Of a DNA stretch of 64,000 bases, positions 1-64,000 are shown piece after piece. Under the pieces are notes generated by a model, which was not told the origin of the DNA, did no database searches, and saw nothing but the letters and a program-made list of their open reading frames with translations. Each line of letters starts with the position of its first letter. Position 1 is the stretch's first letter. The DNA is from Acidobacteriota bacterium (GTDB taxonomy: Bacteria > Acidobacteriota > Blastocatellia > Pyrinomonadales > Pyrinomonadaceae), in contig JAIVJM010000012.1 of the NCBI GenBank assembly GCA_020199995.1, forward strand, positions 29,644-93,643, in the 5' to 3' direction. A program made the position numbers and the translations under genes.

Positions 1-1
1 G

Positions 2-460
2 ATGAGATTCAGTATCTCGAAAAAGGCCGCGGCGCTGGTGGCCGGCTTGGTTTTGATGGCGCTCTCGACCGGCGGCGCTTCGACGGCGCGGCGCGTTCTG
101 CCGAATCCCGTATTAGTGTTCATGGGGCCCGAGTACGTCGAGATCAGCGGCAAGCAGTGGACTCGATACAGGTACGCCGTGGACAACTCGGCGGCCTATC
201 CCAACGAGCTTTTCGCGGCGTCGCCCGACCTCCCGCCCTGCGGAGCGAACACGAAAGCGTCCCGCACATGGGTGGACATCTACGACCAGACGGGGAAGCG
301 GCTCAACGGATTCTGCGCCCTCGGCAACCACGACGGGCTCGGCAAGCTGTGGTTCGCCATGGAGAGGGACGTGATCCCTCCGAGCTGGATTTACATCGAG
401 CTGAATGACCGGAAGACGGCCACCAAGTACAAGTCGAGTCTGGCCGAGACCACGGATTAG
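2..460 (+). CDS. hypothetical secreted protein
   Basis: ORF with N-terminal hydrophobic signal-like segment; no family recognised; may be 5'-truncated by window edge. Confidence 0.55.
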   Translation: MRFSISKKAAALVAGLVLMALSTGGASTARRVLPNPVLVFMGPEYVEISGKQWTRYRYAVDNSAAYPNELFAASPDLPPCGANTKASRTWVDIYDQTGKRLNGFCALGNHDGLGKLWFAMERDVIPPSWIYIELNDRKTATKYKSSLAETTD

Positions 461-464
461 AAGA

Positions 465-1751
465 ATGATTGCAGAGATGAAACCGCCGGGGCGCTCGTTG
501 CGGCTCGGCATCTTCGGAACTTTCGACGTCGAGAATTACGGCGACCTGCTGTTCCCGCTGCTCGCCGAGGCGGAGCTGTCGCGCAGGCTCGGCCCGCTGA
601 CGCTGCAACGCTTCTCGTATCGCCGCAAGACGCCGCCCGACTGGCCCTACGATGTGACCTCGCTGACCGAACTTCCGGAGATGGCCGGCGGACTCGACGG
701 GGCGATCATCGGCGGCGGGCACGTCATCAGGTTCGACAAGGAGGTCGCCCCCGGCTACGCCCCGCCCGCGCCGACCATCCATCACCCCACGGGCTACTGG
801 CTGACGCCCATCCTCATCGCCCTCCAGCACGGCACGCCGGTCGTCTGGAACGCGCCCGGAGTCCACGGCGACATCCCTGCGTGGGCCGACCCTTTGATGG
901 AGCTGGCCGTGGGCGGGAGCCGCTACGTGTCGGTGCGCGACGAGCCGTCGCGGCGGGCGCTGGCGCGCTTCGCCGGCGCGGCCGAGATCAACGTCGTGCC
1001 CGACGCCGCCTTCGGCGTCGCGCGGTTGATCGAGGCGCGGCGGCCGTCGCCCGAGTTCATCCGCCTGCGCGAAGCCTGCGGACTGACCGACCCATACATC
1101 GTCGTTCAGGCGACCCCGGCGCTGCGCGACTTCGCCCTCTACGCGCGGGAGCATGAGCATCTTTTCCGAAATCACCGCCTGCTGATACTGCCCACCGGCC
1201 CCGTCGCGGGCGACCACAACGCGGCCCTCGGCGACGACCTGCCCGGAAGCGTCTGGCTGCCCGACTGGCCCTCCCCGCTCCTGATGGCGGAGTTGATCGC
1301 GGGGGCGAAGGCCGTGGTCGCCGTGAGCCTGCACCTCTCGATCACGGCGCTCGCCTGCGGCGTGCCGGTCTTCCGTCCGTCACGGAGCTTCGGCGGGAAG
1401 TATGCGATTCTGTCGGGGTTCGAGGGGGTCTTCCCCTTCGACGCAGGGAAAGGCATTGATCCCGGTCGCTTCGACGGCGGGCCGGGGCGCGACAAACCCT
1501 CACCGTCAATGTCCGCGGCGCTCCGACGCCTCGACGTTCACTGGGACAGAATCGCCGCCGTTTTTCTCTCCGCCCGCGAGTCGCGGCCCGCGCTTCAGGC
1601 GCTCAGCCGTTTCTGGCAGACGATGCCGGGCTTGCTGGAGGCGCGCGACGGACAAGTCAATGCCGTCTGCGAAGATGTTGAGCCGACGAGAATGACCTCG
1701 CCGCTCCGGTATCTCGGCTGGCTGCGGCGGTGGGCGAAAGAAGCGAGATGA
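465..1751 (+). CDS. polysaccharide pyruvyl transferase family protein
   Basis: LGIFGTFDVENYGDLLFPLLAEAEL and IIGGGHVIRFD motifs typical of the family; start chosen at MIAEMKPP. Confidence 0.75.
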   Translation: MIAEMKPPGRSLRLGIFGTFDVENYGDLLFPLLAEAELSRRLGPLTLQRFSYRRKTPPDWPYDVTSLTELPEMAGGLDGAIIGGGHVIRFDKEVAPGYAPPAPTIHHPTGYWLTPILIALQHGTPVVWNAPGVHGDIPAWADPLMELAVGGSRYVSVRDEPSRRALARFAGAAEINVVPDAAFGVARLIEARRPSPEFIRLREACGLTDPYIVVQATPALRDFALYAREHEHLFRNHRLLILPTGPVAGDHNAALGDDLPGSVWLPDWPSPLLMAELIAGAKAVVAVSLHLSITALACGVPVFRPSRSFGGKYAILSGFEGVFPFDAGKGIDPGRFDGGPGRDKPSPSMSAALRRLDVHWDRIAAVFLSARESRPALQALSRFWQTMPGLLEARDGQVNAVCEDVEPTRMTSPLRYLGWLRRWAKEAR

Positions 1752-2459
1752 TTAACCTGACCCGAATCGAACGCAGCACGCTCTCGACCGAGCCTTACGA
1801 GTGGGCCTTGGTCGGCGGCCTCTTTGCGCCCGAGGACGCGGCGGCGCTCGTCGAGTCTTACCCGCGCGACCATTTCAAGACGGTCAGGGGCTACGATCAG
1901 GAGAAGGGGTACGAATACGAGGCGCGTTCGCTCGTCCCGATGGGCGGCGACGCCGCGTCGCACGTCGCCGATCTCAGTCCGGCATGGCGGGGGCTGGCCG
2001 GCGATCTGCTGCAACGTTTTTCACTACGGCGCGGGCGCGTGGCTCGGCCCGCACGTCGACCTCAAAGAGAAGATCGTCACGCACGTCTTTTATTTCAACG
2101 AACGCTGGGACGAGACGGACGGCGGATGCCTCTCCATCCTGCGCTCGTCTGACATGTCCGAGACGGTCATGAGCGTCGCCCCTATCGTCGGCAACTCCGT
2201 CGTGCTCGTGCGCTCGGAGAACTCCTGGCACGCGGTCTCGCCCGTCGCCGGAGATTGCCGCCGGTTCCGGCTCAGCATGACCGTCACCTTCTACACGCCG
2301 GGGGCGGTCAGCACGATGTGGCCGCCGGGCGACAGGACGCCTCTGCACGACTACGACGCGACGACCGCGCGAGAGCCGACGCGCGCCGTCCTTCCGGCCC
2401 GGTGGGCAAAGTTGTACGCGAGAGTCGCATCTCTTCTGGGCGCGCGGGGCGCGCGTTGA
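1748..2459 (+). pseudogene. 2OG-Fe(II) oxygenase-like gene, frameshifted at a T homopolymer
   Basis: Frame 2 reads MINLTRIERSTLSTEPYEW...LAGDLLQRF, frame 3 continues HYGAGAWLGPHVDLKEKIVTHVFYFNERWDETDGG...HAVSPV; switch at the TTTTT run 2017-2021; ATGA overlap with upstream gene. Confidence 0.75.
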
Positions 2460-2486
2460 AAGTCGGAGGGTGGATTTGAGGGAAAC

Positions 2487-3038
2487 ATGGACACAGAACT
2501 GACGAGGGCGGAGACGAAACGTGAGGCCGTGCGGCGCGAGCACTCGCACGCCGAGATCGAGCGCAGCCTCGAACAACTGAGCCGCTGGATGGACGGGGTG
2601 TTCCGTGTCCCCGGCACGGGATGGCGCTTCGGGCTCGACGCGCTGGTCGGGCTCGTCCCCGGCGTCGGCGACCTCGCGACGACAGCCGTCTCGCTCTACA
2701 TCCTCGCCTCGGGTGTGCGCTACCGCGTGCCGAAAGTCACGCTCCTGCGGATGGGCATGAACGTCGCCGTGGACTACCTGCTCGGTGCAGTCCCCATCAT
2801 CGGAGACCTCTTCGACGCCTTCTGGAAGTCGAACCAGAAGAACGTCGAACTGTTGCGCAAGCGCGCCACCGTCCAGCCCGGCGACGAGGCCAGAGGGCGC
2901 GCGAGCGACTGGCTCTTCCTCGGCCTCATCGTGCTCGTGCTGCTCGCGCTGCTCGTCGGCTCACTCGCCGTCGCCGTCTGGCTCCTGAGTCTCCTCTTCG
3001 GCGGCGGCGTCCCTTCGCCCTTCGGGGTGTTCCGGTAA
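2487..3038 (+). CDS. DUF4112 domain-containing membrane protein
   Basis: GWRFGLDALVGLVPGVGDLATT...VPIIGDLFDAFWKSNQKN signature plus C-terminal TM helix. Confidence 0.8.
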   Translation: MDTELTRAETKREAVRREHSHAEIERSLEQLSRWMDGVFRVPGTGWRFGLDALVGLVPGVGDLATTAVSLYILASGVRYRVPKVTLLRMGMNVAVDYLLGAVPIIGDLFDAFWKSNQKNVELLRKRATVQPGDEARGRASDWLFLGLIVLVLLALLVGSLAVAVWLLSLLFGGGVPSPFGVFR

Positions 3039-3133
3039 ACCGACCGACCATTGAAGCCCGACCGCTGAAAAAGAAAATGCCCCCGCGTGAGAGTCGCGGC
3101 GGCATTTTCTCTTTGTGGCGCTGGCTTTTTACA

Positions 3134-3166
3134 AGTCTCCAGCCTCTAGCCTCCAGTCTCCAGTTT
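3134..3166. repeat. heptamer repeat (CTGGAGA-type) overlapping the SDR stop codon
   Basis: minus strand: ctggaga ctggagg ctagagg ctggaga. Confidence 0.7.
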
Positions 3167-4228
3167 CGGATGACGTTCGACGAAGTCGAGGATGGCCGGG
3201 ACGTATTCGCCGAAGCGCGGGCAGCGGACGGCGTGCGGCAAGAGCAGCGCGTCGGCGCGCGCGGTGTCATAGGTCTGGTTGATGAAGAAATAGGGGACGC
3301 CGACGCGGGGCAGGCCCGTGAGCATCGTTGAGAAAGGGAGATTGAGCGAGGTATGGACGAGCGGCATGGGCACGGTCAGGCGCGAGCCGCGTCCGGCGAG
3401 GTTCTGCGCGAGCACGTCGAAGAGGGCGTGCGTGGTGAGCGGCTCGGGGTCGGCCAGTTGGACGGTCGCGCCCGTCGAGCGGTCGTCCGCGGCGAGCGCC
3501 GCCAGAGCCTCGACGACGAAGTCCACGGGGACGACGTTGAGACGCACCTTCCGGTTGCCGATGTTGGCGAGCGACAGCAGGTTGGGCTGCATACGCAGGT
3601 AGTTGATGAGGTAATAGACGCCGTCGTACTTCGCCGTCTCGCCCGTCCGCGAGTCGCCGCACACCACCGCCGGTCGGTGGATCGTCACGGGAAGCTCCCG
3701 CTTCAGCGCCTCGACCTCAAGCTCGGCCAGATACTTCGTCTCCTCGTAGAAGTTGCGGAAGCCCGCCTCGTGCCGCAGCTCGCCCTCTGAGATCAACCCG
3801 TCGCGCAGGCCCGCGACATAGCAGGTCGAGACGTAGTGGTAGCGGCGGAGAGCCGGGAGCTGGCGCGCGAAGTCGTTGACGCGGCGCGTGCCCTCGACGT
3901 TGACGCTCATCGCGAGGCCGCGCTCGACGCCGAGGTCATAGACGGCGGCGAGGTGAAAGAGCATGGTCGCCTCCCGTCGCGCGAGGTCGAGGTCGGCTGA
4001 CGAGAGTCCGAGATCGGGCCGTGTGATGTCGCCTTCGAGGAGGCGAAAGTTTTCGGCGGGCGCGCCGGTCTGTTCCGCGACGCGTGACACTTCAGTGCGG
4101 GCGCGCGCGAGGAACGCGGGCTGCACGAGCAGCAGGAAGCGCGCACCCTCGCGCGCCAGACGCTCGACCAGCCGCCCGGCGATGAAGCCGGGAAAGCCGG
4201 TCAGGAAAATCGTTTCGTCCAGTGACAT
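3146..4228 (-). CDS. SDR family NAD-dependent epimerase/thioester-reductase-like protein
   Basis: MSLDETIFLTGFPGFIAGRLVERL Rossmann motif; YHYVSTCYVAG and YEETKYLAE motifs. Confidence 0.8.
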   Translation of the reverse strand: MSLDETIFLTGFPGFIAGRLVERLAREGARFLLLVQPAFLARARTEVSRVAEQTGAPAENFRLLEGDITRPDLGLSSADLDLARREATMLFHLAAVYDLGVERGLAMSVNVEGTRRVNDFARQLPALRRYHYVSTCYVAGLRDGLISEGELRHEAGFRNFYEETKYLAELEVEALKRELPVTIHRPAVVCGDSRTGETAKYDGVYYLINYLRMQPNLLSLANIGNRKVRLNVVPVDFVVEALAALAADDRSTGATVQLADPEPLTTHALFDVLAQNLAGRGSRLTVPMPLVHTSLNLPFSTMLTGLPRVGVPYFFINQTYDTARADALLLPHAVRCPRFGEYVPAILDFVERHPKLETGG

Positions 4229-4280
4229 AAAACCTTCGCCGCGCGCCCAAGCATTACACGTTGAGCTGCCGCGCGAATCT

Positions 4281-5810
4281 TCACGCGTCCGAATCTCCAA
4301 ACATCAACTCGACGAGCGTGCGGACGCCCCAGCCGGTCGCACCCTGCGGGGCGTGCGGCTGCGGGTCCGTGTGCCACGAGGGGCCGGCCATGTCGAGGTG
4401 GACCCATGGCGTATCGCCCGCGAACTTGCTCAGAAGGAGCGCCGCCGAGGTGGCGTCGGGACGCCCGCCATAGTTCTTGAAGTCGGCGATGGGGCTCTCG
4501 ATTCTCTTCTTGTAGTCGTCGCTGACGGGCATCCGCCAGACCGGCTCGCCCGCGCGCGCGGCGGCTGACTCGACGGCGGCGGCCCACGCATCGTCGTTGG
4601 CGAAGAGGCCCGCGCGGTGGTCGCCGAGCGCGACGATGATCGAGCCGGTGAGCGTCGCGAGATCAACGATGCGCGACGCGCCGAGTCGGCGAGCGTAGGC
4701 GATGCCGTCGGCGAGCACGACGCGGCCTTCGGCATCGGTGTCAACGACTTCGAGCGTGAAGCCCGCGAAGGTGCGGACGATGTCGCCGGGCTTGATGGCC
4801 TTCTCCGAGGGCATGTTCTCGGCGGCGGGGACGATGGCCGCGAGGCGTCGGCGCGGGCGGAGCTGCGCGGCGGCTCGCAGCGCGCCGAGGACAGCCGCGC
4901 CCCCGGCCATGTCGGACTTCATCTCGTACATGTCGAGCCCGTGCTTGATGGAGATGCCGCCCGTGTCGAACGTGATGCCCTTGCCGACGAAGGCCCACAG
5001 CTCATCCTCCGGCGAAGACCCAACGGGTTCGTAGCGCAAGACGATCAGCGCGGGCTCTTCGTCCGAGCCCTGCCCAATGCCTGCGAGGCCGCCCAAGCCG
5101 AGCGCACGAATCTCTCCGGCATCGAGCGATTCGACTGTCAGGCCGAACTCTTCGGCCATCTCTGCGGCGCGGCGCGCGAACTCGCGCGGGGGCAGAGACG
5201 CGCCCGGCTCGTCAGCCAGCCTGCGTGCCCAGTTCGCCGACTCGGCGACGACGCGCGCGCGTTCGAGCTCCAATCCCAGTTCGTCCCCACCGCGACTTGT
5301 GACGACGTTCAGGCGTTCGAGCGTCTCTTTCCCTTCGTCGCCCGTTTGATAGAAATCGTTTTCGTAGAGTCCGAGGTGCGCGCCCTCGGCGAGCGCCCGA
5401 ACCATGCCCGGCGCGACCGGCAAGCCCTCTGAGGGCACGACGAAGTGAAGCGCGCTGACGTGGCCGTCGCGCGCCTCCCGCACACACATCCCGGCGGCGC
5501 GCCGGAGCGCGTCGGCGTCGAAATCCGCGTGCGCGCCGAGGCCCATCAGGAGGAGCCGCCGCGCAACGCCGCTCGTCTCGCCTTCCTCCCCGGCGGCGAC
5601 GCGGAGGAGCAACGAGGTATCTTCTTCGCCTTTAAACTCGCCGCCGCGGACGAGTTGTTCGCACGCATGGAGCAGGCTTGCCGTCAGAATTTCCGCGCCG
5701 GGCAGGTGCGGCTCGTCCGCGAAGACCCCGACGGCGACCGCTTCGGCGGATGATGTTTCGGGAGGGAGGGCGCGGCTCAGTTCGACGGTCAGACGGTTCG
5801 GCTTGTTCAT
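4281..5810 (-). CDS. pepA: leucyl aminopeptidase (M17)
   Basis: VGKGITFDTGGISIK, DTDAEGRVVLADGIAYA, LATLTGSIIVALG motifs. Confidence 0.88.
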   Translation of the reverse strand: MNKPNRLTVELSRALPPETSSAEAVAVGVFADEPHLPGAEILTASLLHACEQLVRGGEFKGEEDTSLLLRVAAGEEGETSGVARRLLLMGLGAHADFDADALRRAAGMCVREARDGHVSALHFVVPSEGLPVAPGMVRALAEGAHLGLYENDFYQTGDEGKETLERLNVVTSRGGDELGLELERARVVAESANWARRLADEPGASLPPREFARRAAEMAEEFGLTVESLDAGEIRALGLGGLAGIGQGSDEEPALIVLRYEPVGSSPEDELWAFVGKGITFDTGGISIKHGLDMYEMKSDMAGGAAVLGALRAAAQLRPRRRLAAIVPAAENMPSEKAIKPGDIVRTFAGFTLEVVDTDAEGRVVLADGIAYARRLGASRIVDLATLTGSIIVALGDHRAGLFANDDAWAAAVESAAARAGEPVWRMPVSDDYKKRIESPIADFKNYGGRPDATSAALLLSKFAGDTPWVHLDMAGPSWHTDPQPHAPQGATGWGVRTLVELMFGDSDA

Positions 5811-6007
5811 CGTTGGCGTGTAACTTTCGGCGGCTTTAATTCGGGGGCGTAACTTTCGTGGACGGCTTCGTTTGGTGCGTTTTACGAACGGCGAGTATAA
5901 TTCAACTCACGCGTTTGGCCTAACTTCGCCGCGGTCGGCAAAGGGGGGCCGGCGGCTCCCGCTTTGACAACCCGCGCAGCCTTTCCCGATAGGCTTTTCG
6001 GCGACCG

Positions 6008-7624
6008 ATGACCACCAGACTTTTTCCTTTGAAGGGGTTTTCTTTGATGCCATTCTTTCGTCCGTTCGCGCGGCGCACGGCGCTCGCGCTGGTGCTCGCG
6101 CTCTCGACTTCGCTCGCCGCCGCGGCGCAGACCGCGTCCGAGTGCAACGTCCGCGTCACGCTCCTGCAGGTCAACGACGTCTACCAGTTCATCCCCGTCG
6201 AGCGCGGCACGGAGGGCGGCCTCGCGCGCGTCTCGACGCTCCGCAAGCAGATCATGAAGGAGTCGCCCAACACGCTCTTCCTGATGGCGGGCGACACCAT
6301 CTCGCCCTCGGTCGAGTCCATCACCTACAAGGGCGCGCAGATGATTGACGCGTGGAACACAATCGGGCTCGACTACGCGACCTTCGGCAACCACGAGTTC
6401 GACTTCGGCCCCGACGTTTTGCGCCAGCGCATCGCGGAGTCGAAATTCCGCTGGCTCGGCGCGAACGTCGTGGACGCGAAGACGGGCAAGATTTTCGCCG
6501 ACACGCCCGCTTTCGAGATACGCGAGATCGGCGGCGTCAAGGTCGGGCTCTTCGGCATCACGCTGCCCGAGACGAAGACCACTTCGAGCCCCGGCCCCGA
6601 GGTCGAGTTTCGCGGCGCGTGCGAGACGGCGCGGCAGCTCATCCCGCAAATCCGCGCGGCGGGCGCGCATGCCATCGTCGCGCTCACGCATCTCTCGCTC
6701 GCCGAGGACAAGCAGCTCGCGCGCTGCGCCGAAGGCATTGACATCATCATCGGCGGGCACGAACACACCCTGCTCCAGTCCTCTTCCGGCGGCGTGCCCA
6801 TCTTCAAGATGACGGCGGACGCGCGCGAGATGGGCCGCATTGACCTCAACATCAACCCGAAGACCGGCGAGGTCGAGAGCATTGACTGGAGGATTATCCC
6901 CGTCAACGCCTCAACGCCCGACGACCCGCAGTTCGCCGCCGTGATGACGAAGTACGCCTCGCGGCTTAAGGAGCTGGCCGCGCTCGTCGGCCACACGGAC
7001 GTGACGCTCGACGTGCGCAGCGCCGCGAACCGCACCGAAGAGACGAACGTCGCGGACTTCGTCGCCGATGCTTTCCGCAAGGCCGCGGGTACGGACGTGG
7101 CGCTCGTCAACGGCGGAAGTTTACGCGCCGACACGATCATCAGCGCGGGCGAGATCAGCTTACGCGACGTGCTCTCGATTCTCCCCTTCACAAACGAGCT
7201 GGCGAAAATCGAGGTGACGGGCGCGACGCTGCTCCAGGCGCTCGAACACGGCGTCAGCCGCAGCGGCCCCGGCGCGGAACCCGGACGCTTCCCGCAGGTC
7301 TCCGGCCTTCGCTTCTCCTTCGATACGACGCTCCTGCCCGGCGTGCGCGTCAAAGAGGTATCGGTGAATGGTCAGCCGCTCGACCCGAAGAAGACTTACA
7401 CGCTCGTCACCAGCAAGTACGTCGCGGAAGGCGGCGACCAGTACGCGATGTTCAAGGGCGTGCGCCGGCTCCCCATGGACAAGCTCATTGACTCTGAGGT
7501 CTTGCGCAAGGCGATTGCCTCCGCCAAGTCAATCGCGCCGCGCACGGACGGGCGCGTCCGCCGCCTCGACACGCCCGCCGCCGAGCAGCCCTGCAAGGCG
7601 GCGACAGCGTCGCCGTCCAAGTGA
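6008..7624 (+). CDS. bifunctional UDP-sugar hydrolase/5'-nucleotidase-like metallophosphoesterase, secreted
   Basis: LLQVNDVY, GDTISPS, GNHEFD, GGHEH motifs; C-terminal 5'-nucleotidase domain NGGSLRADTIISAGEISLRDVLSILPF. Confidence 0.88.
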   Translation: MTTRLFPLKGFSLMPFFRPFARRTALALVLALSTSLAAAAQTASECNVRVTLLQVNDVYQFIPVERGTEGGLARVSTLRKQIMKESPNTLFLMAGDTISPSVESITYKGAQMIDAWNTIGLDYATFGNHEFDFGPDVLRQRIAESKFRWLGANVVDAKTGKIFADTPAFEIREIGGVKVGLFGITLPETKTTSSPGPEVEFRGACETARQLIPQIRAAGAHAIVALTHLSLAEDKQLARCAEGIDIIIGGHEHTLLQSSSGGVPIFKMTADAREMGRIDLNINPKTGEVESIDWRIIPVNASTPDDPQFAAVMTKYASRLKELAALVGHTDVTLDVRSAANRTEETNVADFVADAFRKAAGTDVALVNGGSLRADTIISAGEISLRDVLSILPFTNELAKIEVTGATLLQALEHGVSRSGPGAEPGRFPQVSGLRFSFDTTLLPGVRVKEVSVNGQPLDPKKTYTLVTSKYVAEGGDQYAMFKGVRRLPMDKLIDSEVLRKAIASAKSIAPRTDGRVRRLDTPAAEQPCKAATASPSK

Positions 7625-8130
7625 GTTTTATGTTCGACGAAAGCGACTTCCCTTCCGAAGCGAGGCTGAGGGCCGTGGGGCTCTTCGAGCGCGCGTACCG
7701 GGCGCAGCAGGCGAAGGACTATCCGGAGGCGGTCGAGCTCTACCGGCGCTCAATCGAGACCTATCCGACCGCCGAGGCGCACACCTTTCTCGGCTGGGTC
7801 TACAGCTTCGAGGAGCGCTACGACGAGGCGATAGACGAGTGCCTGAAGGCCATCAACGTTGACCCCGGCTTCGGCAACCCTTACAACGACATCGGCAGCT
7901 ACCTCCTCGCGCGCGGCGACATCTGGACGTGCGTCCGCTGGTTCAAGCGCGCGATGCTGGCCCCGCGCTACGAGGCCCGCGCCTACCCGCACTTCAATCT
8001 GGGCCGCGTCTACGAGCAGCGCCGCCGACCCCTCGAAGCCGCACGCCAGTACGGCCTCGCCCTCGACGAGCAGCCCGGCTTCGGCGAGGCCGCACGAGCC
8101 CTGCGCCGCGTGCAGGCGCGTCTGAGCTGA
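7621..8130 (+). CDS. tetratricopeptide repeat protein
   Basis: TPR-like helices (YPTAEAHTFLGWVYSFEERYDEAIDECLKAINVDPGFGNPYNDIG). Confidence 0.75.
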   Translation: MSFMFDESDFPSEARLRAVGLFERAYRAQQAKDYPEAVELYRRSIETYPTAEAHTFLGWVYSFEERYDEAIDECLKAINVDPGFGNPYNDIGSYLLARGDIWTCVRWFKRAMLAPRYEARAYPHFNLGRVYEQRRRPLEAARQYGLALDEQPGFGEAARALRRVQARLS

Positions 8131-8190
8131 AGGTCACAGCCCCGGGGGCCGTGGCGGAGACCGGCAAATCCCCGTCCGCTTTCATAACGG

Positions 8191-8844
8191 ATGTCCTGGC
8201 CCGGAGATTATTTCGTGTCATCGAGCGTCGAGCCGTGGCGGATGGACGAGCTGTGGGCCGAGGGCTGGAGGCACTTCGGGGTGCTCTTCTTCCGCGACCG
8301 CAAAACTTCTTACGGCGGGCGGCGCTGCTCCGTGATGCCGCTGCGCGTCGAACTCGAACGGTTCACGCCCTCGCGCAGCCAGAGGCGCGTCCTCGCGAGA
8401 AACAGCGACGCGGAAATCCGCATCGGCGAGACCTTCATTGACCGGGAGAAGCGAGACCTCTTCGAGCGGCATAAGAGGCGCTTCCATGAGGCCGTCCCCG
8501 ACTCGCTCTACGACTTCCTCTCGCACGCGCCCGCGTCCGTGCCCTGCCGCAATGTGGAGATTTGCGTCTCCCTCGGAGGCAGGCTCGCCGCCGCGAGCTT
8601 CCTCGACGTGGGCGAGTCCGCGACCTCAGCCGTCTACGCGATGTTCGACCCCGAAGAGTCGAAGCGGAGCCTCGGTATTTTCACGATGCTCGTCGCCATC
8701 CGTTACTCGCTCATTCTGGGCTGTCGTCACTACTACCCCGGCTACGCCTGCCGCGAGCCCTCGATCTACGACTACAAGAAGAACTTCGCCGGCGTCGAAT
8801 ACTTCGACTGGCGCGGAGTCTGGGGGCCGCTCGACGCAGCGTGA
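8191..8844 (+). CDS. arginyl/leucyl-tRNA-protein transferase-like (Ate/Bpt-like) protein
   Basis: VELERFTPSRSQRRVLARNSD ... LGIFTMLVAIRYSLILGCRHYYPGYACREPSIYDYKKNFAGVE resemble Ate/Bpt C-terminal region. Confidence 0.7.
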   Translation: MSWPGDYFVSSSVEPWRMDELWAEGWRHFGVLFFRDRKTSYGGRRCSVMPLRVELERFTPSRSQRRVLARNSDAEIRIGETFIDREKRDLFERHKRRFHEAVPDSLYDFLSHAPASVPCRNVEICVSLGGRLAAASFLDVGESATSAVYAMFDPEESKRSLGIFTMLVAIRYSLILGCRHYYPGYACREPSIYDYKKNFAGVEYFDWRGVWGPLDAA

Positions 8845-8863
8845 GGCGTCGAACTGCTCTTTG

Positions 8864-9027
8864 ATACCGAATTGCGAAACAAAATAAGGTTGTGAGGTGG
8901 AGAAGAAGAGGCGGGGGCAAGCCCCCTTCCCGACTGCGCTATCTGAACTTGAGCGATTCAAGTTTAAGCCGCGCAGTCGGGAAGGGGGCTTGCCCCCGCT
9001 CCTTACGTTTATCCCGCAAGCTGGTAT
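8864..9027. mobile_element. MITE-like palindromic element, copy 1
   Basis: ATACCGAATTGCGAAACAAAATAAGG terminus shared with 41456-41546; nested perfect inverted repeat GCGGGGGCAAGCCCCCTTCCCGACTGCG. Confidence 0.7.
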
Positions 9028-9105
9028 GAGAAGCAAGGACGCCAAAACGGTTTCGCACATTGGGCAGGCCCGGCGGCCTGAGCTTTGTGCTCGGTCGGGC
9101 GGCGT

Positions 9106-9633
9106 CTAGAACGACACGCTGTAGTTCATGCCGGGATTGCGCCCGCGCTCGAAAATGATTCCGAACTGGTGCCGACCGCGCGTGTAATTCGCGGTCGGAT
9201 GGATGCGCACGCCGTCGAACAGAATCGTTGACGACCAACGCTCCGCGAAGTTGATATTTAAGCCGCCGATAACTCTCAGGCGGTCTTCAAACGTCCCGTA
9301 AGCGATGCCCGCGTACGGCGCGACCGGCAAGCCCGTCGCGTGCTTGAGGTTCTTGCTCAACGTCGCGTAGAACGACTGACCGGAGGGCGTGCCTATCCGG
9401 TCTGAGCTGGTGCCGAGAATCAAAGCGGGACGCACGTGCGTCTCAGTGAGCGCGACGACATTTGCCAGCGGCGACACCTTCCCGGCGAGCGGGTTGTATT
9501 CGACCCCGGCGGTGAATCGCGGGTGAAACCTGTAGGTCAGCGTGTTGCGCCATTTCGCGCGGTCAATCACATTCGAGACGACGCGCACGCCGTACGTCCA
9601 CTTGTCTGCATCCTGTTGCTCTGCCCCGCTCAC
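9106..9633 (-). CDS. hypothetical beta-strand-rich (outer-membrane-like) protein
   Basis: alternating aromatic strands, terminal F (MNYSVSF); no obvious signal peptide. Confidence 0.55.
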   Translation of the reverse strand: MSGAEQQDADKWTYGVRVVSNVIDRAKWRNTLTYRFHPRFTAGVEYNPLAGKVSPLANVVALTETHVRPALILGTSSDRIGTPSGQSFYATLSKNLKHATGLPVAPYAGIAYGTFEDRLRVIGGLNINFAERWSSTILFDGVRIHPTANYTRGRHQFGIIFERGRNPGMNYSVSF

Positions 9634-9660
9634 GGCGCGGCCCTCGCCCGGTCAAAGCGG

Positions 9661-10587
9661 TCAACTCGGAACCGTAGATGCCTCACCCGGTTTCTGTCTG
9701 ACCGAAGCCGTCTGCTCGCGCTCGCGCTTCGAGTCGCGGGCCGCAGTCTTTTCGCCGGCGGCGAGCATCGCGTCAATCTGCTTTTTCAGCTCGGCCTGAT
9801 TGACGATGCCGGAGACGACTTTCGCGACGCGCCCGTCCCTGCCGATGATGATCGTGCCCGGCAGGGCCGCGCCTAAACCGAAGCGCATCATGTCGGCTGT
9901 GGTCGCGCCCGTCCAGACGGGAAAGTTGACTTTAGTTTCTTTGACGAACTGCAAGACCTTCGCGCGGTCTTCCACCGCGTCAGCCGAAGCCCCGACGACC
10001 TGCACGCCGAGGGCCGCGTACTCGTTCTGAATCGCCGCGAGGTCGGGCATCTCCTTCCGGCAGGGCACGCAGTACGTCGCCCAGAAATTGAGGACGACGA
10101 TGCGCCCCTTGAGCGCGCCGAGGCGCTGCTCAGCGCCTGAGAGGTCTTTGAGCGTCAACTCTATTTCCTTGCCGACAGCGTTCGCCGCTTCCTGTTCCGC
10201 GAGGCTCGGCGCAAGCACCTCCAGAGCATCAACGCGAATCACGTTCGCTTTCTTCTTCTTCTGGACTGTGCCGGTCGCGGCGACGCGCTTGCCGACGAAC
10301 TCCAGCCAATTCTTTCCGGGAAGGCGGAACTTCCCTTGCTCAAGCTGGTAGAGCGTGAACTTGTCGCCTTCACGGACGGCAATCAGCGTAGGGTCGCCGT
10401 TCGCAACGCATGATTGCGACTTCAACAAATCTTCCGCCGTGCCGTATTCGACTTTCGTCCTGTCAGCTTCGGCCCAACAGTCGGCGCAGCACACGACCTG
10501 TCCTTCGAGCCTGACCGCGCCCGCCTGCGCGTTCGCCGCCGTTGCGAATGAAGCCAGCAGTAAGAGACACCAAAACAGATTTCGCAT
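9661..10587 (-). CDS. TlpA/ResA-like thiol-disulfide oxidoreductase with extra N-terminal Cys-rich domain
   Basis: NFWATYCVPCRKEMPDLAAIQNEYAALGVQVVGAS; signal peptide; N-terminal VVCCADCW. Confidence 0.82.
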   Translation of the reverse strand: MRNLFWCLLLLASFATAANAQAGAVRLEGQVVCCADCWAEADRTKVEYGTAEDLLKSQSCVANGDPTLIAVREGDKFTLYQLEQGKFRLPGKNWLEFVGKRVAATGTVQKKKKANVIRVDALEVLAPSLAEQEAANAVGKEIELTLKDLSGAEQRLGALKGRIVVLNFWATYCVPCRKEMPDLAAIQNEYAALGVQVVGASADAVEDRAKVLQFVKETKVNFPVWTGATTADMMRFGLGAALPGTIIIGRDGRVAKVVSGIVNQAELKKQIDAMLAAGEKTAARDSKREREQTASVRQKPGEASTVPS

Positions 10588-10710
10588 GTTCAGTCTCCGA
10601 CAAATGATAAGCGCCTCTGCGTCGAACGACGCGGCTTGATAAATAGGGTTGTGTGAAGAAGGAGGCGGGGACGCCGTGCAAAGACGCCCCCGCTCTCGAT
10701 GAGAACCGCC

Positions 10711-11133
10711 TTACTGCTTGTGCTTGGCGCAGCAGGAACCGCCCTTGCAGCAATCCGCACCGGCGGCGCAACAACTCGCGCCGTCTTTGTGCGACGCGCT
10801 GGCCTGCTCTGTGGTCTGCTTGTCGCCCGACTTGTGCGCCGCGCAGCACGAAGCGCCCGCCTTGCAGCACGAAGCGCCGTCCTCACAGCAGCTCTCCTTG
10901 TGGTTGGTCTTCGACGCCTGCGCGTTCGAGTGTTTGTGGTCGGCCTGCTGGACGGCGCAACACGAGCCACTGTCGCCGCCGCAGCAGCTCGCGCCCGAAG
11001 CGCAGCAGCTCGCGCCGGCTTTGTCCATGCTGCATGACATCGCTTTGTTGGATTTGCCCTGATCGTTCGCGGCGTACACGACACCGGTCAGACAGAGGAC
11101 GAGTGTGACGGCAAAGAGTTTGATTCTATTCAT
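10711..11133 (-). CDS. secreted CC-pair repeat protein (putative metal-binding)
   Basis: signal peptide then nine Cys-Cys pairs, mostly GASCC, in three blocks separated by His/Lys-rich linkers. Confidence 0.8.
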   Translation of the reverse strand: MNRIKLFAVTLVLCLTGVVYAANDQGKSNKAMSCSMDKAGASCCASGASCCGGDSGSCCAVQQADHKHSNAQASKTNHKESCCEDGASCCKAGASCCAAHKSGDKQTTEQASASHKDGASCCAAGADCCKGGSCCAKHKQ

Positions 11134-11214
11134 CTGTACATCTCCTGAAATGAGAAAACGGGTATGGCTTCGCCAACGAGCGATTCGTCGGCGTGACTAG
11201 TTAGTGACCCGTTT

Positions 11215-11682
11215 CTAAATCAGGAAGACGCAGCAGCGGAGGTGTGTGCTTCCCCTGTCCGGCACCTGAATCCGGTGGGAAGTAAGCCGTGCGGGTGTGT
11301 GTGTGTGCGGCGTAAACGTCGGCAGACTGCTTGTTTCGACGAGGGGTGCGTCCTTCAGGCTCACCCTGCGGGCGGAGTCTGCGGACTGGCCCGAAAGCGG
11401 GCAGCAGTTACTCCGCGTCGTCTGCCCCGGAGTCCGGCGGACGGTCGAGCTGTCGTCGCCTCTCTCAGCCTTGTGACAGCAGTCGTGTCCCGAAAACGCG
11501 GGGCAGGAATCCACTTGCGTCGTCGCCGACTGCTCCCCGGCAGGGGCGGGGGCGGCGGAGACGACGCCCATTTCGCAGCCCAGGAAACAGCCCACGCCGC
11601 CCAGCCAGAGCACAAGGGCGGCGGCAATAAGGCGGCGAGCAATCACTCGGGTTTTAAAATGCGGCGCGAACATCGAGGACAT
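11215..11682 (-). CDS. hypothetical membrane-anchored Cys/His-containing protein
   Basis: N-terminal TM segment; CPAFSGHDCCHK, NCCPLSG, HLRCCVFLI; same strand as neighbours. Confidence 0.6.
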   Translation of the reverse strand: MSSMFAPHFKTRVIARRLIAAALVLWLGGVGCFLGCEMGVVSAAPAPAGEQSATTQVDSCPAFSGHDCCHKAERGDDSSTVRRTPGQTTRSNCCPLSGQSADSARRVSLKDAPLVETSSLPTFTPHTHTPARLTSHRIQVPDRGSTHLRCCVFLI

Positions 11683-11705
11683 TGTAAGCGATTGTCGGCC
11701 TCAAA

Positions 11706-12359
11706 TCAATGACACGCCCCCTCTTCGCAGCAGGTCTCCCCGCGCAACGCTTCGACGCCTTCCCTGACAATGATGGGTATCATCGAGAGGGCGGCCACGG
11801 GGTCGGCCCACCACCACCCGAAAAGAGCGTTCAGCGCGAGGCCGCCGAGCAGGATGGCCGAGAGGTACGCGCAAATGTCGGTCTGCCGCGCGTCGGCTTG
11901 CAGGGCGCGACTGTTGATCTTCGCCGCCACGCTTCGCTTGGCCCGCGCCAGCACGGGCATCACGACGAGCGACAGCGCGGCGAGCGCGATGCCGACGTAA
12001 CTCGCTTCCGGCGGCTCGCGCATGAGCAGAGACTTGGCGGCGTCGAAAGCCACGTATGCGGCGAGCGCGAGGAAGCTCGCCCCGACGACCTTGAGGGCGA
12101 CCCGCTCGGCGCGTTCGCGCTCTTCGGGCGCATCCAGATGAAGCCGCCAGAGCAGCGCCGCGCCCGAAGAGACCTCGATCACGGAATCGAAACCGAAGCC
12201 GACGAGCGCGATGCTCCCCGCCGTCAGGCCGGCGGCAATCGCGATGACGCCTTCGAGCGAGTTCCACCCCACCGTCAGGTATTCGAGCCTGCGCCCGCGC
12301 CGCACATTTTCAGCGCGTGCGGGCGGCTCCGCGTTGATGACTCCCGCGCTCATAGTCAA
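11706..12359 (-). CDS. cation diffusion facilitator family transporter
   Basis: LEYLTVGWNSLEGVIAIAAGLTAGSIALVGFGFDSVIEVSSG CDF TM motif; C-terminal CCEEGACH tail. Confidence 0.82.
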   Translation of the reverse strand: MTMSAGVINAEPPARAENVRRGRRLEYLTVGWNSLEGVIAIAAGLTAGSIALVGFGFDSVIEVSSGAALLWRLHLDAPEERERAERVALKVVGASFLALAAYVAFDAAKSLLMREPPEASYVGIALAALSLVVMPVLARAKRSVAAKINSRALQADARQTDICAYLSAILLGGLALNALFGWWWADPVAALSMIPIIVREGVEALRGETCCEEGACH

Positions 12360-12374
12360 GTGCCTTTGATGTCC

Positions 12375-12803
12375 CTAGGAAGTCTCGTGCTGCTCGATGG
12401 AGCTGAGATCGCCGCGCAACGCGTCGCGGTTGATGCGCGTCTTGCGGCGGTTGGCGTCCACGGCGACGTAGATGACCTCGGCCTCTGTGACCTTGATACG
12501 CTCCTCGAAGGTTCCGCCGTAACGCTCGGCCTCGACGACGACACGGATGGTGATCGAGGTCGTGCCGACGCGGATAGTTCGGGCATAGAAGCTGACGAGG
12601 TCGCCGACGAAGACGGGCTCGTGGAAGACGACCTCGCGCATCGCGACCGTCACGAAACGCTCGATCTGCGTGCGGCGGTGCGCTTCGACCGCTCCCGCGA
12701 TGTCGATGTAGCTGAGGATGATGCCGCCGAAGATGGTGCCCTGCGGGTTGGTGTCGCGCGGCAGCAGAGTGATGCGGATGGCCGGGTCGCCGTATGCTTC
12801 CAT
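12375..12803 (-). CDS. acyl-CoA thioesterase (hotdog fold)
   Basis: [32 protein letters not shown] ... [21 protein letters not shown]. Confidence 0.82.
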
Positions 12804-13157
12804 AGTCGTGTGAGGATGGACGCGCCCGGCACGGCCTGTCAAGCGGCCAACTTCCGGCCCCGGTAAACTCGCCTTCACAAGCGGTTTCCGCCCCCCGCCC
12901 CATACAACTTGAGCGACGCCCGGCGACATCCAAACGCTTGCCGTGGAATTCAGAGTCGTCCCGGCGCGGGCCTTACTCCTCAGAGGTTTTTGCCCGTCGT
13001 GCCGAGAGGCCCGCGCGTCGCGACGCGCGGCCTCTTGGAGAAACGCGAAGTATTTGACACTGCCGCCGCCGGGGAATCGGCTGTATAATCGGCGGCCAAA
13101 AGTTGTCACGGAAATTCGTCTCAGACGTCCTTACGGTCTTTAACAGGAAAGCTACCG

Positions 13158-15308
13158 ATGAAGAGATTTTTTAACTACTCGATAATGCTGGCGCTCGCCG
13201 CGTCTTCGCTCGCGGGGCCGCTCATGGCGCAGGAACGTGGGCGGAGCAGGCCGGCGCGCCCGCAGACGACGCGGACGAGGCCGACGCCGACGCCCGCCCC
13301 GCTGCCCACGCCGCCGCCGCCCGTGACCATCGCCGAGACCCCGCTCGCGCCCGGCGCGCGCGCGCGCTTCGACGTCACCAACTACCGCGTCGAGGCCGAA
13401 CTGACGCCGGGGCAGAACTTCCTCGCCGCCTCCGGCGACGTGACCTTCACGCCGCTCGACAACACGCGCACCGTGGTCTTCGAGCTTAACGGCTCGCTCA
13501 AGATCGAGGGCATCGAGCGCAACGGCAAGCCCCTCACGAACTTCGTGCAGGATCAGGCCGGTCTCGACAACATCGGGCCGCACGTCCGCATTGACCTCGG
13601 CGAGGTGGTCGCCGCCGGACAGCCGCAGATGCTGCGCTTCCGCTGGAGCGGCGCGCTTGTCACGCCGGAGGGCGGGCCGCTCGCGACCAAGCGTTTGGCC
13701 TACGTCGGCTCCGACGTCTCGTACCTGCTCTACGCCGCGCGCTGGTTCCCCTTCCATGAGTACGCCGCCGACCGCGCGACTTCCGAGTTCACGATGACCG
13801 TGCCTGTGGGCTACGAGGTGGCGGGCGCGAGCGACGAGGCGGTCGCCGCGCAGTCGCGCGCCGCCGGCAAACAGAGCTTCCGATTCGTGCAGCGCCAGCC
13901 CGCGCTGGTCGGCAACTTCGCCGCCGCGCGCTTTATCACGCGGACGCTCAAGATGAGCGGCTACGAGCTTTCGTTCTACGTCCAGCCGGGCAACGAGCGG
14001 ATGATCGAGCCCTACGCGCAGCTCGTCGGCGAGGCGCTCCAGTTCTACACGCAGAAGTACGGGCAGCCCGCGTTCGGCAACCGCTTCGTCGTCGCGCAGA
14101 TTGACGACGCGAGCCTCGACGCCTACGCCGCGCCCGGCGTCCAGTTCCTCTCGCCGCGCTTCTTCAGCGCGGGCCGCCAGACCCCGCTCGACGAAAGGCT
14201 CCTGCGCGAAGTCGCCTTTCAGTGGTGGGGTCTCACCGCCGGTCTCAAGTCGTTCGACGACGCATGGCTCTCACAAGGGTTGGCTGAGTGGAGCGCCTTC
14301 GCCTTCCGCGAGCAGCGGCTGACGGGCGCGGCGCTTGAAACGGCGCAGCGCGACATGCTCGAGCGCGCGCTGATGTTCGAGCAGGCGGCGTCGGTCTCGC
14401 GCGCGCCCTCGACTTTAGATGATCAGTCGGCGGCCTATCAGGCGGTCGTCTTCTACAAGGGCGCGATGGTCTTCCGCATGCTCCGTGAATCTCTGGGGCC
14501 GCAGAAGTTCGACGACCTTTTGCGCCGCTACTTCAAGGATTTCGCCGGGCGCAACGCCTCGATTGACGACTTCGAGAAGCTGGCCTCGAAGGTGGCGGGC
14601 GAGAACATGCGCTACTTCTTCGCGCGCTGGGTCGAAGGGACGGGCGTGCCCGAGTTCAGCGCCGAGTATCAAATCATCCGCACGCGCTCGGGGAAATTCC
14701 GCGCGCGCGGCACGGTCAAGCAGAACGTCGAGAATTTGCGCCTCCCCGTCGAGGTCAGGCTGAGGGCCGAGGGCGACGACGCGAACACCACCGTCTACAT
14801 CGCCGACCAGAGCGAGGATTTCGACTTCGAGTCGTCGGGCAAGCCTCTGGAAGTCATCATTGACCCGAACCACAAGGTGCTGCACACCTCGGACGAGCTG
14901 AGAGTCTCCATCGTCGCGCGGCGCGGGCTCGAACTGTTCCGCGAGGGGCAGTATCTCGAAGCGCAGCGACAGCTCGAAGAGGCCCTCAAGCTCGACAAGT
15001 CGAACTCGTGGGTCTACTACAACCTCGGGCTCATCTACCTCGAACAGCGCAACTACGACCCGGCGATTGACAATTTCAAGGCGGCGCTGACGGGCACTCT
15101 CCGGCCCTCTTGGATCGAGGCGTGGGCGCACATCAAGATGGGCAACGCCTACGACGCCAAGGGCGACCGCCCGCGCGCCGTCAACGAGTACAAGAAGGCC
15201 GTCGAGTCCGGCATTGACTTCGACAACGCGCAGAAGACCGCGAACAACTACATCGAGACCCCCTACGACCCGAAGGCCGTCACGGCCCAGAGCGGCGCGA
15301 GCGAGTAG
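13158..15308 (+). CDS. M1 aminopeptidase-like protein with C-terminal TPRs; catalytic motif degenerate
   Basis: M1-like layout with LLREVAFQWWGL...DDAWLSQGLAEW in place of HEXXHxWxG...E; TPRs near C-terminus. Confidence 0.78.
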   Translation: MKRFFNYSIMLALAASSLAGPLMAQERGRSRPARPQTTRTRPTPTPAPLPTPPPPVTIAETPLAPGARARFDVTNYRVEAELTPGQNFLAASGDVTFTPLDNTRTVVFELNGSLKIEGIERNGKPLTNFVQDQAGLDNIGPHVRIDLGEVVAAGQPQMLRFRWSGALVTPEGGPLATKRLAYVGSDVSYLLYAARWFPFHEYAADRATSEFTMTVPVGYEVAGASDEAVAAQSRAAGKQSFRFVQRQPALVGNFAAARFITRTLKMSGYELSFYVQPGNERMIEPYAQLVGEALQFYTQKYGQPAFGNRFVVAQIDDASLDAYAAPGVQFLSPRFFSAGRQTPLDERLLREVAFQWWGLTAGLKSFDDAWLSQGLAEWSAFAFREQRLTGAALETAQRDMLERALMFEQAASVSRAPSTLDDQSAAYQAVVFYKGAMVFRMLRESLGPQKFDDLLRRYFKDFAGRNASIDDFEKLASKVAGENMRYFFARWVEGTGVPEFSAEYQIIRTRSGKFRARGTVKQNVENLRLPVEVRLRAEGDDANTTVYIADQSEDFDFESSGKPLEVIIDPNHKVLHTSDELRVSIVARRGLELFREGQYLEAQRQLEEALKLDKSNSWVYYNLGLIYLEQRNYDPAIDNFKAALTGTLRPSWIEAWAHIKMGNAYDAKGDRPRAVNEYKKAVESGIDFDNAQKTANNYIETPYDPKAVTAQSGASE

Positions 15309-15335
15309 CCTCCGGTCACAGCCCCGAAACTCGAA

Positions 15336-15376
15336 AGACCGCCCTCTCTCAATGGTCAGAGAGGGCGGTCTGAATT
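15336..15376 (+). terminator. probable rho-independent terminator
   Basis: gaccgccctctct...agagagggcggtc followed by tgaattttt. Confidence 0.75.
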
Positions 15377-15404
15377 TTTGCGCGAGGCGCGGCCTCCGGG
15401 CTGC

Positions 15405-16211
15405 TCAGGCGTGCGGGGCGGCGACGACCGCGATGCGTTGACGGTCGGCGAGCGCGCGCATCTCCGCCCGGTCGAACATGAGCGTCTTGCCAGCCGTGAT
15501 GCAGAGGCAGGTGGCGCCCGCCTCGACCATCGCCTCGATGGTGGGGACGCCGACTACCGGCACATCGAAGCGCATGTCCTGATTGGGCTTCGCGACCTTG
15601 ACGACGACGAGTCGCCCGCGCGCGAGCGCGCCCGCGCGCAGTACGCAGGCGTCCGTGCCCTCCATCGCTTCGACGGCGACGCAGGCGCGCGCCCGCACGA
15701 CGATGGTCTGCCCCAAGTCGAGCCGCGCGATCTCGCGTGCGACTTCCAGACCGTACTCGACGTCGCTGCGCTCGCGCTCGTTCGGCGCGCGGCGCGAGAG
15801 GACGCCCTCGGCGGGCAGCTGGTCTTGGAGAAAGAAGGTCGAGTCAATCAGCTCTATCCCTTCGCGCGCGAGTTCCGCGGCGACCCCGCCGATGAGCGCG
15901 TCCGTGTTGCGGCGCGGGAGGCTGATGAGCATCTTGAGCATCCGCACGTCGGGCAGCGCGCCGCTGAAAATCTGGACGTGCTTGACCTGCCCTGCCATTA
16001 TCGCCTTCTCCACGCCCTCGCGCTTGAAGAAGCGGATCATCTTGCCCAACTGCCCGATGCCGATCCACGTCAGGCTCTCGGCAACTTTTTCAATCGCCGG
16101 GTCGGTCTCTTCCCGTATCGCCGCGACCGCCAGAGACACGCCCGCGCGCCGCGCTCCTTTGAGCACGAGGAAAGGAAACTTGCCGTTGCCCGCGATCAAG
16201 CCGTAACGCAT
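15405..16211 (-). CDS. lpxI: LpxI-type UDP-2,3-diacylglucosamine diphosphatase
   Basis: MRYGLIAGNGKFPFLVLKGARRAG... MAGQVKH ... VVKVAKPNQDMRFDVPVVGVPTIEAM. Confidence 0.88.
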   Translation of the reverse strand: MRYGLIAGNGKFPFLVLKGARRAGVSLAVAAIREETDPAIEKVAESLTWIGIGQLGKMIRFFKREGVEKAIMAGQVKHVQIFSGALPDVRMLKMLISLPRRNTDALIGGVAAELAREGIELIDSTFFLQDQLPAEGVLSRRAPNERERSDVEYGLEVAREIARLDLGQTIVVRARACVAVEAMEGTDACVLRAGALARGRLVVVKVAKPNQDMRFDVPVVGVPTIEAMVEAGATCLCITAGKTLMFDRAEMRALADRQRIAVVAAPHA

Positions 16212-16214
16212 AAG

Positions 16215-16298
16215 AAAGTGAGCAGTGAGCAGTGAGCAGTGAGCAGTGAGCAGAAAAGACAGAAAAACTGCTTACTGCTTACGGCTCACTGCTCACTT
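16215..16298. repeat. inverted heptamer array (GTGAGCA)
   Basis: gtgagca x5, spacer, actgcttactgcttacggctcactgctcac. Confidence 0.9.
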
Positions 16299-17077
16299 CA
16301 TTTGACCACGCCGCGCTTCGAGGTTTCGATGAAGCGGACGAGTTCTTCGACCTCCGGCGTGCCGCGCAGTTCCTCGCGGATCGCCGAGAGCGCCTGCGTG
16401 GTATTGAGCTTTGAAGAGAGCAGGAGGCGGAAGGCGTGGTGCAGGGCGTCAATGGTCTCCTGCGGGTAGTCGCGCCGCTTCATCCCCGTGGTGTTGAGGC
16501 CATAGCACTTCGCGTGGTTGCCGACCGTGAGCGCGTAGGGGAGCGCATCCTTGACGACCACCGAGTAGCCGCCGACGTAGGCCTCCCGACCGACGCGGCA
16601 GAATTGGTGGACGCCCGAGTAAGCGCCGATGTTCGCGCCGTCCGAGACTTCGACGTGGCCGGCGAGCGTCGCCGCGTTCGCCATGATGACGCGGTCGCCG
16701 AGCAGGCAGTCGTGCGCGACGTGCGCCTGCGCCATGATGAGGCAATCGTCGCCGATCTCGGTCAGCATCCCGCCGCCCTCGGTTCCCCGGTGGACGGTGA
16801 CGAACTCGCGGAGCCGGCAGCGGCGTCCGACGCGCGTCTCGGCGGGCTCGCCACGGTACTTCAGGTCCTGCGAGGCAAGCCCCACCGAGACGAACGGGAA
16901 GACGTGCGTCTCGTCGCCGATCGAGGTGCGCCCGTCCAAAACGCAGTGCGACTCTAGGCGCACGCGCGCGCCGAGCCGCACCTCTTCGCCGACCGTGCAG
17001 TAAGGCCCGACGTAGGAGCCGTCGCCGATCTCGGCGCGCGGGCTGACGATGGCCGAAGGATGAATCGTGACAGACAT
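16298..17077 (-). CDS. lpxA: acyl-ACP--UDP-N-acetylglucosamine O-acyltransferase
   Basis: left-handed beta-helix hexapeptides; HRGTEGGGMLTEIGDDCLIMAQAHVAHDC; GLNTTGMKRR. Confidence 0.92.
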   Translation of the reverse strand: MSVTIHPSAIVSPRAEIGDGSYVGPYCTVGEEVRLGARVRLESHCVLDGRTSIGDETHVFPFVSVGLASQDLKYRGEPAETRVGRRCRLREFVTVHRGTEGGGMLTEIGDDCLIMAQAHVAHDCLLGDRVIMANAATLAGHVEVSDGANIGAYSGVHQFCRVGREAYVGGYSVVVKDALPYALTVGNHAKCYGLNTTGMKRRDYPQETIDALHHAFRLLLSSKLNTTQALSAIREELRGTPEVEELVRFIETSKRGVVK

Positions 17078-17088
17078 TAGAATCAATT

Positions 17089-17187
17089 AAGGCAAAAGGT
17101 AAAAGGTAAAAGGCAAAAGTGAAAGAGCAAACCGCTCAGGAGCGCCTCCCTCGTTTTTGCCTTTTGCCTTTTACCTTTTGCCTTTCA
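17089..17187. repeat. inverted heptamer array (AAAAGGT/C)
   Basis: ggcaaaaggtaaaaggtaaaaggcaaaa ... ttttgccttttgccttttaccttttgcc. Confidence 0.9.
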
Positions 17188-17637
17188 TTTGACGGCGTCC
17201 CGGTCGGTGATGATGCTCATGATGTCGGCTTCGGCGGCGAGCTGGCCGTCGACGTGCGCCTCGCCGTGCATGCGCTGGACGCGAGAGCCGACGCGCGTGG
17301 GCGTGACGGTCAAGATCAGAGTGTCTCCGGGGACGACGGGGCGGCGGAAGCGCGCGTTGTCGATGCCGCTGAAGAGGACGAGCTTGCGCTCGCGGTTCTC
17401 GATCTGCTGGAGGGCGTAGACGGCCCCGACCTGCGCCATCGCCTCGACGATGAGGACGCCGGGCATGACGGGCGCGCCGGGGAAGTGACCCTCAAAAAAA
17501 TGCTCGTTGATCGTCACCTGCTTGACGCCGACGATGCGCGTCTCGGGCGTAATCTCGATGATGCGGTCAACCAGAAGGAAGGGGTAGCGGTGCGGCAGAA
17601 TCCGCTGGATGTCGAGCGTGTCGAGAACCGTTTCCAT
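17185..17637 (-). CDS. fabZ: 3-hydroxyacyl-ACP dehydratase
   Basis: LPHRYPFLLVDRI ... EGHFPGAPVMPGVLIVEAMAQ. Confidence 0.93.
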   Translation of the reverse strand: METVLDTLDIQRILPHRYPFLLVDRIIEITPETRIVGVKQVTINEHFFEGHFPGAPVMPGVLIVEAMAQVGAVYALQQIENRERKLVLFSGIDNARFRRPVVPGDTLILTVTPTRVGSRVQRMHGEAHVDGQLAAEADIMSIITDRDAVK

Positions 17638-17639
17638 AG

Positions 17640-17769
17640 CAAAAGGCCGTGAACCGTAAACCGTGACGGGTGACAGATCAAAAGCCGTGAACCGTAAACC
17701 ATGACGGGTGACAGGAGAAAGACGAGTTCTTCTCCTGTCACCCGTCACGGTTTACGGTTCACGGCTCTT
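17640..17769. repeat. inverted heptamer array (GTGAACC/GTAAACC)
   Basis: gccgtgaaccgtaaaccgtgacgggtgacag ... ctgtcacccgtcacggtttacggttcacggc. Confidence 0.88.
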
Positions 17770-18418
17770 AGCGGTTGGCCGGCGTGCTGGTCGAGGCGGT
17801 GGCCGGGTTGCGCTGGTTGTAGTCGGCGATGAAGGCGGGCGTGAGGTCGAGGCCGTCGTTGACGACGAACATCACCTCGCCCATCTTGCTGACGTCGAAG
17901 ATGACCGTCACGCCACGCGTCTTGGCGAACGCCTGAAGCGCGGTGCCGATATCCTGATAGACGGGCTGGGTCACGTCGCGCAGGCGCTTCTGGTAGGCGC
18001 GCTGCGCGTCCTGCGACCTGCGCTCGATGTCGTTCTTCAGCGTCTCGGCCTGATCGGCCTTCGCGGCCAGAGCCTTCTGGTCGGCGACGTTTTTGGTCGC
18101 CTCGATGTCCTTGAGAATCTGGTCGTACTGCCCGCGCAGTCTCTGAAGCTCGTCGCTGCGCGGCTTGAACTCGTTGTTGACGACGTTGAAGGCGTTGACG
18201 AGACGGGTGATGCCCGACTTCGGGTCGGCGAAGGCTTCGGTGTCGATGATCGCGATCTTGCCCTCGACGGGGTTGCCGCCCGGAGCACCGCCCGGCGTGG
18301 TGGCGGGCCTCTGCGGGGCGGGCGCAGCCGGGCGTCCGGCTGCGGGTTGCGCGCTGACGGAGAGCGCGGTCAGGGCCGCGAACGCGGCGGCGGCGGCGAT
18401 GTTGCGAATGAGTTTCAT
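17768..18418 (-). CDS. OmpH/Skp family periplasmic chaperone
   Basis: signal peptide; IAIIDTEAF...; coiled-coil; ALQAFAKTRGVTVIFDVSKMGEVMFV. Confidence 0.85.
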   Translation of the reverse strand: MKLIRNIAAAAAFAALTALSVSAQPAAGRPAAPAPQRPATTPGGAPGGNPVEGKIAIIDTEAFADPKSGITRLVNAFNVVNNEFKPRSDELQRLRGQYDQILKDIEATKNVADQKALAAKADQAETLKNDIERRSQDAQRAYQKRLRDVTQPVYQDIGTALQAFAKTRGVTVIFDVSKMGEVMFVVNDGLDLTPAFIADYNQRNPATASTSTPANR

Positions 18419-18517
18419 GTCTTTCTTGTACTGCTCCTTCAAAAGTCAAAGGGACGCGCCGCACGTCGGTTTCAACCTGAATGGGATGGCGCTCTCCCGT
18501 AGTTTAATACTGGACGA

Positions 18518-21424
18518 TCAGAAAGTCCGCCCGATGCTGAACCGGAAGAGGCTCCTTTTCTCTCCCAGAACCGCGACCCGTGCGTTCGGATTATAGGCGT
18601 AAATGAAGCGAAACGGCACGTTGACGACCGGCAGTTGGATGCGCAACTCGCCCCCGACGCTGGATCGGTAGTCGCCGAATTTCGAAAAAAGGCTCTGCGA
18701 CAGACGCGCCACCGTGTTGGTCTGCGCCTCGCCCCTGAGGAAGACGGGCTGGACGCCGAAGGGGAGGCCCGTCACCGGGTCGGTCGGCCCGACCCGCCGT
18801 AGATTCTCGAACTGCTCCTGCGTCAGGAGCCGGTCGCCCGTGACGAGCAGCGCGCCCGAAATAGGCGAGGCCGCGAGCTGCGGGTTGCGTCGCCGGGCGA
18901 GCGCCGTCAAGCCCCCGAGGCTCGACAGGAAAGGCAGGTCGCCGAGGAACTGGGTCGAGAAAGTCTGGTCGCCGGACGTGCGCAGGTTGAAGGCCGTACC
19001 GATGTCGGCGAAGGCCGCGAGCGTGATGGGGCCGAAGATGGGGACGCGGTACTCGAAGTTGCCGAGCAGTTGCGTGTCGCCGCCGAGGAGGCGGAACTGG
19101 CGGTCAATGAGCAGGCTATTGGAGCCCGTCGCACCGGTGAAGGTGCCGAGGTCTCTCAGTTGCCCGCGCAGCGTTTCGGAGATTCCGGCGACCGGCGTGA
19201 TGTCTCCCGCGACGTTGTTCGTGACCTGCACGTTCTGCGACGAGACGAACACTTCGAGCGGCACAAGCGGGCCGATGGAGCGCACGTTGTAGCCGCGAAT
19301 CGAGAACTCGTCGCCGAGGTAGAAGGGCTGGTAAGTGCGCACGTCGCCGCCGATGCCGGCGAGCGCCATCTGGAGCGTGAGCTGCTGCCCCGCCGTCGGG
19401 TCAATCGAGGCGTTGCGCGTGTCGTAGACTAAAGTCGGCGTGAGGCGGCTCGTGGTGATGTTCGGCTGGTCGAAGACCCTCGGGATGAAGTTAGCCTGAT
19501 CGCCCGACTCGTTGACCGGCGGGTCCGCGATGGAGGAGCGCGAGATCGAATACGAGAGGCCGATGCGCGAGGCGCGCGCGATCTGGATGAGGCGGCGCGA
19601 GCGCGGTCGCCAGAACTCGGAGAGCGGCGAGCTGGCGAAGAGCGAAGCGCCCGTCGTGGTCTGCGTGAAGAGGTTCTCTTCGCTCGCGTTGAGAAAGTCG
19701 AACTGGTTGCCGAACGCGCCGCCGATGGCCTCGACATTCTGCGAGAGGATCGTGCCCTCGCCGAAGAACTTGCGCGACTCGGTGAAGAGCGAGAAGCCGA
19801 CCGTGATCGGGCGGTCTTTGATGTACGGCTCGGTGAACGAGAAGAGGATTGACTTCTGCCGGTTGCCGAAGGCGAACTGGAACGAGAGCGACTCGCCGCG
19901 GCCCAGAAGGTTGTTGGTCGAGTAGTCGAGCCCGAAGAACGAGCCGCCGACGCCCGAGAGTCCGCCGTTGAAGGCGATCTGGTTGCGCCCGCGCTCGGTC
20001 ACGCGGAGGTTGATGTCCAGCTCGCCGCGCTCCTCGTCGGTGCGCAGCTCCGCGTCCTTGTCCTTGTCAATCGGGTCGAAGAAGCCGAGCTGGTTGAGCT
20101 TGAGGATCGAGAATTCCCAGAGCGACTTGTCGTAGATGTCGCCCTCGTTGACGGCCACCTCGCGCCTCAGCACGTTGTCGCGCGTGAAGGTATTGCCGAG
20201 GAACTCAAGGCGGCGCAAGCTGAACTGCTTGCCCTCGGTGATCGTCACCGTGAAGTCGGCGATGCCCTCCTTCGGGTTCTGCGGGTTGTCCTTGAACGCG
20301 GGGGCCACGTCGTACTCGTACTGGACAAAACCCGAGCGGCCGTAGAGCCGGTCGAGGTCTTCCGAGAGCGCCTTGACGAGCCGCTGGCCGTTGGCGACCT
20401 CGCCCGGCGTGAGCCCGATGACCTGACGGATGACCTCCTCGGAGTAGATCGAGTTGCCTTCGATCTTGATCGTCCCGAGGCGGTAGAGGCGGCCCTCGAC
20501 GACCGGGACGGTGACGCGCAGGCCCTCGTCAGTCGAGGAGATGATGGGCAGAGGGAGGATGGGGAAGCCCGTCCGGCGCGGCCCCACGCCCTCGACCTTC
20601 GGCTCGCCCGTGCGGGCTTCGAGGTAGCCCTTCGAGCGCATGTAGTTGACGACGTTGACGCGGAGGTCGTATTCGAGCTTTTCGAGGTGGAGGATGTCCT
20701 GCCCCTTGAAGCGCGAGATGAGGCCCGCCTCTTTGACGAGCTTCATCTGTGAGCGCAGCTCGCCGTCGGAGAAGACCTGATTGCCGTCGAAATCAACCTC
20801 GACGACGCGCACGCGGTCGCCCTCGTCCACCTTGAAGGGGAGCGCCACGGAGGTCAGCGAAATCTCCTCGGGCTCAACCTCGACGGTCGCGTTTGGGTGG
20901 CCCTTCTCGGCCAGCAACTCCTTGATGACGCGGCGGGCGTTGTTGAGCTTGACGGGGTCGAACGTGGACTCCTTCGAGATGCCGACGCGCTGCTCGCGGA
21001 AGGACTTGAGGACATCGGCTTCGGTAACGCTACTCAGCCCCTCGAAGGTGATGTCGCGGATGACGGGCAGCTCCTTGACCTTGAAGATGACGATGCGCCC
21101 GCGCGTGCCCCGCTCGGTCGAGACGCTCGTCTCGGTCTTGTCGAAGAACGGGAGGTTGAGGAGCGCCTGAAGGTCGCGGCGCACCTGCGCCTCGTTGAAG
21201 ACGTCGCCCTCGCGCGTCTGGATGTGGTAGAGCACGTCTTCGTCGCGCAGGCGGCGGTTGCCCTCGATCAAAAGCCGTTCGACCAGTTCCTGCTGCGGCG
21301 ACGGCGGGGCGGCGGGCTCCTGCGCACGCACCCGCGCCGCCACCACGGGCAGCACGGGATTGAGGAGCGTCAGACTGCCCAGAAGGGCGGCCACGAGATA
21401 AATCCACGGCGCGCGAATTCGCAT
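18518..21424 (-). CDS. bamA: outer membrane protein assembly factor
   Basis: multiple POTRA domains and C-terminal Omp85 barrel ending in FSIGRTF. Confidence 0.92.
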   Translation of the reverse strand: MRIRAPWIYLVAALLGSLTLLNPVLPVVAARVRAQEPAAPPSPQQELVERLLIEGNRRLRDEDVLYHIQTREGDVFNEAQVRRDLQALLNLPFFDKTETSVSTERGTRGRIVIFKVKELPVIRDITFEGLSSVTEADVLKSFREQRVGISKESTFDPVKLNNARRVIKELLAEKGHPNATVEVEPEEISLTSVALPFKVDEGDRVRVVEVDFDGNQVFSDGELRSQMKLVKEAGLISRFKGQDILHLEKLEYDLRVNVVNYMRSKGYLEARTGEPKVEGVGPRRTGFPILPLPIISSTDEGLRVTVPVVEGRLYRLGTIKIEGNSIYSEEVIRQVIGLTPGEVANGQRLVKALSEDLDRLYGRSGFVQYEYDVAPAFKDNPQNPKEGIADFTVTITEGKQFSLRRLEFLGNTFTRDNVLRREVAVNEGDIYDKSLWEFSILKLNQLGFFDPIDKDKDAELRTDEERGELDINLRVTERGRNQIAFNGGLSGVGGSFFGLDYSTNNLLGRGESLSFQFAFGNRQKSILFSFTEPYIKDRPITVGFSLFTESRKFFGEGTILSQNVEAIGGAFGNQFDFLNASEENLFTQTTTGASLFASSPLSEFWRPRSRRLIQIARASRIGLSYSISRSSIADPPVNESGDQANFIPRVFDQPNITTSRLTPTLVYDTRNASIDPTAGQQLTLQMALAGIGGDVRTYQPFYLGDEFSIRGYNVRSIGPLVPLEVFVSSQNVQVTNNVAGDITPVAGISETLRGQLRDLGTFTGATGSNSLLIDRQFRLLGGDTQLLGNFEYRVPIFGPITLAAFADIGTAFNLRTSGDQTFSTQFLGDLPFLSSLGGLTALARRRNPQLAASPISGALLVTGDRLLTQEQFENLRRVGPTDPVTGLPFGVQPVFLRGEAQTNTVARLSQSLFSKFGDYRSSVGGELRIQLPVVNVPFRFIYAYNPNARVAVLGEKRSLFRFSIGRTF

Positions 21425-21642
21425 AAACTTAGTTTTTCGCCTCTAAAGATTACCGAGTGAATGAATTCCGGGAGACAGAAAAGAAAAACTTCGACGAGCT
21501 ACTCGTCCGAGCACGGGGTCAGTTCGGCCACGCGCGCGCGAGGGCTACAGCTTTCGGCGTTCAGGAGAGCTTGGATTCGCCCCGCCCCGCGCCACGTTGC
21601 CAAGCAGCCTTGGCCGTCACTCCCGCAAAGTGGCGCATTATA

Positions 21643-21730
21643 CAAGGCAAAGGGAAAAAGGTAAAAGGCAAAAGGGCCGTGTCTACAGGCGACTCCTCTT
21701 GACTTTTACCTTTTTCCCTTTGCCTTGTGA
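21643..21730. repeat. inverted heptamer array (AAAAGGT/C)
   Basis: aaggcaaagggaaaaaggtaaaaggcaaaa ... gacttttacctttttccctttgcctt. Confidence 0.85.
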
Positions 21731-21749
21731 CTTTTTAATTCACTGCTTT

Positions 21750-24140
21750 TCAGTGAATTAAAAGCGCATCGCCCGGCTCCTCGACCCCCGCGGGGCGGTG
21801 GCTCAGCTCATTGCCGTCGCGGAAGACTTCGATGAGCGAAGCGCCGAGCGTGCCCTGGATGAGCGCCTCGGAGAGCGGGTCTTCGACGTACTTTTGCAGC
21901 GCGCGCCGGAGGGGCCGCGCCCCGTATGAGCGGTCGGCGCAGGTCTTCTCGACGATCCAGCGCTTGGCGTCTTCGGTCAGACGCACTTCGAGCCCGCGCC
22001 TTTGCAGCGTCTTGTTCAACTGGTCAACCTGAAGGCCGACGATCTCCAAAAGCTCATCGTCAATGAGCTGGTCGAAGATGATGATCTCGTCGAGGCGGTT
22101 GATGAATTCGGGATTGAAGGTTTGGCGCACCGCGCTCATGACCATCTCCTCCAGCTTCTCGCGCGAGGAGTCGGCGTTGGCCTGGAAGCCCATCGCGCCC
22201 TTTTTCTGGATGAAGCGCGCGCCGATGTTGGAGGTCATGATGATGATCGTGTTCTTGAAGTCCACAGTGTTGCCGAGCGCGTCCGTGAGGATGCCGTCCT
22301 CGAAGACTTGCAATAGCACATTGAAGATGTCGGGGTGCGCCTTCTCGACCTCGTCGAAGAGCAGCACGGAGTAGGGCGAGCGGCGGATGCGCTCGGTGAG
22401 CTGTCCGCCCTCCTCGTGCCCGACGTAACCGGGCGGGCTGCCGATGAGCTTCGAGACCGAATGTTTCTCCATGAACTCCGACATGTCGAAGCGGATCATC
22501 GAGCGCTCCGAGCCGAAGAGGAACTCCGCGAGCGAGCGCGCGACTTCGGTTTTGCCGACGCCCGTGGGCCCGAGGAAGAGGAACGAGCCGACGGGGCGGT
22601 GCGGGTTCTTGAGCCCTGCGCGCGAGCGCCGAATCGAGCGCGCGAGCGCGGAGATGGCGGGCCGCTGCGCGATGACGCGGTGGCGCAGCTCGTCCTCGAT
22701 GCGCAGGAGCTTCTCGGTCTCCTCTTCTTTGAGCGAGGTGATGGGGATGCCGGTCCAGCGCGCGATGACATCCTCGATGTCGTCCTTCGAGACCTCGACC
22801 GACATCAGCATCTCGTCCTCTTCGGAGAGGACTGTGGAGCCGGGCAGCGCGGGTATTGTCGTCCGCAGGTACATGCTGCGCTCGTCGAAGTAGTCGCCGC
22901 GCGGCGGGGGCGGCGGGGCCGCGGGGTGGTCGCGCCGCACGCGGAGCTTGACGCGCGCGCCCGCCTCGTCAATCACGTCAATCGCCTTGTCGGGGAGAAA
23001 GCGGTCGGGAATGTACCGGTTCGACTGGTAGACGGCGGCTTCGAGCGCCTCGTCGGTGTAGCGTACCTGATGGAAAGCCTCGTAGCGCTCGCGCACGCCG
23101 CCGAGGATGCGGATCGCCTCCTCCTCGTTTGGCGGCGGAACCTTGACGGACTGGAAGCGGCGCTCAAGCGAGCGGTCTTTCTCGATGGACTTGCGGAACT
23201 CAGCCGGAGTGGTCGCGCCGATGCACTGGATTTCGCCGCGCGAGAGCGCGGGCTTGAGGATGTTTGCGGCGTCGAGCGAACCCTCGGCCGATCCGGCGCC
23301 GACGAGCGTGTGCAGTTCGTCGATGAAGACGATGTACTGCGGGTTCTCGACCAGCTCGCGCATGATCTGCTTGAGGCGCTCCTCGAACTGCCCGCGGTAC
23401 TTCGTGCCCGCGACGATGAGCGAAAGGTCTAAGGAGAGGATTCGCTTGTTCTCCAAAAACGAAGGGACCTCGCCGCGGTTGATGCGCTGCGCCAGCCCCT
23501 CGACAATCGCGGTCTTGCCGACGCCCGGCTCGCCGATCAAGACCGGGTTATTCTTGGTGCGGCGGCAGAGTATCTGGACGACGCGCTCGATCTCGGCCTC
23601 TCGCCCGACGAGCGGGTCGAGCTTGTCGTTCCCGGCGTCGTCCGTGAGGTCGCGCGAGAACTCGGCGAGGTGCGGCGTCTCTTTCTTCTGCGCGGCGCGC
23701 GGGTCGCCGCCCGCATGGCGGGCGACCTCGTCGCGGACGGCGGCGAGGCGCAGACCGCGCTCGTAGAGAATCTCGGCGGCCATCGAGCGCTCTTCGCGGA
23801 GCAGCCCGAGCAGCAGATGCTCGGTCCCGATGTGGCGGTGTTGGAGGCGGTCGGACTCCTCGTGCGCGAAGGCGAGGACGCGCTTGGTCTCGGGCGCGAG
23901 GGGCAGCTCCACCGAGGTCGAAATCTTTTCGCGCAAAGGGGCGCGGCCCTCGATCTCCTTGCGGATGGCTTCGAGCGAGGTCTGCGCGCGCGCGAGGAAA
24001 CGCGAGGTGAGCGTCTTGTCTTCGCGCATTAAGCCGAGGAGCAGGTGCTCCGGCTCGATGGCCGGCGCGCCGAACTGGCTCGCTTCGTAACGCGCAAAGA
24101 AGATGACCCTCCGCGCTTTCTCCGTGTAGCGTTCAAACAT
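21750..24140 (-). CDS. clpC: Clp protease ATP-binding subunit ClpC
   Basis: N-terminal Clp repeats; two AAA domains ([30 protein letters not shown]). Confidence 0.93.
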
Positions 24141-24271
24141 AAGAGCTATTTCCGGCAGAAAAGGAAGATGTCGTCGTATCGAGTCCGACGCGCCCCGGCG
24201 TCAGGGAGTTGCGCCGGAAAACCGCACGCACAGTATAACTGAAACACTTGCCGGATGTCAGATTTGAAATT

Positions 24272-24388
24272 AAAAAGTCTGGAGTCTGAAGTCTGGAGCC
24301 GGAAAGAAAGACCGTCTTAACTCAATACTTCCGACTTCGTGCTCCTGACTCCAGACTTCAGACTCCAGACTTCAGACTCCAGACTCCT
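24272..24388. repeat. inverted heptamer array (AGTCTGG), overlaps lolD stop codon
   Basis: agtctggagtctgaagtctggag ... ctccagacttcagactccagacttcagactccagactcc. Confidence 0.9.
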
Positions 24389-25160
24389 CTACGATTCCTT
24401 CCCGGAGCAGCAGCCGCCGGTCGCAGGTGCGCGCCAGTTCCTCGTTGTGCGTGGCGACGAGGACGCAGGCGCGGGAGGCGCGGCTGAGGTCGGCGAGCAG
24501 CGCGCCGACCTCAGCGCCGGTGCGCGCGTCGAGGTTGCCCGTGGGCTCGTCGGCGAGGACGAGCCGCGGGCGCGTGACGAGGGCGCGCGCAATCGCCACG
24601 CGCTGCTGCTCGCCGCCGGAAAGCTCGCCCGCCGCATGCGCGGCCCTCGCGGCGAGCCCGACCGCCCCCAGCATCTCCGCAGCCCGCGCGCGCGCCTCGC
24701 GCCAGCCGCGCCGCGCCACCAAGAGCGGCAGCGCGACGTTCTCTTCCGCCGAGAGGTCTGCCAAAAGGTGATGGAACTGGAAGACGAACCCGACCTCGCG
24801 GCCCCGAAAGCGCGCCAGCTCAGCGCGCCCCGCGCGCAGAATCTCGAAATCGTCGAGCCGCGCGCTGCCCGCGTCCGCCTCCTCCAGCCCGCCGAGCATG
24901 TGCAGCAGCGTCGTCTTCCCCGACCCCGACGCGCCCACCAACGCCACCATCTCCCCCGCCCTCGCCTCAAACGACACGCCGCGCAAAACCTCTAGTGTGC
25001 CACCCGACGGGTTTCGGAAAGACTTCCGCACGCCTTCAACGACGAGTCTGGAGTCCGGAGTCCGGAGTCTGGACTCTGAATTGGCAGACTCCGAGTCTTG
25101 AGCGCGCAAGCGCTCTTCCGATTCCGGACTCCGGACTCCAGACTCCAGGCTTTTTTTCAT
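24372..25160 (-). CDS. lolD: LolD-type ABC transporter ATP-binding protein
   Basis: Walker A GASGSGKTTLL, LSGGEQQRVAIARAL, LADEPTGNLD; ATG overlaps stop of the permease gene. Confidence 0.88.
   Translation of the reverse strand: MKKSLESGVRSPESEERLRAQDSESANSESRLRTPDSRLVVEGVRKSFRNPSGGTLEVLRGVSFEARAGEMVALVGASGSGKTTLLHMLGGLEEADAGSARLDDFEILRAGRAELARFRGREVGFVFQFHHLLADLSAEENVALPLLVARRGWREARARAAEMLGAVGLAARAAHAAGELSGGEQQRVAIARALVTRPRLVLADEPTGNLDARTGAEVGALLADLSRASRACVLVATHNEELARTCDRRLLLREGIVEESGV
25044..25150. repeat. inverted heptamer array (AGTCCGG/AGTCTGG) inside lolD 5' coding region
   Basis: gagtctggagtccggagtccggagtctgga ... ccggactccggactccagactccag. Confidence 0.88.
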
Positions 25161-26503
25161 TCGTACCTGAGCGCCTCCGCGGGGCGCACGCGCGCCGCAG
25201 CCCGCGCCGGATAGAGGGTCGCCAGAAGGCTCACGGCGAAGGCCGCAAGCGCGGGAAGCAGGACCTCCGCGAGGTGCGGCCTGAAGGGGACGGCGCTGAT
25301 CGAGTAGACGTCGGGCGGCAGGCGCACCACCTCAAAGTATTCGCCCGCGGCGCACGCCGCGAGCCCGAGCGCGACCCCTGCGAGCGCGCCCACGGCCCCG
25401 ATGACCGCGCCCTCGATAATGAAGATCGTCAGGATGCCGCGCGGGCGCGCGCCCATCGCGCCGAGGACGGCGATGTCGGGCCGGCGCTCGACGACGACGA
25501 GCGCGAGCGTCGTCGTGATGTTGAGCGCGGCCATGACCATGATGAGCAGGATGATGAGCGCGACGGTGCGGCGCTCCAGTTCCAGCGCGGCGAAGAGCGG
25601 GCGGTTGGCCTCGCGCCAGTCCACGGTCGTCCAGCCTTCGCCGAGCGCCGCGCGGACGCGCCCCGCGACCGCCTCCGCCTCGAAGATGTCCCGCACCTCG
25701 ATGCTGACGACGGAAGATTTCAGCTCCGCGCCCGCGATTCGCGGCACTTCGGCGAGCGGCAAGTAAGTCCATGTCGAGTCGTAGTCGTAGAGCCCGGTGC
25801 GGAACACACCCACCACCACGACGCGACGCGCGCGCGGGCTGAAGCCGGGCGGCGTCGGCGACTTCTCGCCCGTCACGACCCAGCCCTCGTGGCCCACCTC
25901 TCTAAGCCCCGTGCGCGCCGCCAAATTTTCCCCGAGGATGACCGGCGCGGGCGGCTCGTCCTCTTCTTCATCCTCCGTCCCCGATTCATCCTCCACGCCC
26001 GGCGCGCGTTGCTCCGCCGCCCCCGGCGCGCCGGATGCCCTCTGACTGCCCTTGTCCGGCTCTCCGGGCGCGGTTTGGCGAAAGAGAGTCTCCAACTCGC
26101 CCGCCGTGAGCGTCCGGCGGATTTCGCCCCGCGTGCGCGCCGACTGCTCGTCAACGCCGCGCAGGAGCGTGTAGGCCATCCCGCCCGGCCCTTTTAACAA
26201 GGCCCCCTCGTAGGTCGTCGGCGCGGCCTCGACGACTCCCTCGACGCCGCGCACGCGCGCGGCCACAAAGCGCGAATCGGCGACGGCCTGAGAGTCGTCA
26301 GGCATCAACGTGACGTGCGCCGTCCCGCGCAGGATTTTGTCGCGCAGCTCGTCGCGGAAGCCGTTCGCCAGCGCCAGCGCCACGATCAGCGCCGCGACCC
26401 CGCACGCGATCCCCGCCACCGCCGCGAGCGCCGTCAGCTTCACCACGCGCCGCCCACGCCGCACGCGCAGATACCTCAGGGCGAGAAAGATTTCGTAGGG
26501 CAT
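25157..26503 (-). CDS. LolC/LolE-type lipoprotein-releasing ABC permease
   Basis: MPYEIFLALRYLRVRRGRRVVKLTALAAVAGIACGVAALIV ... four-TM FtsX/MacB-like C-terminus. Confidence 0.87.
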   Translation of the reverse strand: MPYEIFLALRYLRVRRGRRVVKLTALAAVAGIACGVAALIVALALANGFRDELRDKILRGTAHVTLMPDDSQAVADSRFVAARVRGVEGVVEAAPTTYEGALLKGPGGMAYTLLRGVDEQSARTRGEIRRTLTAGELETLFRQTAPGEPDKGSQRASGAPGAAEQRAPGVEDESGTEDEEEDEPPAPVILGENLAARTGLREVGHEGWVVTGEKSPTPPGFSPRARRVVVVGVFRTGLYDYDSTWTYLPLAEVPRIAGAELKSSVVSIEVRDIFEAEAVAGRVRAALGEGWTTVDWREANRPLFAALELERRTVALIILLIMVMAALNITTTLALVVVERRPDIAVLGAMGARPRGILTIFIIEGAVIGAVGALAGVALGLAACAAGEYFEVVRLPPDVYSISAVPFRPHLAEVLLPALAAFAVSLLATLYPARAAARVRPAEALRYE

Positions 26504-26510
26504 AAATTCA

Positions 26511-26623
26511 GAGTGAGCAGAGAGCAGAGAGCAGTAAGCAGTAAGCAGTGAGCAGTAAGCAGTAAGCAGTTAAAAAAAGCAACTGCTTTCTACTGCTCAC
26601 TGCTTACTGCTCACTGCTCACTT
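26511..26623. repeat. inverted heptamer array (GTAAGCA/GTGAGCA)
   Basis: gagcagagagcagagagcagtaagcagtaagcagtgagcag ... ctgctcactgcttactgctcactgctcac. Confidence 0.9.
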
Positions 26624-28256
26624 TTAATATCGCGGCCCACTGGCCGTTGCGCTGTGCGGTGTAGACGACGTTGCCGCCGAGCACCTGCGCGGCTTCCTCC
26701 AGTTCGAGCCCGCCGTGTGTCGAGTAAAGAAAAGCGAAGTCGTATTGCGACTTTTGGCGCGCGGCCTGCTCGAGCGCCTCGCGCTTGAAGTTCTCGACGG
26801 GGAAGACCTTGAGGGGCCGTTCGAGATAGCCGAAGTACGGGTTCTTCAGCTCGTCGGTCGCGGGCCACGCCGTGAGCACGCGCGACTCCGGGTATTTGTC
26901 GGAGAGCACGTGCGCCGCGTCTTTATGAAGCAGGATGAAGTCGCGGTAGGCGAGATTCTCTTCCCAAGGGAAGCTGTAAGGCGGATTGTTCACCGAGCGG
27001 TAGGCGAACGCACCGCACACGAGGGCGATGACGAGCGCCCAGAGGCGCACGCGCCGCCAGAGGGTCGAGACGCAGATGATGACGACGAGCGGCAGGACGG
27101 GCAGCATGTAGCGCGCGAGGATCGCCCCCCCGACGACTGAGAGCGCGACGACGTGCGCGAGTAGGAGCGCGCCGAAGAGAAGTTGGACGGGCACTTCGAT
27201 GCGCCGCCGCTCGCCTTCCGCGTCGCGCAAGGGGCGGAGCAGCATGGCGGCGAGCGCCGAGAGCGTCAGCACCCACAGCTCCATGTGCGCCGTGACGTGC
27301 GCGAGCCTGCGCCACAACGCTTCGAGCGTGCGCGCGAGGTTGAGCGTTGACTCGACGTTGTAGCGGAAGTATTCGGGGTTGCCGAAGACATGGCCGGTGC
27401 GTGAGTAGTGATAGGCGAACCAGAGAGCGAGCGGCGCGAGCGCCCAGAGCAACATAAGGGAGCGTCGGAGTGCACGTCGCGGCCCCAGACAAAGCGCCGC
27501 CGCGATCCTTTCTCTGCGCCGCGCGAGCAGGCACAGCACCTCCCACCCGAAGAGCGTCAGCGGCACGAGGATGGCCGTCTCCTTCGCCAGCCCCGCGAGC
27601 GCGAAGAGCGCGACCGACGCCCAGCGCCGCAGGTTCGCATGGTCAGGCTGCGACTCGTGTGGCTCGCCGTGCGCGTCCTCCGGCGACTCGCCAGCCGCGT
27701 CGAGCGTCGAGTCGCCCCGCGCGCCGGTTTGTGGAATGCGTCGCGGCAGGTAGAGCACGAGTCCCCACATCGTCAGCGCGGCCACGCCCATGTCGAGGTG
27801 TGCCAGCGAGCTTTGCGCGAAGAAGACGGGGTAGAGCGCGGTGCAGAGAGCGGAGGCCGCGGCTACGGGCGCGTTCACCACGCGCGCGGCGAGACGGAAA
27901 ACCCCGAGCAGCGTGACGACCGAGACCACGAGCATCGCCGAGCGCGCCACGGCGACGTGAAAGCCGAAGAGCTTCCAGGCGAGCGCGAGGTAGGCCATGA
28001 CGAGCGGCGGGTGCGCGTTCGAGAGCGTCGAGTGCGGGACAAACGCGCCTTCGGCGTAGATGTCGCGCGCCGCCGGGATGAAGTACCCGGCCTCGTCCCA
28101 GTAGTATGGAAGATCAAGGAGCGAGAGGTGCGTCAGGAAAACAAGGGGACAGAGGCCAGCGAGGACGAGGAGCGGCCAGCGGAGCATCGAGGCCGCGCGC
28201 GGCGGCGGCGGCGGCGGCGGCGCGCTAACGGTTGTGCGGGGCGGAAGAGTCGTCAT
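26604..28256 (-). CDS. glycosyltransferase family 39-like membrane protein
   Basis: DLPYYWDEAGYFIPAARDIYAEG ... multiple TM helices; C-terminus KVSSEQ encoded by the repeat array. Confidence 0.8.
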   Translation of the reverse strand: MTTLPPRTTVSAPPPPPPPRAASMLRWPLLVLAGLCPLVFLTHLSLLDLPYYWDEAGYFIPAARDIYAEGAFVPHSTLSNAHPPLVMAYLALAWKLFGFHVAVARSAMLVVSVVTLLGVFRLAARVVNAPVAAASALCTALYPVFFAQSSLAHLDMGVAALTMWGLVLYLPRRIPQTGARGDSTLDAAGESPEDAHGEPHESQPDHANLRRWASVALFALAGLAKETAILVPLTLFGWEVLCLLARRRERIAAALCLGPRRALRRSLMLLWALAPLALWFAYHYSRTGHVFGNPEYFRYNVESTLNLARTLEALWRRLAHVTAHMELWVLTLSALAAMLLRPLRDAEGERRRIEVPVQLLFGALLLAHVVALSVVGGAILARYMLPVLPLVVIICVSTLWRRVRLWALVIALVCGAFAYRSVNNPPYSFPWEENLAYRDFILLHKDAAHVLSDKYPESRVLTAWPATDELKNPYFGYLERPLKVFPVENFKREALEQAARQKSQYDFAFLYSTHGGLELEEAAQVLGGNVVYTAQRNGQWAAILKVSSEQ

Positions 28257-29103
28257 CGGCGGGCGCGAGCGATTCGATGAGCTCGCTGTCGAGCGAGCTT
28301 TCGGGCCGTTTGATCATCGTCAGACTGTTGCCGCGCTCATTGTACTCGACCTGATCCATGATGTTGTAAATCAGGAGCACGCCGCGACCCGATGTCTTGA
28401 AGAGGTTCGCCGGGTCGAGCGGGTCGGGAATCGAGTTGATGTCGAAGCCCTCGCCCTCGTCCTCGATCTGGAAGCGCGCCTCCTTCGACGAGAGGTCGGC
28501 GGTGATGCGGACGAGCTTGTGCGGGTCGCTGCGGTTGCCGTGCTTGACGGCGTTGACGAACGCCTCGTCGAGCGCGATGAAGAGGTTCGAGTTGTCGGGC
28601 TTGATGACGCCCAAAGCGGCAACGCGCTCGATGAGGTAGTGGAGCACGCCGTTCATCAGCGAGAGGTCGCTTGGGAGCTCGAACTCGATGCGCTCGCGCA
28701 CGAAGGGGAGCACCTTGAGGTCTTCGACGAAGCGCAGCTTGTAGCCGAGCGTCTTCTCGACGATGCTCCTGAGCTCCTCCTTGTCGTAGGGCTTGCGCAG
28801 GAGGTTGGCCGCGCCGAGCTTGAAGGCTTTGATGACGCCGGTCTGGTGCGCCTCTTCCGACGAGACGACGATGGGGACGAGCAGTCGCTTGCGCTTGAGT
28901 TCCGAGATGATCTGCGTGCCGCTGTCGGCGTACTCGGCGAGGTCGGAGATGATGAGGTCGAAGTCTTCGAGGTCGTCGCGCGCGACGGCCTCCGAGCGGT
29001 CGCCGGTCGCCACCACGTCGTGGCCGAGCTCGGCGAGCGCGTCGGCGAGCACCGTGCGCAGCTCGGTATTACCGTCAACGATGAGTATACGTCGCCTATC
29101 CAT
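28225..29103 (-). CDS. response regulator receiver fused to HATPase_c anti-sigma-like domain
   Basis: RRILIVDGNTELRTVLADAL...LIISDL...; LFIALDEAFVNAVKHGN ... EDEGEGFD ... TSGRGVLLI. Confidence 0.83.
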   Translation of the reverse strand: MDRRRILIVDGNTELRTVLADALAELGHDVVATGDRSEAVARDDLEDFDLIISDLAEYADSGTQIISELKRKRLLVPIVVSSEEAHQTGVIKAFKLGAANLLRKPYDKEELRSIVEKTLGYKLRFVEDLKVLPFVRERIEFELPSDLSLMNGVLHYLIERVAALGVIKPDNSNLFIALDEAFVNAVKHGNRSDPHKLVRITADLSSKEARFQIEDEGEGFDINSIPDPLDPANLFKTSGRGVLLIYNIMDQVEYNERGNSLTMIKRPESSLDSELIESLAPADDDSSAPHNR

Positions 29104-29334
29104 CCGGTAGCAGTTTCTGCAAAAGCCTTTATAAAGCAGGGAGGGCGCGAAAAGCCTGAACTTTGCGGGACGTAAAAGCTTTCCGCCAACGCTGTACGAG
29201 GCGGGCCGCCGCGTTGGTTCCAGAATATTACGACAGAGCGGCGCTCGGGAGCCAGTGACGAATCAGCGGGCGGCAAAATTTTTACACCGCCCGCGCCCTC
29301 CCCGCGTCGCGCCGCCCGACCAAAAAACGGCATC

Positions 29335-29476
29335 GCCACAGAGACACAGAGGCACAGAGAGTTTAAAAGAAAAAGGAAGAGGGCGGTGTGAAGGGAGGGT
29401 TGAGTCATTCAACCCTCCCTTCACACCGCCCTCTTCCTTTCGTTGCTTATCTCTGTGCCTGCGGTGTCTCTGTGGC
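29335..29476. repeat. long nested inverted repeat
   Basis: gccacagagacacagaggcacagaga ... tctctgtgcctgcggtgtctctgtggc, inner arms aaaggaagagggcggtgtgaagggagggttga/tcaaccctcccttcacaccgccctcttccttt. Confidence 0.9.
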
Positions 29477-29568
29477 TATATTTCGGAGAATGAATTGACT
29501 CGGCCAACGACCGACGGCCACTGACACTCCGCACGCCGTTTTGTTAGACTCGGCCACGGAAAAACTTT

Positions 29569-30273
29569 ATGGAAGCTTCAGCGGGAAAAGAGCAGCCACG
29601 GGCGGACGCGCGCGCCTTCCGCTTCGCAGACCTCTCCGACTATCCCTTCAAAAAGCGCCTCCTGATTCGCGCCGCCGACCTCGTCTTCTACGCGCTCATC
29701 CGCCTCGTCGGTCGCACCGTGCGCTTCAACGTCGAAGGCTGGGAACACTGGGAAGAGGCGACGCGCGCGGGCGGCCTGCCCGTCTACACCTCCTGGCACA
29801 ACCGCGTCTTCCTCGCCATCTACTTCTTCCGCCAACGCGGCATCGTCGTGATGACCTCGCGGAGCTTCGACGGCGAGTACATCGCGCGCTTCATCCAGCG
29901 CTTCGGCTACGGCGCGGCGCGCGGCTCCTCGACGAGGGGCGCGGTCGGCGCGCTCGTCGAGATGACGCGCCTCTCGCGCGCCGGCAGCGCGACGGGCTTT
30001 ACGATTGACGGCCCGCGCGGGCCGCGCTACGTCGCCAAGATGGGCTCGGTGATGCTCGCCAAGCGGACGGGCCAGCCCGTCCTCCCCTTCTCCGTCAACG
30101 CCGAACGCTTCTGGGAGGTGCCGAGCTGGGACCAATTCCAAATCCCCAAACCCTTCACCCGCGCCACAGTCCGTATCGCGCCGCCCATCCGCGTCCCCCC
30201 GGACGCCGACGACGCGCTCATGGAAGCGAAGCTCGCCGAGCTGCAACGCGCGCTTGACGACGTCAGCCGGTGA
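29569..30273 (+). CDS. lysophospholipid acyltransferase family protein (DUF374)
   Basis: YTSWHNRVFLAIYFFRQRGIVVMTSRSFDGEYIARFIQRFGYGAARGSSTRG ... TIDGPRGPRY. Confidence 0.87.
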   Translation: MEASAGKEQPRADARAFRFADLSDYPFKKRLLIRAADLVFYALIRLVGRTVRFNVEGWEHWEEATRAGGLPVYTSWHNRVFLAIYFFRQRGIVVMTSRSFDGEYIARFIQRFGYGAARGSSTRGAVGALVEMTRLSRAGSATGFTIDGPRGPRYVAKMGSVMLAKRTGQPVLPFSVNAERFWEVPSWDQFQIPKPFTRATVRIAPPIRVPPDADDALMEAKLAELQRALDDVSR

Positions 30274-30388
30274 CTTTCGCGTGGCGCGCGGGCCGCCGCG
30301 TGTAGTAGGATTGCCCGCACAATTCCTCCGCCAGCTTTCCGTGCTTTGATGATTTAGAGACTTTCAAACTCTCTTCGAGGAGATTCGC

Positions 30389-31555
30389 ATGATTAATCAG
30401 GAGCGCATCAAAAACCTTCTGCTCGAACTCGTCCGGATTGATTCCGTCTCGCGCAAAGAGCGCGACGTGGCCGAGCGTATCAAGCAGATTTGCGAGGAGA
30501 TGGGCGCGGAAGTCGAGATTGACGACGCGGGGGAGAAGGTCGGCGGCAACACCGGCAACGTCATCGCGCGCTTCGCGGGGACGATTCCCGGCGCGGAGCC
30601 GATTATGATGAGCGCGCACATGGACACGGTCGTCCCCGGCGAGGGCGTGAAGCCGATTGTTGACGGCGACATCATCCGCACCGACGGTACGACCGTCCTC
30701 GGCGGCGACGACAAGTCGGGCGTCGCCGTCATCATCGAGGCCATCCGCTGCCTCCACGAGCAATCAATCCCGCACGCCCCCATAGACGCGGTCTTCTCGA
30801 TCTGTGAGGAGGTCGGACTGCTCGGCGCGAAGCACCTCGACCTCTCGAAAGTGAGGGCCAAATACGGCATCGTCTTTGACTCTGACGACCCCGGCTTCCT
30901 CTTCACCAAAGGCCCCTCGGCCAACCACTTCGAGTTCAAAATCTTCGGCCTCGAATCGCACGCCGGGGTCGCGCCCGAGCAGGGCATCTCGGCCATCCGC
31001 ATCGCGGCTGAAGGCCTCGCGGCGATGAAGCTTGGACGCATTGACGACGTGACGACGGCCAACATCGGCGTCATCCGCGGCGGCGAGGCCACCAACATCA
31101 TCACCAACCTCGTCAGCTTGCGCGGCGAGGCGCGCTCGCTCGACGAAGACAAGTTGAACGCGCAGACCGAGCACATGATCAAGTGCCTGACGGACGCGGC
31201 TGAGAAGTACGAGGTGACGGTCGAGGGCGTGACCACAAGGGGCCGAGTCGAGTCTGAGGTCACGCGCGAGTATTATGCGATGGACGTGCCCGACAGCTCG
31301 CGCGTCGTGCAGCTCGTCCTCGGCGCTGCTTCGCGCATGAATCTCGAAGTCAGGACGCTCGCCTCGGGCGGCGGCTGCGACGCCAACATCTTCAACCGCA
31401 AGGGCATCGAGTGCGCCAACCTCGGCACGGGGATGCGCGCCATCCACACCGTCAAGGAGTGGCTCGACGTCAAAGACATGTACGCCTCCGCCGAGATGAC
31501 GCTGGAGATTATGCGCCTTAACGGCGAGATGGCGCGCGGCACGGCGGAAGGATAA
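30389..31555 (+). CDS. M20/M25/M40 metallopeptidase (PepT-like)
   Basis: MMSAHMDTVVPGEGVKP ... LGGDDKSGVA ... CEEVGLLGAKHLD ... GGGCDANIFN. Confidence 0.87.
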   Translation: MINQERIKNLLLELVRIDSVSRKERDVAERIKQICEEMGAEVEIDDAGEKVGGNTGNVIARFAGTIPGAEPIMMSAHMDTVVPGEGVKPIVDGDIIRTDGTTVLGGDDKSGVAVIIEAIRCLHEQSIPHAPIDAVFSICEEVGLLGAKHLDLSKVRAKYGIVFDSDDPGFLFTKGPSANHFEFKIFGLESHAGVAPEQGISAIRIAAEGLAAMKLGRIDDVTTANIGVIRGGEATNIITNLVSLRGEARSLDEDKLNAQTEHMIKCLTDAAEKYEVTVEGVTTRGRVESEVTREYYAMDVPDSSRVVQLVLGAASRMNLEVRTLASGGGCDANIFNRKGIECANLGTGMRAIHTVKEWLDVKDMYASAEMTLEIMRLNGEMARGTAEG

Positions 31556-31574
31556 AGAGAGACGGAAAAAGTAG

Positions 31575-31623
31575 AAAGCGGGAAGGGGAAGAAGCTCATC
31601 ACTTCTTCTCCTTCCCGCTTTTC
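31575..31623 (+). terminator. probable terminator hairpin
   Basis: aaagcgggaaggggaagaag ... cttcttctccttcccgcttt. Confidence 0.7.
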
Positions 31624-31644
31624 GCCGGACACTTCACTGGACGG

Positions 31645-32535
31645 TTACCGCTCGGTGTCGAACTCCTTGGCGTCTATTGCCTGATTGAAGGAGAATTCCG
31701 AGAGGGTGAATTTCCAGTTCATCAGCACGGGGCCGATCTCCGAAGTGACCATGTACCGCAGGCTGTAGGTGTGCGGCAGCGTGAGGCCCTCTTCGGTCTT
31801 GAAGTCGGAGAACTCCTCGACGAACTGGTAGCGCGTGTCCACGCGCCCGGCGGACGCGCCCGGCACGCCGCCCATCGTCGCCGCGACCACGCGCTCGTAC
31901 TCAGTCCGCACGTGCCGGAAAGTCTCCGCGTCGAAGAAGAGTTTGATTTTCAGGTCTGAGCCTTTGCGCGGCTTGTAGCCGAGCTTGTGCGCGGACCGCC
32001 CGTTAATCTTGTCCGTCCCGTTGTACTCCAGCTTCGGGTTCCGCTCGGCAAGGTTCAGCAGCGGCCACGCCGACGTGAGCGCCCCGCCGATGAGCCCTTC
32101 TTTGAAGACCACTTCGTGGCTCAGCATGAACTCCCCGAAGGCCGTGCGCCGGCCCGGCCTGTACTGCCTGATTGTCAGCTTCTTCCCATCGAAGCCCATC
32201 CTCTCGAAAGGGATGTCCGCCGCCTCAAACGCCGCGTTGAGCAGCACCTTGTTGCCCTCGGAAGCGATGAGGCCCTTGCCCTGCGGTCGCCCGCCCTCGG
32301 CGCTATTGCGGAGGACAATCGAGATGTCTCCGCTCGCCACGCGGCTGCGCGAGGGCGCGCGCAATTCGGCAGTGCCGATTGCTTCCAGATGCTTGGCGAC
32401 TACCTCTTCGGGCTTCATCTTCTCAGCCGCCGGCGCGCCCGCCGGCGTCAGAACCGCAGCCCCGAAGAGGGCGACCAAAATAATCGCGCAAGCCTTCGCG
32501 GCGCTCGCGCGGACTCGTTCGTTTCTCATCTTCAA
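31645..32535 (-). CDS. hypothetical secreted protein (LolA-like/lipoprotein-sorting-like)
   Basis: signal peptide; EEVVAKHLEAIGTAELRAPSRSRVASGDISI; KLGYKPRKGSDLKIKLFFDAETFRHVRTEY. Confidence 0.6.
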   Translation of the reverse strand: MKMRNERVRASAAKACAIILVALFGAAVLTPAGAPAAEKMKPEEVVAKHLEAIGTAELRAPSRSRVASGDISIVLRNSAEGGRPQGKGLIASEGNKVLLNAAFEAADIPFERMGFDGKKLTIRQYRPGRRTAFGEFMLSHEVVFKEGLIGGALTSAWPLLNLAERNPKLEYNGTDKINGRSAHKLGYKPRKGSDLKIKLFFDAETFRHVRTEYERVVAATMGGVPGASAGRVDTRYQFVEEFSDFKTEEGLTLPHTYSLRYMVTSEIGPVLMNWKFTLSEFSFNQAIDAKEFDTER

Positions 32536-32758
32536 TCCTCCGGATGATTATGTGGGATCGCGCATTCGGGAGAGGGCGCAGCCGGGACAAGAGAGCCCGC
32601 CATGAGGGCCGCGGGCGCGAGCGCCGCGAAGGCTGTGGTGGCGGCGGCGTGAGTGTTCGGTAAAGAGCGGGCGCGGCCCCCGCGTGAGGGCCGCGCCCGG
32701 TTAAGTGTCAGGAGTGTGGGTTCGGGCCGTCCCCCCGCGGGGGGACGGCCCGCTCCCG

Positions 32759-35700
32759 TTAGAAGTTGAGCTTGGCCGCGAACTGCATGATGCGCGGGTC
32801 AAAGGTCGAGGTGATGCGACCGAAGGCCGAGGAGTTGATGTTCTGCGACTGAGCGATGTTGAAGTTGGTGTGGTTGAGCACGTTGAAGGCCTCAATGCGG
32901 AACTCCACGTTCACGCGCTCCGTGATGTTGGTGCGCTTGATCATGCTCGCGTCGAAGAAGAAGACCGACGGGCCGCTGACCGGGGTCAGCTGGAGGTTCC
33001 CGAAGAAACCGGGGCGCGGGTTGGTCAGGAACGCGTTGCTGACCCCCGGCCTGTCCGGCTCCGCAGCGAGCGGCGCGCGGACTGCGGCGATGAGCGCCGG
33101 GTCGAAGAGCACGGGCGACCCGTTGGCGTCGAAGAAGAGACCGGTGCGCTGCTGCAACTGCTGAACGGTCAATGTCGAATCAACCGTGTTGAGTCCCGAG
33201 CGACCGCCGCGGTTGACGGTGCCGCGCCCAGAGACGATGGAGACCGGCTCGCCCGACTGATAGCGCATCAGGCCGTTGAGGCTCCATCCACCGAGGATTT
33301 TGCCGACGAAGCCGCCGCGGTCAACGAAACGCTTGCCGGGGCCGATGGGCAGCTCGTACAGGAAGTTGGCCTTGAAGACGTGCGTGATGTCGTCCACCGA
33401 GCGCTGCTTCTCAAGGATGGTGCCCTGCGTCAAATCCATCAGGCCCGCGAAGTTGCTCTGGCTGCCCTCGAAGTCCGTGAGCGCCTTGCTGTAGGTGTAG
33501 TTGGCCTGAAAGTAGAGGCCGTCATTGAAGCGGCGGCGGACTTCGGCCTGAAGACCGTTGTACCAGGAGTTGGCACCATTCTGGTAGTAGTCCGCGATGA
33601 ACGTGTTCGGGTTCGGAAGGAAGTCCGTGACCGGGATCGTCGAGCCGGCCCCGAAGAAGAAGGTGCGGTTGGCACCGGCGTAGAACTCCGCCAACGCGCC
33701 GGCCTGCCCCTGCAAGAAGAGGTTGCGAACACCGGCGTCCTGAAGGAATCCACCCAAGCCAAGCCGCGGGATGTAGGTCAGGGGCTCGGCACCCACGCAA
33801 GGGCCGGTGGTGAGGGTGCCGTTCGGGTTCGGGTTCGGGTTGTTATTGATGTTGGGCGCGCTGCCGCAAAGAATGATGTTGCGCCGACCGCGCCGGACAT
33901 CCTCCAGGAAGGCCGTGTTCTGCTGAACCTTCAACTGGTTGTTGTCAATGCCGCGCGTGAGCTTCGTGCCGTGGTTCCCGACATAGCGGACTTCCATGAC
34001 CGTGTCCTTGAAGATTTCACGCTCGATGCCGATGTTCCACTGCTGGACATAGGGCGTCTTGAAGTTCGGGTCGAAGGTGAAGAAGGCACTGCCGAAAGAG
34101 AAGTCGGTCAGGTTCTGCGAGACGGTGCGCGGGACGCTGAAGGCCGGCGGGGTGACGGTCGGCACGCCGCCGCCGAGTCCGCCCGGTGTCCTGCCGCGGA
34201 CGTCAGTACCGACCAGCGTGCGGGTGCCGGTCAGACCGGGGTTGCCGACGATGGCGTTGAGCACGGTCGTGATGTTGTTGTCAATCACGTACGAGATCGC
34301 ATAGCCGCCGCGGAGCGAGGTCTTGCCGTTGTTCCACGGGTCCCACGCGAAACTGACGGAGGGCGCGAAGTTGTTTTTGTCGTTGGGGAAGAACCCGCGG
34401 CGGTCTCCGCCCGAGGCGAAGTCCAGCGTGGGGTTGCCGAGCAGCACGCTCAGGCTGGGATCGGTCGGCAGCAGCGCGAGGCCCTGCTGTTCCCTCGGCA
34501 CCGAGATGAACTCGTAGCGGAGGCCGAGGTTGAGCGAGAGGCCGGGCCGAATGCGCCATGTGTCCTGACCATAGCCGCTGATGCTGAAATATTTGAACTG
34601 CTGGCGCTGCGTCGCGCCGGGGACGAAGCCCGAGGTGCGGCTGGCGGGGTTGAAGCTCTGCACCGCCGAGCTGATGGGGCCGGTCAGGATCGCCAGCACA
34701 CTGCTCGCGTTGGTCAACTCGTTGCCCGCGATGCCGCCGGGGAAGAGGCCGGAGTTGAGAGGGGTGGCCGTGCCGGTGGCGGTGAACCCGATGTTGATTG
34801 TCGGGATGGTGCCCGCGTCGTTGAAGGGCTCGATGTAGTTGTTGCGGTAGTTGCCGCCGAAGCGGATCGTGTGGTTGCCCATCGTCCACGAGGCGTTGTC
34901 AATCAGGTCGTAGGTCTTGACGACGCGACCCTGCGGCAGGAAGTTGTCCTCAGAGTCGGAGATGAGCGGCTGCACGATGCGGAAGCCGCGGCTGAACTGC
35001 TCGTTGGTGAAGAACTGGACATCGTAGTGGTTGAAGCCAAAACGCAGCTCGTTATTGAGGGCCGTGGTCGGCGCCCAGTGCCACGCGAACGAACCGCGCG
35101 GGCGCACCGACGACTGACCGTCTCCGGGCGCGCCGGGGAACGGCTCGCCGCCCGAGTTCGGGAACAGGGAGGTGAAGCGGTTGAAGATGGCCTCGAAGCG
35201 GTGGCGCTCGGAGGCGTCGAAGTCGGTGCGGAAGCCCCACAGGTCGCTGGTGCTGCCGAGCGGCGTGTTGAAGCGGAAGGTGCCGGTGTTGGAGAGCGCG
35301 CCGCCGCCCGGGACGTTCGCCAAATCGCCTGTCGTGCTGTCGTTCGGCAGCGGCGCGGCGAAGGCCAAGCTCGAAGTGATGGGATCGAGAGCGCGGCCCG
35401 AGAGCGCCAGCAGGTTGATGGTTTGGAGCGAGCCGGGCGTGATGCCGGCGGGGCAGCGGTTGGGGGGGTTGGGGTTGGTCGGGGTCGGATCAACGCAAGT
35501 CGCCCTATAAGTGAACAGGCCGTTACGCGCGTTCTGGGTGAGGAAGGTGCGCGTCGCGCTGCCCTCCTGTTCAGTCCTCGTCCCCTCGTAGAAGAAGTAG
35601 AAGAAGAGCTTGTCCTTGCCCCACGTCGAGGGGCCGCCCTCGCCGAAGCGCGGCAGCAGCATCGGGCCGCCGATGTTGCCGCCAAACTGGTTCTGGTTGA

Positions 35701-36616
35701 GCTTCGGCCTCTTCAAACGCTGGTCGCCGGCCTGCGCGCGCCCGGAGATGACCGCCGCGTCGGTGGCTGCGAATCTGCCGCCCGCGTTGTTGAAGAAGGT
35801 GTTGGCGTCGAAGCGGTCGTTGCGGTGATACTCGAAGACGCTGCCGTGATACTCGGTGCCGCCGCGGGGCGTCACGAGCTTGACCTGCGCCACGCCGAGG
35901 CCGTCAGCCGCGCCGCCGTTCTGCGTCGTCAGCGTGAACTCCGAAACGCTCGAGACGCTCGGGGCCGCGACGCCGAAGAAGCTGTCGGTGCGGATGAAGT
36001 TGTCGTTGATGTTGATGCCGTCCCACGTCAGGTTCGTGAACGTTCCGCGGAGACCGTTGACGGAGGCGGATCGAGTGCCCTGGCCGCTCGAATTGACGCC
36101 GGCCTGAAGGCCCGCCAGATTGAGGGGGTTGCGACCGTTGAGCGGGAGGTCCTGAATCTGCCGCTCCTGCACCGTGGTGCTGAGCTGCGCATTCTCGGTG
36201 TTGACGAGCGCCTGTGCGTCGGAGGCGGTGACGGTCACCGTCTCGCCGAGCGCGCCCACTTCGAGCGCGACGTTAACCGTCGAGGTCTGGTCAATGTTGA
36301 CGAGGACGTCGGGTACGCTCGTCTTTTTGAAACCGGCGCCCTCGGCGCTGAGGGTGTACATACCCGCGCGGATGGCGTTGAAAGCGAAACTCCCGTCGGC
36401 GTCGCTGGTCGTCGTCTGCGAGGTCTGGGTGGCGTTATCCGTTAAGATCACGGTCGCGCCCGCGACGACCGCGCCCGCCGCGTCCTTGACCGTCCCGTTG
36501 ACGCGCGTATTTGATGATTGGGCCGAAGAGTTGACGGCCAATAAGCCACACAGCAGTAGCGCGACTGCTAATCCTCTGGCCAGAAAGCTCCCGAAAATGA
36601 AGCGTCCCCTATTCAT
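32759..36616 (-). CDS. Oar-like TonB-dependent receptor with N-terminal carboxypeptidase-regulatory-like domain
   Basis: NTRVNGTVKDAAGAVVAGATVILTDNATQTSQTTTSDADGSFAFNAIRAGMYTL; plug and 22-strand-like barrel; terminal F. Confidence 0.88.
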   Translation of the reverse strand: MNRGRFIFGSFLARGLAVALLLCGLLAVNSSAQSSNTRVNGTVKDAAGAVVAGATVILTDNATQTSQTTTSDADGSFAFNAIRAGMYTLSAEGAGFKKTSVPDVLVNIDQTSTVNVALEVGALGETVTVTASDAQALVNTENAQLSTTVQERQIQDLPLNGRNPLNLAGLQAGVNSSGQGTRSASVNGLRGTFTNLTWDGININDNFIRTDSFFGVAAPSVSSVSEFTLTTQNGGAADGLGVAQVKLVTPRGGTEYHGSVFEYHRNDRFDANTFFNNAGGRFAATDAAVISGRAQAGDQRLKRPKLNQNQFGGNIGGPMLLPRFGEGGPSTWGKDKLFFYFFYEGTRTEQEGSATRTFLTQNARNGLFTYRATCVDPTPTNPNPPNRCPAGITPGSLQTINLLALSGRALDPITSSLAFAAPLPNDSTTGDLANVPGGGALSNTGTFRFNTPLGSTSDLWGFRTDFDASERHRFEAIFNRFTSLFPNSGGEPFPGAPGDGQSSVRPRGSFAWHWAPTTALNNELRFGFNHYDVQFFTNEQFSRGFRIVQPLISDSEDNFLPQGRVVKTYDLIDNASWTMGNHTIRFGGNYRNNYIEPFNDAGTIPTINIGFTATGTATPLNSGLFPGGIAGNELTNASSVLAILTGPISSAVQSFNPASRTSGFVPGATQRQQFKYFSISGYGQDTWRIRPGLSLNLGLRYEFISVPREQQGLALLPTDPSLSVLLGNPTLDFASGGDRRGFFPNDKNNFAPSVSFAWDPWNNGKTSLRGGYAISYVIDNNITTVLNAIVGNPGLTGTRTLVGTDVRGRTPGGLGGGVPTVTPPAFSVPRTVSQNLTDFSFGSAFFTFDPNFKTPYVQQWNIGIEREIFKDTVMEVRYVGNHGTKLTRGIDNNQLKVQQNTAFLEDVRRGRRNIILCGSAPNINNNPNPNPNGTLTTGPCVGAEPLTYIPRLGLGGFLQDAGVRNLFLQGQAGALAEFYAGANRTFFFGAGSTIPVTDFLPNPNTFIADYYQNGANSWYNGLQAEVRRRFNDGLYFQANYTYSKALTDFEGSQSNFAGLMDLTQGTILEKQRSVDDITHVFKANFLYELPIGPGKRFVDRGGFVGKILGGWSLNGLMRYQSGEPVSIVSGRGTVNRGGRSGLNTVDSTLTVQQLQQRTGLFFDANGSPVLFDPALIAAVRAPLAAEPDRPGVSNAFLTNPRPGFFGNLQLTPVSGPSVFFFDASMIKRTNITERVNVEFRIEAFNVLNHTNFNIAQSQNINSSAFGRITSTFDPRIMQFAAKLNF

Positions 36617-37098
36617 TTAGACTCCTCCTTCTAGATCTTGAGACATATACGAGGTGATACGTGGTGCGTATCGGCTGGAATCAGAACCCGCCGCTCGATG
36701 ATTACCGGCGGGGCGGAAAATTTTCAATCGGACATCGGCTGCCCGGCGATCTTGGTGAAGACCACTGCGTTATCCAAGATTTCGTAGATTAATCCAGAGC
36801 ACTGAAGATTTAAAACCAGACACTTCTCGACGCGTGACTGCCGCCACGTCTCTCAACATCCCGTCTGAAATCTTCTTCGACATGGCGAAAATAAGCGAAA
36901 TATTTAATTATTTTAAGCTTGTAACCGTAGTAAGGAGTCGCGGGTTAATGACCCTTCAGGCAGAAATCCGGAAAAAATTTTGCGCCCCGCGACTAACGAG
37001 AGCTACGATGTCGTAGATTTCATGCAATTAATGTGCACTTCCGCGGCGGTCGCCCGTCGCGGGCGCTCGTTTGCTTAATATTACCGGGAAGGGGAGAT

Positions 37099-37817
37099 AT
37101 GTTCAGCGAAGCCGGGTCGGGGAGTGAAGCCGTCCAGGGGGGACGCCGCAGCGGCTATGTCGCGCTGGTCGGGCGACCAAACGCGGGCAAATCCACGCTT
37201 TTGAACAGGCTGGTGGGCGAGAAGATCGCGGCGGTCTCGAACAAGCCGCAGACGACGCGCCACCAGATTCGCGGCATCATCACGCGCCCCGAGGGGCAGA
37301 TCGTGCTGGTGGACACGCCCGGCGTGCACCAGCCCGGCTACCTCCTCAACCGGCGCATGATGGCCGCCGTCCACGACGCGGTCGAGGGCGTCAACCTGCT
37401 GCTCCTCATCCGCGACGCGAGCGTCCCGACCGGCAACGGCGACCGCTTCGTCCTCGACCTCGTCCGGCGGGCGGGCAGACCCGCCATCCTGCTCCTCAAC
37501 AAGACGGACAAGCTGGCGGACAAGTCGGCCCTGCTCCCGCTCATGGAGTGGTACGGGCGACCGAGCGCTACGAGGAGGTGAGCGAAGAGATGTCGCGCAT
37601 CTTCTGCGCCATCTACGTCGAGCGCACGTCGCAGAAGAAGATCATCATCGGCAAAGGGGCCGAGCGGCTCAAAGAGATCGGCACACGCGCGCGCCAAGAC
37701 ATCGAGCGGCTCGTCGGCCACCGCGTCTACCTCGAACTCTTCGTCAAGGTCGAAGAGGACTGGCGCAACTCGCCGCGCGCGCTCAACGAGCTGGGAATCA
37801 AAGACCGTGAATCGTGA
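37099..37817 (+). pseudogene. era: GTPase Era, internal deletion with frameshift
   Basis: N-part GYVALVGRPNAGKSTLLNRLVGEKIAAVSNKPQTTRHQIRGI...DKSALLPLMEWYG; C-part in another frame RYEEVSEEMSRIFCAIYVERTSQKKIIIGKGAERLKEIG...ALNELGI. Confidence 0.82.
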
Positions 37818-37940
37818 ATCGTGACAAGAAAATCTAGTTCTTTCTATTTACGATTGACGATTCACGACTCACGGTCTTTCTCCGTTCACGATTGACGATT
37901 CCCGGCTCTTATCTATTCACGATTGACGATTCACGGCTTT
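37805..37940. repeat. inverted heptamer array (CGTGAAT/CGATTGA), overlaps era stop
   Basis: gaccgtgaatcgtgaatcgtgac ... acgattgacgattcacgactcacggtc ... acgattgacgattcacggc. Confidence 0.9.
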
Positions 37941-37941
37941 T

Positions 37942-38484
37942 ATGAGCTGGTATGCGATTGATTTGACGCTGGCGGCGCGCGCGCGCGAGGCGGTCGAGTA
38001 CGCGCTGATGGAGGCGGGCGCTGGCGGGACGGAGGTCTCGGGCGAGGAGGGCGAGCGCGTGCGCGTGGCCGCGTACTTCGACTCGGCCCCGGAGCTCGAG
38101 CGCGTGCGCGAGGCTCTGCGTGAGACTCTGCGAATCTACGGGCTCGACTCCGCGGACGTGCACGGGATGAGTTTTCGAGAGGTGGCGGAGCGCGACTGGC
38201 TCGCCGAATGGAAGAAGAACTGGCGGCCCGTCGAGGCGGGCGAGCGCTTCCTCGTCGCGCCGCCGTGGAGCGAGGTCGAAGACGTGATGGGCGGGCGCAT
38301 CGTGATCCGCGTCGAGCCGGGCATGGCCTTCGGCCCCGCGCTGCTCGGCGCGACCTGCGAGTGCCTCGTCCTCTCCGGCATCCTCGAAACGCAGACCGAC
38401 CTCGTCACCTCTCGCCTCCGCGAACTCAACGTCAACGAGATTGAAATCACTCATGACGGCGAGTGGATCGCCATAGTCATTTGA
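37942..38484 (+). pseudogene. prmA: PrmA-like ribosomal protein L11 methyltransferase lacking the SAM-binding core
   Basis: N-part ...RDWLAEWKKNWRPVEAGERFLVAPPW...IRVEPGMAFG; directly followed by C-terminal LVLSGILETQTDLVTSRLREL...GEWIAIVI. Confidence 0.78.
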
Positions 38485-39287
38485 TGACGCGCCGAAGATT
38501 CTATGCGCCGCCCCTTGCTTTCGCGCCCGACGGCGCGGGCGTGCAGTTATCTTCGGAAGAGTCTCAACACCTGCGCGACGTGCTGCGGCTGCGCGCGGGC
38601 GACGAGGCGTTTGTCTTCGACGGCGAGGGGCGCGAGTTCGCGTGCGTGGTAGTCGAGACGGGCGGCGGCGGCGGGCGCGGCTCGACGGCGCGGCTCGAAG
38701 TACGCGGGCGGGCGGAGCCGCCGAGCCCGGAGTCGCCGCTGCGGCTCTCGCTCGGCGTCGCTCTCCTGAAGGGCGAGAAGTTCGACCTCGTGGTGCAGAA
38801 GGCGACGGAGCTTGGCGCGTCGCGCATCGTGCCCGTCGTCTCGCGCCGCGCCGATGTGCGACTGCGCGACGAGCGGGACGCGGGGGGACGCGTCGAACGC
38901 TGGCGGCGTCTCGCGCTGGAAGCTTCCAAGCAGTCCGGGCGCGCACGCGTCCCCCCGGTCGAGACGCCCGCCGTTTTCGGAACCTTCGTGGCCGACGGCG
39001 CGGACGCTGACGAAGCGCGGCTGATGTTCGCGGAGCGCGGCGCGGGAGCATCTGTCGAGTTCGGGCGCGTCGGCCTGAGCGAGTTCGCAAGCGGCGTCGA
39101 GGGCGCGCGACCCGCGTCCATCACGGCGCTCGTCGGGCCGGAGGGCGGTTGGGAAGAGGAAGAGGTCATGCTAGCCGCGGCGCGCGGCTGGACAATCATC
39201 ACGCTCGGCGGTCGGACGCTGCGCGCCGAGACGGCGGCCATCACGGTGACAGCATTGCTCCAATACCTCTTCGGCGATATGAGATGA
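38484..39287 (+). CDS. rsmE: 16S rRNA (uracil1498-N3)-methyltransferase
   Basis: MTRRRFYAPP...LSSEESQHLRDVLRLRAGD...VQKATELGASRIVPVVSRRADVR...LVGPEGGWEEEEV...LGGRTLRAETAAITV. Confidence 0.9.
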   Translation: MTRRRFYAPPLAFAPDGAGVQLSSEESQHLRDVLRLRAGDEAFVFDGEGREFACVVVETGGGGGRGSTARLEVRGRAEPPSPESPLRLSLGVALLKGEKFDLVVQKATELGASRIVPVVSRRADVRLRDERDAGGRVERWRRLALEASKQSGRARVPPVETPAVFGTFVADGADADEARLMFAERGAGASVEFGRVGLSEFASGVEGARPASITALVGPEGGWEEEEVMLAAARGWTIITLGGRTLRAETAAITVTALLQYLFGDMR

Positions 39288-39289
39288 AT

Positions 39290-39427
39290 AGTGAGCAGTA
39301 AGCAGTAAGCAGTGAGTAGTAAAAAGAGGGAAGCCGTTTTCAGTCTTCAGTTCTCAGATTTAGGACTTCAAATCTGAAATCTCAAATCTTCTTTACTGCT
39401 CACTGCTTACTGCTTACTGCTCACTTT
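39290..39427. repeat. composite heptamer array (GTAAGCA outer; GTTTTCA-like and AATCTGA inner)
   Basis: gtgagcagtaagcagtaagcagtgag ... gttttcagtcttcagttctcag ... caaatctgaaatctcaaatctt ... ctgctcactgcttactgcttactgctcac. Confidence 0.88.
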
Positions 39428-39578
39428 CCTTTTGCCTTTTTCATGTGCCGGGCGCAGAATATTCGGGCGGGTTGGACGGAAGGTGAAAAGCTCAAACGCG
39501 GCGGCGCCGCCGGGCGTATTGGGTAGATGAGGACGGAGGCCGAAAGCGGTTCCCTCCCCCTCAAAGGAGCAGAAGCGT

Positions 39579-39854
39579 ATGGCTGACAACAAGGAAGAGG
39601 CGGTCAAGGCGGCGCGGAAAGATTTGGCCGCGCGGCTTGGCGTCTCCGAGGGCGAGGTGAAGGAGGAGTCGGTCGAGCAGGCGGACTTCCCCGACGCGGC
39701 GCTCGGCGCGCCCCTCAAGGGCGAGATGAGCGGGATGATGATCTCGACGGGCTGGCGCATCCGCCTGAGCGCCGGAGGCAAGTCTTACGAGTACCGCGCC
39801 GACCGTCATCAGCTCCGGCTCTACAAGTTCAAAGGCGCGAATTACAGGGTTTGA
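39579..39854 (+). CDS. hypothetical protein
   Basis: compact ORF, MADNKEEAVKAARKDLAARLGVSEGEVK...GWRIRLSAGGKSYEYRADRHQLRLY. Confidence 0.65.
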   Translation: MADNKEEAVKAARKDLAARLGVSEGEVKEESVEQADFPDAALGAPLKGEMSGMMISTGWRIRLSAGGKSYEYRADRHQLRLYKFKGANYRV

Positions 39855-39930
39855 AAAGTCAGAAGTCTGGAGCAGGAAGGGGATGAACTCTTTCTCTTTC
39901 ATGCTCCACACTCCAGACTCCAGACTTAAT
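39853..39930. repeat. inverted heptamer array (AGTCTGG)
   Basis: agtcagaagtctggagca ... tgctccacactccagactccagact. Confidence 0.8.
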
Positions 39931-39943
39931 AGAAGGAGTAGCA

Positions 39944-41374
39944 ATGAACCGGCAGAATTTTCTGGGACATCTGGCTCTGGCGTTGATGTTGATTGTGGTC
40001 GCCGTCTTCGTCGGGCAGTTGCGGCGGTGGGACTCGAAGAAGCAGGAGTCCGTCACGCCCCGCCCCGTCGTGGTGACGGTCGAGCGCGAGCATGAGACGG
40101 ACGAACCGGCGGAACTCGGCGAGCCCGAAGTGCTCGTGCGTTTCCGTGAAGGCGTCTCTGATGAGCGCATCGGCGAGATCACCGCGAGACTGAGGGATCG
40201 CGTCGAGGACGAGATCGAGGCGGTCGGCGGGCTCGTCAGCATAGACAGCGCGGACGACGAAGAGGCCGCGCAGGTCGTCGCCGACTACAGCCGCCTGCCC
40301 GAGGTCGAATACGTCGAGGCGAACGAGCAGATCACGCTCGACCCGCTCGGCGAAGAGGCCGTCGAGGGACGCACCGTCTCCGCTCTGCCGGGCGGGCCGA
40401 ACGACCCCCTGCTCGCGGAGCAGTGGGCGCTCATCAACACGGGCCAGCGCGAGGGCAAGGACCGGGCCGACATCAGCGCGCTCGACGCGTGGGCCAAAAC
40501 GCACGGGAGCGAGAAGGTGGTCGTCGCCGTCTTAGACAGCGGCGTTGATTACACGCACCGAGACCTCTCGAACAACATGTGGGTGCGGCCCGACTCGCTC
40601 GACCCGTACTTCGACGAGCAGCTCGGCGCGGTGGACGACGAACACGGCTTCAGCGCCATCGGCAACGAGGCGCGCGACCCGATGGACGACAACGGCCACG
40701 GCACGCACTGCGCCGGGATCATCGGCGCCGAAGGGGACAACAACGAGGGCATCGCGGGCGTCAACTGGAAGGTCGAGATCATGCCGCTGAAGTTTATGTC
40801 GGCGGGCGGCTTCGGCACGACGAAGGACGCCATCGAGGCCATCAACTACGTCATCGCGCGCAAGGAGGCGGGCGTCAACGTCCGCGTCATCAGCGCCAGT
40901 TGGGGCTCGCGGCAGAAGTCGCGAGCGCTCGGCGATGTCATCCGCAAGGCGGGCGAGGAGGGCATCCTGTTCGTCGCCGCTTCGGGCAACAACAGCCAGA
41001 ACGCCGACCGCTTCCCACACTACCCTTCGGGCTACGACCTGCCGAATGTCTTGAGCGTCGCCGCCTTGAACCGGCGCGACGAGCTGGCTTCCTTCTCCAA
41101 CTACGGCCCGAAGAGCGTCCACCTCGCCGCGCCCGGCGCGGAGATTCTGAGCACGTGGCTCAAGGGCGAATACGAGGAGCACTCGGGGACTTCGATGGCG
41201 ACGCCGGTCGTGGCGGGCGTCGCGGCCCTCGTCCTCTCGGTCGAGCCTAATCTCTCGGTCGCCGAGCTGAAGCAGCGCCTGCTTGATTCAGTGGACAAGC
41301 TCGACGCGCTGCAAGGCAAGACGGTCTCGGGCGGGCGCGTCAACGCCGCGCGGGCCGTCGGCGCGGCGCGCTGA
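39944..41374 (+). CDS. S8 family (subtilisin-like) serine protease
   Basis: VVAVLDSGVDYTH, DDNGHGTHCAGIIGA, SGTSMATPVVAG. Confidence 0.93.
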   Translation: MNRQNFLGHLALALMLIVVAVFVGQLRRWDSKKQESVTPRPVVVTVEREHETDEPAELGEPEVLVRFREGVSDERIGEITARLRDRVEDEIEAVGGLVSIDSADDEEAAQVVADYSRLPEVEYVEANEQITLDPLGEEAVEGRTVSALPGGPNDPLLAEQWALINTGQREGKDRADISALDAWAKTHGSEKVVVAVLDSGVDYTHRDLSNNMWVRPDSLDPYFDEQLGAVDDEHGFSAIGNEARDPMDDNGHGTHCAGIIGAEGDNNEGIAGVNWKVEIMPLKFMSAGGFGTTKDAIEAINYVIARKEAGVNVRVISASWGSRQKSRALGDVIRKAGEEGILFVAASGNNSQNADRFPHYPSGYDLPNVLSVAALNRRDELASFSNYGPKSVHLAAPGAEILSTWLKGEYEEHSGTSMATPVVAGVAALVLSVEPNLSVAELKQRLLDSVDKLDALQGKTVSGGRVNAARAVGAAR

Positions 41375-41411
41375 CGGTAAGCAGCAAGGCGCTGCCGCCG
41401 TTTGAATGTTC

Positions 41412-41449
41412 AAGGCCACTCGGAGGCATTCGCCTCCGAGTGGCCTTTT
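41412..41449 (+). terminator. probable rho-independent terminator
   Basis: aaggccactcggaggc attc gcctccgagtggcctttt. Confidence 0.8.
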
Positions 41450-41455
41450 CAGCTG

Positions 41456-41546
41456 ATACCGACTCGCAGAACAAAATAAGGAAGCTGGGGCTTGCCCCCG
41501 CCTCTTCTCCGCCTGCATAACCTTATTCTGTTTTGCAAGTCGGTAT
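41456..41546. mobile_element. MITE-like element, copy 2
   Basis: termini ATACCGACTCGCAGAACAAAATAAGG and, inverted, ATACCGACTTGCAAAACAGAATAAGG (3 mismatches in 26); core GAAGAGGCGGGGGCAAGCCCC shared with copy 1. Confidence 0.8.
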
Positions 41547-41617
41547 TACATCTCTTTTTGCCCCCTTGCACGCGAGACTTGCTCGTCACCCGCCGGGCAC
41601 TTTTGTATGATGAGCGG

Positions 41618-43060
41618 GTGACAAACAGAGGTGCAGGAAACGCCCTCCCGCCGCGCGCGCCGCAGCCGCCCTTCGTGCTCGCGCTCGACGTCGGCACATC
41701 GAGCGTGCGCGCCGCGCTCTTCGACTCGCGCGGGGAAGAGATCGAAGGCACGCGCGCTCGCCTTGCACTGAGTTTCTGCACGACCGCCGACGGCGGGGCC
41801 GAGGCTGACGCCGAAGCCTCGCTCTCCGCGGTGCTCGGCGTGATTGACGAGGCACTGGCGCGCGTATCCTCTGCCGCCGCCGCGCCGCACGTCTCGGCGC
41901 TGGCCGTCGCCTGTTTCTGGCACAGCCTCGTCGGCGTGGACGCAGAGGGGCGCGCGCTGACGCCCGTCTACGGCTGGGCCGACACGCGCGCGGCGCGGCA
42001 GGCGGCGCGGCTGCGCGAGGAGATGGACGAGCGAGCGACGCACGAGCGCACGGGCTGCCCGTTCCACGCGAGCTACTGGCCCGCGAAGCTGCGTTGGGTT
42101 CGACTTGAACGGGGCGGCGCGTGGCGCGGTGTCGCGCGCTGGCTCACTTTCGGCGAGCTGCTGACGCTCAGGCTCTGCGGCGCGACGGCGGCCAGCATCT
42201 CGATGGCTTCGGGCACGGGTCTCTTCGACCAGCGACTCTGCGAGTGGGACGCCCCGCTCGTCGAAGCCCTCGGCGTGGACGCGCGCACTCTGCCCGCGCT
42301 CGCGCGCGAGGGCGAGAGCTTCACGCTCCGGGAAGAGTTCGCGGCGCGCTGGCCCGCCTTGCGCGCGAGCGCCGTCTTCCCCGCCATCGGCGACGGCGCG
42401 GCGAACAACGTCGGCGAGGGATGCACGGAGCGCGGTCGCGCGGCGCTGATGGTCGGCACGTCGGGCGCGATGCGCGTGAGCTTCGAGGGCGAACCGCCGG
42501 CGAAGCTTCATGAAGGGCTCTGGTGCTACCGCGTCAACAGGCGGCGCGTCTGCGTGGGCGGCGCGCTCTCGGACGGCGGCGGGCTCTACGAATGGATGCG
42601 TTCGGCGTTCGCGCCGGGCGGCGCGGACTTCGAGCGCGAGGTCGCGGCGCTCGCGCCCGACGCGCACGGGCTCACGCTTCTGCCCTTCTGGTCGGGCGAG
42701 CGGAGCACGGGCTGGCACCCTTTCGCGTCGGGCGCGATCCTCGGCCTGACGGCGCACACGCGCCCATCGGAGATCGTGCGCGCCGCGCTGGAGGCGGTGG
42801 CCTACCGCTTCGCGTCAATCGCGGAGGCGCTCGAAGCTCACGCGCCGAACGCTTTCGTGTGCGCGTCGGGCGGCGCGCTGCGCTCCTCTCCGTTGTGGAC
42901 GCAGGTGCTCTCAGACGTGCTCGGTCGCACGCTTTCGCTCTCGCGCGTCGCGGAGGCTTCGAGCCGCGGCGCGGTTTTGCTTGCGCTCGAAGCGCTGGGC
43001 GCGATAAAAAGTGTGGACGAAGTCGCATCCGAGACGGACGGGGCGTGCGCGCCCGACGCT
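41618..43060 (+). CDS. FGGY-family carbohydrate kinase (gluconokinase-like), 3' end apparently lost
   Basis: [45 protein letters not shown]-terminal tail runs out of frame into transketolase. Confidence 0.78.
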
Positions 43061-45066
43061 GCCCACTCGAACAGCTTTGCATCAACACGATCCGCACGCT
43101 TTCGCTCGACGCCGTGCAAAAGGCCGAGTCCGGGCATCCGGGCCTGCCGCTCGGGGCCGCGCCGATGGCCTACGTGCTGTGGACGCGCTTACTCCGCCAC
43201 AACCCGCGCAACCCGAAGTGGCAGGGGCGCGACCGCTTCCTGCTCTCCGCCGGCCACGGCTCGATGCTGCTCTACTCGCTCCTGCACCTGACGGGCTACG
43301 ACCTGCCGCTCGAAGAGCTGAAGCGTTTCCGCCAGTGGGGGTCGAAGACGCCGGGCCACCCCGAGAACTTCCTCACGCCGGGCGTCGAGATTACGACCGG
43401 CCCGCTCGGACAGGGGTTCGCCAACGGCGTCGGGCTCGCCGTCGGAGCCGCCCACCTCGCGAGCCGCTTCAACCGCCCCGGCTTCCCCGTCATCGCCTCG
43501 CATGTCTATTCAATCGTCTCCGACGGCGACTTGATGGAGGGCGTCGCCTCCGAGGCCGCTTCGCTCGCCGGCCACCTCGGCTTAGGCAACCTCATTTATC
43601 TCTACGACGACAACCGCGTGACCATCGAGGGCTCCACCTCGCTCGCCTTCACCGAGGACGTGCCCCGACGTTTCGAGAGCTACGGCTGGCACATTCTGAC
43701 AGTTGAGGACGGCAACGACCTCGAGGCCATCGAGCGCGCGATTCGTGAGGCCCAAGCCGAGACGGAGCGTCCGTCGCTCATCTCCGTCAAGACCATCATC
43801 GGCTTCGGGATGCCGACCGCCGGGACGCGCAAGGCGCACTCGGACGCGCCCGGCGCTGAGGCCGTCAAGGCGACGAAGCGGAGTTTGGGCTGGCCCGAAG
43901 ACGCGGAGTTCCTCATTCCCGAAGAGGCGCTCGCGCACTTCCGCCTCGCGGTCGAGCGCGGCGAGCAGGCCGAGGGCGAATGGAACGCTCTGGTCGAGAG
44001 TTACGCGAGCGAGCACGAAGAACTCGGTCGCGCGTGGCGCGAGACGATGAGCGGCGAGCTGCCCCGTGGGTGGGAGGAGCACCTGCCTTCGTTTGAGAAC
44101 GCGAAGCCCGTCGCGACGCGCTCGGCAAGCGGCGAAGTCATCAACGCGCTCGCGCCGCACCTGCCGATGCTCATCGGCGGCTCAGCCGACCTCGGCCCCT
44201 CGACCAACACCGACATCAAAGACGGCGGGAGCTTCCAGCACGGCTCTTACGAGGGACGCGTCATGCACTTCGGCGTCCGCGAGCACGCGATGGGCTCAGT
44301 GCTGACAGGGATGAGCCTCAACGGCGGCCTCATCCCCTTCGGCGCGACGTTCATGTGCTTCTCCGACTACATGAAGCCCGCCATCCGCCTCGCCGCGCTC
44401 TCCGAGGTGCAGGTCGTCTACGTCTTCACGCACGACTCCGTGGGCCTCGGCGAAGACGGGCCGACGCACCAGCCCATCGAACAGCTCGCGGGCCTGCGCG
44501 CCATCCCCAATCTCTACGTCATTCGCCCGGCGGACGTGCATGAAGTCCGAGAGGCTTGGCGGACGGCCATCCTGCGCCGCGACGCCCCGACCGCGCTCGT
44601 GCTGACGCGCCAGAAAGTGCCGCTCCTCGACCGGCAGAACGTCTACGCCCCCGCCGAGGGCGCGCGGCGCGGCGCTTACGTGCTCGCCGACTCGACGAAC
44701 GCCGAAGGCGCGACCGTCATGCCGCGCCTCGTCCTACTCGCCACCGGCTCCGAGGTCTCGCTCGCGCTCGACGCGCGCGAGGCATTGCAGAAAGAGGGCA
44801 CGCCCGTGCGCGTCGTCTCGATGCCGTGCTGGGAGTTGTTCGAGGAGCAGGAGAGGGAATATCGCGAGAGCGTGATTCCCCCTTCCGTCACGGCTCGGCT
44901 CGGCGTCGAGGCGGGCGCGCGGCTCGGCTGGGACAGATACGTCGGCCCGTCGGGCGACGTCATCTGCCTCACGCGCTTCGGCGGCTCCGGCCCCGGCGAC
45001 GTGGCGCTCCGCGAACTCGGCTTCAACGTCGAGAACGTCGTCGCCCGCGCCCGCGCCCTTCTGTGA
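43058..45066 (+). CDS. tkt: transketolase, 5' end unclear
   Basis: [61 protein letters not shown]-type TPP motif; no ATG near expected start. Confidence 0.85.
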
Positions 45067-45081
45067 AGACTGCGCCCGCCG

Positions 45082-45186
45082 TCAGTCGCGAACCGTCAAT
45101 CGTGAATAGAAAATCCACGTTCTTTCCATTCACGATTGACGGTTCGCGACTGACGGCTTTTAGCGATTCACGATTCACGGCTTTAA
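45082..45186. repeat. inverted heptamer array (CGTCAAT/CGTGAAT)
   Basis: cagtcgcgaaccgtcaatcgtgaat ... attcacgattgacggttcgcgactgacggc ... gattcacgattcacggc. Confidence 0.88.
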
Positions 45187-45241
45187 CCCGTTACTTCCTC
45201 TCCCGCTTGTCACCCGCGCCCGCATTTGAGAGAATGAGTTC

Positions 45242-46039
45242 GTGATCTTACATAACGTGGTGACGCGCCCTGTCGGTTTTGATGTTTCCAAGGAGATAAT
45301 AAGAGTGAAAGCGGAATTGGAGCAGTTGATCGCTTTACAGAAAAACGACACGAGTATCCGCAGACTACAGGCCGAGTTGGACGCCATCCCTGAAAGGCGC
45401 GCTGAGATCGAGAAGGAATTCGATCAGCGCGCCTTTGAAATTAAGGCCATCGAGACGCAGCGCGACGCGGCGCGCGACGCTCGCCTCCAGCTCGAAAGCG
45501 GGATGGCCGAGCAGCGAGCGCGCGCCGAGAAGGCCGAGCGCGACCTCATGTCTTCGACCAACGCGAAGGCCTACGAGGCGGCGATCCGCGAGGCCGACGC
45601 CGCGCGTAAGCACATCTCCGAGCTGGAGACCAAGATGCTCGAACAGATGGAGAGCTTCGAGCAGGCCGAGAAGACGCTCGGCGAGCGCGAGCCGGAAGTC
45701 GCGCGCCTGCGCGCCGAGTACGACGAGAAGCTCGTCGCCTTCGGCGAGCAGACCGAGAGGCAGACCGAGGAGCTGGCCGCGCGCCGCGCCGAGCGCGAAC
45801 GGCTCACCGCGCATCTCCCGCCCGCGATGAAGAGTCTCTACAACCGCATCAGCACGCGCATCCGCGACGGCGTCGCCGTGGCCGAGGCGCGCAAAAGCTC
45901 CTGCTCGGCCTGCTTCATGTCGCTCAGGCCCGAGGTGATGACCAAAATCCGCCGCGGCGAAGAGATCATCACCTGCGATAATTGCAGCCGCATCCTCTAC
46001 TACATCCCCGCCGAGCAGGCACAGATGACCACTCCCTGA
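45242..46039 (+). CDS. coiled-coil zinc-ribbon (C4-type) protein
   Basis: long coiled coil then CSACFMSLRPEVMTKIRRGEEIITCDNCSRILYY. Confidence 0.82.
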   Translation: MILHNVVTRPVGFDVSKEIIRVKAELEQLIALQKNDTSIRRLQAELDAIPERRAEIEKEFDQRAFEIKAIETQRDAARDARLQLESGMAEQRARAEKAERDLMSSTNAKAYEAAIREADAARKHISELETKMLEQMESFEQAEKTLGEREPEVARLRAEYDEKLVAFGEQTERQTEELAARRAERERLTAHLPPAMKSLYNRISTRIRDGVAVAEARKSSCSACFMSLRPEVMTKIRRGEEIITCDNCSRILYYIPAEQAQMTTP

Positions 46040-46262
46040 CGAGCGAGGCCGCCCGCCGCCCGACCGGGGGCGCGCGCCGGAATAGATGACAGACCGATTG
46101 GTAAGGACGCAGCCCCGCCCGCGTCCTTTTGATTTTCGGCGCGCCTCCGCGACGGCCAGACTCGCCGCGCGGCCCGCCGTTTGTTTGCAAAAGACGCGGC
46201 GGGGCCGGTCTGCGGGGCGGCGCGGCGCGGAAAGAGCTTGTGGAACAAGAGGTGTGACCGAA

Positions 46263-47339
46263 ATGGCGAGCGCGGAGGTTGCAACCCAACGGGACATCGC
46301 GGGCGGCGCGGTGCGTGGAAGTGTTACACGCGGGCGGCGCGCTCGCTGGTGGCTGCGGCGCGGGTCGAAGGGGCGTTTCCGCTACGAGACCGCCGACGGT
46401 CAGAGAGTCACGGACAAGGCGGATTTAGAGCGCATCGAGTCGCTCGCCATCCCCCCGGCGTGGCGCGAGGTGCGCGTCTCGCCCTCGCCGCGCGGCGCTT
46501 TGCAGGCCATCGGCGTTGACGCTTTGGGCCGCGTGCAGCGCATCTATCACCCTTCGTTCGTCGCGCGTCGCGCGCTGCGCAAGTACGAAAAGGTCGAGCG
46601 CTTCGGCCAGAGCCTGCCCGCGCTCCGGCGGAAGACGAACGAAGACATCGCGCGCGCGGGGCTGGGCAAAGAGAGGGTTCTGGCCGTCGTCGTGCGCCTC
46701 ATCAACGACCTCTATTTCCGCGTCGGCTCGGAGGAGAGCGTGAGGCGCTACCGCACCTTCGGCGTGACGACGCTGCGCAACCGACACTTCGAGGTCAAGC
46801 GCGGGGGCCGCCTCGTCTTCGACTTCGTCGGCAAGCATCAAGTCGAGCACCGCCGCATCCTCGTGGACGAGGAACTGGCCGCGCTCATGCAGGAGATCAA
46901 ATCACTTAAAGGCTGGAAGCTCTTCCAGTACATCGGCGAAGACGGGCGGAAGCGGCCCGTCACGGCGCGCGACGTGAACGAGTACATCAAGGCGGCGACC
47001 ACGCCCGAGTTCTCGGCCAGGGATTTCCGCACGTGGGGCGGGACGCTGCAGGCGGCCATCGAGCTGGCGGAGATTGGATACTGCGAAGCCGAGAGGCACG
47101 CTCAGAGCAATGTTGTGAAAGCCGTCAGACGGGTCGCCGAACACCTCGGCAACACGCCGACCGTCTGCCGCAACTGCTACATCCACCCATCGGTGCTCGA
47201 AGCCTACATGGCGGGCCGCACGCTCGAAGAGTTCCGCCCCCGCCGCTCGCGCCGCATCTCCCGCCAGCAGCCCGAATACGACTTGGAAGAGCTGGCGCTC
47301 CTCAAGCTGCTCGGCGCGCACAAGGGCGGCGGCGCATGA
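46263..47339 (+). CDS. DNA topoisomerase IB (eukaryotic/poxvirus type)
   Basis: IPPAWREVRVSPSPRGALQAIGVDALGRVQRIYHP; FDFVGKHQVEH; CRNCYIHPSVLEAY active-site region. Confidence 0.88.
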   Translation: MASAEVATQRDIAGGAVRGSVTRGRRARWWLRRGSKGRFRYETADGQRVTDKADLERIESLAIPPAWREVRVSPSPRGALQAIGVDALGRVQRIYHPSFVARRALRKYEKVERFGQSLPALRRKTNEDIARAGLGKERVLAVVVRLINDLYFRVGSEESVRRYRTFGVTTLRNRHFEVKRGGRLVFDFVGKHQVEHRRILVDEELAALMQEIKSLKGWKLFQYIGEDGRKRPVTARDVNEYIKAATTPEFSARDFRTWGGTLQAAIELAEIGYCEAERHAQSNVVKAVRRVAEHLGNTPTVCRNCYIHPSVLEAYMAGRTLEEFRPRRSRRISRQQPEYDLEELALLKLLGAHKGGGA

Positions 47340-47370
47340 CCGCGCAAGAGCGATGTGTGAAGACGACGGC

Positions 47371-47433
47371 GCGTGAAAATGTCGGAGGCCGGCGAGCCGC
47401 AACGTGCTCGCCGGCCTCCGACATTTCACGCGC
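47371..47433. terminator. long GC-rich hairpin between convergent genes
   Basis: gcgtgaaaatgtcggaggccggcgagc ... gctcgccggcctccgacatttcacgc. Confidence 0.75.
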
Positions 47434-47447
47434 GTCTTGAGTGACTT

Positions 47448-48059
47448 TTACGAACCGGCTGCCGCCGCCGCCGCCGCGCTCGGCGTCCTCTCCAGCTCCG
47501 GTTTGGAAAACTTCTTCAGCATCTTCCAGAGCACAACCACGCTGCCATCCGAGTCCTTCCGCACGACGCGGAAGGCGACGAGCACGTCCGACGTGCCGTA
47601 ATTAACCGAGCGGACGACGTAAGTCTGTTTGGTGAGGACGGTGCCGAGGTTGGCGAGAAAGCCGAAGTTTGCCCCGGCAAAGCCGACGCCGAACTGGTTC
47701 TGCTCCAGACTGATGTCCGAGCCGAAGCCGTACTCATGCGTCAGCCGCGTGAAGGAATAGTAAGAGCCGCCGCCACGCATGGACAATTTCCCGTCCCATT
47801 TCTCGCGCGGCAGCAGTCGGACAATTCCCGTCCGCGGCTGCGCCAGAAACTCCGCGAAGGCGTCGAGGTCTTCGCGCGCGGGCGCGAGCAGCAGGGCCTC
47901 TCTGGCTTTAATCTGTTCGCGCAGAGATTCGATCTCGGCGGCGGCCCGCGCGCGGTCTTGAGTCTGCGCGCGCGCGACGAGCGGGAGCCCGCAGAGTGCG
48001 GCGAGCAGCGCGGCAGCGAAAAGTGTGCGTCTGGTCATGGCTATACCTCGAAGGATCAA
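47448..48059 (-). CDS. hypothetical secreted protein
   Basis: signal peptide; coiled coil; no family recognised. Confidence 0.55.
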   Translation of the reverse strand: MILRGIAMTRRTLFAAALLAALCGLPLVARAQTQDRARAAAEIESLREQIKAREALLLAPAREDLDAFAEFLAQPRTGIVRLLPREKWDGKLSMRGGGSYYSFTRLTHEYGFGSDISLEQNQFGVGFAGANFGFLANLGTVLTKQTYVVRSVNYGTSDVLVAFRVVRKDSDGSVVVLWKMLKKFSKPELERTPSAAAAAAAGS

Positions 48060-48142
48060 GAGGACAGAAATCAGAAAGGAGAGACGACCGAGCCGATGTT
48101 AGTCCAGAGTGAAAGGCAAGACAAGCGTTTTTGCCGAAACTC

Positions 48143-48375
48143 TCTTCCGCCCGGAGCCCCTCTGAAGGGGCGGGAAAATTTAGCCCACGGCTCGCGCCGT
48201 GGGTATGAGGTGGCATAATAATTCCGTGGAGCCCCGGCAGGAGCGAAAGATAATCAAGTGCCGTGATGCTCAGGCTTGACTGTCTTCCGCCCCTGCCGGA
48301 GCTCAAACTTTTTACCGCGACTTGTTCCCACGGCTCGCGTCCCTCGTCTAAATTCTTCCGCTCCTGCCGGGGCTT
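48143..48375. repeat. REP-like palindromic repeats (AGCCCCGGCAGGGGCGGAA type)
   Basis: ggagccccggcaggagcgaaaga ... cttccgcccctgccggagctc ... cttccgctcctgccggggcttc. Confidence 0.8.
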
Positions 48376-48387
48376 CAAAAAAGGCTC

Positions 48388-49890
48388 TCAGTAATGCTTG
48401 CTCGTCTTTCTTCCGCTCTTCCCTCTATCCTTCTTCCCGCGCCTGCGCTCGTCCACGCCCTTGAGCGAGGCGAGCGGCCAGAGGCGGTGCTCGATCTCGG
48501 CGAGCCCCGCGCCCACGACCGCCTCGATCACCTCCTGCGAAGATTTGTAGGCCGGCGCGGCCTCGTCCAGAGGCACGCGCCCGTCCGTGTTGACCACGAC
48601 ACCGGCCTCACGGTATTCGTCGTCAATCGCGCGCTGCGAGAGCGTGCGCGTCGCATGGCTGCGCGAGAGGCGTCGGCCCGCGCCGTGGTTGACCGAATAG
48701 CCGCTGTTCACGGCACTGGCGAGCGGGCGCAGGATGTAGCTCCAATCCTTGTTGCTGCCGGGGATGAGGACGGGATGGCCGGTCTGCTCCCAGAAGGTTC
48801 CTTTCAATGCGGGGTGGCCCGCCGGGAAGGCACGCGTCGCGCCCTTGCGGTGCACCCAGACCTCGCCGAATTCCGGGTGCCGCTCCCTCTGGACGAGGTT
48901 GTGGCTGATCTCGTAGATGAGTTCGAGTTCGGAGCCGAAGACTTCGGTGAAAGCCTCTGCGACCTGCTCGAAGATGACGAGGCGGTTGAGGATGGCGTAG
49001 TTGCCGCCCGCCGCGACCGCGTTCTGGTAGTCGCGGTAGTGACGCGAGTCCGGCATGAAGTAGCCGAGGTCGAGGTCTGTTATCTCCGCGGGCCGCTCCG
49101 CGCGCGCCATCTCGAAGTAGTTGGTGGCGAGGCCGTGGCCGAACCCGCGGCTCCCCGTATGCACCTGTACGAAGAGCGTGCCCGTCTGCTCTGAGCGCTG
49201 CAACTCGATGAAGTGATTGCCCGACCCGAGGCTGCCCAACTGCTCTAAACCACGCTCCGGCTTCCCTTTGCCACCCCAGGGAATTTGCCAGCCGTCATCA
49301 ACCGGGATGCGGTGCCGTTCGGCACGGCTCCGGTCAAATGATGCGCCGTATTTTTCCACATAATACTCGGCCCCACCACGGACTAAATTTTGAAACTCCG
49401 GCTCCGACAACTTGCCAAGCCTGCGACTCTTGCCGCCCACGCCGAAGGCCACTCGCTCCATTACGGCCTGATTGAATTTTAGTCTCTTGTCCGGAGTGGC
49501 CTCCTCGGCATGAACATCCGACCGTGCGCTCACCATCCCGCAACCAATATCGAAGCCCACGGGGCCCATCGCTATCGCGCCGTTTTCGGTATCCGTCAAT
49601 ACCACGCAACCAACCGGCACACCATAGCCATAATGAGTGTCAGGCGTGATGACCACGAGCCGCGTACCGGGGAAGCGTGTGGCGTTGACGATCTGACGGT
49701 AGAGGATGTCTTCGGCGTCCGCCAGAAGCGTCGGCGTGAGGAAGAGTCGGACGGGAACGTCTCCGGTGTCCTCGGTCTGGAGCTCGTAGTAGCCCGCGCC
49801 GTGCCAGCGCGCGAGGTGTTTCCAGTTGTGCGCGCTGTTCAGTTCTTTCGCGACCTTCAGTGCCTTCGCGTCCGCGTTCTGGTTGCTCAT
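48388..49890 (-). CDS. rtcB: RtcB family RNA-splicing ligase
   Basis: GPVGFDIGCGM, LGSLGSGNHFIELQ, VHTGSRGFGH, NHGAGRRLSRSHA. Confidence 0.92.
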   Translation of the reverse strand: MSNQNADAKALKVAKELNSAHNWKHLARWHGAGYYELQTEDTGDVPVRLFLTPTLLADAEDILYRQIVNATRFPGTRLVVITPDTHYGYGVPVGCVVLTDTENGAIAMGPVGFDIGCGMVSARSDVHAEEATPDKRLKFNQAVMERVAFGVGGKSRRLGKLSEPEFQNLVRGGAEYYVEKYGASFDRSRAERHRIPVDDGWQIPWGGKGKPERGLEQLGSLGSGNHFIELQRSEQTGTLFVQVHTGSRGFGHGLATNYFEMARAERPAEITDLDLGYFMPDSRHYRDYQNAVAAGGNYAILNRLVIFEQVAEAFTEVFGSELELIYEISHNLVQRERHPEFGEVWVHRKGATRAFPAGHPALKGTFWEQTGHPVLIPGSNKDWSYILRPLASAVNSGYSVNHGAGRRLSRSHATRTLSQRAIDDEYREAGVVVNTDGRVPLDEAAPAYKSSQEVIEAVVGAGLAEIEHRLWPLASLKGVDERRRGKKDRGKSGRKTSKHY

Positions 49891-50447
49891 AAATCACCTG
49901 CCCGAAGTTCTCCGGTTTTCCGAAACTGTATCCCGCGCGCCTCTCGTGCGACCTCGGCGGCGAGTTCCGCGGCGCTCCGCTCCGACGTCACGCGGACGCG
50001 GAGCGCGGCGAGGCCGTAAGCCTGATGCCGCGCATCATAAAGCTCCCGCGCGCTTGCGAGGTCGCGCGCGAACGGTCGCTCTTCGTCTTTGTCGCCGATG
50101 ACTCTGTGCCAGCACAAATCGAACGGCGCGTCGAGCCAGACGGTGAGGCAGCCGTGCCCGGCGACGAGTCGGCGGTTGCGTTCGAGCGTCCACGCGCCGC
50201 CGCCGAGCGCAACGACGCGCGCCCGCGTCGAGGCCAGCACGTCGCCGAGCGCGAGCGTCTCCACTTCGCGGAAGGCCGCTTCGCCTTCTTCGTCAATCAA
50301 CCGTTGCGGCGTGCGGCCCTCGCGCGCGGTGATGAACTCGTCGAGGTCAACGGCGTCGCACGCGAGCACGCGCGACAGCTCGCGCGCGACCGTCGTCTTG
50401 CCCGCGCCCATGAAGCCGGTGATGACGATGCGCGGCGTCCCCTTCAT
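49887..50447 (-). CDS. aroK: shikimate kinase
   Basis: IVITGFMGAGKTTVARELSRVL; DLDEFI; LGGGAW. Confidence 0.88.
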   Translation of the reverse strand: MKGTPRIVITGFMGAGKTTVARELSRVLACDAVDLDEFITAREGRTPQRLIDEEGEAAFREVETLALGDVLASTRARVVALGGGAWTLERNRRLVAGHGCLTVWLDAPFDLCWHRVIGDKDEERPFARDLASARELYDARHQAYGLAALRVRVTSERSAAELAAEVAREARGIQFRKTGELRAGDL

Positions 50448-51817
50448 CTCTCCGTCACCGATTCGAGGAGGTCGAAGAACTCCGGGAACGAGACGCCGAC
50501 GCATTCGCGCGCGCCTTCGATTTCGGACGCGCCCGTGGCCGCGAGCGCGGCGACGGCGAAGGCCATCGCGATGCGGTGGTCGCCGTGCGCGTCGAGCCGC
50601 GCGCCGCGTAAGTGAGTCGGCCCGCCCACGCGCAAGCCGTCCTCGAACTCCTCGACCTCCGCGCCCATCGCGCGCAAGTTTCTAACGGTCGCACCGATGC
50701 GGTCTGACTCTTTGACGCGCAGCTCCCCGGCATCGCGAATCTCCAAGCCCCCCTCGACCTGCGTCCCCACGACGGCGAGCACCGGCAGCTCGTCAATCAA
50801 CTGCGCGATGAGAGGGCCGCTGAGGATGTTCGCGCCTGCTTCTCTCGGCGCGAGCCCGCCGCGCCCCCCGCCGCCACCGCGGACGACGATCTCGCCGACC
50901 GGCTCGTTGCAACGCTCGCGCACGCCCTCAGCCCGCACCTCGGCGCCGAGCAAGTGGAGCGTGGAGAGCACCCCGGCACGCGTCGGATTAAGGCCGATGC
51001 CCGCGATCTCCAGAGCGGAGCCGGGGAGAAGCGCCGCCGCCGCGACGAAGAAGGCCGCCGAAGAGATGTCGCCCGGCACTTCGATGTCGCGCGCCGTGAG
51101 CGCCGCCCCGCCTTCGACCGAGACGACGCGTCCCGAAGACACTTCGGAACCTGCCCCTTCGATGTTTCCGGCCACACCGGATTCGACCGGCACGCCGAAC
51201 CAGCGGAGCATCCTCTCCGTGTGGTCGCGCGTCGCGGCGAGCGGCTCGTGGACGCGCGTCGTCCCGCGCGCGAAGAGTCCGGCCAGAAGGACGCACGATT
51301 TGACCTGCGCGCTGGCGACCGCCATCTCGTAGGCGATTGGGTTCAGTGGCCGCCGCCCTTCGACGCGGAGCGGCGCGTGCCCGTCTTCCGCGCCGAGGCG
51401 CGCGCCCATCAGCTCCAGAGGCTCGATGACGCGGCGCATCGGTCGGCGGCTGAGCGACGAGTCGCCGGTGAGCGTAGTCTCGAAGGGCTGCCCCGCGAGC
51501 ACGCCCGCGAGCAGGCGCATCGTCGTCCCGCTGTTGCCGCAGTCGAGCGGCGCGTCGGGCCGGCGCAGGGCAGCGAGGCTGTCGGCTGAGGAGGCCGCGC
51601 CCTCGACCGTCACCGTCTCGCCCTCGCGGGTGAGCCTGAGGCCGAGCGCTTCGAGACAGCGGAGCGTCGCGGCGCAGTCTTCGCTCGTCGAGTAGTTGGA
51701 GACGCGCGTCGTGCCGCGCGCGAGCGCCGCGATAAGCCCGGCGCGATGCGAGACGGACTTATCGCCGGGCAAGCCCCCGAGACGCCCGCGCAGGCGCTTC
51801 GCCGGTTCGATTCTCAT
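50444..51817 (-). CDS. aroA: 3-phosphoshikimate 1-carboxyvinyltransferase
   Basis: LPGDKSVSHRAGLIAALARG; LDCGNSGTTMRLLAGVLAG; RVKESDRI; DHRIAMAFAVA. Confidence 0.93.
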   Translation of the reverse strand: MRIEPAKRLRGRLGGLPGDKSVSHRAGLIAALARGTTRVSNYSTSEDCAATLRCLEALGLRLTREGETVTVEGAASSADSLAALRRPDAPLDCGNSGTTMRLLAGVLAGQPFETTLTGDSSLSRRPMRRVIEPLELMGARLGAEDGHAPLRVEGRRPLNPIAYEMAVASAQVKSCVLLAGLFARGTTRVHEPLAATRDHTERMLRWFGVPVESGVAGNIEGAGSEVSSGRVVSVEGGAALTARDIEVPGDISSAAFFVAAAALLPGSALEIAGIGLNPTRAGVLSTLHLLGAEVRAEGVRERCNEPVGEIVVRGGGGGRGGLAPREAGANILSGPLIAQLIDELPVLAVVGTQVEGGLEIRDAGELRVKESDRIGATVRNLRAMGAEVEEFEDGLRVGGPTHLRGARLDAHGDHRIAMAFAVAALAATGASEIEGARECVGVSFPEFFDLLESVTER

Positions 51818-51829
51818 GCCGCGATTCTA

Positions 51830-51912
51830 AGCGATGAGCGATGAGTGATGAAGGAGGAAGGCGCGATTTTCGTCAATCTTTTTTTCCTCACTCATCACTC
51901 ATCACTCATCCC
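51830..51912. repeat. inverted heptamer array (GATGAGT/GATGAGC)
   Basis: gcgatgagcgatgagtgatga ... ctcactcatcactcatcactcatccctc. Confidence 0.88.
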
Positions 51913-52083
51913 TCGCCCTCTCCCTTGCCTTTCTTGACAGGCGTGCGGCGGGCGTGTTACACCGTGCAGGCTTCCGGTTCGCATTCCAGTGTTTTGAAGT
52001 GGCGGTGTCTGTCAGGCCGGATTCGCCGGACGAGTCGGCCACGCCAGCAGCCGCAGCCGCCAAGCCCCAGTCTTTGAACAGCA

Positions 52084-52497
52084 GTGACTGAAGAGACCGT
52101 CGAACTGATTCTGCCGAGCCGCATCGAGGCCATCAACGAGGCGGTGACAGCCGCCACGGATGCGGCGCGGCGCGCGGGGCTCGGCGATGACGCGCTGTTC
52201 GGCGTCGAGATGGCCGTGCGCGAGGCGGTCACCAACGCCGTGCTGCACGGCAACCGCGAGGACGAGGGCAAGCCGGTCGAGCTGGGCCTGACGAGTTCGG
52301 GCTCCGAGCTGGTCATCACCATCCGCGACCGCGGCGAGGGATTCGACCCCGGCGCGGTCGACGACCCGACCGCCGAGCAGAACCTCCTCAAAACCTCCGG
52401 GCGTGGTATCCTCTTCATGCGAAACTTCATGGACGAGGTGCGTTGGGAGCCCCACCCGCAAGGCGGGATGGTGGTGCGCATGTCGAAGAAGCGATAA
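52084..52497 (+). CDS. anti-sigma regulatory factor (RsbW-like serine kinase)
   Basis: VEMAVREAVTNAVLHGN; IRDRGEGFDP; SGRGILFMRNFMDEV; GTG start. Confidence 0.85.
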   Translation: MTEETVELILPSRIEAINEAVTAATDAARRAGLGDDALFGVEMAVREAVTNAVLHGNREDEGKPVELGLTSSGSELVITIRDRGEGFDPGAVDDPTAEQNLLKTSGRGILFMRNFMDEVRWEPHPQGGMVVRMSKKR

Positions 52498-52600
52498 AAA
52501 GTTTTCAGTTTTCAGTTTTCAGTTTTGAGCCGGAGGCAAAACGCTTGTCTTCGTGCCGAGAGAAACTGAAAACTGAAAACTGAAAACTGAAAACTTTTAT
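52496..52600. repeat. inverted heptamer array (GTTTTCA/TGAAAAC)
   Basis: aaaaagttttcagttttcagttttcagttttgag ... aaactgaaaactgaaaactgaaaactgaaaacttttt-like. Confidence 0.92.
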
Positions 52601-52618
52601 TCAAGGAGACTTTCCGCA

Positions 52619-52729
52619 ATGGCTGAACTGAATATCCAGAAGATTCGCGACCTGCTGGCGATCACCAAGCTCCTGACCGTCTTCGACGTCTACGACGACG
52701 AGGCCACGGCGCTCAACAGCTTCAAATAG
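52619..52729 (+). pseudogene. STAS-domain anti-sigma factor antagonist, most of the domain missing
   Basis: ribosome binding site aaggagac, ATG, MAELNIQ joined in frame to [29 protein letters not shown], which resembles a STAS C-terminus. Confidence 0.6.
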
Positions 52730-52794
52730 GTGACGGGCGTCGGGTGTCGGTGTGAGTCTTTCATCCCGACACCCGATAGCTGGCACCGGCTTTC

Positions 52795-53274
52795 ATGTTC
52801 CGACAAGCTTTCCGCCGTCTGCTCGCGATTGACGATTCGCCGGAGCGGACGGCGCTCGCTTTTTCCGTCGGCGTCTTTATCGCGTTCTCGCCCTTCCTCG
52901 GCCTCCACACGCTCCTCGCGACGGTGCTCGCCTTTGCCTTCCGCTTCAACAAGCTCGCCATCTATACCGGCACCTTCGTCAACAACCCGTTCCTGACGCT
53001 CGTCCCCATCGTCCTCGCCTCCTACGCCGTCGGCGCGTTCCTGCTGGGGCGGCCCTTAAGCCTGCCCGCCGAAGGGATGAAACTGCTCAGCGACCCGCAC
53101 CTCCTGACCGCCTCTTACTGGCACCAGCTCCTCTCGCACTGGCGCGACGTGTTGCTGCCCTTCGCCGTCGGCGGCACGGCCCTCTCCGTCGTTTGTTCGC
53201 TGGCCGCCTACCCTGTTACCCTACGTCTCCTGCGCGCGCACCGCCGCAGAAAAGCCGTGGATCGTGAATCGTAA
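52795..53274 (+). CDS. DUF2062 domain-containing membrane protein
   Basis: AFSVGVFIAFSPFLGLHTLLATVLAFAFRFNKLAIYTGTFVNNPF. Confidence 0.85.
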   Translation: MFRQAFRRLLAIDDSPERTALAFSVGVFIAFSPFLGLHTLLATVLAFAFRFNKLAIYTGTFVNNPFLTLVPIVLASYAVGAFLLGRPLSLPAEGMKLLSDPHLLTASYWHQLLSHWRDVLLPFAVGGTALSVVCSLAAYPVTLRLLRAHRRRKAVDRES

Positions 53275-53345
53275 ATCGTGAATCGAAAGAACGGGTCTTC
53301 TCTTTTCACGATTGACGATTGACGATTGACGATTGACGGCTTTTA
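53252..53345. repeat. inverted heptamer array (CGTGAAT left arm, ATTGACG right arm), overlaps DUF2062 stop
   Basis: aagccgtggatcgtgaatcgtaaatcgtgaatcg ... cacgattgacgattgacgattgacgattgacggctt. Confidence 0.9.
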
Positions 53346-53461
53346 AGGCATCCGGAGCGCGGGCGCGGGCATCTTTACAGGCGTCCGTCCGTGCGTCTTG
53401 AGCTTGAGAGTGTCGCCCCGGCGCGCCCATGACGAGAATCCAATTTTTCACCTGAATATTT

Positions 53462-54961
53462 ATGAAGAAGTCGTTTGTCAGTCTTGCCCTCGTCGCCCTT
53501 CTGTGCGGCCAGAGCGCCGCCCTCGCGTGGCAAAGTTCACCTCCCGCCGAGAGGCCGCAAGCGTCTCAAGCGCAGAGCGCGAAGCCGCAGGCGAGGCCCG
53601 CGCCCGCCACCGCCGCGCAGCAGCCGCAGCCGCCGCCGCGGCGGCCCGTCGAGCGCCGCCCGTCGAGCCCCGACCTCGCCGATTACGGCATCCAGATCGC
53701 GCCCGACCCGCGCCTCATCGTCCTCATGGCCGCGCTCGAAGCCGCGGGCTTCGACCCGACGCCGAAGGGAGCCGAAGCATCGGCCTTTCGCGGCGTCGTG
53801 AGGCAGGATTTATCGGAACTCGACCCGGCGCTGCGCGCGCGCCTCAAGGATTTTTACGAGCGCTACAAGTTGACGGACGAAGGGGCGACGGCAGCCGACC
53901 AGACGGCGCGCTACGTCTCGCTCGCCTACACGCTCGGGCCGCCGCCGGAGTTTGAAGCGCCGCCGCGCTCGGACGACCTCCCGGCGGGCGTGCTCGACGT
54001 GCTCGACTTCGTGCCGCTCGTGCGCGAATTCCTCCTCAAATCCTCGGCGGGCGGGCGGCTCCCGGACTATCTCCAGATGCACCGCGCCGAGGGCGACAAG
54101 CTGCGCGGCCCCGCCGTCGAGATGGCGCGCGCCGTGCTCACCTATTTCAACACGCGACCCGAGACGATCTTTTACGAGCGCGCCGAGAGCGCGGCCCCCG
54201 CCGCGCAGGGCAACAGGAAGAAGCCGAAGCAGGAACAGAAGGCCCCGCCCCTGCGCGAGCGGATGCGCCGTTTCGTGATCGTCCCCGACCTGCTCGCCGC
54301 GCCGGGCGCGATCAACTTCCGCGTCGTCCGCGACGACTACTTCGTAGTCGTCCCCGCGGGAACTGACCCGCGTTCATCCGAGCTGCGCCGCGGCTACCTC
54401 CAGTACGTTGTTGACCCGCTCGTCGCGCGCTTCAGCCGCGAGGTGGCGGCGAAGCGCCCAGAGATCAAGAGCCTTCTCGACGCCGAGGCTGCGCGCAAGG
54501 GGCGCGCCCTCACGCCCGACGTCTTCCTCGCCACCGCGCGCTCTCTGGTCGCCGCCGCCGACGCGCGGATGGACGAGACGGCCCGCCTGCGCGCGCTGCA
54601 ACTTGAGACGAGCGCGCAGCTCCAGTCGGCGCGCGACGCTGCGGCGCGCGACGCTGCGCTCAAGGAGTCCAAGCAGCGGCAGTCCGCCATCGCTGACGAG
54701 TCGGTCGCGCGGCTCGCCGAGGCATACGAGCGCGGGGCCGTCCTCTCGTTCCATTTCGCCGAGCAGTTGCGCGGGCTCGAAGGCTCCGGCTTCGACATCG
54801 CGTCGCGCACGCACGTCGCGAGCGGGCGCATCCTTGCCTTCCTCGAACGCACCGCGGACGCGATGCGCGAATTCGACGCCGCGATAGCCCTCGCCGACAT
54901 CCCCAACGGCGCGTACCGCGAGGCGCTGGCGGAAAAGAAGAAGCTTTCGGAGAAGAAGTAA
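53462..54961 (+). CDS. hypothetical secreted protein
   Basis: signal peptide, Pro/Ala-rich segment, long ORF with GC3-like coding character. Confidence 0.65.
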   Translation: MKKSFVSLALVALLCGQSAALAWQSSPPAERPQASQAQSAKPQARPAPATAAQQPQPPPRRPVERRPSSPDLADYGIQIAPDPRLIVLMAALEAAGFDPTPKGAEASAFRGVVRQDLSELDPALRARLKDFYERYKLTDEGATAADQTARYVSLAYTLGPPPEFEAPPRSDDLPAGVLDVLDFVPLVREFLLKSSAGGRLPDYLQMHRAEGDKLRGPAVEMARAVLTYFNTRPETIFYERAESAAPAAQGNRKKPKQEQKAPPLRERMRRFVIVPDLLAAPGAINFRVVRDDYFVVVPAGTDPRSSELRRGYLQYVVDPLVARFSREVAAKRPEIKSLLDAEAARKGRALTPDVFLATARSLVAAADARMDETARLRALQLETSAQLQSARDAAARDAALKESKQRQSAIADESVARLAEAYERGAVLSFHFAEQLRGLEGSGFDIASRTHVASGRILAFLERTADAMREFDAAIALADIPNGAYREALAEKKKLSEKK

Positions 54962-54980
54962 GAACAACCAAACGTCATGA

Positions 54981-55054
54981 AGCCCCGACAGGGGCGGAAT
55001 AATTCAGCCGAGGGCTTACGCACTTGGCTGAATTATTCCGCCCCTGTCGGGGCT
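54981..55054. repeat. perfect 29-bp inverted repeat, REP-like
   Basis: agccccgacaggggcggaataattcagcc (54981-55009) / ggctgaattattccgcccctgtcggggct (55026-55054). Confidence 0.95.
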
Positions 55055-55087
55055 GAGGCTATGCGTTTCCGACGTCCTTAACTCTGC

Positions 55088-56209
55088 CTAAAGCACCCGT
55101 CCCGCTCCGCCGCGAAACGCCCTCACGGCAGGGGGCGTGGTGCGCAAGGCGCGGGGCGCACGCGGGGCGCGGGGCGCGATTGTCGCGACGGGCGGGACTG
55201 TGTAAATCTGGCCGGGGCCGAATTGGAAGGACTGCGGCTGCCTGCGCTCGGGCGTCACGCGGATGGTGCGCTGCTTCCGTTCGCGCATCACCGAGAGCAT
55301 GACTTCGCCCTCCTCTTTCCGGTTGAGCGCGCGCGAGAGGTCGCCCGACTCGCCGACCTGCTCGCCTTCGGCCTCGACGATCACGTCGCCGGCCTTGAGG
55401 CCCGATTTCGCCGCCGGGCTGTTCTCTTCGACCGAGGTGACGAGCACGCCCTTGCGGACGCCGAAGTATTCGGCGAGCTGCGGGCCGAGCGCGCTGGTGG
55501 TGATGCCGATGCGGCGGCCCGCGACGGCGAAGAAGCCGAAGGTGCCGCCGGGGTTGTTGCGCTGCAGCTCTTCCGCCCGCCGGCGCAGCTCCTCGCCGCC
55601 GCGCCCCAACTCCTCGGCCCTGCGGCGCAGCTCTTCGGCACGGCGTCGCGTCTCTTCGGAGTCGCCCCGGTACTGTTCCGCGAGTCGCCGCGCGGCGTCC
55701 GCGCCGAAGTCCCGCTCGAAGCCGTTTCCGAGTGCGGGGACAAAGCCCTCCTGCTTGCCGAGCTTCGCCGAGAGCTGCTGTTCCGAGCCGCCTCGCAGCA
55801 CCGTCAGACGCGCCGTGTGCTCGGGCGAAGATTCGTCTATCAAGCGGTTCAGCTTGCGCACGCTCGTCACCTCCTCGCCGTCGAAACGGATGATGACGTC
55901 GCGCTCGCGCAGCCCCGCGCGCTCGGCGGGGCTGCCCTTCAAGACCGACTCGACGCCGACGCCGCGCGGCTCGCTCCCCGCCGCGAGCCCGTAGCGACTC
56001 AGGTTCTCGCGCGTCAACTCCTCGACGCGGACGCCGAGGTAGTTGTCGCCGTTGTAGAAGGCCGCGGCGAAGAGCGCGGGCGGCGACGCGGGCACGGGCG
56101 GAGCAGCGGCGGCGGTGGCGGCGGGCGGCGGCGGCTGTTGCGCGAGCGCCGCGAGAGGAAGCGCGAGGATAAAGAGTGCGGCCAGCGAGAGCAGAGCTTT
56201 TCCGTTCAT
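55088..56209 (-). CDS. PDZ-domain protein with RRRAEEL heptad repeats
   Basis: signal peptide; two PDZ-like segments (GVGVESVLKGSPAERAGLRERDVIIRFDG; VTSVEENSPAAKSGLKAGDVIVEAEG). Confidence 0.8.
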   Translation of the reverse strand: MNGKALLSLAALFILALPLAALAQQPPPPAATAAAAPPVPASPPALFAAAFYNGDNYLGVRVEELTRENLSRYGLAAGSEPRGVGVESVLKGSPAERAGLRERDVIIRFDGEEVTSVRKLNRLIDESSPEHTARLTVLRGGSEQQLSAKLGKQEGFVPALGNGFERDFGADAARRLAEQYRGDSEETRRRAEELRRRAEELGRGGEELRRRAEELQRNNPGGTFGFFAVAGRRIGITTSALGPQLAEYFGVRKGVLVTSVEENSPAAKSGLKAGDVIVEAEGEQVGESGDLSRALNRKEEGEVMLSVMRERKQRTIRVTPERRQPQSFQFGPGQIYTVPPVATIAPRAPRAPRALRTTPPAVRAFRGGAGRVL

Positions 56210-56471
56210 GGTTACCGCAACCTCCAGAGAGAGAATTTTCCATCTCATTGCACGCGCGCGCGGGGGAGCCGGTTCCGAAAATTTCCGGGCCCGGCGACCA
56301 GACAAGGGCACGCGCGCCGTTAGAAGCCCGCTCCCCGCGCCGGACGATTTGGCGATGAACCCGCGCCGCAAGACTTTACGACCCGCGCCGCGCGACTTTA
56401 CGGCGAGCGCCGCGGGCTGTCAGAATAGCCGCCACGCATTATTCTTAATCTTTTTTCGGCAGGTTCATCAA

Positions 56472-57338
56472 TTGCAGCAGACCTCGCAAGCATCAGGACA
56501 CGTCGCGAGCGCCGTCGTCGTCGCACATCCCGGCCACGAAGTACGCATCCACGGATGGCTCGAACGCGAACGCCCGAGCATCTTCATCCTGACGGACGGG
56601 TCGGGACGCGTGGGCGAGCCGCGCATCGCCTCGACGAGCGAGTACCTGAAAAAGTTCCGGATGCGGCCCGCGCGCATCTACGGGCGGCTCACCGACCTCG
56701 AGGTCTACGGCGCGGTGCTTCGGCGCGACTTCGGTCTCTTCGTGGGCTTGAGCGAAGAGCTGGCCGGGGCGCTCGTCGCGGAAGGCGTCGGGCGCGTCGT
56801 CGGCGACGCCTCCGAGGGCTATAACACCACGCACGACGTCTGCCGCCTCGTCCTCAACGCCGCCGTCGAGCTGGCGCGGCGCGCGGGAGGCGCGCGCGAG
56901 GTCGAGAGCTACGATTACCCCGTTGTCAAAAGGCCCGACCATTGCCCCGAGCATCTGCGCGCGCTCTCACTCTGGCTCCACCTCGACGAAGAGGCTTTCC
57001 AGCGCAAGCTCGCCGCCGCCTTCGAGTTCTACCCGCAGCTCGCCGCCGAGACGCAAGAAGCGCTCAGCGGGCGCGACCTCGACGGGGCGAGCCGGCACTT
57101 CAAGCTCGACGGCGACGAGCACGCCGCGACCGACTTCCGCGGGCTCGATGTGTTCCGCGTCGAGTGCCTGCGCCCCGTCTCGGCGTGCGCCGCGCCCTTC
57201 GAGGGCGAGTCCCCCTACTACGAGCGAGTCGGTGAGGGTAAGGTCGCCGATGGGCTCTACGAGAGCGTCATCCGCTACCGCGAACACCTCGCCCCGCTCG
57301 CGGACGCGCTCCGCGAGAACGTCGAGAGGAAGACCTGA
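56472..57338 (+). CDS. hypothetical protein of a glycan cluster (PIG-L-like N-terminus)
   Basis: SAVVVAHPGHEVRIHGWLERERPSIFILTDGSG; start uncertain (TTG at 56472); followed immediately by GT4 gene. Confidence 0.6.
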   Translation: MQQTSQASGHVASAVVVAHPGHEVRIHGWLERERPSIFILTDGSGRVGEPRIASTSEYLKKFRMRPARIYGRLTDLEVYGAVLRRDFGLFVGLSEELAGALVAEGVGRVVGDASEGYNTTHDVCRLVLNAAVELARRAGGAREVESYDYPVVKRPDHCPEHLRALSLWLHLDEEAFQRKLAAAFEFYPQLAAETQEALSGRDLDGASRHFKLDGDEHAATDFRGLDVFRVECLRPVSACAAPFEGESPYYERVGEGKVADGLYESVIRYREHLAPLADALRENVERKT

Positions 57339-58468
57339 TGGGCGGGCTCAAGGTCTTGCTCACCAACAGCACGCTCGATTTGCGCACGGGCACCGAGCTT
57401 TACGTGCGCGACCTCGCGCTCGGCCTGCTCAGGCGCGGGCACACGCCCGTCGCCTACTCGACGCGCGTCGGCAAGGTCGGGCGCGAGCTGCGCCGCGCGA
57501 CCGTCCCCGTCGTCGAAGACCTCCGCCGCGTCGCTTCGCCGCCCGACATCATCCACGGCCAGCATCACGCCGAGACGATGACGGCGCTGCTCCATTTCCG
57601 CAACGCGCCCGCCGTCTTCTTCTGCCACGGCTGGCTCCCGCCCGAAGAAGCGCCGCCCCTCTTCCCGCGCATCCTCCGCTATGTGGCGGTTGACGACACG
57701 TGCCGTGACCGCCTCGTGTGCGAGCACGGGATCGCCGAGGAGAGCGTCCGCGTCCAACTCAACTTCGTTGATCTCGAACGCTTCCCGCCGCGCCCACCTC
57801 TCCCGCCGCGCCCACGCCGCGCGCTTGTCTTCAGCAACTATGCGAACGAGGCGACGCACCTTCCGGCGGTGCGCGAGGCCTGCGCGCGCGCGCGCCTCGC
57901 GCTCGACGTGATGGGTCATCGCTCCGGCCAGCCCTGTGACGAGCCGGAGAAATTCTTAGGCCGCTACGACCTCGTCTTCGCCAAGGGGCGCTCGGCGCTC
58001 GAAGCGCTGGCGGTCGGGGCGGCGGTCGTGATCTGCGACGAGGCCGGGTCGGGGCCGCTCGTCACGTCCGAGGAGGTCGCGCGCCTGCGGCGGCTCAACT
58101 TCGGCATCCGCGCCCTGCGCGAAGAGGTCAGCGCCGGCGCGCTCGCCTCGCAGATCGCGCGCTACGACGCGGCGGACGCGGCTCAGGTGTCGCGATGGAT
58201 TCGGGAGCGCGCGGGGCTCGAAGACGCTCTGGACGAAATCGTCGCGCTCTACCAAGAGGTGCTTGAAGAGCACCGCGGCGCGGGGCCGCCCGACGCCGAC
58301 ACCGAGGGGCGCGCGGCTGCCGACTACCTGCGCTGGGCGCAGACCGACATCTGGCGCGAGCGCGAGAGCTTCAAGAGCTCGTCGGTCATCCGCCTGCGCG
58401 ACCGCCTGCTCGCCGCGCCCCTCCTCGGCCCCACGGCGCGCGCCCTCTCCCGGAGGCTTTCGCGCTGA
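57338..58468 (+). CDS. glycosyltransferase family 4 protein
   Basis: LLTNSTLDLRTGTELYVRDLALGLLRRGHTPVAYSTRVG; FAKGRSALEALAVGAAVVICDEAGSGPLV. Confidence 0.8.
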   Translation: MGGLKVLLTNSTLDLRTGTELYVRDLALGLLRRGHTPVAYSTRVGKVGRELRRATVPVVEDLRRVASPPDIIHGQHHAETMTALLHFRNAPAVFFCHGWLPPEEAPPLFPRILRYVAVDDTCRDRLVCEHGIAEESVRVQLNFVDLERFPPRPPLPPRPRRALVFSNYANEATHLPAVREACARARLALDVMGHRSGQPCDEPEKFLGRYDLVFAKGRSALEALAVGAAVVICDEAGSGPLVTSEEVARLRRLNFGIRALREEVSAGALASQIARYDAADAAQVSRWIRERAGLEDALDEIVALYQEVLEEHRGAGPPDADTEGRAAADYLRWAQTDIWRERESFKSSSVIRLRDRLLAAPLLGPTARALSRRLSR

Positions 58469-58551
58469 CGCTTGTGCGTGCGCCGCGCCGAAAGCTAAAC
58501 TTTCGCAACGCTCCAGTCAGCCGTCAGAAATAAACCCTTCGACCGCGCGCC

Positions 58552-59097
58552 ATGAAGATACTCGACATCGGTTGCGGCAAGCACAAAACGCCGGGGGCCG
58601 TCGGGCTCGACAGCAACCCGCGCACCGGGGCCGACGTCATCCACGACCTCGACCGCGTCCCGTACCCCTTCCCCGACGACGAGTTCGATTTAATCATCGG
58701 CAATCAGGTCATCGAGCACGTCGAGGACGTGCTCGCGGTCGTCGCCGAACTCCACCGCATCGCCAAGCCCGGCGCTTCGATCCGCCTCGACACGCCGCAC
58801 TATTCGGACATCGCTTCGTACACAGACCCAACGCACAAGCATCACCTGACGACCGAGTCCTTCGCCTACTTCACGGGCCAGCGCCCCGACTTCGACTTCT
58901 ACAGCCACGTCCGCCTCCGGCCCCGCGTCATCCGCGTGACGATGCTCAAGCTCTGGCGCGCGCTCGGCTTCGAGCTGCTCGTCAACAGTTGCAACCGCTA
59001 CCCGTCGCTCCGCTTCTTCCGTCGCTTCTGGGAGTCGTATCTCTGCTACGTCGTTCGCGGGAAGACCATCTATTTCGAGTTTGAAGTGCTAAAGTAA
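58552..59097 (+). CDS. class I SAM-dependent methyltransferase
   Basis: MKILDIGCGKHKTPGAVGLDSNPRTGADVIHDLDRVPYPFPDDEFDLIIGNQVIEHV. Confidence 0.85.
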   Translation: MKILDIGCGKHKTPGAVGLDSNPRTGADVIHDLDRVPYPFPDDEFDLIIGNQVIEHVEDVLAVVAELHRIAKPGASIRLDTPHYSDIASYTDPTHKHHLTTESFAYFTGQRPDFDFYSHVRLRPRVIRVTMLKLWRALGFELLVNSCNRYPSLRFFRRFWESYLCYVVRGKTIYFEFEVLK

Positions 59098-59143
59098 GCG
59101 TCAATCAAAACCAGATCGAGCGCAAAGGAAGGGAGGAAACCGA

Positions 59144-59677
59144 ATGGGCAGCAAAGCTAAAAATGAGCAGGCCGCCGCGGGCGGGCAGCTCAAGCGCGCG
59201 TCCGCGCGCCCGTCGAAGAAAGACCAGATCATCTCGCTCTTCCTCTCGGGGATGGGCGAGGTCGCGGATATCGCCGTCATCACGGGTGCGCGCCCCTCCT
59301 ACGTCGGCTCGACGCTGCAGGAGGCGGGACTCGTCTCGGGCTACTTCGACCTCTACACCTCGACCGAGCACCCGCAGAATGTCTACTCGAAGTTCTTCGC
59401 GGGCAAGCTCGGCTTCCGAGACGAAGTGACGGCCAGAGAGAGCGTCGCGCTCATCGAAAGGCTCTACCGCCAGTTCGAGTTCGCGGGCGACCGCGCGGGC
59501 CAGCATCACGCGCTCTCGATGGCGCTCACGATGTTCGACCGCGCGCGCTGGACGGGCAAGGGCCGCGAGGCCGGAGTCTTTCTCGAATGGCTCACGGCGC
59601 GTCTGCGCGAGGCCGCCACTGCGCTCGCCGAGAATGAAGGGGCCGAAGGCGAAGGCCCGCCGGACGACTTGTCCTGA
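59144..59677 (+). CDS. hypothetical protein with HTH-like segment
   Basis: KKDQIISLFLSGMGEVADIAVITGARPSYVGSTLQEAGLV. Confidence 0.6.
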   Translation: MGSKAKNEQAAAGGQLKRASARPSKKDQIISLFLSGMGEVADIAVITGARPSYVGSTLQEAGLVSGYFDLYTSTEHPQNVYSKFFAGKLGFRDEVTARESVALIERLYRQFEFAGDRAGQHHALSMALTMFDRARWTGKGREAGVFLEWLTARLREAATALAENEGAEGEGPPDDLS

Positions 59678-59824
59678 AACGATGAAGTCCGCGAACGCCT
59701 CGAACGATGAACTGAAAGATCAGGCAGATGCTTTTCGTTGCGGCGTTGCGGTGTTGCGGACTTCTGCCCTTCTTCTTCCCATCCATCCATGTTTATATTT
59801 CTCTCGTCATCTTCTAAAAAACCA

Positions 59825-61225
59825 ATGAACCTGAGACGAAACTTTCTCTTCGCTCTCGTGCTGCTTGTCTGTGCCTTCGCCGCGCCGGCGCGCGCCGACC
59901 GCGTGGACGATTACGTCCGCGAGCAGATGCGCCTGCGGCACATCCCCGGCCTCGCGCTTGTGGTCGTGCGCGACGGCAAGGTCGTCAAGGAACGCGGCTA
60001 CGGGCTGGCGAGCGTCGAGCTTGACGTGCCCGTCACGCCCGACACCGTGTTCGAGATCGGCTCGGTCTCGAAGCAGCTCACCGCCGCCGCCGTCATGCTC
60101 CTCGTCGAAGAGGGCAAGCTCTCGCTCGACGACAGCATCTCGAAGCACCTGCCGGGGACGCCCGAGGCGTGGAGCGCGATCACCGTGCGCCATCTGCTGA
60201 CGCACACTTCGGGCATCAGGAACTACACGGGGCTTGTGGGGTTCGAGCTGACCGAGCGACTCAAGCGCGACGAGTTCATCAAGCGCATCGGCGCGCACCC
60301 GCTCGCCTTCGAGCCGGGCTCGGCGCACAGCTACGGCAACACGAACTACAACCTCCTCGGCCACATCATCGAGGCCGCGTCGGGCCGCACGTACTGGGAG
60401 TTCATGCGCGAGCGCATCTTTCGCCCGCTCGGCATGAGCGCGACCGCTGACCGCGACCCGCGCTACGTTCTGAAGAACCGCGCCGAAGGGTACGAGTGGG
60501 AGGACGGCGCGCTCGTCGGGCGCGACTACGATCTGACCGACGTCTTCTCGGCGGGGGCCGTCGTCTCGACCGTGCGCGACCTCGTGAAGTGGGACGCGGC
60601 GCTCGGCGGCGAGAGGCTTCTGAAGAAATCGAGCCTCGAACGAATCTGGACGCCGACGCGCCTCAACGACGGGCGCGAGCACCCCTACGCGCTCGGCTGG
60701 TACGTTGAGACCCTGCGCGGCCACCGCAGAGTCCGGCACAACGGGCAGACCGCGGGCTTCGCCGCCTCAATCGCGCGCTACCGCGAAGACCGCCTGACCG
60801 TCATCGTGCTCTGCAACCTCGGCACCATCGGCCTCGCGGGAAGAATCAATCAGGGCGTCGCCAAGCTCTACGTCCCGGCGCTCTCTTTGGGCGCGCTCGC
60901 CGCGCGTCCCGACCCCGACGCGCCGCGAGCGCGCCGGCTTGAAACGATTCTGCGCGACCTCCTCGCGGGCCGCAACGCCGCCCCGGATGCCTTCACGCCC
61001 GAACGCCTCGCGGCGCTCTCGACGCCCGCGGCGAAATCCAACTGGCAACAGCTCGCCGCCTACGGCCCGCTCAAGTCGCTCGCCTTCGTCGAGAGCGAGG
61101 CCGCCTCGGAGAAGACGCGCGCGCTGCGCTATAAGGCCGTGCTCGGAGAACACCTGCTGCTCGTGAGATTCGCGCTGGCGGAAGACGGGAGGGTTTCTGA
61201 GCTGAACGTCGAGGAGGAAGAGTGA
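59825..61225 (+). CDS. serine hydrolase (class C beta-lactamase-like)
   Basis: FEIGSVSKQLTAAAVMLLVEEGKLSLDD (SxxK); YGNTNYNLLGHIIE (YxN); signal peptide. Confidence 0.9.
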   Translation: MNLRRNFLFALVLLVCAFAAPARADRVDDYVREQMRLRHIPGLALVVVRDGKVVKERGYGLASVELDVPVTPDTVFEIGSVSKQLTAAAVMLLVEEGKLSLDDSISKHLPGTPEAWSAITVRHLLTHTSGIRNYTGLVGFELTERLKRDEFIKRIGAHPLAFEPGSAHSYGNTNYNLLGHIIEAASGRTYWEFMRERIFRPLGMSATADRDPRYVLKNRAEGYEWEDGALVGRDYDLTDVFSAGAVVSTVRDLVKWDAALGGERLLKKSSLERIWTPTRLNDGREHPYALGWYVETLRGHRRVRHNGQTAGFAASIARYREDRLTVIVLCNLGTIGLAGRINQGVAKLYVPALSLGALAARPDPDAPRARRLETILRDLLAGRNAAPDAFTPERLAALSTPAAKSNWQQLAAYGPLKSLAFVESEAASEKTRALRYKAVLGEHLLLVRFALAEDGRVSELNVEEEE

Positions 61226-61263
61226 GTGCGGAATCCCGACCCTGAGGGCCGACGAACCCGAAG

Positions 61264-62765
61264 ATGACTGAAGCGAACTCCCTCTCGGCGGACGACACGC
61301 AAAGCGTCGAAGGCACTTTCAGTCGTTCCTCCCTCATCCTGACGGCGCTGCTCGTCGTCTTATACATCGCCGCGCGCGTGTGGCGTCTGAACGCTTCGTG
61401 CCTCTGGTTCGACGAAATCTTCGGCGTCCATGCCGCGCGCCACACGTGGGGCGGCCTCTGGTCGTTCGTCGCCGCCGACCTCATCCACCCGCCGCTCTTC
61501 TATGCGCTCCTGAAAATCTGGGTCGCGGCAGGCGGCGAGTCGCTCGAATGGCTGCGGCTCTTCCCCTTGCTCGCGGCCATCGCCTGCCTCGTGCCCTTCC
61601 TCCTCCTCGCGCGCGAGCTGCGCCTCGGCGTTTTCGCGACGAACCTCGCGCTGCTTCTGCTGGCCGTGAACGGCTACCTCATCAAGTATGCGCAGGAAGT
61701 GCGGATGTACTCGCTGCTGCTCTTCTTCACGCTCGGCTCGCTGTGGCTCTTCGTCAGGTTCCTGAGCGCAGCGGGCGCAGCGCGGAAGTTTCCCCACGCG
61801 CTCACGGTCTGTAATCTCCTGCTCGTCTACACGCACTATTACGGCTGGCTCGTCCTCGGGGCGCAGGCCGCCTTCCTGCTCTTCAAAGACCGCCGTCGGC
61901 TCAAGCCCTTCCTGACGGGCGCAGCCGCGCTCGTCGTGTGCTTCGCGCCGTGGGTCTACGCGTGCGTCGCGGCGGCGGGCGAGGGCGGCGGGCTGGCGCA
62001 GAACATCGGCTGGATCAACCGGCCAACCCCTTCGGCGCTTCTGCAGTTTTACGCTTGAGAAGCACGGCGCGCAGCGGCGCGGCAACTCACGACGGCGCGG
62101 CGCTGCATTTCCTGTTCTTCTTCTCTTTCCTGCCGCCCGCCCTCGCCTTCCTCACGAGCTACCTGCTGCCGCACTCGGTCTGGGGCACGCGCCATCTTAT
62201 CGTCGCCGCCGCGCCTTACATGATGCTCGCCGCCTTCGCGCTCTCGCGCGCGCGCACCGTGTGGATGAAGAGGTCGCTCCTCGCACTCCTCTGCTGCTGG
62301 TTCTTCTTGGCCGGGGTGTTGACGCTGGCGCGTCGGGAGGGCACGCACGTCTGGTGCGCTTGGGAGACTCTGGCCGCGCCGCTCGCGCGTGCGGAGGCGG
62401 GCGAGGCTCGACCCGCCGACATCTACGCCTTTGAAGACCTCGTCGCCTACCACCTCTGGTTTGCGCTGGGCGTGGAGCCGGGGCGCTTCCGTGTCTCGGT
62501 CGTGAAGAATGTTCCCGGCCTCCCGGAAGACCCCGCATACTTCCTGCCGCGCGGGTTCAAAGAGGTCGCCTTAAAGGACGCGAGCGCCCTCGAAGGAGAG
62601 CGCTTCCGGGTAGCGTTCCGCGACACGACATGGGACGAAGGCCGCGAGCCTTTGAAGCTTCTCAGGGAGCGCGGCTACCGCGTCGAGCAGGTCTTCGAGA
62701 CAACCGCGCAGGGCCAGCGCGCCTTTCTGGTTCTAGTCTCGCGCGCGAGTCAGACCCCTCCCTAA
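61264..62765 (+). pseudogene. GT39-like membrane glycosyltransferase, split by deletion/frameshift near 62057
   Basis: N-part SCLWFDEIFGVHAARHTWGG...YGWLVLGAQ...NIGWINRPTPSALLQFYA*; C-part in another frame FFFSFLPPALAFLTSYLLPHSVWGTRHLIVAAAPYMMLA. Confidence 0.78.
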
Positions 62766-62929
62766 AGAGCTGTCATGCCGCACGTAGGCGGCAGTTATCG
62801 CCTATCACGCCCGAAGCGACCCCGCCGAGCAAGAAGCATTCGAACGCGAAGACATGACACGACAATGAAAGAGATGCTCTCGGGGCATCGTTTGGAATGA
62901 GTTGTTAGATCACTCCATTCTCCGACTTC

Positions 62930-63532
62930 TCACCCGTACCAACTGACGATTGAATACCGCTCTCCATGTGTCACCGGGAGCACTTCGTGGGTGGTCTCCG
63001 AACGGAATGTGACCAACGTCCCTGCCTCGCCGGACAGCCGGAACTCCCCGCGGCCCGGGCCGGCGCGCCAATCGGAAAAGACGAGTGAGCCGCCGCCGTA
63101 AGTCTCCGCCTCCGGGGCCTCGGACTGACGGTTCAGGAAGATCACTACCGAGACCCGGCGCGACTGCTCCCGGTCGGACCGAAGCATCCCCGTGTTGCCG
63201 TCCTGATGAGCGACAAAGAAGTCGCCCACACGGTAGCGTAGGAACTGTGGCTCTTCGCAAACGCTGAGGCTTACCCCGAAATGCTCCCCGACTTCCCCAC
63301 GGCACTCCAGCAGTCGCCGCCTGACACGCTCGACGGTCTCCGTTGAGGGCGCGAGTCGCGCAGCCTTACGCACCCTTTCATCGACAGAACCCGACTGGCC
63401 CCGTCCGTAGACCGTGGCCGGGCCGACAGGGGAGCGGCGCATCTCGTTGATGAACTCCCTGCACGTCTCCGCGTCGAAGAAGCTCTCAACCATGTACAGG
63501 TCGAAGCGAGCGTCCGTCTCTGACTTCGTCAT
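62930..63532 (-). CDS. 2OG-Fe(II) oxygenase (prolyl 4-hydroxylase-like)
   Basis: QFLRYRVGDFFVAHQDGNTG ... RRVSVVIFLNRQ ... GGGSLVFSDW ... TLVTFRSETTHEVLPVTHGERYSIVSWYG. Confidence 0.82.
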   Translation of the reverse strand: MTKSETDARFDLYMVESFFDAETCREFINEMRRSPVGPATVYGRGQSGSVDERVRKAARLAPSTETVERVRRRLLECRGEVGEHFGVSLSVCEEPQFLRYRVGDFFVAHQDGNTGMLRSDREQSRRVSVVIFLNRQSEAPEAETYGGGSLVFSDWRAGPGRGEFRLSGEAGTLVTFRSETTHEVLPVTHGERYSIVSWYG

Positions 63533-63760
63533 CCGATTTGCACCTTATTCCCGGAAGTTCGCTTTGGTACGCTGAGCATCGTCAAGCAAACTCACAGACA
63601 TGTGCTCGCTCGCCGCGGCCTCATATCATCATTAAGCTCCGCAGAGAGAGAGCGCCCGGCGCGCAAGGCCCGGTCGGCTGCCGCACGAATCGAGGTCTCT
63701 CGAATAAAGTAACTGCCCTCGGGCGACGGGCTCGCGGCGGGCGGGCGGCCCCGTCGTGCG

Positions 63761-64000
63761 TCACCCCTTGCGATAGACCTCGCGCCCGTCGCTGCTGAGT
63801 TCGACGGCGATTTTGTTTTCCGAGTGGGCGAGGTCGAGGTGCGCGACCGACTCGGAGACGGCGAGGAAGCGGTGGATGTCGTCGGTGCCGGGGAAGAGTT
63901 CGAGCGAGATGTCCCACGCGGTCGCACCCGCTTTCGGCAGCAGCCGGATGACTTCGGACTGCCGCTCGTTGATGGCGCGCAGGTAGCGTTGGAAAAGCTC
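63761..64000 (-). CDS. C-terminal part of a protein, possibly MBL-fold metallohydrolase (runs off window)
   Basis: in-frame translation ELFQRYLRAINERQSEVIRLLPKAGATAWDISLELFPGTDDIHRFLAVSESVAHLDLAHSENKIAVELSSDGREVYRKG*; family guess only. Confidence 0.5.
   Translation of the reverse strand, partial: ELFQRYLRAINERQSEVIRLLPKAGATAWDISLELFPGTDDIHRFLAVSESVAHLDLAHSENKIAVELSSDGREVYRKG

Follow-up and report, generated by a model that had tools for sequence, protein, structure and literature searches.

A putative metal-sensing leader peptide encoded upstream of exported Cys-Cys-rich proteins, probable copper sponges, in Blastocatellia

Sensing of metals through a nascent chain during its export has so far been worked out for CutF from Rhodobacter capsulatus (DUF2946-like) and CruR from Bordetella pertussis (DUF2946), which belong to one proline-motif family. 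In the model for CutF, the nascent exported chain binds metal outside, the ribosome is held longer by a C-terminal motif lying in its tunnel, and a downstream RNA structure is then opened (PMC9973294). CruR has been shown to sense copper (PMC9426467). Some arrest peptides are known to depend on an A-site stop codon (PMC10987492), and growing chains reach the translocon when they extend about 45 residues beyond the peptidyl transferase centre (PMC7886326). A published survey of proteins like CutF used two criteria, a PP motif within the last 15 residues and a length below 150 aa. Here we describe a pair of genes from a member of the Pyrinomonadaceae, found in a 64,000-nt stretch of DNA (the window), in which an exported protein rich in Cys-Cys (CC) pairs, gene B, is directly preceded by another ORF, gene A (Table 1). 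We are moderately confident that gene A is a translated leader controlling gene B, which would act as a periplasmic Cu(I)-thiolate buffer; the stalling, the metal sensing, the sign of the response and the choice of metal are what we infer in this reading.

Table 1. Features of the gene A-gene B locus in the window and leader-like ORFs found at other loci.
Feature	Position	Strand	Basis or context
Gene B: 140 aa, nine CC pairs, signal-peptide-like N-terminus; read from 11133 down to 10711, start codon ATG	10711..11133	-	ORF and translation, relatives
Gene B signal-peptide-like N-terminus, residues ~1-22	11068..11133	-	sequence
Gene B CC block 1 (CC at 43, 50, 58)	10957..11007	-	
Gene B CC block 2 (CC at 82, 89, 96)	10843..10890	-	
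Gene B CC block 3 (CC at 121, 128, 134)	10729..10773	-	
Gene B Shine-Dalgarno (SD) sequence AGGAG	11142..11146	-	sequence; kept across loci
P1 (closing stem) 3' arm, ACCCGTTT	11156..11163	-	pairs with 11207-11214; pairing test, pair counts
Inner hairpin P2, CGCCGACGA..TCGTTGGCG	11171..11193	-	MFE fold, compensatory changes
P1 5' arm, AAACGGGT, immediately 3' of the gene A stop	11207..11214	-	fold, class-wide pairing test
Gene A: putative translated leader/nascent-chain sensor, 155 aa	11215..11682	-	directly upstream of gene B
Gene A C-terminal motif THLRCCVFLI, candidate arrest or slow-termination signal	11218..11247	-	codon usage, identity profile
Candidate sensor Cys pair, gene A residues 93-94, 62-63 residues before the end	11401..11406	-	
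CDF cation-efflux transporter, short form, 217 aa	11706..12359	-	PF01545, 1.2e-16
TlpA/ResA-like thiol-disulfide oxidoreductase, N-terminal CCADCW domain	9661..10587	-	PF00578/PF08534
Unassigned protein after TlpA	9106..9633	-	no Pfam match; homologue in the same place in L009
Leader-like ORF	L083:4406-4810		upstream of TlpA/CCLDCW redoxin
Leader-like ORF	L090:6487-7020		upstream of Met/His-rich 'HEGHDM/MPGM' protein
Leader-like ORF	L097:4590-5222		upstream of Met/His-rich 'HEGHDM/MPGM' protein
Leader-like ORF	L111:8995-9387		upstream of YtkA, then CusA
Leader-like ORF	L127:11606-11998		upstream of outer-membrane efflux protein

Gene B had originally been predicted to encode a secreted protein whose nine CC pairs fall into three blocks of three, and its ORF, translation and CC positions agree with this description. 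The protein starts with M-N-R-I-K, a start that is kept in its relatives, followed by a hydrophobic stretch and an AxA-like end. From residue 23 on, the 118-aa mature chain contains 19 Cys (16%) and 9 CC pairs, whereas 100,000 letter-shuffled versions of the same chain averaged 2.5 pairs and never exceeded 8. It has no aromatic residues, and its only aliphatic residue is one Val. The triplication is also seen in the DNA as three 51-nt copies with a spacing of exactly 117 nt (39 codons). Searches with gene B against Pfam, NCBIfam and PDB sequences gave no match, and an AlphaFold model made with six relatives showed no confident fold (mean pLDDT 43) and no long helices after residue 18, as is expected of an unmetallated metal-thiolate chain.

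A first search of 60 related genomes revealed six relatives of gene B, every one just downstream of gene A. With a profile, relatives were found in 46 of the 162 genomes of the class (E <= 1e-6); they span one class of Acidobacteriota, the Blastocatellia, including the Pyrinomonadaceae. No plasmid-borne relatives were found. The family members range from 62 to 199 aa and from 2 to 15 CC pairs. The 3 x 3 layout, which stands for gene B itself, therefore does not hold as a general design and is one form of a variable CC-pair arrangement. About 80% of Cys residues in the family are located in CC pairs, and CPM/CPL/CxM-type motifs (for example CPMK, CxMG and CxMK) are present in 44 of 57 relatives. 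The profile matches adjoin gene A save in two genomes (loci L152 and L154), which lack gene A there and carry the CC-rich gene B immediately 3' of ychF, a GTPase gene. In the genomes G189, G018 and G497, gene B, divergent or truncated at the end of a contig, is likewise found beside gene A. The best reading of gene B is that of an internally triplicated, exported, putative metal-thiolate protein, a part of the prediction that gains support from the signal peptide, the lack of a hydrophobic core, the CC pairing across the family and the metal-homeostasis genes nearby. The CC-rich proteins are an unannotated kind of exported, putative metal-thiolate protein.

The operon in the window has the order CDF transporter, gene A, gene B, TlpA-like protein and unassigned protein. 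The first four genes are found in the same order at locus L008, and a CDF gene also precedes gene A in this order in L010. The CDF protein of the window ends in a TCCEEGACH tail, which is kept in both of these loci. For the TlpA-like protein, which takes the same position in L008 and L009, the nearest NCBIfam model is ResA, below its cut-off. The extra N-terminal domain of this protein (LEGQVVCCADCWAEADRTKVE...) also occurs on its own at the beginning of L117 and is found again next to gene A loci; it matched no Pfam family apart from a weak similarity to DUF5818. The unassigned product may, as a guess from its sequence, be an outer-membrane barrel. A gene for an arginyl/leucyl-tRNA-protein transferase (ATE_C) is located at 8191-8844 of the window.

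Across the class, genes for copper proteins are prominent near gene A. By hand count, nine genomes from three genera encode CopA (TIGR01511, over the cut-off) no more than 10 kb from gene A, CusA/CzcA (TIGR00914) and YtkA are encoded in L087 and L111, with related genes in L091, and a CopA-type multicopper oxidase is present in L110. Other class-wide neighbours are CDF transporters and PCYCGC proteins. In many loci, a gene for an exported His/Met-rich protein of 480-680 aa (HEGHDMSKMPGM...) lies directly 3' of gene B (for example, L082:5312-7222); members of its cluster occur in 10 loci, and no match to them was found in Pfam or NCBIfam. Since CopA, CusA/CzcA, multicopper oxidase and YtkA recur across the class, copper is favoured, and together with the CPM/CxM-type motifs of the gene B family these neighbours point to it as the likeliest metal. 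The window itself has as neighbours a CDF transporter (a family for Zn, Cd, Co, Ni, Fe or Mn) and a TlpA-like protein and no copper pump, and the CDF gene beside gene A keeps Zn and Cd among the possible metals. The leader and gene B might thus serve Zn, Cd, Hg or As instead of copper, with the CDF driving the window operon. This is compatible with a CDF bearing a TCCxxxACH end directly upstream of gene A in the window, L008 and L010, with CDF genes near others and with the ability of thiolates to bind all soft metals. We consider it unlikely, if worth keeping in mind, because the class-wide neighbours are mostly copper genes and because Met placed beside Cys in many gene B relatives suits Cu(I) or Ag(I). 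Gene B is therefore probably an exported copper-binding sponge, as judged from these motifs and neighbours.

Gene A, which like the structured RNA between the two genes went unnoticed in the original prediction, is closely linked to gene B. In 60 of 67 fetched gene A loci, a CC-rich exported gene B lies directly 3' of it on the same strand, and three of the other seven loci are at contig ends. The distance between the two genes is usually 80-110 nt, and the remaining neighbours differ from locus to locus. Matches to a gene A profile were found in 69 of 162 genomes and 33 of 53 genera of the class, whereas the sample of the phylum outside the class gave a single match (G151), a weak one that is interrupted by a stop and has no gene B with it. 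A scan of GTDB contigs revealed gene A in Acidobacteriota only, including Pyrinomonadaceae and Blastocatellia bacteria. The protein belongs to no known family of Pfam or NCBIfam, and AlphaFold predicts one hydrophobic helix (residues 6-36), with the remainder below confidence. The ORFs as called encode 133-389 aa, lengths that are upper bounds at the N-terminus, since some starts are the first possible codon and several ORFs are probably over-extended.

The gene A family is marked by a fixed distance. A Cys residue, mostly as part of a CC pair, lies 62-69 residues before the C-terminus in 57 of 57 proteins, a collection biased toward this Cys and the C-terminus because both are included in the profile; the model permits indels, and neither the constancy of the spacing nor the stop codon is affected by this bias. 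Over 48 non-redundant sequences, the distance has a mean of 63.9 and a standard deviation of 2.1, compared to 10 for the next CC upstream. The linker between this Cys and the C-terminus shows 8-11% sequence identity, which equals background, and Cys occurs in no more than 4 of the 57 proteins in any 8-residue window from 13 to 60 residues before the end.

The end of the protein is conserved up to the stop codon. All 57 proteins end in x-[FLI]-[LR]-I, mostly with C-V-F-[LR] before the last residue, and this final Ile is encoded by both ATT and ATC. Synonymous codons also vary for the Leu, Arg, Cys, Val and Phe residues of this segment, indicating selection on the peptide rather than on the RNA. 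The stop codon is UAG in 35 and UAA in 22 genes and UGA in none, in contrast to 53 UAG, 101 UAA and 106 UGA in 260 neighbouring genes (Fisher p = 5e-12; here and below, the loci are phylogenetically related and p-values overstate their independence). The base following the stop codon (+4) is A in 41 of 57 genes.

The RNA between the two genes folds more stably than its shuffled versions (mean z -2.4, n = 58). Distant intergenic sequences do not align, and we therefore used an alignment-free pairing test together with hand-placed pair counts. The first 20 nt from the gene A stop pair with the 36 nt preceding the gene B SD with a mean energy of -11.5 kcal/mol, whereas permuting the partners between loci gave -7.9 +/- 0.35 kcal/mol and was as good as the real pairing in 0 of 5000 permutations; the same test with coding segments as a control showed no effect. 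The hand-placed counts for this stem, P1, revealed compensatory changes, one of the sites being the third stop-codon base. The pairs of one group take in the gene A stop, and swaps between UAG and UAA are accompanied by C/U changes in the partner strand. In the inner hairpin P2, double-sided compensatory changes were found at 4 of 8 pairs in an alignment of 6 sequences from close relatives of the window. When 12 distant intergenic regions were aligned with MAFFT, RNAalifold found nothing, and no Rfam family matched the intergenic RNA. A further hairpin, P3, with a pyrimidine-rich 3' arm that would sequester the gene B SD, was drawn by RNAalifold in one genus and was rejected as a general feature, being not above chance across the class: in the A-B pairs, complementarity of the gene B SD to the adjacent upstream bases does not exceed chance. 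Covering the gene A stop in silico raised the accessibility of the gene B landing region from 0.49 to 0.54 (p = 1e-4) and left that of the SD unchanged. Given this slight opening and no sign of direct SD sequestration, the sign of the control is weakly supported in the A-B pair.

The same hairpin could act on transcription rather than on translation, as an intrinsic or Rho-dependent attenuator of the kind known for TnaC or CruR. Its stem follows directly after the leader stop, several loci have U-rich 3' arms, and CruR itself acts through Rho (PMC9426467). On the other hand, a terminator scan of the A-B junction in the window found no intrinsic terminator, the loops are long, and many of the stems are AU-rich, which makes attenuation a rather doubtful explanation.

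Could gene A instead encode an ordinary mature partner of gene B, such as an exported or membrane-anchored chaperone, receptor or anchor, with the RNA tuning expression or mRNA stability? An N-terminal helix, many Cys residues that could bind metal and conservation together with gene B would suit such a protein. We find this quite unlikely: beyond the one helix no fold is predicted, the linker is kept in length and not in sequence, the end is an exact Ile-stop that excludes UGA, and the stop codon lies within a covarying stem. In addition, the two gene B loci that lack gene A fit a regulator better than an obligate partner.

A response to thiol oxidation, or to the Sec/disulfide state of the envelope, with gene B as a TlpA-reduced vicinal-dithiol redox buffer and metal incidental, is very unlikely, since TlpA-like thioredoxins, the commonest neighbours (near 20 loci), also act as reductants in copper-site maturation and fit copper too, and many loci hold dedicated metal exporters and copper oxidases, although peroxiredoxins are encoded near 8 gene A loci and vicinal disulfides can form from CC pairs.

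Under the favoured reading of gene A as a translated leader, gene B would buffer metal, most likely Cu(I), in the envelope through the thiolates of an intrinsically unfolded chain, and the neighbouring TlpA-like thioredoxin would keep its thiols reduced. Gene A would mainly not produce a working protein and would report the presence of metal, or the state of its own thiols, outside the membrane. Its N-terminal helix would target the chain to Sec. When the stop codon is reached, the last 10-16 residues (..RGxTYLRCCVFLI) would occupy the ribosomal tunnel, and at the same moment the Cys pair 62-69 residues back would be just past SecYEG; given the distance of about 45 residues to the translocon, some 20 more would place the ruler Cys at its far side. 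Binding of metal to this pair may alter the dwell time of the ribosome at UAG or UAA. A ribosome at the stop codon would hide the bases that follow it, break P1 and alter initiation at gene B. By analogy with CutF, metal would lengthen the dwell and turn gene B on.

Leader-like ORFs were also identified at other targets. Using a rule derived from the peptide (end [VAISTLM][FLI][LR]I, Cys at 61-69 and no more than one Cys at 13-58 residues), we screened 2793 ORFs from 67 loci with gene A removed. Five ORFs were returned, all immediately followed by a metal or redox gene (Table 1), a yield that refers to these metal-gene-rich loci. The bases after their stop codons are complementary to the SD of the next gene, and in the four ORFs of L083, L090, L111 and L127 this complementarity exceeds that of shuffles (fractions 0 to 0.008). 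In the same four, covering the post-stop bases lifted SD accessibility from 0.01 to 0.35, 0.34 to 0.62, 0.19 to 0.59 and 0.12 to 0.67. The ORF in L111 ends in UGA, so avoidance of this codon belongs to gene A and not to all such leaders. The chances seem evenly balanced that these ORFs and gene A represent a class of proline-free nascent-chain metal sensors with an RF1-type stop, reused across Blastocatellia for different metal genes. The leaders of such a class would be exported, end in ..[VA][FL][LR]I-stop and have their Cys sensor 61-69 residues before that end, and their targets would include CC-rich proteins, TlpA, YtkA-CusA, an outer-membrane efflux protein and Met/His-rich proteins. The peptide rule provides a simple means to find more leaders, and the measurable ruler of gene A would make the geometry of sensing, from the peptidyl transferase centre to the periplasm, open to testing. 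Gene A also ties the CC-rich proteins to a putative control circuit in a large and little-studied soil phylum.

Compared with known metal-binding proteins, gene B resembles the metallothioneins SmtA/BmtA and MymT in being small, Cys-rich and free of aromatic residues, a similarity of composition only. These metallothioneins are cytosolic, use CxC/CxxC motifs and His and are folded on Zn or Cu. Gene B differs from them in being exported, CC-paired, built of tandem repeats and matched by no Pfam family. With Csp1 and Csp3 it shares a large number of Cys residues, which serve Cu(I) binding in the Csps, and Csp1 is exported. Unlike these proteins, gene B is predicted to form no helix apart from its signal peptide. 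Structurally, Csps are four-helix bundles lined with Cys (PMC9484137).

Gene A was also considered as a possible member of DUF2946, and this assignment was rejected. None of 17 gene A proteins matched PF11162, the best score of this model at a gene A locus in a class scan (E 0.068) was under the cut-off, and hhalign gave 1% probability for gene A against the DUF2946 profile. Neither RAPP nor PP is present at the C-terminus of any of the 57 proteins. The same Blastocatellia genomes carry bona fide DUF2946 leaders at other sites (L142-L151), which have CxxC and RAPP; in seven of eight of these yardstick members, 48 residues separate the two motifs.

In their layout, CutF and gene A are alike: both are short leaders, Sec-exported in the case of CutF and putatively so for gene A, with a Cys motif and a conserved C-terminus, followed by a short intergenic region with an RNA stem-loop before the target metal gene. 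In contrast to CutF, gene A has no proline motif, ends in [YH]LRCCVFLI-stop with UAA or UAG only, and carries its putative sensor 62-69 residues before the end. Because the CutF-like survey required a PP motif and fewer than 150 aa, it would have missed the gene A family. With CruR, gene A shares the position as an upstream ORF and a fixed spacing between Cys and the C-terminal motif, whereas the RAPP arrest motif, the CxxC sensor, Rho-dependent termination and repression by copper are CruR's own (PMC9426467). The stop-dependent arrest peptides (PMC10987492) and TnaC resemble the proposed action of gene A in using an A-site stop codon and a parked ribosome to control a downstream gene; they monitor Sec components or tryptophan and have unrelated sequences, and gene A avoids UGA. 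The gene pair thus has a Cys ruler, an invariant Ile-stop without UGA and a covarying stem, and by analogy with CutF and CruR these features of gene A seem to be the marks of a leader whose nascent chain senses metal during export. Gene A appears to represent a sensor-leader family new to the literature and unrelated to DUF2946. If this is true, nascent-chain metal sensing during export has a second, unrelated family, and the principle arose more than once.
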